44,727 bases of DNA, taken from NCBI GenBank assembly GCA_016873155.1, contig VGXX01000007.1, positions 1-44,727 on the forward strand, in the 5' to 3' direction. The notes beneath the pieces are model-generated. The model saw only the letters and a list, made by a program, of their open reading frames with translations. It ran no database searches and was not told the DNA's origin. The translations under genes were made by a program, and so were the position numbers. This DNA comes from Planctomycetota bacterium. GTDB taxonomy: Bacteria; Planctomycetota; Brocadiia; Brocadiales; Brocadiaceae. Shown here in pieces: positions 1 through 44,727 of this stretch (position 1 is its first letter; every line of letters starts with the position of its first letter).

Positions 1-92
1 TGCTATCGGAATACGGAGTGGACTTTGGCCAGGGATACTATATTGGCAAACCATTTGTTTTTTCAGAAAAACCCAGCAAAAGCAAAGACTAA
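1..92 (+). CDS. EAL-domain protein, C-terminal end (partial)
   Basis: Reading from base 3, the frame is open from the window edge to TAA at 90-92 and encodes LSEYGVDFGQGYYIGKP followed by a short polar tail. The pattern EYGVDxxQGYYxGKP is the usual C-terminal end of EAL (cyclic-di-GMP phosphodiesterase) domains, so this is the last 29 or so residues of such a protein. The catalytic EAL and metal-binding residues lie upstream of the window, so activity cannot be judged. It converges with the pseudopilin gene on the other strand, 54 bases away. Confidence 0.75.
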   Translation, partial: LSEYGVDFGQGYYIGKPFVFSEKPSKSKD

Positions 93-146
93 GCCAAACT
101 TCATCCGGTGACAACTTGAAATTTATTATTAAAATCTTGCAAAACA

Positions 147-863
147 TTATGGTAAATCGGGGTTTTCTGGATCCCAAATCAACGCCCGTCCTGCCTGCCT
201 GTTTGGCCAGCCTTCGTTTGTCGTCCCGTCCGAATTACCATTTTGTATCCGTTCTACGTGGCCGTCAATAAAGAGAATATTCGCAGCTTTTGAGTGTCTT
301 TGCGCGACACTTCCATACGAACCTTCATAATTGTCTGCTACGCCTGTGTTGTTGATACGACCGTCAAACAGTAGCACCGTCCTCGTAGTCTCTCCAATGG
401 TTTCTATAGACCGTTGACACTCAGATGCCGGCAAGAGATTTTGATTCATTTTTATTGTGCGTGTTGTATCTTGTTTTGAGAGAGGCACCGTTTTGAAGAT
501 GGGATCTTGTTTTATAAGTAAAAGCCTCTCCTCCTGTGAGATTTCATCCCTTTCGCCGGGAAGTTGCAATGTTGTAAGATAGTTGTCAACGGCCTTAAAC
601 CATACCTCTGCTGTACAGATTTTCGTCCCGTCTTTGCTTGTACCGCTATTATTGGGACAAGGGAGTAATCCGTTGTTATCATTTGTATACTGCTCAAATG
701 CGAGAAATAGTTGCCTGAGATTATTAACACAAATAATTTGCTGCGCTTTTTGTTTGGCTGCGAAAATCGCTGGAATTACGATACAAACCAGGATTGCAAC
801 AATGATAACAATTATCAATAACTCAATAACTGTGAACCCTCGATTTTTAACGGTTGCGTCCAT
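147..863 (-). CDS. Prepilin-like protein with H-X9-DG motif
   Basis: This 238-residue protein starts with a short basic leader and a type IV prepilin cleavage site (KNRG|FTVIE), with the conserved Glu at +5, followed by a hydrophobic helix of about 22 residues. Near the C-terminus, RHSKAANILFIDGHV fits the H-X9-DG motif (His, nine residues, Asp-Gly) of the processing-associated pseudopilins that are expanded in Planctomycetes. It should be cut by a prepilin peptidase and sit at the inner membrane or in a pseudopilus. The gene is on the opposite strand from the type II secretion-like operon about 0.5 kb away and is transcribed separately. Its exact role is unknown, since these proteins form large paralogous families. 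Confidence 0.85.
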   Translation of the reverse strand: MDATVKNRGFTVIELLIIVIIVAILVCIVIPAIFAAKQKAQQIICVNNLRQLFLAFEQYTNDNNGLLPCPNNSGTSKDGTKICTAEVWFKAVDNYLTTLQLPGERDEISQEERLLLIKQDPIFKTVPLSKQDTTRTIKMNQNLLPASECQRSIETIGETTRTVLLFDGRINNTGVADNYEGSYGSVAQRHSKAANILFIDGHVERIQNGNSDGTTNEGWPNRQAGRALIWDPENPDLP

Positions 864-1136
864 AGTTTTACAGGTTTAGAAAGGGATTTTTGTTAAATAT
901 ATTTATATTCGGCATGTTGAATGCCAATAATTCTTGTCTAGAAAAGATAAACTTTAAATACTAACTGCGTTTGATACTTACAAATTTTTTTCTCAACAAA
1001 ACGATTGTAGTAGGAAGTTAATAATAATAACCTTATAAACGAAAAAGGTGTTTTTGAGGTACATAAATGTAAAGATACTGATAAAGGACGCTGTTAAGTA
1101 TTCAAAAATTAATAATTTCTTATTATTAAAAAATAT
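864..1136. other. AT-rich intergenic spacer
   Basis: This very AT-rich stretch lies between the pseudopilin start and the tRNA promoter. I see no supported ORF, strong hairpin or repeat in it. The end near 864 presumably holds the minus-strand promoter of the pseudopilin gene, but no clear motif was found. Confidence 0.5.
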
Positions 1137-1164
1137 TTGACTTTTTATGGTGTAATGTTAAAAT
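1137..1164 (+). promoter_or_regulatory. Sigma70-type promoter of tRNA-Leu
   Basis: TTGACT at 1137-1142 and TAAAAT at 1159-1164 are separated by 16 bases. They lie about 47 bases before the mature tRNA 5' end, which allows for a short processed leader. The call rests on motif matching only. Confidence 0.5.
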
Positions 1165-1210
1165 TACTAAGTGTTTTTGGTTTAATCAGATACGAACAAT
1201 TCTATGAAAT

Positions 1211-1300
1211 GCGGAAGTGGCGGAATCGGCAGACGCGCTAGTTTGAGGGGCTAGTCCCGCTGATACCGGGGTGGGGGTTCAAATCCCCCCTTCCGCACCA
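1211..1300 (+). tRNA. tRNA-Leu (GAG anticodon)
   Basis: The acceptor arms GCGGAAG (1211-1217) and CTTCCGC (1290-1296) pair perfectly and are followed by discriminator A and an encoded CCA (1298-1300). The anticodon arm is CTAGT-TTGAGGG-GCTAG, giving anticodon GAG, which reads CUC and CUU leucine codons. The T arm is GGGGG-TTCAAAT-CCCCC. A long variable arm between the anticodon and T arms makes this a class II tRNA, as expected for leucine. The D arm (GGCGGAATCGGCAGACGC) is also typical for Leu. Confidence 0.97.
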
Positions 1301-1413
1301 CTCTGTTTCGCCCTGCCTGAAGTATAAAAGCGTATGTTTTATGAGCTATTTTAGTTGTACTTCCTTATAATGCATGACATAAATAAAATTATGGTTGTAT
1401 ACTAAATAATTTA

Positions 1414-1425
1414 CCCATTAATGGG
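1414..1425. promoter_or_regulatory. Perfect 12-bp palindrome overlapping the gspD ribosome-binding site
   Basis: CCCATTAATGGG is a perfect palindrome whose right half supplies the GGGAG Shine-Dalgarno sequence of the secretin gene. It could be an operator or could sequester the ribosome-binding site. A chance palindrome in an AT-rich region is also possible. Confidence 0.3.
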
Positions 1426-1435
1426 AGATTTATTG

Positions 1436-3448
1436 ATGAACAAATGCGTCTATGCATCACTTCTTGTTATTTGTGTAATTGGTTGTAAAGAAACCCAGAT
1501 AAAGCAGTCTGATTTCATGCCATTTAAAAAACCAGTAACACTTTCTACGACAACCGAGGCGTTAGAGAAGAAACCCTGGGAGTATGAAATATCACCTGAA
1601 AAAGAGGTTGCAGTAGAGAAAAAGGAGGGTATACCGGATGAGTTTGTATATCCGGCGGAACGCAAAAAACCGGAACCTTCTCTTCACAAACCAGAATATA
1701 CAGGCGATAAAATCGACATTGCATTAAATTTCGATAATGCAGAAATAAAGGATGTTTTACAGGTCATATTAGGTGAGATTCTTAATGTAAACTATATTTT
1801 AGATAAAAGAGTTGGGGGTACTATCAATCTTCATGCCACCGGACAGGTTTATAAAGAAGAACTCCTTTCAATGCTTAATACACTGCTTTATGTATATGAT
1901 TTTGCAATAATAAAAGATGGCGATCTGTATAGAGTGCTTCCTAAAGCAGAATCAAGGCAGGAAACAAACATCGTTATTTCCGGAGATAAAATTCCTCCCT
2001 GGGGTAAAGAGATAATGATTCAAATAGTTCCTCTTCAGTATGAAAACCCAAAGAATTTGAATGCTACCATAAAACCATTTATGACTGGAATTGGAAATAT
2101 AGTTACCCACGGCGACTCTCCGTATATCATACTCATCGAATCTGCCGCAAACATGGAAAAACTCCTTACCTTGGTAAAAACCTTCGACGTCCCTTTCTTT
2201 GCCGGTAAAGCCGTAAAATTTTACGATTTCAAATACGTCGATGCACGAAACATGGCAAAAGACCTTGCCGCCATTGCGCAATCGATGGGCGGAAAGGCCG
2301 GCGGTGAGGGCGAATTTAACTTCGTGCCGTTTTCGGATACTAACAAGATGTTGGTTGTTACCAGAGTACCAGAACTTTTACCGAAAATCGATCTTTGGAT
2401 AAAAAATGTGGATGTTCCTCCATCAGAGTTGGAAGAAGATCTGAAAATATATGTGTATAAAGTGCAACATCAAAAAGCCGAAACGATTGTGCCTGTTCTG
2501 ACACAGATTTACAATGAAAAAATGGCTGCGCAGCCTAAACCGCTGGGGAAGAAACAGCTTGAGACAATGAAGATCGTTGCCGACGCAAAAACAAATACCA
2601 TTGTCATTAAGGCATTGCCGAGTGATTATAAAGGTATTAAAGCGATCATTGAGGCTATAGACGCAACTCCTCAACAAGTATTTATCGAAGTGCTGATTTT
2701 AGAAGTAGATCTTAAGAGTACTTTGGACTACGGCACAGAGTGGTCATTAAAAATGGGGAGCACAAATCTATTCGGATTGGGAGATCTCAAAAGGACAGCC
2801 GAAACACCGGCTATAAAGTTTGAGAAAGGAAATTTTGAAATCCTGATGGATATCCTAGCGACAAATTCTAATACCAAGATATTATCTGCACCGCATATCC
2901 TCGTAAGAGACGAACAGCCTGCAAATATACAGGTTGGCAGCGAAGTGCCTATTCTTTCAAGCTCCGGTCAAACAACAGGTACCAATGTCGTATTTGAGCA
3001 AGTACAGTATCGTGATACCGGTATCATCCTGACCGTAACTCCTCATATTGGAGAAAATGATTTCGTAACATTAGAAATAAAACAAGAGGTGAGTACTGCC
3101 GAAACAACAACTACAGGAGTTAGTACTTCACCGACCTTTAGTACCCGCAAGGCAGGAACGTCTCTTGTAATCAAGAGCGGGCATACCATAAGTCTGGGTG
3201 GAATTATCGAACAAAAAAATGAAAAAAGTATTAGCAAGATACCCCTACTAGGGGATATACCTTATTTGGGAAATTTATTTAAAACTACATCCATTGCCAA
3301 TAAAAGAACAGAGTTGATCATGCTCATAACTCCCTATGTTGCGAACGATGCTGAAGAGGCAGATTCTTTGACCGACGCATTTCAAAAGAAGCTGAAAGAA
3401 ATTGAACCGTTAATAACCCAAAGGACGAATGAAGTTGAGAAATATTGA
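1436..3448 (+). CDS. gspD: Type II secretion secretin lipoprotein (GspD-like)
   Basis: This is the outer-membrane secretin of a type II secretion or type IV pilus-like machine. The start at 1436 is preferred over the in-frame ATG at 1421 because GGGAG lies about nine bases upstream of it, and because the protein then opens with a lipoprotein signal (MNKCVYASLLVICVIGC). An N0-like domain (about residues 90-165, ALNFDNAEIKDVLQVILGE) is followed by N1-N3 ring repeats. The secretin core carries the signatures VPILSSSGQTTG, QYRDTGIILTVTPHI and IPLLGDIPYLGNLFK near the C-terminus. Length (about 670 aa) is normal. It is the first gene of an operon in which its 3' end overlaps the next gene by 20 bases. 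Confidence 0.95.
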   Translation: MNKCVYASLLVICVIGCKETQIKQSDFMPFKKPVTLSTTTEALEKKPWEYEISPEKEVAVEKKEGIPDEFVYPAERKKPEPSLHKPEYTGDKIDIALNFDNAEIKDVLQVILGEILNVNYILDKRVGGTINLHATGQVYKEELLSMLNTLLYVYDFAIIKDGDLYRVLPKAESRQETNIVISGDKIPPWGKEIMIQIVPLQYENPKNLNATIKPFMTGIGNIVTHGDSPYIILIESAANMEKLLTLVKTFDVPFFAGKAVKFYDFKYVDARNMAKDLAAIAQSMGGKAGGEGEFNFVPFSDTNKMLVVTRVPELLPKIDLWIKNVDVPPSELEEDLKIYVYKVQHQKAETIVPVLTQIYNEKMAAQPKPLGKKQLETMKIVADAKTNTIVIKALPSDYKGIKAIIEAIDATPQQVFIEVLILEVDLKSTLDYGTEWSLKMGSTNLFGLGDLKRTAETPAIKFEKGNFEILMDILATNSNTKILSAPHILVRDEQPANIQVGSEVPILSSSGQTTGTNVVFEQVQYRDTGIILTVTPHIGENDFVTLEIKQEVSTAETTTTGVSTSPTFSTRKAGTSLVIKSGHTISLGGIIEQKNEKSISKIPLLGDIPYLGNLFKTTSIANKRTELIMLITPYVANDAEEADSLTDAFQKKLKEIEPLITQRTNEVEKY

Positions 3449-3947
3449 AGCTGAGTATAAAAACGGCTTTACTATTTTAGAAGTTATGGTTGCAATGGCA
3501 ATCATTGGAATTTCTATTGGTATTTTCTTTGGTTTGATCGGGAATTCTTCTAGATTAAGAGGGAAAATTGATGAGCACTCAAAATGGTTGCTTCTTGCAA
3601 GAACCAAGACAGAAGAGGCTTTTCTGGGCATACTGGGTAAAAAATATGAGAAATTGAATGAGGAAAAGACCTTTGAAGGCGTTACAAAAGATGGTGTTTC
3701 ATGGAAAGTATCGCAGGTGGATAAATATAAAGAAGCCAGGAAAAAAATCACTATGGAAGCATTAGAGGAAGATGAAAGCGATATAGAACTTCCACCCAAA
3801 GGGACTACGACACTGAGCATACACGTTGAAGGAATAAATATCAACACCGTTTTTTTCGCTGAAGAATCGGAAGAAGATGAAAACGATAGTGAAGAATCGG
3901 TTGAAGGAGATGGTGCTGGTAAATATGGGAAGGAAGATGAAGATTAA
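3429..3947 (+). CDS. gspI: Type II secretion minor pseudopilin (GspI-like)
   Basis: This 172-residue protein has a prepilin cleavage site (YKNG|FTILEVMVAMAIIGIS), with Glu at +5 followed by a hydrophobic helix. The LEVMVAMAI pattern after the cleavage site is typical of GspI/PulI. The C-terminal third is unusually acidic (runs of Glu, Asp and Ser). It overlaps gspD upstream and the next pseudopilin gene downstream, which implies translational coupling. Assignment to I rather than H rests on the N-terminal motif and its position before J and K. Confidence 0.8.
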   Translation: MKLRNIEAEYKNGFTILEVMVAMAIIGISIGIFFGLIGNSSRLRGKIDEHSKWLLLARTKTEEAFLGILGKKYEKLNEEKTFEGVTKDGVSWKVSQVDKYKEARKKITMEALEEDESDIELPPKGTTTLSIHVEGININTVFFAEESEEDENDSEESVEGDGAGKYGKEDED

Positions 3948-4683
3948 ACGCAACAATGGCTTTACCTTATTTGAATTACTCATAGCCATGTTCATTGGTA
4001 CAATCTTGATTATGTCAGGAGCTTACGCAATAAGAACAGGTTTGTTCTCGATGGAAAGAGAAGAGGCGTGGTTTAATGATACAACAAAAGAAAAAGCTGC
4101 CTTTGATTTTTTCTGGCAACAGGTCTCTTCATTACGCGTTCAAAAGATTCCAAGAAAGGATAACCTCATTGCTGCCGAAGAAAACAAAACGGTCAAAAAA
4201 AAGAAAACCAATTATTTTACTGGTGAAAAAGAGTATCTTTCCTTTGTATCCCCTCTTTCTTTTAAAAGACATTATGGACAAGGATTGATAATAACTAATT
4301 ATAAAGTAAAATTAAACGACAATGGCTTGTGGGATCTAATTTACATGGAAACCAGGGTTACCCCCACAATCCTGGTTAAATTATCCGAAGAATCTGAAAG
4401 CACACTAACTACGGATATGGATTACACGATATTTCTTAAGGATTGTGATATGATTTCATTCGCGTATCTTGACACAGTGGAAGAGGAAACCGATAATGAG
4501 GGAGAAGTCCAGGTAGTTGCTCAAGATGCCGATGTTATTGAAGGTACGGATTTAAAATGGAAAGAAAAAATAACCGAAAGAATCCCGCGGGCGATAAAGT
4601 TGTCGGTCACAAAAAATGGAAAGGCACAAGAGCTTGTATCACCAATCATGGCTATGTACTCATTTTTAGCCTCTGGGCAATAG
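3925..4683 (+). CDS. gspJ: Type II secretion minor pseudopilin (GspJ-like)
   Basis: The prepilin motif RNNG|FTLFELLIAMFIGTILIMSGAYA follows a short basic leader. The frame is open from 3877, but starts at 3925 or 3937 give a leader of normal length for a prepilin; 3937 has GGAAGG just upstream. The mature protein is about 240 aa, consistent with GspJ. In characterised systems J joins I and K in the pseudopilus tip, and the order I-J-K is preserved here. It overlaps the preceding and following genes. Confidence 0.8.
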   Translation: MGRKMKIKRNNGFTLFELLIAMFIGTILIMSGAYAIRTGLFSMEREEAWFNDTTKEKAAFDFFWQQVSSLRVQKIPRKDNLIAAEENKTVKKKKTNYFTGEKEYLSFVSPLSFKRHYGQGLIITNYKVKLNDNGLWDLIYMETRVTPTILVKLSEESESTLTTDMDYTIFLKDCDMISFAYLDTVEEETDNEGEVQVVAQDADVIEGTDLKWKEKITERIPRAIKLSVTKNGKAQELVSPIMAMYSFLASGQ

Positions 4684-5618
4684 TAATCTTTGGATTTATT
4701 GCAGTAAGTTTTACCCGGAACACCGGAATTGCTATAAAAACAGAAATTACTTCTACGGAACGTGTAAAAAACGTTTATGCAGCACGAGGAGCCTGTATCT
4801 ACGCGACACAGATGTTATTATTGCCGAAAAAACAGGAAAAGGAAACCAAAGGCGGGAAAATCAAAAAATTGAAAAAGAACAGAGATAAAGATGCAAGGAA
4901 AAAAGACAGAATCGGCGATCCCTGGATGCCAAGCAGTGACCCATACTCGGTAGAAATAAGCGATAGAGATTGTAATGTGTTTATAAGCGACGAAAGCGGA
5001 AAGATTAATATAAATAAAATAACAGATGAGACGCGGGATAATTTTATTAAATTTCTTACTGCCTATAAGCTAGATGAACATACAGCGGAGATCATAACGG
5101 ATTCTATCTTGGATTGGCTCGATGAAGATGATTTACATCATGTCAATGGCGCAGAGAAAGACTATTATGCCACATTCCCGGAACCGTATGAGCCAAAGAA
5201 TGGGCCGTTCGAATCTCTTGAGGAGCTGACTTTAGTTAAAGGAATTACCCCGCAAATATTTGAATTGCTGCGAGATCGCCTGACGATTTACGGATCGGGC
5301 AAAATCAACGTCAATTTTGCATCTAAGGAAGTTCTTCTTTATGTGCCTGCAATTACCGAGGAGATAGCCAGGGCAATGATTAAATTTAGAGGGAAGAGAG
5401 GAAAAATTGCAAAAATTGGGGATTTAAAAGAAATCTTTAGATACTTTGGCATTATCGGCGCTGATTTTCTAAAGATTATGGAATATTTAACCGTATATGA
5501 TTCAAATTATATGACAATCAATTCAATTTCTTCGGCAGAAAAAATAAGTAATTCCTATAAAATAGTTGTTTTCAAGGGTGCGGATCATTGTAGAATTATT
5601 GCGGCATATCCTGAATAG
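4557..5618 (+). CDS. gspK: Type II secretion minor pseudopilin (GspK-like)
   Basis: The 353-residue protein has an N-terminal hydrophobic segment (GYVLIFSLWAIVIFGFIAVSF) with a less canonical prepilin motif, as is usual for GspK, then a large globular domain. SGKININKITDE and the helix-hairpin-helix-like repeats (SLEELTLVKGITPQIFELL, then NVNFASKEVLLYVPAITEEIARAMIKFR) match the alpha-helical insert of GspK. K caps the pseudopilus tip with I and J. The only ATG is at 4557, inside gspJ, giving a 127-base overlap and a long basic pre-sequence of about 30 residues that is atypical. A non-ATG start further in cannot be excluded. Confidence 0.85.
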   Translation: MERKNNRKNPAGDKVVGHKKWKGTRACITNHGYVLIFSLWAIVIFGFIAVSFTRNTGIAIKTEITSTERVKNVYAARGACIYATQMLLLPKKQEKETKGGKIKKLKKNRDKDARKKDRIGDPWMPSSDPYSVEISDRDCNVFISDESGKININKITDETRDNFIKFLTAYKLDEHTAEIITDSILDWLDEDDLHHVNGAEKDYYATFPEPYEPKNGPFESLEELTLVKGITPQIFELLRDRLTIYGSGKINVNFASKEVLLYVPAITEEIARAMIKFRGKRGKIAKIGDLKEIFRYFGIIGADFLKIMEYLTVYDSNYMTINSISSAEKISNSYKIVVFKGADHCRIIAAYPE

Positions 5619-5637
5619 CATTTAACACATTGCAAGT

Positions 5638-6903
5638 ATGAATAAAATACCGTTCGTTAATTTATTTTCTCAAAGTTCAACGGGCTTGTCCATCAATGGA
5701 AATGACCTCATTATAACGGTCGTCAGCAAAAAACTGGTTAAATATTCACACGAAACGCTCAAGATAGAAGATTTTATGCTGAAGGATACCCAGCAATTAA
5801 AACATGCACTAATCCAGAAAAGGAATTTTGCGGGAGATACTATTCTTTCCTTGCCGCGGGAACTTGCCATTATCAGAGAAACAACCTGTCCGTACTCGAA
5901 CCTGAAAGAATTGAAAGAAGCGCTCAGATATCAATTGGATAGTTTCATTCCTTTCAGCAGTGAAGACGTTTATTTTGATATTCATTCATTATCGCAAAGT
6001 AGACACGAGACAAAAGTTCTGATTGTTGCTATAAAGAAAACGGAATTGGATACTATTCTATCAAAATTGAAAGTCCTTGAAATTATCCCTTCCCGGGTTA
6101 TTATTTCACCTTTTGCCTTTCTCCCTATCCTTGAGGAAAGAAAAGGTTCGGTCGCGGTGGTTAGTAAGAACATAAAATATTACAGTTACAATGTATTTGA
6201 AAATAACCTTTTGGTTTTATCTTCGGTTGCAAAAACCGAGGTTGAATTAGCTAATCAGGTCAAATCAAGGCGTTCAGATGAAATACTGTTAGCACATGTT
6301 ACCAATGGATTTTTAACGGACGAATACAAAACCAATTATAAATTGTTAGATGAAAATTCTGAATCGTATGGGGCCGCGCTTTACGGTTTAGCAGAATACC
6401 CATGCTATTTGAGCCTTGTTAAATCACATAGAAAGCGACTAAATCCCCAAATTGTATTAATATGTTTCCTTATAGGATTTTTGATATTTTTTTCGTTCCT
6501 TATTCCGTACATTCAAAAGATAAATAATCTGGCAATACTAAAAACAGTGAATGCACAGGTTAAATCGATTAAAAAAGACGTTGTAATCGTTGAAAAACTA
6601 CAAGAACGTATAATCGTGTTAGATGAAGTTGTTAACAAGGCCAACGCAATAAGAGGGAAATACATTCCCAGAATTGATGTGATCCTCGAGTTGGCGAAGA
6701 CATTACCTAATGACGCATGGGTAAAGGGCATTACAATCGTGGACAATACTTTTGAAATAGAGGGAGATGCAGTATCTTCGACGAATTTGATACCAATTCT
6801 AGAAAATTCTTCTCTTTTTTCAGGCGTGGGTTTAACTTCTCCCGTTACAAAAACACAGAGTGGCAGAGAAAAATTTCGAATTAAAGGAAACATCGAAAAA
6901 TAG
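5638..6903 (+). CDS. gspL: PilM/PilN-like inner-membrane assembly protein (GspL-like)
   Basis: Residues 1 to about 265 form a cytoplasmic PilM/GspL-like actin-fold region (SLPRELAIIRETTCPYSNLKEL; YQLDSFIPF). A single membrane helix follows (about 271-291, IVLICFLIGFLIFFSFLIPYI), then a PilN-like coiled coil and a small ferredoxin-like domain (LAKTLPNDAWVKGITIVDNTFEIEG). The PilM and PilN functions are thus fused in one chain, as in GspL. It would link the cytoplasmic ATPase, which is not in this window, to the periplasmic assembly. The gene sits between gspK and the PilO-like gene with only 5 bases to the latter. Confidence 0.8.
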   Translation: MNKIPFVNLFSQSSTGLSINGNDLIITVVSKKLVKYSHETLKIEDFMLKDTQQLKHALIQKRNFAGDTILSLPRELAIIRETTCPYSNLKELKEALRYQLDSFIPFSSEDVYFDIHSLSQSRHETKVLIVAIKKTELDTILSKLKVLEIIPSRVIISPFAFLPILEERKGSVAVVSKNIKYYSYNVFENNLLVLSSVAKTEVELANQVKSRRSDEILLAHVTNGFLTDEYKTNYKLLDENSESYGAALYGLAEYPCYLSLVKSHRKRLNPQIVLICFLIGFLIFFSFLIPYIQKINNLAILKTVNAQVKSIKKDVVIVEKLQERIIVLDEVVNKANAIRGKYIPRIDVILELAKTLPNDAWVKGITIVDNTFEIEGDAVSSTNLIPILENSSLFSGVGLTSPVTKTQSGREKFRIKGNIEK

Positions 6904-6908
6904 GTAAT

Positions 6909-7511
6909 ATGGGACGATTCTTAGATCTATTTTATAGACTCAAAATAAGGGAAAGAATACTACTGGTTGTTGCCCTTATTGTTCTTTTGTATATGAGTCT
7001 CGACAGGGTTGTGATTACCCCCTTTTTTAAATCAATTAATGAAACGAAAGAGCGGTTAGAGACCCAAAAGAAACTGCTTATGAAATATTATTCGTTTGCA
7101 GCCAATAAAAAACAATATGAGAGCAGGCTGGGTGAACTGGAACAATATAATACAAAACTTCAGGAAAAATTCCTGTCAGAAGAAACGGAAGAACTTGCCT
7201 CGGCGAAATTGCAGGAAATGATAAATAATCTGGCCACTAAGAATGGATTGGTTGTATCCAGGAGTACGGCCTTAAAAAAAGAGGTAATTAACAAAAAACC
7301 ATATCTCATTGCCATGTCAATTAATTTCGAAATAAGTGATTTAGACAGCTCTCAAAAACTACAAAATTTTCTCTACGATATAGAATACAATAATGACAAA
7401 CTACTTTTTATCGATAATTTGCGAATAAAAACCCTGGGTTTAAATGTTATAAAAGGGGCGACTATTTCTTCTACCTTAACGGCAATTGCTTCCATAGGAA
7501 AAAAATTATAA
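6909..7511 (+). CDS. gspM: PilO/GspM-like inner-membrane protein
   Basis: This 200-residue protein has a short cytoplasmic start, one membrane helix (ILLVVALIVLLYMSLDRVVI, about 18-37), a predicted coiled coil (ETKERLETQKKL through ELASAKLQEMINNLA), and a C-terminal alpha/beta domain. That topology and size match PilO/GspM, which dimerises with the PilN/GspL partner encoded immediately upstream. Assignment relies on architecture and gene order rather than on diagnostic residues. Confidence 0.75.
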   Translation: MGRFLDLFYRLKIRERILLVVALIVLLYMSLDRVVITPFFKSINETKERLETQKKLLMKYYSFAANKKQYESRLGELEQYNTKLQEKFLSEETEELASAKLQEMINNLATKNGLVVSRSTALKKEVINKKPYLIAMSINFEISDLDSSQKLQNFLYDIEYNNDKLLFIDNLRIKTLGLNVIKGATISSTLTAIASIGKKL

Positions 7512-7516
7512 CGTGC

Positions 7517-8146
7517 ATGAAGTCTATTAACCTTAATTTAAAATCATTACAACCTGTCATGGAAACCTTTGGTAAAAAGGTAAAACAGTGGAAGCACTAT
7601 TTACCCATAATAAATCTTGCTTTACTGATAGGAATTGCCGGCCTGGCAATTATTTGTGTGTTGTTGGTTTATCATCCTCCGGAAAATATAACAAAACCAG
7701 AAAAATATATAGAAGAACCCCTTTTAAAGAAAAAACCACTGGTTCCTCTGTCTGTTGATAACAAAGCGGCAGACTACTATGAACTTATGCTTTCAAATAA
7801 CCCTTTTTCACCAAACCGTACTGCCTGGAATCCTCCAGAAACAAAAACGGATTCCAAACTTGAAGAAAGCGCCGCGCAAGCATCTGCACAAGCAGCAGAA
7901 AATCAACAAAAACCAAAGGGAACCCCCAAAAAGATTACTTTACGAGGCATCATGATTCTTGGAGATACCAGAAAAGCATTAATAGAAAATCCCGATCAAA
8001 CAAAAAATAAAAACCCCTTTGTTTTTATTGAAGAAGGCGAAGAGATTGCTGAATACAAGGTAAAAAATATTGAACAAGACCAGGTAAAACTTGATTGGTA
8101 CGGTGAAGAACATATTGTTGTTATGAGATCAAACATTAAAAAATAG
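7517..8146 (+). CDS. GspC/PilP-like periplasmic linker protein
   Basis: This 209-residue protein has one membrane helix near residue 30-55 (LPIINLALLIGIAGLAIICVLLVYH), a proline/lysine-rich linker, the segment LMLSNNPFSPNR, a low-complexity Ala/Gln/Lys linker, and a small beta domain (KITLRGIMILGDTRKALIEN through VKLDWYGEEHIVVM). The beta domain resembles the homology region of GspC or PilP, which contacts the secretin N0 domain. The position after the L/M-like pair and before F supports that role. It lacks an obvious PDZ domain. Confidence 0.65.
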   Translation: MKSINLNLKSLQPVMETFGKKVKQWKHYLPIINLALLIGIAGLAIICVLLVYHPPENITKPEKYIEEPLLKKKPLVPLSVDNKAADYYELMLSNNPFSPNRTAWNPPETKTDSKLEESAAQASAQAAENQQKPKGTPKKITLRGIMILGDTRKALIENPDQTKNKNPFVFIEEGEEIAEYKVKNIEQDQVKLDWYGEEHIVVMRSNIKK

Positions 8147-8152
8147 CTATTT

Positions 8153-9355
8153 ATGAGCACCTTTAAATATAAGTTATTAACAACTTCCAGTAGCATTATT
8201 GAAGGGGAAAAAGAGGCGATCAGTAAATTGGAACTGATTAATGATCTCCGCAAATCCGGCCATGTCATCTTAAATATCTGTCAGGTAGATAAGAATAAAA
8301 AATTTGGACTTTTTGTAAATCGCTTAAACAAGAAAGCCGTCTTGCCTTTCACACAAGAATTAGCAACACTGCTCGAAGGCGGCATCCCGATTGATAAAAG
8401 CTTGTCCATTCTCTTATCCGGACAGGACAATAACACAATTAAAAATGTTGTTGAAGATTTGTTGAACGGGATAAAATCCGGAAAATCCTTTGCCGAGGCG
8501 CTTGCAAATCATGCCAAACTATTCACCAGTGTTTACATTAACATGATACGTGCAGGAGAAGAAGGAGGGGTATTGCCACAGGTGCTGAAAAGGTTGGGAT
8601 CGTTTCAGGAACGCCTGCAAAAAGTCCGGGGAGAAATTATTTCTGCAATGATCTATCCGCTTCTGTTAAGCAGTACCGGCCTCATGTCGGTAGGCGCTCT
8701 CATTGTTTACGTTATCCCTAAGTTTGCTCAGATATTTGAAGGGATGGGAATTTCTCTTCCTTTTTCGACTATGATACTCATGGGTTTAAGTCGGTATTCC
8801 ATTAGATACGGATGGGTTTCTGTTATTGTAGCCGTGCTTACGTTTTTTTTGTATCGAAAAGCAATGAAGGATAAAAACACTTCAATAAAAATGGACCAAA
8901 AAAAATTAAAACTACCACTCATGGGTAACCTTCTATGGAAAATGCAAATATCCAGATTTGCGAGAACGCTCGGCACCTTGCTGGAAAACGGCGTACCTCT
9001 GCTTAAATCAATGGATATCGTTAAAGATGTGTTATCCAACCAATATCTTGCTGATATTCTCAACACGGTAAAGACTGACGTAAAAGAAGGGGCAAGTCTC
9101 ACGCTCTCGCTTGCTCAAAAAGGATTTTTACCGGAAATTGCAGTTCATTTACTAAAGGTGGGTGAAGAAACAGGGAATTTGGATCAAATGCTCCTTAAAG
9201 TTGCAGATAATTTTGATGCCGATGTAGAACAGCGAATGAAGCGGTTGGTGACCATGGTAGAGCCTGTACTTATATTGCTCATGGGCGCTGTTATCGGCGT
9301 AATTGTAATTTCTATGCTAACGGCAATCCTCAGTGTAAACGATCTACGATTTTAA
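8153..9355 (+). CDS. gspF: Type II secretion inner-membrane platform protein GspF
   Basis: This 400-residue polytopic protein has two T2SSF domains (about 60-185 and 260-385). Each contains the family pattern: FTQELATLLEGGIPIDKSL and FARTLGTLLENGVPLLKSM, then NMIRAGEEGGVLPQVL and HLLKVGEETGNLDQML. Three membrane helices are visible, the last being EPVLILLMGAVIGVIVISML. F is the platform protein on which the E-type ATPase acts. It is the last recognisable secretion gene of the operon and is followed after 8 bases by a glycosyltransferase gene that is probably co-transcribed. Confidence 0.95.
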   Translation: MSTFKYKLLTTSSSIIEGEKEAISKLELINDLRKSGHVILNICQVDKNKKFGLFVNRLNKKAVLPFTQELATLLEGGIPIDKSLSILLSGQDNNTIKNVVEDLLNGIKSGKSFAEALANHAKLFTSVYINMIRAGEEGGVLPQVLKRLGSFQERLQKVRGEIISAMIYPLLLSSTGLMSVGALIVYVIPKFAQIFEGMGISLPFSTMILMGLSRYSIRYGWVSVIVAVLTFFLYRKAMKDKNTSIKMDQKKLKLPLMGNLLWKMQISRFARTLGTLLENGVPLLKSMDIVKDVLSNQYLADILNTVKTDVKEGASLTLSLAQKGFLPEIAVHLLKVGEETGNLDQMLLKVADNFDADVEQRMKRLVTMVEPVLILLMGAVIGVIVISMLTAILSVNDLRF

Positions 9356-9363
9356 TTTGATTA

Positions 9364-10092
9364 ATGAAAGAATGCTTCCTATCAGTAATAATTCCTGCCT
9401 ATAACGAGGAAAAAAGGTTATTGCCTACCCTTAGCAAGATTTATGCGTATCTTTCCACAAAAAACTTTCCGTATGAAATCATTGTAGTGGATGATGGTTC
9501 CACGGATAATACATTACCCATGATAAAGAATTTTGCGAGTTCAAACAAACACATTGCTATTTTGATAAATGAACAGAACAGTGGAAAAGGTTTTTCGGTG
9601 CGAAAAGGCATGTTGTCCGCACGTGGTGAATACGCTTTCTTTACCGATGCAGACCTTTCTACCCCCATTGAGGAAATAGAAAAGTGTCTGCCGTATCTTA
9701 TAAATGGTTATGATGTGGTTATCGGATCGAGAAGTATGCCCGGCTCAGATATTCTTGTTCATCAACCCTGGTACAGGGAAAAGATGGGGAAGATATTTAA
9801 CTTCATGGTAAATATGGTATTGCTGAAAGGGATTATCGACACGCAGTGCGGGTTTAAAGGATTTAAACGAGAGGCCGTCAAATCTGTCTTTAGCAGGTGT
9901 AAAATCGATGGATTTTCATTTGATGTGGAGGCCCTTTATTTATCGAGAAAGTATAATTTCAAGATCAAGGAAATTCCTATTCGCTGGGAAAATTCTACAT
10001 TAAGCAAGGTCAGTCCTATAAAACACTCCCTTCAAATGTTCAAAGACCTGATAGGAATAAAGATTAAAGATTTAAAAGGCGACTATAGATGA
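9364..10092 (+). CDS. Family 2 glycosyltransferase, dolichyl/polyprenyl-phosphate glucosyltransferase-like
   Basis: This 242-residue GT2 enzyme carries SVIIPAYNEEKRL, VVDDGSTDNTL and the metal-binding FTDADLSTPIEEI, plus IDTQCGFKGFKREA, a combination typical of dolichyl-phosphate beta-glucosyltransferase-like proteins. Such enzymes load a sugar from a nucleotide donor onto a polyprenyl phosphate at the cytoplasmic face. The product is the donor that GT-C enzymes use, so it fits the GT-C/PA14 genes that follow. It has no membrane anchor, unlike the second GT2 at 25528-26388. It converges with the next gene with 2 bases between stops. Confidence 0.85.
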   Translation: MKECFLSVIIPAYNEEKRLLPTLSKIYAYLSTKNFPYEIIVVDDGSTDNTLPMIKNFASSNKHIAILINEQNSGKGFSVRKGMLSARGEYAFFTDADLSTPIEEIEKCLPYLINGYDVVIGSRSMPGSDILVHQPWYREKMGKIFNFMVNMVLLKGIIDTQCGFKGFKREAVKSVFSRCKIDGFSFDVEALYLSRKYNFKIKEIPIRWENSTLSKVSPIKHSLQMFKDLIGIKIKDLKGDYR

Positions 10093-10094
10093 TG

Positions 10095-12089
10095 TCATTT
10101 TTTATGAAATAAAACCTGAACTGGAACAAGGGACTCGCTTCTACCAGGCGGTGTCCATAAAAATTCCATAACGGCGCCTCCCCCGCCATCGAAATATTTC
10201 ACCCGAAGATGGTGGAAACCCTCATCAAGTGCCGCAACACCGGAAATGTGTCTCATAGCATGAAGGTCATCATTGTCGACGACCAGTTTCCCATTAATAT
10301 AAACTACTGAACCATCATCCGATTTTGTTGCAAATTGATAGACTCCCTTTTGTGCTATGGACAGATATCCTTCCCACTCGATGCCAAAAGGAGACCTGTA
10401 GGGTTTTTGTGTTTCGTCGTTATAGGTAAAGGCAATGGCATTATTTTCCACCCTGGATAAAAAAGGCGTTCCGGTACATTCAATATTATCGTAATATTTT
10501 CCTGTCAAGCCCGACGCCAGTTCATCTTTTGAGACTTTGGTAATTGGCAGATTCGCCGCCTTTGATGTGGTTTCTTCACCATATACGGCGTTATACAGAC
10601 CTTCCTGTATATAAGCTGTGAGCCATACACCAGGCCGTAACACAAACCGCTCTTTCTTGTAGTTTCCCTTTAATTTTTCCTTTAGTTTGCTTTCTCCACT
10701 CTTATCAACCAGGATAACAGGAGCGTTGGGATTATCAATAACGTGACCCCAGAACCTTGCATTTTTATACTCCCTGAAATACCAGGGTAACGGCCAATAT
10801 TCTTTAGAAACTACATTGATGACCATATTCTTCCCACAAGAGTTTGAGAGTGATTTCATTCTGTCTAGTAAATTATAAACACCTCGTTTGGTCTGAACAT
10901 AAACAAGTTCGTACCGTTCATCGTCGTAATTTTTAAAATTTAACAAAACGGACTGATAACAAAAAAAACCAAAAATGATCACGTATATTGTATAAAAGAT
11001 AGCGTAATGCCATCTTTTTTTTATTATTCCAAATATGCCATTTACAAAAATACCCGCCAGGATGGTAAACGGGAGTATGATGTTCAGAATTAGCCACGGT
11101 GTTTTATATGGCACCAAAGAATAGATGATGTAGATGAGGATTGCCCACAATGATACGAAGAGAGTAAATTTGTTCCCGCGTCTGAATGCATAATAAAATC
11201 CGGCGATCCCAAGAACCAGAATAGGGAGTTCAAATTTATACAGCACTTTAAAATAATAAATAAAGGGCTTGGCATGGCCGCCGGTATGTACGCCGGTTTT
11301 TGACCATATTTTAAGTGTGGTCAAAATACCCTTAATGCCCGCATAATACGTAAAGAATGACGAGTAAAACAAAAAATTGATAAGCAAAAATACACCGATA
11401 CTAATACCTATGACATATTTGTATTTCTTACAATCAACGGTAAATGTGGCAAAGACATCTTTAAAATGCCGGAATCTGGCGCCTTTAGGGAAGAAGACTA
11501 TTTCATAACCATACGCAATAGCTAAAGACAATGCATAAACGGCAAAGGTCATTATATAAGTTTCTTTTATGGTAATGATAAAGGCAAGGCTTGCAGCAGC
11601 GAAGAATATGTACCTCGATTTCCTTGTTTCAGAGTAAAGAAAAAATGAAACAACGACTGCGAGAGAAAAGAAGATTAAATAGGTTTCGTGAATGGTATCT
11701 CTCGAAAAAAAAGAATTTGCCGGAGAAACGGCGATAAGTAATCCCGTTGTGAGTAAACCCATTTTGCCGATTCTTTTCCGTAAAGGATACAACAACGCAA
11801 CAGCCATAATGCCGAACAGTATCGGCATAAGCCGGAATGAAAAATCCGAGATACCGAGAATGTAAAAAGGAATTAATCCAATGTAATAAAGAAACGGTCC
11901 GTGATAGTTGGAGGGGTCGTAGTGGTAATAATTATTATTATATAAATTCAACAAGAAAAAACTATTTACCCCCTCGTCCGAATGAAGAGGCCTGAGATCA
12001 ATGTCCCAGAAACGGATCAATGATGCAATGAAGATGGGAAGAAAAAATGCTGTTAACAACAATACTCTATCTTTTCGTTGGTCATACAT
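10095..12089 (-). CDS. Agl23-like GT-C membrane protein with C-terminal PA14 domain
   Basis: The 664-residue protein begins with many membrane helices. The first luminal loop reads RFWDIDLRPLHSDEGVNSFFL, the acidic-pair motif of GT-C (GT39/Agl23-like) transferases, followed by YHGPFLYYIGLIP. From about residue 525 there is a PA14 domain, with markers GLTGKYYDN, FGIEWEGYL, SDDGSVVYINGK and KYFDGGGGAVMEFLW. GT-C enzymes take sugar from a polyprenyl-phosphate donor and act on the outer side of the membrane. PA14 is a carbohydrate-binding beta-barrel in many enzymes, so it may recognise the acceptor glycan. The fusion is seen in the sequence; the substrate is unknown. Confidence 0.85.
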   Translation of the reverse strand: MYDQRKDRVLLLTAFFLPIFIASLIRFWDIDLRPLHSDEGVNSFFLLNLYNNNYYHYDPSNYHGPFLYYIGLIPFYILGISDFSFRLMPILFGIMAVALLYPLRKRIGKMGLLTTGLLIAVSPANSFFSRDTIHETYLIFFSLAVVVSFFLYSETRKSRYIFFAAASLAFIITIKETYIMTFAVYALSLAIAYGYEIVFFPKGARFRHFKDVFATFTVDCKKYKYVIGISIGVFLLINFLFYSSFFTYYAGIKGILTTLKIWSKTGVHTGGHAKPFIYYFKVLYKFELPILVLGIAGFYYAFRRGNKFTLFVSLWAILIYIIYSLVPYKTPWLILNIILPFTILAGIFVNGIFGIIKKRWHYAIFYTIYVIIFGFFCYQSVLLNFKNYDDERYELVYVQTKRGVYNLLDRMKSLSNSCGKNMVINVVSKEYWPLPWYFREYKNARFWGHVIDNPNAPVILVDKSGESKLKEKLKGNYKKERFVLRPGVWLTAYIQEGLYNAVYGEETTSKAANLPITKVSKDELASGLTGKYYDNIECTGTPFLSRVENNAIAFTYNDETQKPYRSPFGIEWEGYLSIAQKGVYQFATKSDDGSVVYINGKLVVDNDDLHAMRHISGVAALDEGFHHLRVKYFDGGGGAVMEFLWTPPGRSESLVPVQVLFHKK

Positions 12090-12107
12090 AATCTATATCC
12101 TTACTAA

Positions 12108-12136
12108 GCTCAAAGCTCAAAGCTGAAAGGTTAAAG
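12108..12136. repeat. Left inverted repeat of the S23 cassette
   Basis: This 29-base tract is built from GCTCAAAG / GCTGAAAG heptamer-like units. It matches, in inverted orientation, the tract at 13646-13674 at about 26 of 29 positions, allowing a one-base slip. The S23 stop codon (12131-12133, minus strand) lies inside it. Confidence 0.7.
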
Positions 12137-12210
12137 GTTTTCAGTTCCTATGGAAATTGAATTTATAAGCCCCTTTACCATTGATGCAATTTCTTTAGCA
12201 TCTTCTTCTA
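12131..12210 (-). pseudogene. S23-type four-helix-bundle protein, C-terminal fragment (IS-interrupted)
   Basis: On the minus strand this fragment encodes EEDAKEIASMVKGLINSI and a short tail before TAA. If the IS630 element and one copy of its TA duplication are removed, it continues in frame from the fragment at 13316-13611 (KYSQL|EEDAKEI). It supplies the last helix of a four-helix-bundle protein of the 23S-rRNA intervening-sequence (S23) family. The restored protein would be close to the family length of about 120 residues. Confidence 0.85.
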
Positions 12211-12230
12211 TAGCAACGGCAATAAATAAC

Positions 12231-12260
12231 TTGACACAATATCATTGAAAATGCTATTCT
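12231..12260 (+). promoter_or_regulatory. Transposase promoter with possible leaderless start
   Basis: A perfect -35 box TTGACA (12231-12236) and TATTCT (12255-12260) are 18 bases apart, just inside the left end. The transposase ATG is at 12268, only seven bases after the -10 box, so a transcript starting at the usual distance would begin at or beside the ATG. No Shine-Dalgarno sequence is visible. A leaderless mRNA is inferred. Confidence 0.5.
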
Positions 12261-12267
12261 TTGTTAC

Positions 12268-12780
12268 ATGAGACCACGAACAATAACAAACAAAAACATT
12301 ACTCGTGAAGTTTTATTAATGATGGCAGATAAAATTGAAGGGGCGTGGATTGGAATAAGAATAGCTGGATTATTACTCATATTATCTGGTTGGAAGTCCA
12401 CGGCAGTAGCAAGATTATTCAATCTTTCCCGCCCTTCTGTAATAAGCTGGATAAAAAAAGTAAATGAAGAAGGAGTAACAAGTATTGAGGATAAACCTCG
12501 TCCTGGTCGTCCGAGCAAACTGAACGAAAAGGTGGTTGGTGTTTTAGAAAAGGCATTAAGCAAGAGTCCTGAAGAATATAAATTAAGCCGTTTTCGCTGG
12601 GATAGTGTCGTAATAGTTGAATTCATAAAAAAGAAGTTTAACATTTCACTGCAGCCTCGTCAAGCCCGTAACTGGCTTAAAAAGTTAGGATATGTTAGGA
12701 AACGACCTATCCATAGCTATGTTCAAGCTTCTGATAAAGGCATAAAAGCGTTTCGGCAGAGTTTGAAAAAAAAATCTTAA
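12268..12780 (+). CDS. IS630 transposase ORF A (DNA-binding part)
   Basis: The 170-residue product carries a helix-turn-helix region (SGWKSTAVARLFNLSRPSVISWIKKVNEEG), then the linker KPRPGRPSKL and a second winged-helix-like region (FNISLQPRQARNWLKKLGYVRKR), as in the N-terminal half of IS630 transposases. It ends at TAA 12778-12780 just after a run of nine A bases (12766-12774). ORF B is in the -1 frame and its frame is open back through the A run, so a -1 slip there would give one full-length D-D-E transposase. Confidence 0.9.
   Translation: MRPRTITNKNITREVLLMMADKIEGAWIGIRIAGLLLILSGWKSTAVARLFNLSRPSVISWIKKVNEEGVTSIEDKPRPGRPSKLNEKVVGVLEKALSKSPEEYKLSRFRWDSVVIVEFIKKKFNISLQPRQARNWLKKLGYVRKRPIHSYVQASDKGIKAFRQSLKKKS
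12766..12774 (+). promoter_or_regulatory. Putative -1 ribosomal frameshift site (A9)
   Basis: Nine consecutive A bases occur six codons or fewer before the ORF A stop. Reading shifts from LKKK-S-stop to LKKK-ILKIKNGLKAIIVFMDEAG, which is the expected continuous IS630 transposase sequence. Programmed frameshifting on A runs is known in several IS families. Here it is inferred from frame geometry alone, and an ordinary frameshift mutation is the alternative. Confidence 0.6.
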
Positions 12781-12815
12781 AAATCAAGAACGGATTAAAG
12801 GCTATTATTGTTTTT

Positions 12816-13304
12816 ATGGACGAAGCCGGATTTTCTTTGCATCCAAAGTTAGGCTTGGTTTGGGCAAAAAAGGGTTCAAAACCAAAGGTACCTACTGCCA
12901 GTCGCCACCAGAGGTTGAACTTGGCTGGTTGGGTTGCTCCTTGGGTTGGCTGGCATGGTTTAATGCGGATAGATAAAGGAAATACAGATGCTTTTTTGTT
13001 ATTTTTGAAATATTTGCATAATCGTTTGAAAGGGTTCACCGTTTACCTTTATGTTGATGGTCCCTATTGGCACAAGGGAGAAAGGGTGAGAGAGGCACTG
13101 AAAAAGCATTCAAATATTCACTTGGAATATTTACCACCCTATCATCCCGAATTAAATCCTCAGGAACGTATCTGGCGTCTTCTCCGGTATGAAGTGACGA
13201 CAAATCGGTATTTTCCCGACATAGACGCAATTGAGACAGCAGTCAGAAAAAAACAACGTCAAATTAAAAGCAATAAGATTCGCTCAACATGTAATGTTAA
13301 TTAA
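12816..13304 (+). CDS. IS630 transposase ORF B (DDE catalytic domain)
   Basis: This half carries the catalytic triad of IS630/Tc1 transposases: the first Asp in VFMDEAGFSLHP, the second in LYVDGPYWHKG, and the Glu in LPPYHPELNPQERIWRLLR. The ATG at 12816 falls directly on the first catalytic motif, so independent translation from it would remove the strand before the first Asp. Production as an A-B fusion by -1 frameshifting is therefore more likely. The frame is open upstream to the A9 run. Confidence 0.9.
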   Translation: MDEAGFSLHPKLGLVWAKKGSKPKVPTASRHQRLNLAGWVAPWVGWHGLMRIDKGNTDAFLLFLKYLHNRLKGFTVYLYVDGPYWHKGERVREALKKHSNIHLEYLPPYHPELNPQERIWRLLRYEVTTNRYFPDIDAIETAVRKKQRQIKSNKIRSTCNVN

Positions 13305-13315
13305 TGCCGTTGCTA

Positions 13316-13611
13316 TAGTTGTGAATATTTATCAGTTGAAATCCATTTTTTTCTTCGAAAGATTTCCAATAGAGTCATTGTTTCATATAATGAACCTCTG
13401 GCAATATATGAGAAATATATAAATTCTTTTTTAGAATAACGTCCTTTTCCTTCAGCTAAATTCATAGAAATGGATGTTGAAGAAGCCTCAATTTGTTCAA
13501 ACAATCTATAATGTTTCCTGTCTGTTTCAAAATTTTTAACAAGTTCGATAACTTTTACTGCAAAATCAACTGCCATATTCCATACTTTAAATCCTCATAT
13601 CCAAACTTCAT
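13316..13611 (-). pseudogene. S23-type four-helix-bundle protein, N-terminal fragment (frameshifted and IS-interrupted)
   Basis: This is the N-terminal part of an S23-family protein (VIELVKNFETDRKHYRLFEQ; SISMNLAEGKGRYSKKEFIYF; ARGSLYETMTLLEI). The natural start seems to be ATG at 13611-13609, with AAAGGAG upstream, giving MKFGYED. One base is then missing in the next Leu codon, after which the frame resumes as KVWNMAVDFAVKV. The gene is therefore broken twice: by a one-base deletion near codon 8 and by the IS630 insertion after KYSQL. Initiation at the internal ATG (13576) could bypass only the first lesion. Confidence 0.85.
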
Positions 13612-13645
13612 ATTATATTTCTCCTTTCAGCCTTTTATCTTTGAG

Positions 13646-13674
13646 CTTTTAACTTTCAGCTTTGAGCTTTCAGC
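13646..13674. repeat. Right inverted repeat of the S23 cassette
   Basis: This 29-base tract is the inverted counterpart of 12108-12136 and is made of the same CTTTCAGC / CTTTGAGC units. Together the two tracts bracket the S23 pseudogene. Family members inside rRNA genes are likewise flanked by inverted repeats that form the processing stem, so this resembles a free-standing copy of such a cassette. Confidence 0.7.
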
Positions 13675-13688
13675 GAGATATTGATTTT

Positions 13689-16097
13689 TTATCTACTTAA
13701 GTTAGTAACCGGTATCTTCCCTTCAACACCACCAGGTGGTACCCATGTCAGGTTTATAACCGCCCCGCCTCCGGCATCAAAATATTTGATCAGTATGTTG
13801 TGTTTGCCGGCTTCTAAGGCAACCATACCTGCCACAGATTTTATCGCATGGTTGCCGCCGTTGTCTATCACCAAAATATCGTCTATGTAAAGCCAGGAGC
13901 CGTCATCTGAGGTCAATTTGAATGTGTATTTACCGGGTGTATTAATCTCGATATGACCTCTCCATATAGCGCTAAAAGGACTAGATACTGGTTTTTCGTT
14001 TTCGCTGGAATAATCGAATTTAATACGTGCATCAACTTCTTCATATACTGGTTCACCTGCCCAGTTCATATTATTGTAATAACATACTGTTAATCCGTAC
14101 TTTTGATCGCCTGGTTTTTGTCTATTATCTGACCGGGAGGATACATTTGATAACACAGGAGTCAGGTTCTTTTTGTTAAGATCATAAATATTATAATTTT
14201 CTGTGGTAATAATGCATGCATAATTCGTATCAAAAAATTTCTTGTTTACACCGATACGCTTTTCGTGCGGACCTACCGTAGCGTAGAAAGGTTTATATTT
14301 ATCAATTAATGAAATTGCCTCAGGTTTACCTTTTAGCATCTTTTGGACGTCTTCTTCACGTCTATTGGCGTCGCAATAACCGTGGCTCCATATATGCGCC
14401 GGATAGCCTATTAAAGTCTTTCTGCCGGACAAAAAGACGGGATGGTTAAATATCGGTGCAGTTAAAAAAATTGCATCGGGAGGAGTTTCAATAGAAATGC
14501 GTTTGGCAAGCTTTACTTCTTCTGCACTAAATTCTTTCCATCCTGAAATGGGCGCTATGGCATATTTAAAAACATCAATTCCTCCTGCAATTGTTATAAC
14601 AAACATAATAATGAAAAAGCCTGCCCGTGAGAGAATCCTGAAACACTTGTTTTCATACAAGTAAGTGAGTGAGAGTGCCGCCATGGGTGTTGTGCCGAGG
14701 AACCAATAGATCAATATTTTTATATTGTCCCAGTTCCACGGCGCAAAAAGCACAATATTGGGTAACAGAAAAAGCATCAAGAATGGTAAAGAATAAAATC
14801 CAAGACATGTAGGGGCACGGCGCTCCGTGCCCCTACGATAAACAAATATTGTTGTGAATCCGGCTATTATCAATGGCCAGAAAAGACTCGTATTCTTTAG
14901 CCAGAACCACAGAAAGTTTTCCTTGCCTGCGACCCAGCCGAAACTTGGTTTAAAAAAACTTCCTCCACCGACGTGTCCGGACAGATAGAGTACCTGCGGT
15001 AACGACAGGATAAAAGCAGGCATAAAGAACAGAAACCACTTGCGCCAGTCCCAAAATATGATGCCCAATGGTATGGCGACCATTAACACAGCCAGGAAAC
15101 TGTGTGAGTGAAAGAAAGGCAGTATTCCGGCAAGAACTCCTGCAAAGAGAAATTCTCTCCATTTTTTGTGTTCGATGCCCGTATAAAGAAGGGTAAAGAT
15201 TAACATGGTAATGGGAAAACCAAAGAGGAATGGACGTTGTGGTACATTAAGACACGTCAATGGTGTAATCCAGTGGTAATTCAGGGAAGGTATTTTCGTG
15301 TAATCACGAGGGAGGCTCATGAGGAATGACCACATATTACCCGAAGTATGTGAAAGGTCTTGTAAGAAGTAATAGAAGCCAAACCCTCCGGTAAAGAAAA
15401 ATATAAATACAGAAATTACCGCCGTGAACCTTCTTTTCGTCAAACGATAAGCAAAGTAATAGAATATACTGTAAAAAGCGACAGTCAATAATAGACCGGG
15501 AATGAACAATATGTCTCTAAAATCTAAACCTAGCTTAAGAAAAATAGCAGATAGGAAATCGGATAGGAATGGATAGACCAGTTTCTCGCCGGCATAAGAG
15601 GGATCTTGTGGCGGGATATTGTTTCCCCAAACAAAAGAAGTAATATAGCCAAGGTGCAGAGGAAGGTCGCCATAATTATTTGGCAAGCCAATATACATCC
15701 CGTCCTTCTTCCAAATTATAGTCCTATAAAACAAACGCCAGAATATCGTAGTAAAGAAGGAAAACACTGCAATATGGGCAAAATAAGATACTTTGTTGAT
15801 GAGAAAGTCATTTTTTATTTCAGCTACTTCATTTACAATATTTTTTTTCAAAAATGCCCATTTGCTTACTACAATTGCAGCACAAAGCACGATAAGTACA
15901 ACGGCAGCGAGGTAGATGCTTTTGAATTGAAGACCCCACAGCAATGAAAAAAGATAGACAATCCACGTATACAGTCCTAATCCAACAATCGTACCATAAG
16001 CAACCCGCTCAAAGATCGAATACCGTATTGCAAGAAAATAGGTAAGTAAAAATCCGGTTAAAACAGAAATAACAATGAGGAAAGAAACAAATTGCAT
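13689..16097 (-). CDS. Large polytopic membrane protein with C-terminal PA14 domain (putative GT-C)
   Basis: The 802-residue protein has roughly a dozen membrane helices, a first large loop with NYGDLPLHLGYITSFVWG and conserved-looking PFLSDFLSA, and a soluble C-terminal part. From about residue 665 this part is a PA14 domain (YGLTVCYYNNMNWAGEP; SAIWRGHIEINTPGKY; SDDGSWLYIDD; KYFDAGGGAVINLTWVPPGG). No classical GT39 DxD/DE signature was recognised, so the transferase role is inferred from helix pattern, the PA14 tail and neighbours. A 28-bp palindrome (14809-14836) lies in the reading frame and encodes RRGTERRAPT between helices. Confidence 0.7.
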   Translation of the reverse strand: MQFVSFLIVISVLTGFLLTYFLAIRYSIFERVAYGTIVGLGLYTWIVYLFSLLWGLQFKSIYLAAVVLIVLCAAIVVSKWAFLKKNIVNEVAEIKNDFLINKVSYFAHIAVFSFFTTIFWRLFYRTIIWKKDGMYIGLPNNYGDLPLHLGYITSFVWGNNIPPQDPSYAGEKLVYPFLSDFLSAIFLKLGLDFRDILFIPGLLLTVAFYSIFYYFAYRLTKRRFTAVISVFIFFFTGGFGFYYFLQDLSHTSGNMWSFLMSLPRDYTKIPSLNYHWITPLTCLNVPQRPFLFGFPITMLIFTLLYTGIEHKKWREFLFAGVLAGILPFFHSHSFLAVLMVAIPLGIIFWDWRKWFLFFMPAFILSLPQVLYLSGHVGGGSFFKPSFGWVAGKENFLWFWLKNTSLFWPLIIAGFTTIFVYRRGTERRAPTCLGFYSLPFLMLFLLPNIVLFAPWNWDNIKILIYWFLGTTPMAALSLTYLYENKCFRILSRAGFFIIMFVITIAGGIDVFKYAIAPISGWKEFSAEEVKLAKRISIETPPDAIFLTAPIFNHPVFLSGRKTLIGYPAHIWSHGYCDANRREEDVQKMLKGKPEAISLIDKYKPFYATVGPHEKRIGVNKKFFDTNYACIITTENYNIYDLNKKNLTPVLSNVSSRSDNRQKPGDQKYGLTVCYYNNMNWAGEPVYEEVDARIKFDYSSENEKPVSSPFSAIWRGHIEINTPGKYTFKLTSDDGSWLYIDDILVIDNGGNHAIKSVAGMVALEAGKHNILIKYFDAGGGAVINLTWVPPGGVEGKIPVTNLSR
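14809..14836. repeat. 28-bp palindromic element inside a coding sequence (copy 1)
   Basis: Arms GTAGGGGCACGG and CCGTGCCCCTAC are perfect inverted copies around the loop CGCT. On the coding (minus) strand the element is read as RRGTERRAPT. It has the same length, 12-4-12 plan and reading frame as the copies in aroDE. Confidence 0.9.
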
Positions 16098-16103
16098 ATC
16101 GTA

Positions 16104-16541
16104 TTATGTTGTGCGTTTTTTCTCTCTATCCAAAGTCAAATCAATTAATTTTAGTATTATATTTTTACTGTCATTATACATTTTTATAGCCTGCCATCGA
16201 AAATTGAGATATCTATGAGCAAGACGGTTTCTTTGAATAGACAATTTTGACAGGTGTTCCTGTTCTTTTAAAGATAAACCCAGAAGTTTGCTGCATTTAG
16301 CAAGAGTTTCCCCGTAATTTTCTGCATCTATACTCTCCTGGACAAGAATGGTTCCACATACTTCTATGAGCGCAGTGAGAATATTTTCTACAGTTCTATC
16401 CATTAATTTTTGTAATTTCTTATCTTCCTGATATTCGCGTAACGTTTTGTTAGCATATTCCGACTCAAATTCTTTAATTTCCTCGGTAATAAACTGAAGA
16501 GATTCGCCTATTCTGCCTTTGGCATATTTAAATTCAGGCAT
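16104..16541 (-). CDS. hepT: HepT-like HEPN toxin
   Basis: The 145-residue all-helical protein contains R104-NRLA-H109-R-Y111, matching the RX4HXY motif of HepT-type HEPN ribonucleases. It overlaps the upstream nucleotidyltransferase gene by 8 bases, the standard arrangement of MntA/HepT toxin-antitoxin modules. In characterised pairs MntA inactivates HepT by AMPylating the motif tyrosine, which is present here as Tyr111. The N-terminal half is longer than in minimal HepT proteins. Function as a toxin is inferred from the family. Confidence 0.85.
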   Translation of the reverse strand: MPEFKYAKGRIGESLQFITEEIKEFESEYANKTLREYQEDKKLQKLMDRTVENILTALIEVCGTILVQESIDAENYGETLAKCSKLLGLSLKEQEHLSKLSIQRNRLAHRYLNFRWQAIKMYNDSKNIILKLIDLTLDREKKRTT

Positions 16542-16980
16542 GTTTTATATCCTCCAGGTTCTTCTTCGCAATCTCTAGTTGCCACTTGGTACCAAAAAGA
16601 GTAAAATCTTCCATCTGGTATATCGCCTCATTTCTCAATATGGGATATTTATTTTGATCTTTTATAAAGACGGGAATACCCAGAACTATTGCATTGTAAT
16701 AAAGCATGGGTTTTCTGAAATCTGAATAAATCGGAATGACATTTACTTCCAGACCTATTCTTTTGGTCAGGGAAAACGATATATCTGTTATATGTTCAAA
16801 TACTTTATCCTCAGTGCATTGTTCTTCAGAAAAGACAACAGCAACATCCACATCTGATGTTTTTTTAGGAAAACCCCGTGCCCATGAACCGTATAGAAAA
16901 ACCATCTCGATTTTATAAACTGGGGAAGCTTCATTGAAGTATGTTTTTAAGATATGTATTATTTCCGGTTGTGTGAGCAT
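16534..16980 (-). CDS. mntA: MntA-like nucleotidyltransferase antitoxin
   Basis: The 148-residue protein carries G31-S32 then ten residues then D43-V-D45 (GSWARGFPKKTSDVDVAVVF), the GSX10DXD motif of minimal nucleotidyltransferases. The domain is complete, so it is not one of the catalytically dead variants as far as the motif shows. It is the first gene of the two-gene unit and would AMPylate the HepT toxin encoded next. The pair lies between two PA14/GT-C genes with no functional link to them that I can see. Confidence 0.85.
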   Translation of the reverse strand: MLTQPEIIHILKTYFNEASPVYKIEMVFLYGSWARGFPKKTSDVDVAVVFSEEQCTEDKVFEHITDISFSLTKRIGLEVNVIPIYSDFRKPMLYYNAIVLGIPVFIKDQNKYPILRNEAIYQMEDFTLFGTKWQLEIAKKNLEDIKHA

Positions 16981-17120
16981 TTATTTTTGTAACACTCTAT
17001 AATAAATGTATACTCTGTTTGAAAAATATACAGGGCTATATCCCGATATTTTTTATAAAACATACAAATCGTTTGATTTTATATAATCACTTTTAATATA
17101 TTATAGTAACAAAGTTTTGA

Positions 17121-19766
17121 ATGACAATGACGAATTTAAATCGTCTTAACTATTTAGAGGTACCCATAATCCGCACATTGCAATTCTCAAAATCAAAAGG
17201 CCTTTTAATAACCCTTCTCATTCTCCTGTTAATAGGTGGCGTTTACACAGGTATCCAATTGCTTCTGCCCAATCAGGGACTGACCGGATACTACCTATAT
17301 CTTTCGGAAACAGAATCAAATGCAGACAATGTTCCACTCCATCCCTTGAACGTGTCTTCATCAGAGATACATTCTAACCTTAAAAAAAAGGTCTATGAAG
17401 GATACCCCAAAAAGACGCTTATAAAGGAAACAGTAGAAGACACACCAATAAATTTTGAATGGCATTCAGAAGATAAAAAACCTTATAAATCCCCATTTAC
17501 CATTGAGTGGGACGGCCTTTTAAAAATACAACATCGTCATAACTACACCTTTATCCTGGGTTCGGACGATGGGTCAGAATTATTCCTTAATGACCGCCTG
17601 ATCATTGATAACGGGGGATCTCATGGACTTGAAGAAAAAACAGAAACAGTGCTTCTTGAACCTGGGTTTTATCGCATTCGCTTAACATATTTTGATCAGG
17701 GTGGCGGCGCTGTGCTATACCTCAAATGGGAATATTCAAATGTAGTTGAAACAGCAATACCTCCCTCCCGGTTCTATCAAGAAACAACACTCCAGGATTT
17801 ACACACGATCGACACTACGACACCTTATACTCTGAAAATTGAACCCAATGACACCATTAATAAATCTTATATCGTATTCAGAAAAAACGATCCCACCCTG
17901 TCATTTGATAATTACGGAATACTCAGGACGTACTATGTGAACTATTGGGATAACCACCGTTTCGAACCTCCCACAGATATCCCCAACTACAACATCCTTT
18001 GGAGGGGATCTGTCTGGATACCGGAAGACGGTGAGTATATATTCAAGGTGAACACCAACGGCAATCAGGTGTTTTTGTTTATCGATGCGCAACCCGTTTT
18101 AAAATACCGTACAGGAGGTAATTCAAAGGCACAAATTCACCTGAAGAAGGGCTGGAAACCTATCCAAATTAACTATTTCAATCAGGCGAAGTATGCTACT
18201 CTGAATCTGTGTTGGCAAAAACCCGGTAATAGCAAATTTACAAACATTCCTTCACGCTATTTAATACCCTTCGAGGAGACAGGAGTCTTTGGCAGCGCTA
18301 CCGGATGGTATGCGATAGGATTTATTACTGCATCCCTATCCATTTGTCTTGGCTTCCTTATAGCAACCAGGAGTACAATAAAGAACCGCATCCAGGAATA
18401 CTTTGCGTATGTAACCCAAAAATGGCCTATAGTCGCCTTGATTTTTATTGTCATTCTCGGCGCTACTTTGCGGCTTGACAAATATAGCGTGGTTCCGCCT
18501 CATGGGGATACCATGGATAGTTATCAGGAGGCGTGGAATGGCTATCATATCCTGCATGGCGAAGGGCCCAAATCGTGGGAATATGTGTATTTTCTACCCG
18601 CTTACAAAAACGAAGACAAAAAATTTCTGAAATGGTTTGGGGATACTTTCATGATCGTAAAGCGTTACATAGCCCATCCCCCTTTATTTTCCATCCTTGC
18701 CGGTATTCCGCCAAGCATCTCCGGCGCTAAAGATTACCTGGATTGCCGTCTTACGGCTATCCGGTTAACTCCCATTTTTATATCAACGGTTACCATCATT
18801 CTTGTATTTATTGTCTCTCATAAGATATACAAGTCCAACACGGCCTCCGTCATTGCCGGTTTATTGTATGCCACAGTACCGCTCATTGTTGCCTCAGGGC
18901 GCATAGCAAAGGGCGACTGTCTCCTTGCACTCGTCCTCATCTCAGGGGTGTTATGTGTCTTAAAATACACCGAATCCAAAAAGTGGATATATGTAATTTT
19001 CACGGGACTCCTTGCAGGGGTATCGTTCTGGTGCAAAGAAACCGGTATGTGTGTAATTGTGATCCTCCCCGTTCTCATGGGCCGAAAGGGTTTTCTCAAA
19101 GAAGCCTGCATTGCCGCAGGAATCGGTATTTTCCTTGCTGCATGTTATCTGCTGTATAATTATTTGATAAACCCGGAGGCGTTCTTTAAGATATTGAGTT
19201 TGCGTGGCGAACACCAGGGCACGGTATTTAACATCGCGCTGAACTATATAAAGGAATCCAGACTCGCCCTGTCGTATGCCAGTTTTGGCATAGGATATCT
19301 CTTATGGTTCTGGTTTGCAGTCGTTTACGTGATGGGAAAGAGGGATCAGGTCGTTCCCATAACTACCTTCATTTTCCTCATGACACTCTGTGCCCTGTCA
19401 AAAGACGGTCAAACATTTGGATGGTTTCTTATGCCCATATATCCGTTTATGGCAATTGCTGGGGGGCTATTCCTCAGGGACTTTATCTCAAAGCCCAATA
19501 CCGGGAGGGCGCTTTTACTACTCCTGGTGCTTATGGCAGTCCCACTAAAAGGAGTTCTTCCAGAGGAATTGTTCAAATCTGCCTGGTTGTTTAGATGGTA
19601 TCTTGCAATTGGTACCCTTCCTTTTCTCGCCTTTGATTTTTATAAGCATCGGATAACCGCCACAGTTGCGAAAGTAGCCTGCTACACGTATATTTTTCTT
19701 TTCATACTGATAAATGTCTACATTGTATATCACCTGCCCGATCTCTACGATCCGATGAAAAGGTAA
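17121..19766 (+). CDS. GT39-like membrane glycosyltransferase with two N-terminal PA14 domains
   Basis: The 881-residue protein has one N-terminal membrane helix (about 30-50), then two PA14 domains. The first is about residues 50-220, with WHSEDKKPYKSPFTIEWDG, GSDDGSELFLNDR and TYFDQGGGAVLYLKWE. The second, about 245-390, is more divergent (NILWRGSVWIPEDGEY; NYFNQAKYATLNLCWQKPG) and lacks the SDDGS loop. From about residue 395 it is polytopic. The first loop is RLDKYSVVPPHGDTMDSYQEAWNG, and a later helix carries ETGMCVIVILPVLMGRK, as in GT39-like proteins. The PA14 units precede the transferase, the reverse of the neighbouring genes. Confidence 0.8.
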   Translation: MTMTNLNRLNYLEVPIIRTLQFSKSKGLLITLLILLLIGGVYTGIQLLLPNQGLTGYYLYLSETESNADNVPLHPLNVSSSEIHSNLKKKVYEGYPKKTLIKETVEDTPINFEWHSEDKKPYKSPFTIEWDGLLKIQHRHNYTFILGSDDGSELFLNDRLIIDNGGSHGLEEKTETVLLEPGFYRIRLTYFDQGGGAVLYLKWEYSNVVETAIPPSRFYQETTLQDLHTIDTTTPYTLKIEPNDTINKSYIVFRKNDPTLSFDNYGILRTYYVNYWDNHRFEPPTDIPNYNILWRGSVWIPEDGEYIFKVNTNGNQVFLFIDAQPVLKYRTGGNSKAQIHLKKGWKPIQINYFNQAKYATLNLCWQKPGNSKFTNIPSRYLIPFEETGVFGSATGWYAIGFITASLSICLGFLIATRSTIKNRIQEYFAYVTQKWPIVALIFIVILGATLRLDKYSVVPPHGDTMDSYQEAWNGYHILHGEGPKSWEYVYFLPAYKNEDKKFLKWFGDTFMIVKRYIAHPPLFSILAGIPPSISGAKDYLDCRLTAIRLTPIFISTVTIILVFIVSHKIYKSNTASVIAGLLYATVPLIVASGRIAKGDCLLALVLISGVLCVLKYTESKKWIYVIFTGLLAGVSFWCKETGMCVIVILPVLMGRKGFLKEACIAAGIGIFLAACYLLYNYLINPEAFFKILSLRGEHQGTVFNIALNYIKESRLALSYASFGIGYLLWFWFAVVYVMGKRDQVVPITTFIFLMTLCALSKDGQTFGWFLMPIYPFMAIAGGLFLRDFISKPNTGRALLLLLVLMAVPLKGVLPEELFKSAWLFRWYLAIGTLPFLAFDFYKHRITATVAKVACYTYIFLFILINVYIVYHLPDLYDPMKR

Positions 19767-19798
19767 AATTATTAAAACGATGTATTTTTAAATGTTGT

Positions 19799-22700
19799 AT
19801 GAGAAAATATTTCATGAGAAAAATAAGCGATGCTGCGCTCTTATTTTGCAGTTTCTTTTTTATTTATGGGATGTTCGTCAACAGTAACGACCAGAATGCC
19901 TATACTTTGCAACACGCAGGAATAGAGGCTATCGTAGAAAGAGGGACTTTATATGTCGATGGCAGTTCTACTCCTCAATTGATGCGGGTGGGAGACGTTT
20001 TCAATCACAACGGTCATCTTTATGCGGCTAAACAGCCGGGTCAATTGTTCATTGGGGCTACCGTCTATTTTATATTGCACCTTCTAGGAGTGACGTATAA
20101 GAATAATTATTTACTCACCTCATCCTTAGTAACATGGTTTACCTCAGGGTTGATGACCTCATTAGTTGTAATAATGCTCTTTAAGATATCCGTCCTTTTT
20201 ACCGGCAATAAAAATCTTAGCGTTCTAATATCGGTATTCTACGGATTGGGAACCATGGCCTTCCCATATAGCGGGGTTACCCATCACGATGTTTATGGTA
20301 CCTTTTTTATATTTGCTTCATTTTATTTTCTTATGGTGAATTATTATGCCAATCCCTCTTATAAAATAGTATATCCTGTTTTAGCTGGCGCTGCTGTCGG
20401 GTTTTCCATTTTTTTATCCATCCTGCCATTGTTTATTGTATTTGCAGAAATTTTATATCTCCTGTCTTTCAAGAGATGGAAACAAGTGGTTCTGTTTTTC
20501 GTCGCCTGCGTTATTTCATTTTCGCCTTTATTGATCTATAACTATAATGCATTCGGCAATCCTTTGCTGCCGGCAAACATAGCCGGTAACTTTAATGATA
20601 CATATCCTATTCTTTCATTTGAAAATGCCATAAATAAAATAAGATTCTATTTCTTTTCGTCAAATACCAGTATTTATGCCTTTTCTCCAATAACTGTTTT
20701 ATCGTTTTTGGGCATTTTGTTTATTCCAAAACAATATCTCAGAGAAAAACTGTTTCTTTCCCTTCAGTTTCTTTTTCTATCTTTCTATTTAATTATGATG
20801 ACGACCGTCGGCCACTGCCAATATGGCCCTAGGTATTTGATTCCTACATTGTCTTTTTTAAGTTTAGGCTTATGTGGGTACTGGATGGGATTTGTAACAA
20901 ATTATTTTAGCAAAATTTTAACACTTAGGTATTTGACCACAATAATTATCATAACAGGTGCAATTTCTATTGTTATTTCAGCTGTTGGGGCTTCCCAGGG
21001 TACTATGTACTGCTCACTAAACATATGGGCTTTTAGATACTATTTAGGCAAGATTATTACCGGCAGTTTTCCTGAGTTCCCTTTGCTTAAAATTTCAACT
21101 CTTCTTTTAACTGCTGTTTTTTTTGTCTCTATAATTAAATACAAGGAAAACATACGTGAATATGTGTATCCTAAGTATATGTTGGCTAAAGGAAAGCTGT
21201 GCCGCATAAATCGGTTATGGTTGATAAATAATTTCTACCTGATAGTAATTATATTTTTGGCAATTATTTTAAGAGTGGTTCTCTTGAATGAAGTCCCCAA
21301 CGGCTTTTATTCTGACGAGGCATCTATCGGTTATAACTCATATTCGATTCTGCAAACGGGAAGAGACGAACATGGGAAGTTAATGCCCTTGTATTTCAAG
21401 GCATTTGGGGAGTACAAAAATCCTATTTATATATATGCAGCCATTCCTCTAATAAAGATATTTGGTTTAAATGAATTTGCTGTTCGACTGACATCCGCTC
21501 TGTTCGGCACATTGACCGTGCTCTTTACGTATTTTCTTGCCAAAGAGTTGTTTCACAAACGGGTTGGCTTATGGGCTGCCTTGCTTTTGGCTATATCTCC
21601 CTGGCATCTTCAGTTCAGCCGCATTGCTTTCGAGGCTATTTCACTACCGTGCCTTTTTACCGTCGGTTGCTATTTCTTATTGAAGGGCATGGAAAAAGGC
21701 AAATACCTATTTTACAGCGCTATCCCATTGGCCTTAACCTTTTACACATACGCTCCTGCCAAAGTTTTCGTGCCGCTTTTCCTGGCTGGCTTTTTTGCCC
21801 TGAATTATCGTAGTCTCATTAAATTTAAACGAGAGCTATTTTTATCTTTAGCATTAGCATTATTTATTTTGGTACCTCTTTTAATCTTCACTGTTTACGG
21901 GCAAGGCCAGTCAAGATTTAACATAGTATCTATTTTTACAAAACACTCTTTAAACCTAACAAGGGATAATATTTTAAATGATACATATTGGTCTACTTCT
22001 TTATTTAAAAGTTTGTCTGACCACAAATTCTTTTTGATTTTGTACTCCTTTTTGAGGAATTATTTTCTCCATATGTCACCAAATTTCTTATTTTTTAAAG
22101 GAGACTCAAATACAAGGCACTGCATCGGAGGTATGGGTCAACTCTATCAATTTGAAGGCATTCTCCTCGTTATGGGCATTATTTTCCTTGTCTTGAGAAA
22201 GAGGGAAAAACATTGGATACTCTTATGGTGGTTTCTTATATTTCCAGTCGCTTCCGGTCTCACATACGAAAGCGTTCCCCATGCCATAAGGTCAATCTGC
22301 GGATTGCCCGTTTTCCATATAATTGCTGCGCTTGGTGTCGTATCATCTTTCAATTATATAAAATACATCAAAATAAATAAATCAGGGTATAAAACGGGTA
22401 TCAAGTATCTAACAACCTCTGTGTCGATTCTTTTCCTGGCATTCGCTGTATACAACATACGGTATTATTTTGTGAGGTATTATAAGGTATACCCCAAGAA
22501 ATCATTTGGTGTATGGAGTTACGGCAGAAAAGAAATTATTCAGACTGCTGAGAATTTTAAAGGGATAGATACTTATAGTTTTATGGGAATGGGACGACAG
22601 GATATATTTGTCTTATTTTATACGAAATACGATCCGGGAAAATGGCAAAAAACCAGGCATTTTGACAGATACCGATTTGATAGTATCGATAGACTCGCAG

Positions 22701-23302
22701 ACAAAAGACAAGCGTTGATTGTTGAAGCAGGCAAGTACACACAATACCCAACGATTCAAACAATCTTCTTGCCGAATGGCAAGGCTGGTTATGAAATTAG
22801 GGAGTATAAAGAAAAAAAGGCAGATATCCTAAGCCTTTCAGATATCAAACCAGAAGTCGTGGGTGGTTTGAAGGGGAGTTATTTTAATGGAAAGAATTTT
22901 GATAAATTTGTACTCTTCAGAATAGATAAGATGATAGACTATAACTGGCAACGCGGATCGCCATGTCCTGGGGTAAACACCGACAATTTTTCCATACGAT
23001 GGGATGGATTAATAAAAATAGATGAGAGCGAAGAATATAAATTTTATACTGTTAGCGACGATGGTATTAGGTTAATGGTAGATGGATATACTATTATTGA
23101 CAATTGGACCTCGCATCGTTCAACTGAAGACGGCGCAGTAATTTACTTAGACAAAGGTTGGCATAAAATCGCAATTGAATATAACGATATAGGTTTTGAT
23201 GCAACAGTGAAACTATTATGGAGCTCTACTTTAATAGAAAAACAGGTAATACCTTCGGATCATTTCAGTTTTTATGATCCAAATGATAGTGATCTTAACT
23301 GA
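19799..23302 (+). CDS. Tandem GT-C membrane glycosyltransferase with C-terminal PA14 domain
   Basis: This 1,167-residue protein appears to contain two membrane modules. The first (about 1-440) has a large loop with GHLYAAKQPGQLFIG and many helices. The second (about 465-900) starts with RVVLLNEVPNGFYSDEASIGYNSYSI and FGLNEFAVRLTSALFGTLTVLFTYFLAKELF, which is clear GT39/PMT-like sequence with the SDEA acidic pair. A PA14 domain follows (about 1030-1160): LKGSYFNGKNFD, FSIRWDGLIKIDESEEYKFYTVSDDG, NDIGFDATVKLLW. Two GT-C modules in one chain is unusual. The gene is 32 bases after the previous PA14/GT-C gene and probably in its operon. Confidence 0.8.
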   Translation: MRKYFMRKISDAALLFCSFFFIYGMFVNSNDQNAYTLQHAGIEAIVERGTLYVDGSSTPQLMRVGDVFNHNGHLYAAKQPGQLFIGATVYFILHLLGVTYKNNYLLTSSLVTWFTSGLMTSLVVIMLFKISVLFTGNKNLSVLISVFYGLGTMAFPYSGVTHHDVYGTFFIFASFYFLMVNYYANPSYKIVYPVLAGAAVGFSIFLSILPLFIVFAEILYLLSFKRWKQVVLFFVACVISFSPLLIYNYNAFGNPLLPANIAGNFNDTYPILSFENAINKIRFYFFSSNTSIYAFSPITVLSFLGILFIPKQYLREKLFLSLQFLFLSFYLIMMTTVGHCQYGPRYLIPTLSFLSLGLCGYWMGFVTNYFSKILTLRYLTTIIIITGAISIVISAVGASQGTMYCSLNIWAFRYYLGKIITGSFPEFPLLKISTLLLTAVFFVSIIKYKENIREYVYPKYMLAKGKLCRINRLWLINNFYLIVIIFLAIILRVVLLNEVPNGFYSDEASIGYNSYSILQTGRDEHGKLMPLYFKAFGEYKNPIYIYAAIPLIKIFGLNEFAVRLTSALFGTLTVLFTYFLAKELFHKRVGLWAALLLAISPWHLQFSRIAFEAISLPCLFTVGCYFLLKGMEKGKYLFYSAIPLALTFYTYAPAKVFVPLFLAGFFALNYRSLIKFKRELFLSLALALFILVPLLIFTVYGQGQSRFNIVSIFTKHSLNLTRDNILNDTYWSTSLFKSLSDHKFFLILYSFLRNYFLHMSPNFLFFKGDSNTRHCIGGMGQLYQFEGILLVMGIIFLVLRKREKHWILLWWFLIFPVASGLTYESVPHAIRSICGLPVFHIIAALGVVSSFNYIKYIKINKSGYKTGIKYLTTSVSILFLAFAVYNIRYYFVRYYKVYPKKSFGVWSYGRKEIIQTAENFKGIDTYSFMGMGRQDIFVLFYTKYDPGKWQKTRHFDRYRFDSIDRLADKRQALIVEAGKYTQYPTIQTIFLPNGKAGYEIREYKEKKADILSLSDIKPEVVGGLKGSYFNGKNFDKFVLFRIDKMIDYNWQRGSPCPGVNTDNFSIRWDGLIKIDESEEYKFYTVSDDGIRLMVDGYTIIDNWTSHRSTEDGAVIYLDKGWHKIAIEYNDIGFDATVKLLWSSTLIEKQVIPSDHFSFYDPNDSDLN

Positions 23303-23429
23303 GCGATTCTTAATTTCTAAAAGAAGGAAAGCGCTGGGATGTCAAACATTATGCATTTATTGTAATTTCTATTAACTCGCCTCATATCTGCAAAAAGCAG
23401 AATAAAACATCTCTATATTTATTCTATGC

Positions 23430-24113
23430 TCAATGTCGGGAGTATATTCCCATCTTTCGCCCAACAATTATTTGATTTAATAATAGAAAGTTCAATCTAC
23501 ACAACTTCATTATCTTTTCGAATATCAATTCAAAGGGCATGCCAACAGGAGAGATCATAAATTGTTCTGCATTCAAAATTTCAAAACCGACTGTGTTGAA
23601 CAACGATATTAACTTGCTTAAAGTGATGAGTTCATGATGCTCTTCTTCTTTCAAATGACCTATATGCGTGGCAATCCCTTCCCAAAATGGGTGCGGGGTT
23701 GTCATTATTAGTATGCCATTTTTCCGCAGTACCCGAAAGGCTTCGCGGACTAATTGGATTGGTTCAGAGACATGTTCAATAATTGCGGTGGCAATAACAA
23801 CGTCAAAGACATTGTCTTTAATCGGCAGGACTACGGCATCTCCCTGGATTAAGTGAATTATTTTGCTCTCACAGCAAGCCATTAAATCCCTGGCATATTC
23901 AATACCTACACAGGTTGCATTGGGAAATGCATCTTTTAGGTTGCTCAGCATGAGACCATCCGCAGTCCCAATATCCAGGATCGACTGCGGTATTTCGGGA
24001 TGTAACGTCTCTATACCTTTTAATACCTCAAACGTCCTTCGCTTTAATCTGTAAATATGTGATCGTTTTGTTTGTCGTGCTATGGCATAATCTTTATCTA
24101 GGACTCCCTTCAT
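23430..24113 (-). CDS. Class I SAM-dependent methyltransferase
   Basis: The 227-residue protein has motif I ILDIGTADGLMLSNL, an acidic residue after the second strand (CVGIEYARDL), GDAVVLPIKDNVFDVVIATAIIEHV (motifs III/IV), and FRVLRKNGILIMTTPHPFWEG, all typical of Methyltransf_11-type enzymes. It is the last gene of a three-gene minus-strand operon and overlaps the radical SAM gene by 4 bases. Methylation of a glycan, lipid or small molecule is possible; the sequence does not reveal the acceptor. Confidence 0.85.
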   Translation of the reverse strand: MKGVLDKDYAIARQTKRSHIYRLKRRTFEVLKGIETLHPEIPQSILDIGTADGLMLSNLKDAFPNATCVGIEYARDLMACCESKIIHLIQGDAVVLPIKDNVFDVVIATAIIEHVSEPIQLVREAFRVLRKNGILIMTTPHPFWEGIATHIGHLKEEEHHELITLSKLISLFNTVGFEILNAEQFMISPVGMPFELIFEKIMKLCRLNFLLLNQIIVGRKMGIYSRH

Positions 24114-25528
24114 GACTGCATTCCAAAGACCTTCAGGCCTGCCCGCGCCATCCGTTTAAATTCACCGATTGACCGCACGTGTATTAATCTCTTCAAGATA
24201 TACCTCGGTCTGGTGTAAAAACTCTTGTAGGCATAAACGATTAATTCCTGTAGTTCTTCCCGTGTAAAATTTTCTTCCCAGCATCTGGGCTGGAATCCTG
24301 GTACCTGATTTCTGGCAAATTCCCACCAGAAATCTTCTTTTATAATGCCATCTCTCAACCCCATCTTATATATTTCTGTGGCCGGAAAAGGCGTAAAAAT
24401 AGTGATATGCACGAAATCCGGCTTTAGCTCCTTTGCGAATGCAATCGTTTCCATAATTTCTTTTCGTGTCTCTTTCGGGCATCCTATCATAAAATACGCC
24501 AGGACGGATATGCCAGCCTCTTTTGTTTGTTGAAAGGTGGTTCGTACACGTTCAATCGTGATGCCTTTGTTTAATATCTTCAGGATTTCTGGATTGCCCG
24601 ATTCCACTCCATAATGAATACGTTCACAGTTTGCTTCCTTTAATTTTTTTAAAAGGTCTTTATCAATATTATTTACCCGCGCCCGGATATCCCAACCGAT
24701 ATTAAGTTTTCTCCTTTTAATCTCATTGCATATATCTATTACCCTTTGTCTGTCTATCGTGAAGGTGTCATCGTAGATCAGAAATTCGTTTATGCCCAGT
24801 TTTACACATTCCTCCATTTCGTCCACCACGTTCATCGCCGATCGTGCGCGAAAATTTTTACCCAGATGAGGTCGGTCGCAGAAGGTACACAGATACGGGC
24901 AACCGCGGCTTGTAAACATGGTAGTGATAGGGCTTCTCCTTGCCATGAGTGAGCTGTATTTTCGAACCGGCGTCAAATGGCGGGCGGGAAAGGGCAAGCC
25001 GTCCAGATCCTCATTGAGCGGCCTGGCGCCTGTGTTGATGACCCTTCCATTTTCTTTAAAAACCAACCCCGGAATACTTCTTAATCGCGCCGGGTTATCA
25101 ATGTTTTCTGCCAGTTCTTTAAAGGTGACTTCCCCTTCGCCTAAGACAAGAAAATCAACACCTGGAATATTTATCGTTTCTTCCGGATAGATGTGGACAT
25201 GAGGACCTCCCAGCACTACCTTTATTTCCGGACGAATAGATTTGATCAAATTAATAACTTTTATGACGTCTATGAGGGTAAAGGTCATGGCCGTAATTCC
25301 CACAACGTCTGGCAATTTTGCTAGAATCACGTCCTTCAAACGATCATAACCTATCTCCTCTGCCTGTGTATCCATTACTTCAACGCCGAAGTTAGTATGT
25401 TTTTCCAGATAACCTGCTATATACAATATTCCGAGCGGTGGGTTATAACCTCGCTCCTCTTCGATGATACTTGGGTTATTGCCGAGCAATTCGTTTTCAG
25501 AAGGCGGATTAATCAGAAGGATTTTCAT
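24110..25528 (-). CDS. B12-binding-domain radical SAM protein
   Basis: Residues 1 to about 150 form a cobalamin-binding-type Rossmann domain (KILLINPPSE; VVLGGPHVHIYPEE; FLVLGEGEVTF). The radical SAM core starts at about 200 and ligates the 4Fe-4S cluster through C210-PYL-C214-TF-C217. It continues with FLIYDDTFTIDRQRV, RIHYGVESGNPEILKILNKGI and YFMIGCPKET. Enzymes of this class often methylate unactivated carbons or rearrange lipids and cofactors. The substrate cannot be told from sequence. Its start codon overlaps the stop of the GT2 gene by one base (TAATG), so the two are translationally coupled. Confidence 0.9.
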   Translation of the reverse strand: MKILLINPPSENELLGNNPSIIEEERGYNPPLGILYIAGYLEKHTNFGVEVMDTQAEEIGYDRLKDVILAKLPDVVGITAMTFTLIDVIKVINLIKSIRPEIKVVLGGPHVHIYPEETINIPGVDFLVLGEGEVTFKELAENIDNPARLRSIPGLVFKENGRVINTGARPLNEDLDGLPFPARHLTPVRKYSSLMARRSPITTMFTSRGCPYLCTFCDRPHLGKNFRARSAMNVVDEMEECVKLGINEFLIYDDTFTIDRQRVIDICNEIKRRKLNIGWDIRARVNNIDKDLLKKLKEANCERIHYGVESGNPEILKILNKGITIERVRTTFQQTKEAGISVLAYFMIGCPKETRKEIMETIAFAKELKPDFVHITIFTPFPATEIYKMGLRDGIIKEDFWWEFARNQVPGFQPRCWEENFTREELQELIVYAYKSFYTRPRYILKRLIHVRSIGEFKRMARAGLKVFGMQS

Positions 25529-26388
25529 TATCGGTTTCTTTTGTCTATGAGGTCGGCAATCATACCAATGGCTAGAATCTGTACTCCTGAGATAAAGAGA
25601 ATGACGGTGGTAATGTCCATAACCTTTGGTGTGAATACATAGCTGAGTACAAGGACGGCTATGCTTGAGACGAAGAAAAATGCACTTATGGGTAGGAATA
25701 TTTTTAGGGGATCAAAATACAAAACAGTCCGTATAATAAGCTGAATAAAGTTCATTGTATCCCGAATAGGGCGTATTTTTGACTTTCCGGAACGGATTTT
25801 ATATTCGATAGGAATGAATTCGACAAGATAATTATTGGTAAGCATGGCGAGGGTAATCGTCGTTGTGAAGGAAAAACCATCGGGGAGTAAATGAAGATAT
25901 TTCAATATTATGTCTTTCTTCATTACCCGCAAGCCGGAGTTCAGGTCTGGAATCTTTATTCCGGTCAAATAATTAGCCAGTTTGTTAAGCATCCATTTTG
26001 CCGGTCTCCTGGACAGTGGTATATTGGAACTGTTGATATGCCTTGCCCCAACGACCATATCGCTCCTTGGCAACTGCGCAACGAGTTTTGGAATGTCGTT
26101 TACAGGATACGTCCCGTCTGCATCCGAAATGACAAGGGTGTTGTATTTAGCATGCCGGATGCCAGTTTTAATTGCGGCTCCGTAACCCCGATTTAAGGGG
26201 TGTTGGATCAGGACAACATCCCCAAAATTTTTCACCATTTCAGAAGTGCCATCGGTAGAACCATCATCTACAACAATAATTTCCCATCGTTGACCGTGTT
26301 TTTCTTTTAATAAACGCAGCGATTCAATTACGTGTGTTATTCCCTCTTTTTCATTATAAGCAGGGATAATGATGCTTACTTCTTCCAT
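25528..26388 (-). CDS. Membrane-anchored family 2 glycosyltransferase (DPM1-like)
   Basis: The 286-residue protein has SIIIPAYNEKEGI, VVDDGSTDGTSEM, HPLNRGYGAAIKTG and VISDADGTYPVNDIPKL, the GT-A signature of polyprenyl-phosphate sugar transferases. Two membrane helices form the C-terminus (LPISAFFFVSSIAVLVLSYVF and ITTVILFISGVQILAIGMIADL). It probably makes a polyprenyl-phospho-sugar used by GT-C enzymes such as those encoded nearby. It is the first gene of the minus-strand operon with the radical SAM and methyltransferase genes and is preceded by a structured leader with a good promoter. Confidence 0.9.
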   Translation of the reverse strand: MEEVSIIIPAYNEKEGITHVIESLRLLKEKHGQRWEIIVVDDGSTDGTSEMVKNFGDVVLIQHPLNRGYGAAIKTGIRHAKYNTLVISDADGTYPVNDIPKLVAQLPRSDMVVGARHINSSNIPLSRRPAKWMLNKLANYLTGIKIPDLNSGLRVMKKDIILKYLHLLPDGFSFTTTITLAMLTNNYLVEFIPIEYKIRSGKSKIRPIRDTMNFIQLIIRTVLYFDPLKIFLPISAFFFVSSIAVLVLSYVFTPKVMDITTVILFISGVQILAIGMIADLIDKRNR

Positions 26389-26552
26389 CTCGTATAATCC
26401 TTTTTATATTTGTTTATTAAAAGAAGAAGCAAGCTTACGCCCCAATATATATGATAAAATAGTAACAGTTTAGTTTTGTGAAATCATTAGTGGTCGAAAA
26501 TGCTAATGATAACCATATCATTACAGGAATTTCTCAAAAGGTAAACTGTTAC
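26389..26552 (-). promoter_or_regulatory. Structured 5' leader of the GT2/radical SAM operon
   Basis: The predicted transcript starts with GTAACAGTTTA (26552-26542), which pairs perfectly over 11 bp with TAAACTGTTAC (26472-26462). Inside this helix ATCATTAG and CTAATGAT (26503-26510 and 26483-26490) form a second perfect 8-bp stem. About 70 bases of unstructured leader then lead to AAAGGAT and the ATG at 26388. The layout suggests a cis-regulatory RNA or a 5' stabilising hairpin; I do not recognise a known riboswitch. Confidence 0.5.
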
Positions 26553-26556
26553 AACA

Positions 26557-26585
26557 ATTATAATTTATGCATAAAGCATTCTCAA
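26557..26585 (-). promoter_or_regulatory. Sigma70-type promoter for the GT2/radical SAM/methyltransferase operon
   Basis: On the minus strand TTGAGA (26585-26580) and a perfect TATAAT (26562-26557) are 17 bases apart. The expected start lies at or next to the first base of the leader helix at 26552. Confidence 0.65.
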
Positions 26586-26643
26586 TCTTTTTTTAATCTC
26601 AGATGCCAAACTCAAAGATATCCAAACCAATAGAAATATATTA

Positions 26644-26672
26644 TTGATTTTGATTATAATTAATTGTATACA
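26644..26672 (+). promoter_or_regulatory. Possible promoter of the small basic protein gene
   Basis: TTGATT (26644-26649) and TATACA (26667-26672) are 17 bases apart on the plus strand, about 124 bases before the ATG at 26796. The region is very AT-rich, so chance matches are likely. Confidence 0.35.
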
Positions 26673-26698
26673 TATAGACAATATCGATAAATTTCCAT

Positions 26699-26727
26699 GT
26701 ATGGGCGGGTTTCAAACCTGCCCTTGC
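26699..26727. repeat. Decayed palindromic element in an intergenic region (copy 4)
   Basis: An imperfect inverted repeat (GTATGGGCGGGTT and AACCTGCCCTTGC around a 3-nt loop) resembles the 28-bp family found in coding genes of this window. It would lie in the leader of the downstream small gene. Confidence 0.55.
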
Positions 26728-26795
26728 GCGGGCATTATAAATCAAAAGACACTATATAAGGTATCCTAATTTAATTCAGTATAGGAGAAAAAAAC

Positions 26796-27092
26796 ATGAC
26801 TGATGGAAAAAACAAGAACAGCGAGGGTCAACCTTCAAAGAAATCCGTACCAGGACAAAAATCTCCCGCCAAATTACCTCAAAAAGAACAACCCAAACCC
26901 GTGGTTCCAACAAAATCAACTGTTGCCGCGGGTTCTTCTGTGTCGCTTATAAAGAAAGCCGACGAAGTTGGTGAAGAAATAGAAACCAAACCCTTAAAAT
27001 CTTTTGAAAAGAAAGAGCGGGAAAAGATCATCCAGTCGTATGAAAGATTAATATTTAAGATGGTGCGGGAAATTAACAACTCAAGACAATAA
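26796..27092 (+). CDS. Small basic Lys/Pro-rich protein of unknown function
   Basis: This 98-residue protein has a good ribosome-binding site (AGGAGA, nine bases before the ATG). Residues 1 to about 50 are low-complexity and rich in Lys, Pro, Ser and Gln, so probably disordered. The last 40 residues (SFEKKEREKIIQSYERLIFKMVREINN) look like an amphipathic helix or coiled coil. It has no signal peptide or membrane segment. A clear intrinsic terminator follows, so it seems to be an independent single-gene unit. I do not recognise the family. Confidence 0.65.
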   Translation: MTDGKNKNSEGQPSKKSVPGQKSPAKLPQKEQPKPVVPTKSTVAAGSSVSLIKKADEVGEEIETKPLKSFEKKEREKIIQSYERLIFKMVREINNSRQ

Positions 27093-27144
27093 TTGTTTTG
27101 TAAAAAAGTACCACAGTGCTAAAGGAGGAATAAGCAGATTACAG

Positions 27145-27189
27145 ACGCCTTTTCTGGTAAAAATTCCTGGAAAGGCGTTTTTTGTTTTG
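27145..27189 (+). terminator. Intrinsic terminator after the small basic protein gene
   Basis: ACGCCTTTTC (27145-27154) pairs with GGAAAGGCGT (27169-27178) over 10 bp with one G-U pair, followed at once by TTTTTGTTTT. Confidence 0.85.
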
Positions 27190-27197
27190 ACAGAAAC

Positions 27198-27660
27198 CTA
27201 AGTAGCAAGGGGGCGGAGTTTGTTGATTAACCGTTCTATGGTTTTTGCATTTTGGATGACCGTTTCCGGGGCTAGCCAGTTTTCATAGAAATTTTGGCTT
27301 TTTTCCTCGTGGTATATTTCTTCGAGTCGCTTTTTCAGTTGTTCTTGTTTTACCATTCGCACGACCCATCTCCCCTTTTTACTGGTAGTGCATATTCCAA
27401 AATGCTCGCACTCACGGCACTCTTTCCCTCTGGCCTTGTAACTTATTTTCTCCTGAGAACCAAATGCTATCTATCAGATCAAACTCTATGCAGAATTTTA
27501 TATTCTGCTTCAAAACCTGCCTTATCGCTTCTTTATTCTCTCTGCGAAATCGGGATATCGTCCGGTAATCAGGCTTTGTGCCAGATACTAACCACATAAA
27601 GGAGAGATTGTGATAACATGCTCTTTCCAATCTCCGGGAACTCCTTTCTCCAAGATTGAC
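27198..27660 (-). pseudogene. IS1182-type transposase remnant
   Basis: On the minus strand the DNA encodes SRRLERACYHNLSFMWL, KPDYRTISRFRRENKEAIRQ and FCIEFDLIDSIWF, the N-terminal signature of IS1182-family transposases. It then jumps, in another frame, to CRECEHFGICTTSKKGRWVVRM, the cysteine-rich segment that normally comes further on, and ends at LRPLAT-stop (27200-27198). The intervening catalytic region is deleted and the extreme N-terminus is missing, so it cannot be active. No terminal repeats were found. It is a decayed insertion next to the small-protein terminator. Confidence 0.85.
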
Positions 27661-28096
27661 TTATCTCTCTATAATATAAATATTTACGCTAACATAAACA
27701 AGGCGGACAGCCAAGGGTTTTTTAGGTTTAATTTATTGATTTATAAATACTTACATCATTTCTCCTATGCTAAACAAAGACTCGCGATAGTTTCGCTTGA
27801 AAAATAGATTATTAGTCCCCCATTTGACCATTTGAGGCCCCATTTGACCCAGTCTGTGCACTTAACCCATCCTACACAAAAACTCCCCGTTTCTCCCTCT
27901 CTTCTTATCCTTTATGCCTTCCTCAACACCCTCTGAGTCCTTTGTTTCCTGTTATTCATCCGGTAAATCCTGTCAAAACAAGATTGATTTGATTCATCAA
28001 GCCTTTCATATACAAATTTTCCGGCAATAGCTCATCACAAAGGGTATTGTCAAATCGCTTGATTTTATTCGTCTTTTTGCATTACAATTAGGAAGC
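27661..28096. other. Intergenic region without a supported gene
   Basis: No convincing ORF is present. CCCCATTTGACC occurs twice in direct orientation (27818-27829 and 27838-27849), 20 bases apart. The segment may be further debris from the neighbouring insertion sequence. The mfd promoter should lie near its right end but is not obvious. Confidence 0.5.
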
Positions 28097-31000
28097 ATGA
28101 AAGATTTTATCAGGATATTACAGTCAAATAAACAGTATAAGAAAATCATCCAAATACTTCAGGCTGGAAACGATTGCACGGTCAACGGCCTGTGGGGAGC
28201 GTCTGCGAGCTTCTTCACCGCTGCTTTAGCAAGTGAACTAAAGGCAACCAAAGCACGACCCAGGATACTTATGGTTGTGCCCAGTGTTGAAGAGGCTGAA
28301 GATGATGTGGAAGACCTGAAAACCTTTCTGAACGGGCATGCCAATTTATTCCCTGCCGGTGAAAACATTTTTACCGAAAATTATGGAAACGAGGGTGATG
28401 TACTGGCACAAAGGCTTCATATACTTAATCAGATACTTTATAACGATATCCAGGACAGTAGCAAGTTCGATATTGTTGTAGCGCCAATCCAGGCGCTATT
28501 ACAGCCTGTGCCATCTCCCAAATCCATTAAAAAAAACATCCTGAGTCTTCAGAGGAACCATGAATATCCACGTGAGGAACTCGTCTCATGGCTGCAGAAA
28601 CATCATTATCAACTGACGTCTCAGGTCGAGAGTTTTGGGGAATATGCCCTGCGCGGCGGCATTGTTGATATTTTCCCCTATTCCTCTGATGTCCCCTATC
28701 GTATCGAGTATTTTGGGGACGAAATAGAATCCATTCGCAGATTCAATATCGAGTCTCAGCAATCTGAACGGGAATTAGACAGTTGTCAGATACTTTCCGT
28801 AGATAGGATACATGAGATAAACGCACTTCAATCAGAACACGGGAAAACGTCTCTCCTCTCGTATCTCAATAATTATACGTGGATCATCCTTAAAGAACCT
28901 GCAAGGATAGAAGACCGGGCAAGGAAAGCATTGATTGACGCCAATACCAGCGGAGTATTGTTCACCTATAATGAAATCTCCAGTCAATTCAACCCCTTCG
29001 TAAAGATATCTTTGGAAAAATTGCCTTTAACATTAAACACCGGTGATTATACGTTTCATGTAAAATCTGCGGACAATTTTCCTCACAATATCCAGGCAAT
29101 TGCGTCGGAATTCAATACGGTAATCGAAACCCATGCCAAAACGATAGTCTTCTGTAACAACGTAGCTGAGGAACAACGGTTTCAGGAGATTATTCATGAT
29201 TTACACTTCGAAAGTGATAAACAACTGGAACTCCGAATAGGACACCTGAGCAAAGGATTCCAGTTCTCTGATATACAAATCGCCATCCTTGCACACCACG
29301 AAATCTTTCACCGATATAAGCAGCGTCGTGAGGTAAAAAAACCTATCCAGACCAGGGCAATCGACTCCTTTCTCGACCTGAAAAAAGGAGACTATGTGGT
29401 GCACATATCCCACGGTATTGGACGGTTCTTGGGCATGGAAACACTGGAAGAAGAAAGATATAAAAGGGAATACCTGATAATCGAATACGACGAGGGAACG
29501 AAGATATACGTCCCTGCAACCAGGATTGAGCTGGTGCAAAAATATATCGGGAGTTCAGACCACAGACCCAGACTCGACAAGATTGGGTCGAAGTATTGGG
29601 AAGTCAGAAAAAAGCGGGCAGAAAACGCCGCTGCCGATATAGCCAGCGATCTATTGCACGTGCAGGCATTGCGGAATGCAAAAGAAGGTATTGTCTATCC
29701 GAAGGACACCGACTGGCAGAAAGAGTTCGAAGCAGAATTTATTTACGAAGAGACCCCTGACCAGATTCAAGTGATTCATGATATAAAAAAAGATATGGAA
29801 TCAAAAAGACCCATGGACCGGCTCGTTTGCGGCGATGTTGGATATGGAAAAACTGAGATTGCCATGCGAGGCGCCTTTAAGTCTGTGATGTATGGAAAAC
29901 AGGTGGCTGTGCTGGTGCCAACAACGATTCTTGCACAACAACACTATAGCACCTTTTCAGAAAGGATGGCCGATTACCCGGTAAAAATCGATGTATTAAG
30001 CCGTTTTAAGACACGTAAGGAGCAAAAGGAAACGCTGGAGAAGACGTCCGCAGGTCTTGTCGATATCCTGATCGGCACCCACCGGCTTCTCCAGAAGGAT
30101 GTCTATTTTAAAGACCTCGGTCTTGTCATTATCGACGAGGAACAGCGATTTGGCGTCGAACACAAGGAACGCCTTAAAAAATTCAGACAGATGGTGGACG
30201 TGCTCACGTTAACCGCCACACCGATTCCCAGGACACTCCACATGTCACTTATGGGCATTAAAGATATCTCTTCACTGAACACCCCTCCCTTGGGCCGGCA
30301 GGCCATCCATACGCAAATTATTCGATACGACCCGGAACGTATACGCCAGGCCATCAGACTTGAGATCAATCGTGACGGTCAGGTATACTTCGTTCATAAC
30401 CGGGTATACAATATCGAACGTGTTGCCAGAAATTTATCCGAGATTGTACCCGAAGCAAGGATCATGACGGTACACGGACAGATGGACGAGAAACTCATGG
30501 AACACAGGATGCGAGCATTTGTGGATGGTCAGGCTGACATCCTGGTAGCTACTACGATTATTGAATCAGGACTCGACATTCCGAACGTCAATACGATATT
30601 TATCAATTGCGCCGATACGTTTGGTCTTGCGGATTTGCACCAGTTAAGAGGCAGAGTGGGCCGATACAAGCATCGCGCCTATGCCTATATCATATTACCT
30701 AACGATCGCCCCGTCACTCCCGAGGCTGAAAAGCGTGTAAAGGCAATTGAGGAATTTGCAGAACTAGGCGCAGGATTTAAGATAGCCATGCGAGACTTGG
30801 AAATCCGGGGAGCCGGAAACATACTGGGGACCGAGCAGCATGGCCATATTGCTGCCGTAGGTTATGAAATGTACTGTAGATTATTGGAATTAGCGGTACG
30901 GAAAGCAAGGCACGAACCGGTAGAAGAGCCTTTAGACGTTTCCATTGATCTCAATCTCGAATCATTCATACCAAAAAGCTACATTCCAGAAGATGCGCTG

Positions 31001-31351
31001 AAGATGGATATTTACCGCAGATTGAATCGGTCCACTACCTTTGAGGAGGTACAGAATATTGCCGGAGAAATGACGGACAGGTTTGGCAACGTCCCTCACC
31101 CCGTAAAAAACCTGCTTTCCGAGAGCGAATTGAGGATTCTTGCACAAAAGTCAAAAATTCGTTCTATGGTATGGGTAGACAATATCGTTATTATACAGGT
31201 AGCGGATTTAAAAAAGGCCGAGACAGGTTTATCTAACCTGAAAAAACACATACGGGTTATTAATGAAGACACCTTGCATCTGAGACTGCCTAAAAAAGAA
31301 ATGAAACCGGAGGATTTACTGGATTTTTTCAATAAATCATTTAAAATTTAA
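28097..31351 (+). CDS. mfd: Transcription-repair coupling factor Mfd
   Basis: The 1,084-residue protein is close to the usual 1,100-1,150. It has the UvrB-homology region at the N-terminus (GGIVDIFPY, EYFGDEIESIRRF), the RNA-polymerase-interacting domain (KKGDYVVHISHGIGRFLGMETL), and the translocase: Walker A GDVGYGKTEIAMR, DEEQRFG, TATPIPRTLHMSLMG, and the RecG-like TRG motif region (HQLRGRVGRYKHRAYAYI). The C-terminal TRCF domain is also present. Mfd removes RNA polymerase stalled at lesions and recruits UvrA. GGAA lies just upstream of the ATG. It is followed 40 bases later by a PpiC/SurA-like gene. Confidence 0.97.
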   Translation: MKDFIRILQSNKQYKKIIQILQAGNDCTVNGLWGASASFFTAALASELKATKARPRILMVVPSVEEAEDDVEDLKTFLNGHANLFPAGENIFTENYGNEGDVLAQRLHILNQILYNDIQDSSKFDIVVAPIQALLQPVPSPKSIKKNILSLQRNHEYPREELVSWLQKHHYQLTSQVESFGEYALRGGIVDIFPYSSDVPYRIEYFGDEIESIRRFNIESQQSERELDSCQILSVDRIHEINALQSEHGKTSLLSYLNNYTWIILKEPARIEDRARKALIDANTSGVLFTYNEISSQFNPFVKISLEKLPLTLNTGDYTFHVKSADNFPHNIQAIASEFNTVIETHAKTIVFCNNVAEEQRFQEIIHDLHFESDKQLELRIGHLSKGFQFSDIQIAILAHHEIFHRYKQRREVKKPIQTRAIDSFLDLKKGDYVVHISHGIGRFLGMETLEEERYKREYLIIEYDEGTKIYVPATRIELVQKYIGSSDHRPRLDKIGSKYWEVRKKRAENAAADIASDLLHVQALRNAKEGIVYPKDTDWQKEFEAEFIYEETPDQIQVIHDIKKDMESKRPMDRLVCGDVGYGKTEIAMRGAFKSVMYGKQVAVLVPTTILAQQHYSTFSERMADYPVKIDVLSRFKTRKEQKETLEKTSAGLVDILIGTHRLLQKDVYFKDLGLVIIDEEQRFGVEHKERLKKFRQMVDVLTLTATPIPRTLHMSLMGIKDISSLNTPPLGRQAIHTQIIRYDPERIRQAIRLEINRDGQVYFVHNRVYNIERVARNLSEIVPEARIMTVHGQMDEKLMEHRMRAFVDGQADILVATTIIESGLDIPNVNTIFINCADTFGLADLHQLRGRVGRYKHRAYAYIILPNDRPVTPEAEKRVKAIEEFAELGAGFKIAMRDLEIRGAGNILGTEQHGHIAAVGYEMYCRLLELAVRKARHEPVEEPLDVSIDLNLESFIPKSYIPEDALKMDIYRRLNRSTTFEEVQNIAGEMTDRFGNVPHPVKNLLSESELRILAQKSKIRSMVWVDNIVIIQVADLKKAETGLSNLKKHIRVINEDTLHLRLPKKEMKPEDLLDFFNKSFKI

Positions 31352-31391
31352 CTACTATTTCACTTTTATCATTACCAGATGAGGCTAAACA

Positions 31392-32393
31392 TTGAAAATA
31401 TTTATTAAGCATTATTTTTTATCAATATTCATTGTCATCATTGTCCATACCATTTCTTACGGGGCTGCGAGCAATTATAGCCATCAGAGCATAAACTCAA
31501 TTAAGGCCATCGTGGATGATGAAATCATCACTCAGGAAGACGTTGTAAAACGCGCTGCCATAGCTATCAAAGAAGCCCAGAATCGTTACAGAGACAATGA
31601 GTTGATGGATAAAATTGATCAAATATTAAAGGATACCCTGGAAGAAGTTATTAACAGGAAGGTGCTGATTAAAGAGGCGACCAAGTTGTTCGGTACAAGT
31701 GAGGCTATGATGAAAGAGGTGGATAAAGAACTGGATTCTTTCGTGAAAGGCGCGGTTAAGAATGTGGGTTCTTTATCAAAATATTACGAAATTGCCGAAG
31801 CCCAGGGGATAAATCCTATCGAAAAGAAAAACGAACTCAAGGAAGATATCATGATAGATAAGATCATGAAGGAAAATGTCCATGATAAAGTGAAAGTCCA
31901 GCCGAAATTGCTGAGACGCTACTATTGCGAGAATATTGACGAATTCCGCCAGAAAAAAGAGGTAAAATTGCGGCATCTCATGGTCAAGTTCTCTGCGCAT
32001 AATAACAATAAAGAAGAAACATTTTCAGTGGCACAAAAGATCATGAAACGCCTTGAAAAAGGCGAGGATTTTTCAACCCTGGCCAAACAACTTTCAGACG
32101 GACCCAATACCGAGAATGGGGGTCTCTGCACCTTTGAGGAGGTAAACGAATTAAGGAAGGACCTTCGGGACGTGGTTTACAGTTTAAAGGACAACAAATG
32201 CAGTAAAATTGTCGAATCTCCCGTCGGCTATCATATTTTCAAAGTAGAACTTATCAAACCCGAAAAAATACAGGAATTCGAAGAAGTTCAGGATGATATT
32301 TATAAAAAACTGTATCGGGAAGAAACCTCCAGATTAAAAAGACAATATATCAACAGTCTGAAACAACATGTCTTTATCAAGGTTATAAACTAA
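31392..32393 (+). CDS. Exported PpiC/SurA-like peptidyl-prolyl isomerase
   Basis: The start is TTG at 31392, with GAGG about seven bases upstream. The protein opens with a signal peptide (KIFIKHYFLSIFIVIIVHTISYG). A SurA-like N-terminal chaperone region follows (SIKAIVDDEIITQEDVVKRA; EEVINRKVLIKEA). A parvulin domain is at about 195-290 (KKEVKLRHLMVKF; GEDFSTLAKQLSDGPNTENGG; SPVGYHIFKVE). It probably assists folding of outer-membrane or periplasmic proteins. It may be co-transcribed with mfd and ends at a very strong terminator that begins within its stop codon. Confidence 0.9.
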   Translation: MKIFIKHYFLSIFIVIIVHTISYGAASNYSHQSINSIKAIVDDEIITQEDVVKRAAIAIKEAQNRYRDNELMDKIDQILKDTLEEVINRKVLIKEATKLFGTSEAMMKEVDKELDSFVKGAVKNVGSLSKYYEIAEAQGINPIEKKNELKEDIMIDKIMKENVHDKVKVQPKLLRRYYCENIDEFRQKKEVKLRHLMVKFSAHNNNKEETFSVAQKIMKRLEKGEDFSTLAKQLSDGPNTENGGLCTFEEVNELRKDLRDVVYSLKDNKCSKIVESPVGYHIFKVELIKPEKIQEFEEVQDDIYKKLYREETSRLKRQYINSLKQHVFIKVIN

Positions 32394-32438
32394 AATAGCC
32401 CGATATTTCACAGCGTTTGTGAAATATCGGGCTATTTT
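32392..32438. terminator. Strong bidirectional intrinsic terminator
   Basis: A perfect 21-bp inverted repeat (32392-32412 and 32418-32438) surrounds the 5-nt loop GCGTT. Each arm starts or ends in AAAA/TTTT, so T tracts follow the hairpin in both directions. It ends the mfd-ppiC unit on the plus strand and could end the candidate minus-strand RNA that starts near 32706. Confidence 0.95.
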
Positions 32439-32706
32439 CCAAACTCCCTCATATCTTTACATCGCCTCCTTTGTTACATAAATTTTTAAAGAGGTTTATA
32501 TAATAAACAGTAGCGAGTAAAGACCAACGCACTTTATATATTTGTTTATTTTTGCTACGTGTGGCTTTATGTCGCTACTGATATTTTCAAAGAACCTCTG
32601 GAGTCGGGGGCGGTTGTTACTTCTCTTTTACTACTCTAAAGGTGTTTTTACCTCGTTTCTTACACCCTCGGGGAACGTTTAACCCCAATAACTCTCCCCC
32701 AACTCC
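32392..32706 (-). ncRNA. Candidate standalone structured RNA, unknown class
   Basis: A minus-strand transcript predicted to start at about 32706 would begin with GGAGTTGGGGG, which pairs over 11 bp with CCCCCGACTCC (plus positions 32600-32610). This helix encloses a GTTAT/GTAAC pair, a GGGG/CCCC hairpin and a GGTGT/ACACC hairpin. A second long hairpin follows: outer stem AGAGGTT/AACCTCT, inner stem CAGTAGCGA/TCGCTACTG, extended by TAAAG/CTTTA, CCA/TGG and CAC/GTG pairs. Two positions pair as G-U only on the minus strand, which supports that polarity. A promoter precedes it and the bidirectional terminator ends it. No downstream minus-strand gene exists, so it is not a leader. I do not recognise the class. 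Confidence 0.6.
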
Positions 32707-32712
32707 AACATA

Positions 32713-32740
32713 ATTATACCACAGAAAGCATCTTTTGCAA
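32713..32740 (-). promoter_or_regulatory. Extended -10 sigma70-type promoter of the candidate RNA
   Basis: On the minus strand TTGCAA (32740-32735), a 16-base spacer ending in TGG, and a perfect TATAAT (32718-32713) form an extended -10 promoter. The first G of the closing helix lies seven bases after the -10 box, the normal initiation distance. Confidence 0.7.
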
Positions 32741-32883
32741 ATTTCAAGAAAAAATAGTTCTGCAAATAGAGTATCTTTATTGACTGCATAAAATGCTTGT
32801 TTTTTTAGATAAAATAAGTATGCTTTGTATAGTAAGAATTTTTACCGTAAATGTTTTATTGAATAATATAAAGGAGTTGAGAA

Positions 32884-33657
32884 ATGAGAAAGTTTTCGAT
32901 ATTGTTTGCTTTGAATGTAACTGTATTAACAATAGTTTCCATACACGGCACATATGCCGGGAAGCCAGCCAAAGCGCCACAGGCTGATGTATATATGAAA
33001 CCCTCACAAGATGCGTCTCCCCAGGAAACATCTTCCCTCTCCGGTAAAATCGTTGAAACGATGAACAGCGGCGGTTATACGTACCTCTGCATCGAAAAGG
33101 ACGGTAAAAAGACTTGGGTGGCAATACCGGAAACAAAGATGTCCGTTGGTGAAAATATATCTTTACCGCCAGGTTATGAAATGGTCAATTTCACCAGCAA
33201 GACACTTAATCGGACGTTTGAGAAAATCGTCTTCACTACAGGTCCCACATCAGCGCATGGGGCATCTGACAAAATGAGTGCACACGGCGGTTCAATGGGC
33301 AGTAAGAGCGCAGATACATCAACAACTGAGAATATAAAGGTAGAAAAGGCTTCCGGCTCGAATGCTTACACAGTGGCAGAAATTTTTGGGAAAAAATCTG
33401 AACTTGACAAAAAAAGTGTTGTTGTCAGCGGTAAGGTTGTGAAGGTATCTGCCGGCATTATGGGAAAAAACTGGCTGCACCTACAGGACGGAAGCGGAGA
33501 TGCAAAGGATGGCAATAATGACCTGGTCGTTACCACTCAGGATATCCCTAAAGTAGGCGATATTGTAACGGCAACCGGAACTTTATATAAGGATAAAGAC
33601 TTTGGGAGTGGTTATAAGTACGATGTAATTATTGAAGAAGCCACTATTAAAAAATAA
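32884..33657 (+). CDS. Exported OB-fold protein (NrfJ-like)
   Basis: The 257-residue protein has a signal peptide (MRKFSILFALNVTVLTIVSIHGTYA) and AAGGAG upstream of its ATG. A first small beta domain (SGKIVETMNSGGYTYLCIEKDGKKTWVAIP) is followed by a His/Gly/Ser-rich linker (GASDKMSAHGGSMGS). The C-terminal OB-fold is at about 155-255 (VVVSGKVVKVSAGIMGKNWLHLQDGSG; VTATGTLYKDKDFGSGYKYDVIIE). This two-part exported protein resembles NrfJ-type proteins found near multihaem cytochrome systems. Its biochemical role is unknown. It converges with the cytochrome gene. Confidence 0.75.
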   Translation: MRKFSILFALNVTVLTIVSIHGTYAGKPAKAPQADVYMKPSQDASPQETSSLSGKIVETMNSGGYTYLCIEKDGKKTWVAIPETKMSVGENISLPPGYEMVNFTSKTLNRTFEKIVFTTGPTSAHGASDKMSAHGGSMGSKSADTSTTENIKVEKASGSNAYTVAEIFGKKSELDKKSVVVSGKVVKVSAGIMGKNWLHLQDGSGDAKDGNNDLVVTTQDIPKVGDIVTATGTLYKDKDFGSGYKYDVIIEEATIKK

Positions 33658-33702
33658 AGGTTTAATGTGTTTTTCTACTGCTGTGGTCTATGAGACCTAC
33701 AT

Positions 33703-34125
33703 TTACTGCTTACGGGTTAATGGGGTATAGTGTGTTCGCAGGTAATTGATGATTTGCCTCGCCGAGTCCTCTGAAATCGGAGATCCATGTATATCGATCA
33801 TCTTGTTAACCACGGACTCCCACGTAGCGGCCGGAAGCGGAGGTTGCATGGTAATGTACGTGGTGCTGTGACAGAACCTGCAAAATATCTGGATAATTTC
33901 ACGACCTTCGCCCTGAGCAAGTTCCGGAGTATAAAGGGGATATGCCCCCACACTGTAAACACCATCGGTTGACTGTTGAGCCGGACTAGATTGGCGAACA
34001 TTCCCCAGTGTACCCTGACTGTACTGTCCGCTATGAATCAAACCGGGAATCCCACTTTCAGCTAAAATAGTCCCGCTCAATATAACCAGAAGAAGTCCTA
34101 TTATAATGCAACCCTTCTTTTTCAT
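33703..34125 (-). CDS. Small exported c-type cytochrome (SorB-like)
   Basis: A signal peptide (MKKKGCIIIGLLLVILSGTILA) and a single haem-binding motif C-R-F-C-H are present in a product of about 140 residues. Start 34125 is chosen over the in-frame ATG at 34137 because GAGG lies six bases upstream of it. The gene follows the molybdoenzyme gene in the same direction with a gap of about 35 bases, as sorB follows sorA in sulfite dehydrogenases, where the cytochrome accepts electrons from the Mo centre. The symbol is left blank because the electron partner and substrate are inferred from context. Confidence 0.75.
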   Translation of the reverse strand: MKKKGCIIIGLLLVILSGTILAESGIPGLIHSGQYSQGTLGNVRQSSPAQQSTDGVYSVGAYPLYTPELAQGEGREIIQIFCRFCHSTTYITMQPPLPAATWESVVNKMIDIHGSPISEDSARQIINYLRTHYTPLTRKQ

Positions 34126-34159
34126 TTCAGTCCTCATTAATTAAATACCGATATCTATA

Positions 34160-35455
34160 CTACTTCGCTGCACCTACAAACACTTCCTGCCGCTCTATCC
34201 TGTTCCACAGATAGCCACCAGGGTTCCAGACCCCTTCGTCTGGCTGCGTATTACCTTTTTCATCGGTCGCCCGCACGGCAAGCACGTACTTGCCGGTACG
34301 CTTAGGAATCCAGGTCGTCTCCCAGGTGCGGAATGAATACTGGCCGTAATCTTCCCCCAGTTCAGCCTTGGCCCACAACTTGCCGCCGTCCCATGAGAAC
34401 TCCACCTTGACCACACGCCCATAGCCGCTGAAGGCAATACCCCGCACTGTTACCGGCATCTCTTCAGGAATTTTGCCCGACCCATCCGGGATAATAATAA
34501 ACGATCGTACGGGCATCGACCCAATCGGTATCATTTCGACATTACCTTCATGGATGTCTTTTGGGGTGGTATTACCCCTTGGAGTATTGGGAATGCAATA
34601 CGCCTTCGCCATCCAGTAATTGGTGTCAGGTTCTGTCAATACACGGATCCACGTCAGCGCCTTAGTCCAGTACGTCGCAAACTTACCCGGAACTACCAGC
34701 CGTACCGGAAATCCGTTAAGCATGGGCAGCGGCTCTCCATTCATCTCATAAGCCACGATGGTTTCGTCTATGACGGGGTCACTAAGACCCAAAGATTTTA
34801 AGTAACTATGCGAACCCTTACCCTCCGGTCCTCTGCCCCTGTCCAACCCCTCAAATTGTACCTGAGAAGAACCTGTCCTGACCCCGGCAGCATTCAATAA
34901 ATCTTTAAGACGCACTCCCGTAAAAAGGGCGTTGCCCATAGCTCCGTTCCCCCACTGCCCACCGGGCACCCTCGGCTGGAATCGACTGCGGCTATTGCCA
35001 GAGCATTGATTAGCAGCCGCAATGGAGACAGGCTTGAACTGGCTCATCAGGTCTAACATGGACAAGGTCAAAGGTTTTTCAACATTTCCCTCCACAAGAA
35101 GACGCCAATCAGAAAGACTCACGGCATTCGGAATTCCATCGAGATGCCAACGCACGTAAAAGGCTGCGTTTGGCGTGAAAGGGGTTAAGAAGTAATTTCT
35201 CGGTGTTTCAAGCTGGACAGGTCGGTCAGTGAGCTGGATCAAGGGAAGTTTTTGCGGATAGACGACAAATGAGCCTACCGAGTTCCAATAAGGATTTGCA
35301 TCGGGCCCGGTAAATCCGGGTAATGGCTCAATAGCCTGCACGGATACCTGCGCAGAAGCAGGAGCCAACCTGTTTAGACCCAGCAAGACTGCTCCTCCCC
35401 CGATCATCTTCAGCAGGAGTCTTCGGGACATGAACCATGATTTTTCTTCTAACAT
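34160..35455 (-). CDS. Tat-exported molybdopterin oxidoreductase, sulfite-dehydrogenase-like (SorA-like)
   Basis: The protein opens with a twin-arginine-type signal ([19 protein letters not shown]). The sulfite-oxidase fold follows: the molybdenum-ligating Cys lies in [14 protein letters not shown], followed by [23 protein letters not shown], and [11 protein letters not shown] and [14 protein letters not shown] lead into the C-terminal Ig-like dimerisation domain ([13 protein letters not shown]). The start at 35455 is preferred over 35482 because GAGG lies just upstream. With the adjacent c-type cytochrome it probably oxidises sulfite, or a related oxyanion, in the periplasm. YedY-like or other family activities cannot be excluded by sequence alone. 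Confidence 0.85.
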
Positions 35456-35547
35456 CACCTCACCGCCTGTTTCACGGAGCAATGTCGGTGTAATTCATGA
35501 GCTACCCTTACATACTGACATCAAGGCATTTTCAACCACTCATGCTT

Positions 35548-35585
35548 AAAAAAACTAAACGGTTACGGGGGTTTTTCCCCGTTTT
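35548..35585 (-). terminator. Probable terminator of the TPR lipoprotein gene
   Basis: On the minus strand AAACGG pairs with CCGTTT around a GGGG/CCCC inner hairpin, followed by AG and TTTTTTT. It begins directly at the TPR stop codon. Confidence 0.6.
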
Positions 35586-37311
35586 ATTCGTGTTTGCTTG
35601 TGGTTTGAACCGATTCCAGTTTCTGGGAAATAGCGAATTCAGTTTCAGCTTCAACGCGCATACCCTTCTCCTGGTAAAGTAATCCCAGATTTTTATGGGC
35701 GCCAATGTCATCCGCATTTATATCCAAAACTTTTTTATAAACTTCAATCGCTTCATCGTGTTTACCAAGCTTTTGGTAGACAAGCCCAAGATTGTAACAG
35801 GCGTTTACAAGGTTTGGGTCTATTTCCACTGCCTTTTCCCATTGCGGAATGGCTGTGGTGTACATATTTTTCTTTGCATAGGCATTGCCTAATTTATAAT
35901 ACACCCCCGCATCGTTGGGATAAACCTCTGTAATCTTTTCCCAGGTTTGTATGGCCTTGTCTGTTAAACCTTTTGCATGGTAGGCATCAGCGAGGCTGGT
36001 AAGAGCATCATAATCATCCGGGTTGATTTCAACAACTTCAGTCCACATAGAAATGGCTCTGTCAAGCTTCCCCTGATTATAAAATGCCACTCCCAGGTTA
36101 AAGTATGCATCGGTATTTTTCGGATTTAGCTCGATAGTCTTCTTCCATGCGGAAATGGAACTGTCATGCTTACCCTGAGCCGCAAGGAGTTCGCCGTAAT
36201 TATAATATGCATCCGAATATGTGGGTTTGACGTCTATGGCCTTTTTGTATTCAGATAAAGCCTCCACCATCATATCCTTTTCCGCATAAACCTCACCCAG
36301 GGTAAAGTGTGCCTCCGCAATTTTCGGGTTAAGCTTCAGCGCCTGCCCTAGTGAAATTACGGCATCTTCAGGATTGCCCTCTTCACTATACAGGAGTCCA
36401 AGATTGTAATGCGCCTCGGCAAAATCAGTCTCCAGTTCCAGCGCTTTTTTAAAGGCACTTGCAGCTTCCCTGAGATCACCCTTTGCATAGAGCGCAATTC
36501 CGAGATTATTAAAGGCCTCAGGATAATTTTTATCCAGCTGAATGGCTGCTTTATGTTCGATAACGGACTTTCCCAAAAGCCCTTGCTCGTAATACAAGGC
36601 GCCAAGATAATTGTGCGCCTCCGCATCCTTAGGATCTAACTCAATTGTTCGTTTGAACTCATTGACGGCCTTGTCAAATGCCTTTTTTTTATAATAAGCC
36701 ATTCCCAGGATAAAATGAGTGTCAGCTGAATCCGGATCGAGTTTGTTCGCCTTTTTTAATGAAGTAATACATTCATCCTGCATATCTTTTTCATAATAGA
36801 GAAGCCCCAGATTATAGTGTGTGTAAGCCACTGATGGATTAAGCTCAAGGCTTTCCTTAAAAGCGGAGAGTGATTCCGTAAAGGCATTTTTCTTTTTGTA
36901 TGCTAAACCGAGATCATTGTAAACATCAGCCCTTTCAGCGGTTTGGTTTGCCTTATAATAAGATACGGCAGCAAGCAACTCAGTGACGGCATCATCATAC
37001 TTGTCATTCTCATAATAGGCCTTTCCCAGATAGTGGCGAAGTTCCCCATCCTCTTTTATTCCTTCGGATGCCAGTTTCAATTCCTCCAGAGCCTCTTCCG
37101 TCATCCCTTTTTTGAAGTAAGAAATACCCTGTGTCTTATGCTGCGCCGGTGTGGTTGCGCCTGTGATCTTATTGGTAATCGAATCCAGATACCCCCTTTT
37201 TGGCTTCTTTTCAGCCTTTGCATAGTAGGGAGATCGGCACGCTGCCGGAAAAGTAATCAGTAGTAAAAGAATCCAAACCTGTTTTTTTATGTTCACGTTT
37301 AGGAGTTTCAA
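35584..37311 (-). CDS. TPR-repeat lipoprotein
   Basis: The 575-residue protein has a lipoprotein signal (VWILLLLITFPAAC, Cys as the acylation site). About fourteen 34-residue tetratricopeptide repeats follow, with the usual W/L-G-Y-A-F-A-P pattern (e.g. AEAHYNLGLLYSEEGNPEDAV; NLGVAFYNQGKLDRAISMW). The repeats span nearly the whole mature chain, so it is a scaffold rather than an enzyme, anchored to a membrane on the periplasmic side. It stands alone between the molybdoenzyme gene and leuA; which complex it serves is unknown. Confidence 0.9.
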   Translation of the reverse strand: MKLLNVNIKKQVWILLLLITFPAACRSPYYAKAEKKPKRGYLDSITNKITGATTPAQHKTQGISYFKKGMTEEALEELKLASEGIKEDGELRHYLGKAYYENDKYDDAVTELLAAVSYYKANQTAERADVYNDLGLAYKKKNAFTESLSAFKESLELNPSVAYTHYNLGLLYYEKDMQDECITSLKKANKLDPDSADTHFILGMAYYKKKAFDKAVNEFKRTIELDPKDAEAHNYLGALYYEQGLLGKSVIEHKAAIQLDKNYPEAFNNLGIALYAKGDLREAASAFKKALELETDFAEAHYNLGLLYSEEGNPEDAVISLGQALKLNPKIAEAHFTLGEVYAEKDMMVEALSEYKKAIDVKPTYSDAYYNYGELLAAQGKHDSSISAWKKTIELNPKNTDAYFNLGVAFYNQGKLDRAISMWTEVVEINPDDYDALTSLADAYHAKGLTDKAIQTWEKITEVYPNDAGVYYKLGNAYAKKNMYTTAIPQWEKAVEIDPNLVNACYNLGLVYQKLGKHDEAIEVYKKVLDINADDIGAHKNLGLLYQEKGMRVEAETEFAISQKLESVQTTSKHE

Positions 37312-37446
37312 AATTGGATATGGCTGAACGCGGGTTATTGAGATTTTAAAACAAAACTAAAACATAGAATATTATCTGAGAAAATCTGCGTCCTCAATTA
37401 TTGTGGATTCAATCTATCAAAGTAGTATCCTATTGTCAAATAGTTA

Positions 37447-37476
37447 TTGAATGTGGTTAGGGTGTTATAGTAAAAT
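37447..37476 (+). promoter_or_regulatory. Promoter of the leuA-aroDE-aroK operon
   Basis: TTGAAT (37447-37452) and TAAAAT (37471-37476) are 18 bases apart. The expected start near 37483 lies before the chosen leuA start at 37523 and after the upstream in-frame ATG at 37451, which supports the shorter protein. Confidence 0.5.
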
Positions 37477-37522
37477 TTGTTTTGCAAAATATAATTTAGG
37501 ATATAGAGCAGGAATAATTCTC

Positions 37523-39031
37523 ATGACAAATAACATAATTATTTTTGATACAACCCTTCGAGACGGGGAGCAGTCGCCTGGCGCCAGCCTGGATATTAAT
37601 GAAAAAGTAAGCATTGCCAGGCAGTTGGCTTTGCTGAATGTGGATGTTATCGAGGCGGGGTTCCCTGTATCATCGCCGGGTGATTTTGAATCGGTCAGCA
37701 GGATTGCCCGTGAAGTAAGGGGTGTTTCTGTGGCAGGTCTTGCCCGCGCCGTCGAGAAGGACATTGACAGCGCTGCCAGGGCGCTTGAAAAGGCCGAAAA
37801 ACCCAGAATCCACGTCTTTCTGGCCACCTCGGAGATTCACCGTAAATACAAACTCCTCAAGGCAAAGGAGGAGATTATCCATTTGGCCGTGAAGGGGGTT
37901 AAGCATGCCTTGAAATATGTGGACGACGTTGAGTTTTCACCGGAGGACGCCTCGCGAACGGAATTGGATTTTCTCATCCAGGTTGTAGAGGCCGTTATCG
38001 AAGCCGGCGCAAGGACGGTTAATATTCCCGATACCGTGGGCTATGCCGTACCAGACCATTACGCCTCCATCATCAGGGGATTAAAAGAAAACGTGAAAAA
38101 TATCGGGAAGGCTGTTATCAGCGTTCACTGCCATAATGACCTCGGGCTTGCTGTAGCAAACTCACTTGCCGCCGTGAAGGCCGGCGCACAGCAGGTAGAA
38201 TGCACCATAAATGGAATTGGAGAACGGGCAGGGAATGCGGCGTTAGAAGAGATTGTTATGGCCCTTAAGACACGAAGGGACTTTTACCATTGTTCCACCC
38301 GTATTGCTACAAAAGAATTGATTGCAACCAGCAGACTGGTAAGCACCCTGTCAGGACTGCGGGTACAGAGGAACAAGGCCATTGTCGGCGAGAACGCATT
38401 TGCACATCAATCCGGCGTACATCAGGACGGAGTACTCAAAGAACGTACGACCTACGAGATTATGAAACCGGAAGACGTTGGATTACAAAAAACCAGAATT
38501 GTACTCGGTAAGCTATCGGGGCGGCATGCATTCAAAGAACGGATCAAGGAGCTGGGCTATGAATTGTCTGAAGAAGAATTTGAACGTGCTTTTGAGGAAT
38601 TCAAGCATATTGCCGACAAAAAGAAAGAGGTCTTTGATGAAGATATCGAAGCCATCGTAGGGGTAGAAAAGATGGACGTTCCCGATATCTTTCATTTGGA
38701 GAGCCTCAGTATCAGTTGCGGACCTGATGCAGTGCCAACCGCGGGGGTAAGGCTCAAGTTGCAAGACGGTCGTGTGGTAAATAATGCCACGATTGGTGAC
38801 GGTCCTATCGACGCCCTTTTTAAGGCAATCGACCTCTCAACGGGAATTCCCGGGAAATTGCAGGACTATAACATTCGCGCAGTCACCGGCGGGAAAGACG
38901 CCATGGGCGAGGTTTCCGTAAATGTCGAAGTGAATGGCAAAACTGTCAGAGGCCGTGCCGTGAGCACAGATATTATTGAAGCAAGCGCAAAGGCTTATTT
39001 GAATGCCATTAATAAGGTAACTGCAAAATAA
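37523..39031 (+). CDS. leuA: 2-isopropylmalate synthase
   Basis: The 502-residue enzyme condenses acetyl-CoA with 2-oxoisovalerate, the first step of leucine synthesis. The N-terminal signature [16 protein letters not shown] and the metal-binding [23 protein letters not shown] are present. The accessory segments ([18 protein letters not shown]) and a full C-terminal regulatory domain ([24 protein letters not shown]) follow, as in leucine-feedback-regulated LeuA. Start 37523 is chosen because the 24 upstream residues are not family-like and a promoter overlaps them. It overlaps the aroDE start by one base. Confidence 0.95.
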
Positions 39032-40533
39032 TGATCTGTATACCCATCATTGCAAATAACCTCGCAGACGCCCTTCACGATATGGCAGAGGCATCAAAGG
39101 TCGCAGATATTGTCGAATTACGCATAGACTATATAAAGAACGTCGATCTGAAACGTTTACTGGAAAAGCGCACAAAGCCTGTAATTGTCACCAACAGACC
39201 CGTTCGTGAAGGAGGCAAGTTTGACGGTAGCGAAGAAGAGAGGATTGCGCTCTTGAAACTTGCCGTACAGCTACAGGCCGATTATGTGGATGTCGAGCAC
39301 GACAGTATTCAACATTTATGTAGGGACACGGAACACCGTGTCCCTACTAAGATAATTGTGTCCTACCACAATTTCCGTGAAACACCCGAAGACTTAACCG
39401 ATATTTACAAAAGACTCAGCCGGAGCGGCGCTGACATTGTCAAAATCGTTACTCACGCCTACAACATTACAGACAACGTCAGGATATATCAACTCCTCCA
39501 ACAATCCCAAATGCCTGTGATATCATTTTGTATGGGTGAACTGGGCATCATCAGCCGCATCTTGTATAAAAGGTTCGGCAGCTATTTGACCTTTGCCTCG
39601 CTTCAGGCCGGGAAAGAATCCGCCCCTGGTCAGATCAATATCCACGAGCTTTTAAATACCTATCAGGCCCAAAAACAGGATAAGCACTCGGCAATTTACG
39701 GGTTGATCGGCAATCCAGTTTCCCACAGCATTAGCCCGATCATCCATAATACGCTTTTTAGGGAAATGAATTTTAACAGCATTTACGTCCCTTTTAAGGT
39801 GGATACAATTGGTAATTTTATGAGGGAGTTTAGAAAATTAGACATAAGAGGTTACAGTGTGACGATTCCTCATAAGGAATCGGTAATAAATCATCTGGAT
39901 GCAATCGATCCAATGGCAAAGAAGATCGGCGCTGTAAATACTATTGTAAATAGGGATGGACAATTAGTCGGTTATAATACCGACTGTGAGGCAGCTATTA
40001 AAGTATTGGAAGGCGCCGACAGCAGGGGCGAACGGCCGTTCCCCCATACAAAGCATGCGCATTTGAGAGAAAAAAGGGTTACCATCATAGGCGCTGGAGG
40101 TGCCGCCCGAGCAATTGCCTTTGGATTAAAGGAGTGTCATGCGCAGGCAACGATTATTAATAGAAATTATGCACGGGCACAATCACTTGCCAGGGACGTT
40201 GGATGTATTGCCAGAAAAATCGATGACCCTCAGGCATTCGATACCGATATATTGATTAATGCCACTCCTGTGGGCATGTATCCAAAAATCAACGAAACAC
40301 CTATCGATAAAGATAAGTTGAAGCCCGGCATGATCGTCTTCGACACTATTTATAATCCGATTGAAACAAAACTATTGCGCGATGCTAAGGCTCAGGGCTG
40401 CTGGACTGTAAGCGGTTTGTCAATGTTTGCCTATCAAGCAGCAGCGCAATTTAAACTCTGGACAGGCCAGATGCCGTCTGTAGAAATAATAGAAGAAATT
40501 GCTTATAAACATTTAGCTATGGAGAGTGATTGA
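39031..40533 (+). CDS. aroDE: Fused 3-dehydroquinate dehydratase / shikimate dehydrogenase
   Basis: Residues 1 to about 220 are a class I dehydroquinase (EGGKFDGSEEERIALL; VSYHNFRETP; DIVKIVTHAYN with the Schiff-base Lys; ISFCMGELGIISRI). Residues about 230-500 are shikimate dehydrogenase (GLIGNPVSHSISPIIHN; VTIPHKE with the catalytic Lys; NTIVN; NTDCEAA; IIGAGGAARAIAFGL; ATPVGMYP). The chain performs two consecutive shikimate-pathway steps, a fusion common in Planctomycetes and plants. Two palindromic elements (39320-39347 and 40022-40049) sit in frame. They add CRDTEHRVPT before the KIIVSYHNF strand and SRGERPFPHT just before the nucleotide-binding strand. Confidence 0.95.
   Translation: MICIPIIANNLADALHDMAEASKVADIVELRIDYIKNVDLKRLLEKRTKPVIVTNRPVREGGKFDGSEEERIALLKLAVQLQADYVDVEHDSIQHLCRDTEHRVPTKIIVSYHNFRETPEDLTDIYKRLSRSGADIVKIVTHAYNITDNVRIYQLLQQSQMPVISFCMGELGIISRILYKRFGSYLTFASLQAGKESAPGQINIHELLNTYQAQKQDKHSAIYGLIGNPVSHSISPIIHNTLFREMNFNSIYVPFKVDTIGNFMREFRKLDIRGYSVTIPHKESVINHLDAIDPMAKKIGAVNTIVNRDGQLVGYNTDCEAAIKVLEGADSRGERPFPHTKHAHLREKRVTIIGAGGAARAIAFGLKECHAQATIINRNYARAQSLARDVGCIARKIDDPQAFDTDILINATPVGMYPKINETPIDKDKLKPGMIVFDTIYNPIETKLLRDAKAQGCWTVSGLSMFAYQAAAQFKLWTGQMPSVEIIEEIAYKHLAMESD
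39320..39347. repeat. 28-bp palindromic element inside aroDE (copy 2)
   Basis: Arms GTAGGGACACGG and CCGTGTCCCTAC are perfect inverted copies around the loop AACA. The element is translated as CRDTEHRVPT, in the same phase as copy 1. Confidence 0.9.
40022..40049. repeat. 28-bp palindromic element inside aroDE, partly decayed (copy 3)
   Basis: GCAGGGGCGAAC and GTTCCCCCATAC flank GGCC. Three positions no longer pair, but length, arm size and translation phase (SRGERPFPHT) match copies 1 and 2. Confidence 0.75.
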
Positions 40534-41086
40534 GTCACTATCATCAACATTGAACATCATCTTAATTGGTTTTCGTGGCACCGGCAAAACCACTATAGGT
40601 AGAATGCTTGCGCAACGGCTTGGTAAGGAATTTGTTGATGCCGATGTGTATTTAGAGCAAAAGGAAGGAAAGAGTGTCAAAGACATATTTGCAGAAGGCG
40701 GAGAGAAGCTCTTTCGGGAGATTGAAACGGAGATCATCGCAGAATTGTGTCTTTCAGATAACAGGGTTGTTGCAACGGGCGGCGGGGCAATCCTTCGGGA
40801 AGAAAATGTAAGGACGCTCAAAAAAAGTGGGATTATAATCCTTTTAGAAGCGGATACTGATACAATCTATAGACGAATCCATAGGGATACCACAACTGAA
40901 CAGCGAAGACCCAGCCTTACCAATCGCAACGCATATGAGGAAATTGAGTATCTGTTGGAATACCGAAGACCGTTGTATGACAAGACGGCGGATTTCGTAA
41001 TAAACACAGCCAGCATGTCAGTAACCGATGCTGCAACCAGAATAATAACCTTCCTTCGCAACCACGTAATGGATCTCAAAAATTAG
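40526..41086 (+). CDS. aroK: Shikimate kinase
   Basis: The protein of about 180 residues has a Walker A loop (GFRGTGKTTIGRMLAQRLG), the shikimate-binding DADVYLE and the GGGA motif (VVATGGGAILRE), plus the lid region with RRPSLTN. It phosphorylates shikimate, the step after AroE, and overlaps aroDE by 8 bases, so three successive enzyme activities are co-expressed. The longest start is GTG at 40526; TTG at 40550 would give the more typical LNIILIGFRG opening. No ATG is available and neither start has a strong ribosome-binding site, consistent with translational coupling. Confidence 0.93.
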   Translation: MIESLSSTLNIILIGFRGTGKTTIGRMLAQRLGKEFVDADVYLEQKEGKSVKDIFAEGGEKLFREIETEIIAELCLSDNRVVATGGGAILREENVRTLKKSGIIILLEADTDTIYRRIHRDTTTEQRRPSLTNRNAYEEIEYLLEYRRPLYDKTADFVINTASMSVTDAATRIITFLRNHVMDLKN

Positions 41087-41197
41087 TTTTAACACAGAGA
41101 CACGAATAAGGCAGAGGCAAGAAGTCAGAAGCAAGAGGGAAGGCAAGATACAAGATGCGAAACTTGTCTTCGTGAAAACGGTGGGCCGTGGTTACTC

Positions 41198-42436
41198 TTA
41201 TCTATCCCTCTCAGGCACAACAATCACCTTCCAGCCGTCCTCTTCCACTACTTGCGCATCGGGGTTACGCATAAGTCTTTTCAGTTTACGAGCGCTTCTA
41301 CGAATTGCATAAGATGTACCCGACACTACGGTAAATTCAAATGAGTCATTGTCAATGAGATTTCCTGAGGTATCTATGACTTTAACGCCGAAAGTGTATG
41401 ATCCCAATTCTATTGAAGAAGAAATAAGCAGATAATACTTATGCTGTCTTTCTTCTCCCGCTCTAAGATAAGTTGAAATTTTCCTGGAATTAGTTGTTAT
41501 TCCTTTCGGATTCTTTACGTATATCTGAATATAATATGCATAATAAGAATTACTATTGTTTTTCTCTTCAACGGTAAATTCCAGAACACCACCTTGTGAA
41601 ACCTCGATTTTGGTGGGAGGTGTTAGTGTGTGAGTAATGGTAGAAATTGAAGTAGGAGAAGTCCATAAATCAATGTTTTTAACGCCTGTTTTTTCCTCAT
41701 AGGGATCGGCACCATTACCATCCCAGCCATAGGGATCAACAGATACACCATTTTTTTTAACCTCAAAGTGCAAATGATAAGAATTAGGGCTTCCTTTATC
41801 TCCGCTATATCCAATAACATCTCCTCTATTCACAGATATTTTATTTTCTGAAAAAGCTCTGGATTCTAAATGCATGTAATAAGTTTTGTATCCATTCCCA
41901 TGATCTATATAGACTGTGTTATAAGAACTATTATCTACTAAATATGCAGTGCCAGATGCAGCCGCAAGTACCTTTGTGTTTTTTTTAGCTGGAAAGTCGT
42001 ATCCAGGGTGACCATCGTAATTCAATGTACTCGATCCAGTAAGTGTTGTACCAATATAATTGAGTTTGCCCTTTTTATAAAAGGTCGTCTCATCAGATTT
42101 CTTGTAACTATAAAGATTCTGGCCAGGACAATTTTCTTTTGAGCTTGCAGAATAAGGTTTTTCATCATAATTCGGGATAGTTCCTTTCTCATCTGTATAT
42201 GTACATACTATTTGATCGGGGCAGTAAGGATATTCCGTTGAATGATCGAAAACAGAACTTATTGGCGCAGTTGTGGCTGTGTAATCAGGCAGGGGAAAAC
42301 TTAAATAAAAATCACCATCGGATGCAAACAATGATTGGAATATTGAGAAAACAACACCAATTGCAACGAGATAGGGAAACACCATATAATGCTTAATACC
42401 AATTTTCATAACCGATATGGGTGTCTTTCCATTCAT
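41198..42436 (-). CDS. Exported M23-family (LytM-type) metallopeptidase
   Basis: The 412-residue protein has an N-terminal hydrophobic export segment (about 18-37). The M23 domain is at about 140-235: H143-PGY-D147 and H221-L-H223 are the zinc ligands and catalytic His, with YMHL at 187-190. All expected residues are present, so it should be active on peptidoglycan cross-links or other glycine-rich peptides. The C-terminal 170 residues form a beta-rich domain (GGVLEFTVEEKN; LGSYTFGVKVIDTSGNLI). It follows the large surface-protein gene in the same direction, 188 bases downstream of its stop. Confidence 0.9.
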   Translation of the reverse strand: MNGKTPISVMKIGIKHYMVFPYLVAIGVVFSIFQSLFASDGDFYLSFPLPDYTATTAPISSVFDHSTEYPYCPDQIVCTYTDEKGTIPNYDEKPYSASSKENCPGQNLYSYKKSDETTFYKKGKLNYIGTTLTGSSTLNYDGHPGYDFPAKKNTKVLAAASGTAYLVDNSSYNTVYIDHGNGYKTYYMHLESRAFSENKISVNRGDVIGYSGDKGSPNSYHLHFEVKKNGVSVDPYGWDGNGADPYEEKTGVKNIDLWTSPTSISTITHTLTPPTKIEVSQGGVLEFTVEEKNNSNSYYAYYIQIYVKNPKGITTNSRKISTYLRAGEERQHKYYLLISSSIELGSYTFGVKVIDTSGNLIDNDSFEFTVVSGTSYAIRRSARKLKRLMRNPDAQVVEEDGWKVIVVPERDR

Positions 42437-42528
42437 AATCCATTTTCTCCAGAAAACTACTCATCGATTTAATTTAAAGCCACGAATTCATTTTGTTGGG
42501 TACTCCTTAATATTCCTCAATATCCAAA

Positions 42529-42565
42529 GGCCAACTACCGGAATTTATTATTCCAGTAGTCAGCC
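42529..42565 (-). terminator. Long hairpin between the surface protein and M23 genes
   Basis: GGCCAACTACCGGAAT and ATTCCAGTAGTCAGCC form a 16-bp hairpin with a 5-nt loop. All pairs hold only on the minus strand, through G-U pairs. Only a short T run follows, so it may be an attenuator or processing site rather than a full terminator. Confidence 0.45.
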
Positions 42566-42624
42566 TTGCATTGCAAATCGTGCTTCTTAAGGAAGAGCGC
42601 TCTTTAATCTTTGCTCTTTAATCC

Positions 42625-44727
42625 TTATTCTTCAGCCTCCGGTATAACCCTGCGGCTGCTGCTTGATTTTCTCATCTCGATCTGAATCTCCTGCTCGTCC
42701 CCTTCATCAAGACTTACCGTCTGCTTTGTCTTCTTATATCTCTTCTTACTTGCAAAGATCACATACTTGTCCGCATCCAAATCCCTAAACTCAAAAAACC
42801 CATCTGCATCAGAAGATGCATGCCTTTTGATCTTTGTCTTTATCCCCTTGAGCTTCAATCTTACTGACTCTATCGGATTGCCGTAAATGTCCACAACGTA
42901 CCCGAAGATGCTTCCTTTGACCTCTAACTCCATGGTGATCATCTCTGCCTCCAAAGATTCCTCTGACGTAAGAGTTATATCCAGGGTCTGTGTCCTATAA
43001 CCGCTCTTCTCAAAGGTCAACGTGTACCCTCCTGCTTCAAGGTCTCTGAACTCATAATAACCATCGTCATCCGTTTCCGTGCCTTGTAGTTGATTATTAC
43101 CCTGACCTGTAATGGCTACCGTAACGCCTTCAAGCGCACCTCCATGCTCATCGAGGACAAACCCAAAGATTATACCCCGGGATTCATGCGTTAGAACAAA
43201 ATCGGCTGCGCTTGCTTCGCCCGCATAGACTGTGACTGCCTGAGATGAAGGTTTATAACCGTCTGCTGAAGCCGTCAACGTATAATCCCCCGCAGACACA
43301 TCAACTATGGTATACGTACCATTAAAACCGGTCGTAGCTGAATATCCCCCCTTGTCCGATGTTATCTTGGCGCCTCCTATACCAACCCCTGCCGTCCCGT
43401 CTGCAACCGTACCCACAATGACACCTTTTTCTGTTGCGGTAGTCGTTGGAACAGGTGTCGGTGCCGGTGTAGGGGATGTTTGTGGCGTAGGCGTTGTTTG
43501 TGTATCGGCAGACTTGTAGAACGACATCTCCTTCCCGTACGATGTCCCGGCGCTATTCTGTGCTGCAATCCTGTAGTAGTATTTCGTACCTACCGTCAGC
43601 CCTGTTATGGTTGCGCTGACATTTGTATAGCTTGACCCGCTTACGCTCTGGGTTGATGTCTGATAGTTATAGGTTCCGCTCAATGTTCCGTATTCAAACC
43701 ACGCCGTTGTCGATTGCCCGTTGGGATTGCACTTCCCGTTTAACTTTGCTGTGGTATTCGTTATATCCGTTGCCGCCTCTGTCTCTACTGTAGGCGCGTT
43801 TCCGCTCTGTGTATATTGGAAAGACATTTCACTACCTTCAGATTTCCCCGAATTATTCTCTGCTACAATCTTGTAATAGTACGTCGTCCCTGACGTCAGT
43901 CCCGTTATGGTTATACTCACTGTCGTATCATTCGAGCTGGTGACCGTCTGTGTGGATGATTTACTCCCATACAAACCGCTGAGCGTCCCGTACTCGAACC
44001 ATGCCGTCGTTGACAGTCCGTTGGCGTTCACCGTCCCGCTCAGGGTGGCGGAGTTTGCGGTCACGTTCGTTGCTGAACCCGTTTTCACGGTGGGGGCTGT
44101 GCCGGCAGTGTATGTTACCGTTATCGTATCCGTAGCGGTATTACCCACATTGTCTTTTGCCGTTACCGTTATCTTGTTGTCCCCGCTGCTCAGGCTTATG
44201 TTTGAAACACTCCAGTAGGTAGTGCCGCTGGCATCTCCTCTTCCCCCCTTATCGTTACTCCACGTCACGCTGCTTATCCCGCTTAAACTATCCGATGCAT
44301 TGCCGCTCATACTTACCGTACTGCCGGTCGCCGTATAGGTGTCGCCGGAAGTCGGGCTGGTTATGGTTACTATGGGGGCTGTGGTATCCAGGATGATGGA
44401 ATCGCTTGCCGTGCTTGATACATTTCCCGCAGCGTCTTTAAACCATGCATAGATGGTCTTGTTCTCATCACCGCGTGTCAGGGGATAGGATGCGCTTCCA
44501 CTGTAGCTCGTTGTTGACGTCACAGAATTCCAGCCGGAGGCAGTTGCTACAGGTGTTGATGAACTGGTAGAGAGATAATACCCTGTTACTCCTACACTAT
44601 CCGTGGCTGAGAGGGTGACGGTTACTGTGGTGGAGTTGGTGTATGATGCACCACTGTTAATTGTTATTGAAGTATTTGTAGGCGCTGTTGTATCTGATGT
44701 AGACGGTGTCGGCGTGGGTGTTGGGGT
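42625..44727 (-). CDS. Modular surface protein with Ig/FN3-like and carboxypeptidase-regulatory-like domains (partial, 5' end outside window)
   Basis: The frame is open to the window edge; the GTG at 44523 is internal. From the N-terminal side the order is: a Thr-Pro linker (TPTPTPTPST), Ig-like repeats (SITINSGASYTNSTTVTVTL; APIVTITSPTSGDTYTATGS), two closely related fibronectin-III-like repeats (both with STTAWFEYGTLSG and TYYYKI/KYYYRI), and a second Pro-Thr linker. Three CarboxypepD_reg-like beta domains follow (GVIVGTVADG; GIIFGFVLDEHGG; GSIFGYVVDIYGN), then a basic-acidic tail. Such proteins act at the cell surface in adhesion or as structural components. No catalytic domain is visible in the part seen. 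Confidence 0.85.
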   Translation of the reverse strand, partial: TPTPTPTPSTSDTTAPTNTSITINSGASYTNSTTVTVTLSATDSVGVTGYYLSTSSSTPVATASGWNSVTSTTSYSGSASYPLTRGDENKTIYAWFKDAAGNVSSTASDSIILDTTAPIVTITSPTSGDTYTATGSTVSMSGNASDSLSGISSVTWSNDKGGRGDASGTTYWSVSNISLSSGDNKITVTAKDNVGNTATDTITVTYTAGTAPTVKTGSATNVTANSATLSGTVNANGLSTTAWFEYGTLSGLYGSKSSTQTVTSSNDTTVSITITGLTSGTTYYYKIVAENNSGKSEGSEMSFQYTQSGNAPTVETEAATDITNTTAKLNGKCNPNGQSTTAWFEYGTLSGTYNYQTSTQSVSGSSYTNVSATITGLTVGTKYYYRIAAQNSAGTSYGKEMSFYKSADTQTTPTPQTSPTPAPTPVPTTTATEKGVIVGTVADGTAGVGIGGAKITSDKGGYSATTGFNGTYTIVDVSAGDYTLTASADGYKPSSQAVTVYAGEASAADFVLTHESRGIIFGFVLDEHGGALEGVTVAITGQGNNQLQGTETDDDGYYEFRDLEAGGYTLTFEKSGYRTQTLDITLTSEESLEAEMITMELEVKGSIFGYVVDIYGNPIESVRLKLKGIKTKIKRHASSDADGFFEFRDLDADKYVIFASKKRYKKTKQTVSLDEGDEQEIQIEMRKSSSSRRVIPEAEE

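Follow-up and report, generated by a model that had tools for sequence, protein, structure and literature searches.

An apparently uncatalogued family of structured RNAs in the anammox order Brocadiales, with a loop that may engage the ribosome

The OLE, GOLLD, ROOL and raiA RNAs are conserved standalone orphan RNAs of limited lineages whose functions long remained obscure, and dual-function RNAs, such as SgrS/SgrT and Spot 42, carry a tiny reading frame. An RNA predicted on the minus strand of a 44,727-nucleotide stretch of DNA from a planctomycete (contig VGXX01000007.1 of assembly GCA_016873155.1; the whole stretch is called the window here) can be set beside these. Like OLE, GOLLD, ROOL and raiA it is a conserved standalone RNA of limited lineages, but it differs from them in architecture and has no Rfam match. 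Like the dual-function RNAs it appears to be a structured regulatory RNA that combines a Shine-Dalgarno (SD)-like sequence with a short frame; however, the anammox frame has 5–9 codons set against the terminator, and searches gave no homology. With 6S RNA it shares a standalone setting, a strong fold and a probable action in trans, but 6S RNA folds into one long hairpin interrupted by a bubble that resembles an open promoter, whereas the anammox RNA has three domains. The CsrB/CsrC and RsmX/Y/Z RNAs are likewise standalone, have a similar length and occur as two to three paralogues per genome, and CsrA is encoded in the window's genome; the anammox RNA differs from them in having no GGA excess.

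The RNA gene is flanked by convergent ppiC (31392–32393, with PPIC domains) on one side and a divergent gene at 32884 on the other; an earlier note on the window had called the latter an OB-fold gene, and it has no Pfam family. The same note had proposed an extended −10 promoter, and TTGCAA, a 16-base spacer and TATAAT, with TGG before the −10 element, were located at 32740–32713, which places the first base of the RNA, a G, at 32706. When 28 homologues were aligned on the −10 element, agreement upstream of −29 (from −70) was mostly about 0.4–0.6 and conservation began sharply at the −35 element, with agreement of 0.9–1.0 in the promoter core at a T, a G, AAA and the TGTG.TATAAT positions. This profile is that of a predicted conserved promoter rather than of generally conserved DNA. 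At the other end, the bidirectional terminator, described previously as 21 bp, is a hairpin in which at least 20 pairs were counted, 7 of them G-C. Since the stem itself has A and T ends, it is usable in both directions. In five copies from genus g11 (L012, L034, L035, L046 and L047) the terminator loop holds an extra insert with its own inverted repeat. Promoter and terminator are thus both present as conserved sequence signals, and by these signals the interval is a predicted standalone RNA gene composed of a promoter, three structured domains (D1–D3) and a terminator (Table 1).

Table 1. Predicted features of the RNA gene, in window positions
Feature	Position	Strand	Remarks
Whole RNA gene, ~314 nt	32393..32706	(−)	Homologues; start placed 7 nt past the −10 element by inference
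Sigma-70-type promoter, −35 TTGCAA (or TTTGCA), extended −10 TGTGGTATAAT	32713..32741	(−)	
Domain D1, closing helix 32706–32696 with 32610–32600	32599..32706	(−)	Covariation; MFE z −4.4
D1 hairpin GGGG-UUAAACGUU-CCCC	32670..32686	(−)	Loop UUNAACGUU in nearly invariant columns
D1 helix 3, GGGUGU 32667–32662 with ACACC 32645–32641	32641..32667	(−)	Rebuilt in relatives
Conserved D1–D2 linker GUUCUUUGAAAAUAU	32581..32595	(−)	UCUUUG invariant in D2 alignment
Domain D2, a long hairpin; closing helix CAGUAGCGA 32580–32572 with UCGCUACUG 32516–32508	32508..32580	(−)	
Domain D3, AAACCUCUUUA 32497–32487 with UGAGGGAGUUU 32451–32441 around purine-rich loop	32441..32497	(−)	
Shine-Dalgarno-like loop AAAGGAGGCGAU	32461..32472	(−)	One mismatch to 16S tail AUCACCUCCUUU
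Mini-frame AUG AGG GAG UUU GGA AAA UAG (MREFGK*)	32432..32452	(−)	Predicted; stop overlaps terminator base
Intrinsic terminator hairpin, common to convergent ppiC	32393..32437	(−)	Stem covaries in relatives

The 315-nt RNA has a minimum free energy (MFE) of −106.3 kcal/mol, compared with −67.0 ± 5.3 for shuffled sequences (z of about −7.4); the z value is −4.95 when the terminator is removed and about −4.4 for D1 by itself. The plus strand reaches −97.4, in keeping with the remark in the earlier note that plus-strand mismatches become G-U pairs on the minus strand. The RNAalifold consensus of 23 full-length copies contains 36 pairs, 24 of which show at least one two-sided change, and compensatory changes were found in 10 of the 15 tested pairs of D1. 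Comparison of the homologous regions therefore supports the proposed helices, which are preserved by compensatory change as in a standalone structured RNA. Because the copies are related, the covariation counts do not represent independent events; the variety of pair types and a slid-partner control nevertheless argue that kinship is not the sole cause of the covariation.

In D1, the 11-bp pairing of GGAGTTGGGGG with CCCCCGACTCC is present as first proposed, and 8 of its 11 pairs are altered on both sides in relatives. The two named D1 helices are 94.5% paired, with a covariation score of 0.486 versus 0.240 ± 0.019 for shuffles, and sliding the partner strand lowers the score to 0.186 or less. 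The GGGG/CCCC hairpin helix is paired in 100% of cases and covaries in two of its four pairs. Its loop, UUNAACGUU, may be T-loop-like, as it fits the T-loop consensus UUNRA, and the partly palindromic AACGUU that it contains could permit a loop-loop dimer. Helix 3 takes different forms across lineages, including GGUGUU/AACACC, GGCAUA/UGUGCC, GAUAUA/UAUAUC and GGGUAC/GUACCU, among others. In D2, which scores 100.2 bits with a covariance model of that domain (R2), the closing helix is 98.6% paired (covariation 0.346 versus 0.157), and in roughly half of the copies three of its pairs have both partners replaced. The inner hairpin proposed previously, CAGTAGCGA/TCGCTACTG, is present. The proposed outer helix AGAGGTT/AACCTCT, in contrast, did not survive comparison: it is complete only in the window copy, 22 relatives retain between one and six of its seven pairs, and the alignment prefers pairing of AAACCTCTTTA with TGAGGGAGTTT.

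A paralogue in the same genome (C19:11537–11898) is 69% identical over almost the full length, and DNA searches gave a match to the element in 20 of 39 relatives. Within the window's family, that of Brocadiaceae-type anammox bacteria, a covariance model built on D1 (R1) matches 30 of 33 genomes, with one to three copies each and E-values, rough given their short calibrations, down to about 1e-18. R2 also matches genomes of families f4 (G037, G328, G334 and G335) and f5 (G027) of the same order, and R1 agrees with R2 for G334 and G335. Elsewhere in the phylum, outside the order Brocadiales, strictly filtered searches with the two models gave no match (294 and 343 genomes), absence outside the family being defined by the sensitivity of the models. 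Weak R1 matches in family f2 (E of 0.08–0.2) appeared chance-like on reading, and the loci in other phyla that a short DNA pattern picked out, together with both virus-contig loci, were not confirmed by the model. Because the confirmed matches include Candidatus Kuenenia hertensis and metagenome-assembled genomes recorded as Candidatus Brocadiaceae or Planctomycetota, we take the host family to be the Brocadiaceae, broadly defined. Hydrazine synthase alpha, for which the window's genome has a gene, is spread across the order, including families in which the RNA was not detected; thus, the RNA does not simply track anammox chemistry.

The domains are not present in every copy. D3 is absent from L014 and L016, and D2 from L026, L030 and L052. 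In genus g6, L014 and L016 keep D1 and D2 but not D3, and L026 and L030 retain the ATGAGGAAG tail along with D1 but have no D2, as though the paralogues had shared out the domains between them. In the copy L015/L053 (G022:C91), the match ends inside the linker before D2 and unrelated sequence follows, which reads as a decaying copy or a rearrangement.

The surroundings of the copies vary. A paralogue lies convergent to pyrI-pyrB in 14 loci from at least four genera and other copies lie elsewhere. No gene consistently follows in the RNA's own orientation among the copies' neighborhoods, and the terminator stands between the RNA and what follows. For these reasons a cis-acting leader, whether a riboswitch, an attenuator or a T-box, is unlikely, and the RNA probably acts in trans. 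Homologues, compensatory changes, a conserved promoter and variable neighbors all bear out the earlier proposal of a standalone RNA of about 315 nt that is non-coding or nearly so.

That proposal had also placed the RNA in no familiar class, and comparison with Rfam revealed no known family: at gathering and relaxed thresholds the RNA had no match and the whole window yielded only a tRNA, while ten homologous loci searched at E ≤ 1 gave only three chance-like snoRNA/miRNA matches. The 6S RNA model (RF00013) leaves the element unmatched, and both the consensus and MFE structures form separate domains and not one rod. A 6S-like match of 40 bits elsewhere in the assembly (L032, G000:C196:2925–3106) is probably the 6S RNA of this genome; as it falls below the Rfam cut-off, it is likely missed by standard annotation. 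The genome's tmRNA (RF00023) lies at C6:37998–38352 with 177.9 bits, and the element is not among the matches of that model. A literature search, with most subscription journals outside its scope, found no described anammox small RNA. We are therefore highly confident that the locus is one copy of an uncatalogued family of structured RNAs found in the anammox order Brocadiales, as judged from the comparative sequence data.

D3 bears most directly on function. Its helix, with 7–11 of 11 pairs in most relatives, is probably real; it is widespread, yet its changes are mainly one-sided and it is weak or fails in several copies. The D3 loop AAAGGAGGCGAT is complementary to the 16S rRNA tail, and the 3′ end of the genome's own 16S rRNA is GGATCACCTCCTTT. 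The D3 loop (AAAGGAGGCGAU, AGGAGGUGAU, AAAGGGGUGU and others) holds the RNA's best anti-SD duplex in 24 of 29 copies. This duplex beats all 15 shuffles in 15 of the 29 copies and is equaled by at least one shuffle in the remaining 14, and purine-rich loops readily match the anti-SD sequence. The earlier statement that the region contains no ORF holds for long frames but not for the mini-frame, which is kept in most relatives: 32 of 34 tabulated copies have a start codon at the corresponding position (31 ATG, 1 GTG), most of them preceded by SD-like purines, while L028 and L034 have ATA in place of ATG. A stop follows within 5–9 codons in most copies and is commonly a TAG at the terminator base. 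The predicted peptides are mostly M-R-[E/K/N]-[F/L/V/Y/W]-x-x; they vary past M-R-[EK], and several length changes break the phase with the terminator TAG, as in g7_L010, where the frame, read by eye, is MRSLGNSLI. With the frame disrupted by some changes in length and the ATG lost from two copies, the signs of coding are suggestive but mixed, and the mini-frame is a candidate coding frame. In genus g9 and family f4, the 3′ part is longer and contains extra hairpins in L101 (L101:1500–1790), L104 and L107; by eye, their frames extend to about 30–38 codons with a similar end (MKVKKQRFDMLLCQEMAREIGKKNYQMLMEMRNLKNKA in L101).

We tentatively suggest that the RNA engages the ribosome through its 30S subunit. 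It would be strongly transcribed from its own promoter, D1 and D2 would fold into a stable body for binding a protein or a target RNA, and the D3 loop would recruit 30S subunits, which might either initiate at the mini-frame or be held there. The RNA could thereby sense or adjust ribosome availability in slow-growing cells. Such an RNA fits the signals of an independent unit, the folded body and the exposed SD-like loop with its start and stop; against it, pairing in the D3 helix would leave the start codon partly occluded. As some copies have no D3 or no D2, the ribosome site is not essential in every copy. Taken as a whole, a new trans-acting family that engages the 30S subunit is our best explanation, one that we hold with less than even confidence. 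Its most specific form, a new anammox class of ribosome-directed RNA in which a two-domain body, an SD loop and a start-stop frame tune or park translation in trans, is doubtful.

The RNA might instead serve at least in part to make a peptide of 5–9 residues (M-R-[E/K]-hydrophobic-...), either as the transcript of a small-peptide gene whose leader is long and structured or as an RNA of dual function. The retained start codon with its upstream purines would suit this, as would the likeness of MREFGK, MREFKQ, MRKFEE, MRKLER and MKRYDIK despite differing DNA, the synonymous AGG, AGA and CGG at codon 2 and the related ends of the three long frames. However, phase with the terminator TAG is inconsistent, L028 and L034 have ATA, the peptide ends are free, L014 and L016 have no frame and the deepest conservation lies in D1 and D2, not in the frame, so that we consider a peptide product unlikely. 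We regard as similarly unlikely a trans-encoded regulator of antisense type that pairs with mRNAs through the linker UUCUUUGAAAAUAUC (UUCUUUGAAAAUAU) or the D1 loop. These are the least variable unpaired parts of the RNA, as is usual for seeds, but the best pairing of the linker with 16S rRNA (−14.7 kcal/mol) is no better than that of shuffles, and the body is bigger and more structured than in typical pairing RNAs. Titration of CsrA through GGA motifs, as by CsrB or RsmZ, is improbable: the genome has a CsrA gene, the size, copy number and intergenic setting recall CsrB/CsrC and D3 contains AAGGAGG and AGGGAG, but the GGA and ANGGA counts in 29 copies approximate those of dinucleotide shuffles, with 0–5 unpaired GGA per copy.

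Two to three copies per genome in different places, with strong inverted repeats, could point to a mobile-element remnant (a MITE or a retron-like or transposon-associated RNA), which is very improbable given that one copy stays beside pyrI-pyrB across genera, that plasmids gave no match and phages a single marginal one (13% of the query, E of 9e-3) and that the model rejected the two virus-contig pattern matches. Size and conservation, in a poorly studied order, would also fit a housekeeping RNA (6S, tmRNA, RNase P or SRP RNA) in a diverged or additional copy, but this can be set aside as highly improbable, as the genome has a separate 6S-like match and a clear tmRNA, and RNase P and SRP RNA, covered by the Rfam scans alone, were not matched.

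Anammox bacteria return fixed nitrogen to the air, and to our knowledge little has been described of RNA regulation in them. Present in nearly all genomes of one family and in two more families, and described by delimited domains and a covariance model, the RNA offers a concrete target for existing transcriptomes. If the proposed link of this RNA to the ribosome is true, it would represent a new way to adjust translation in very slow-growing cells.
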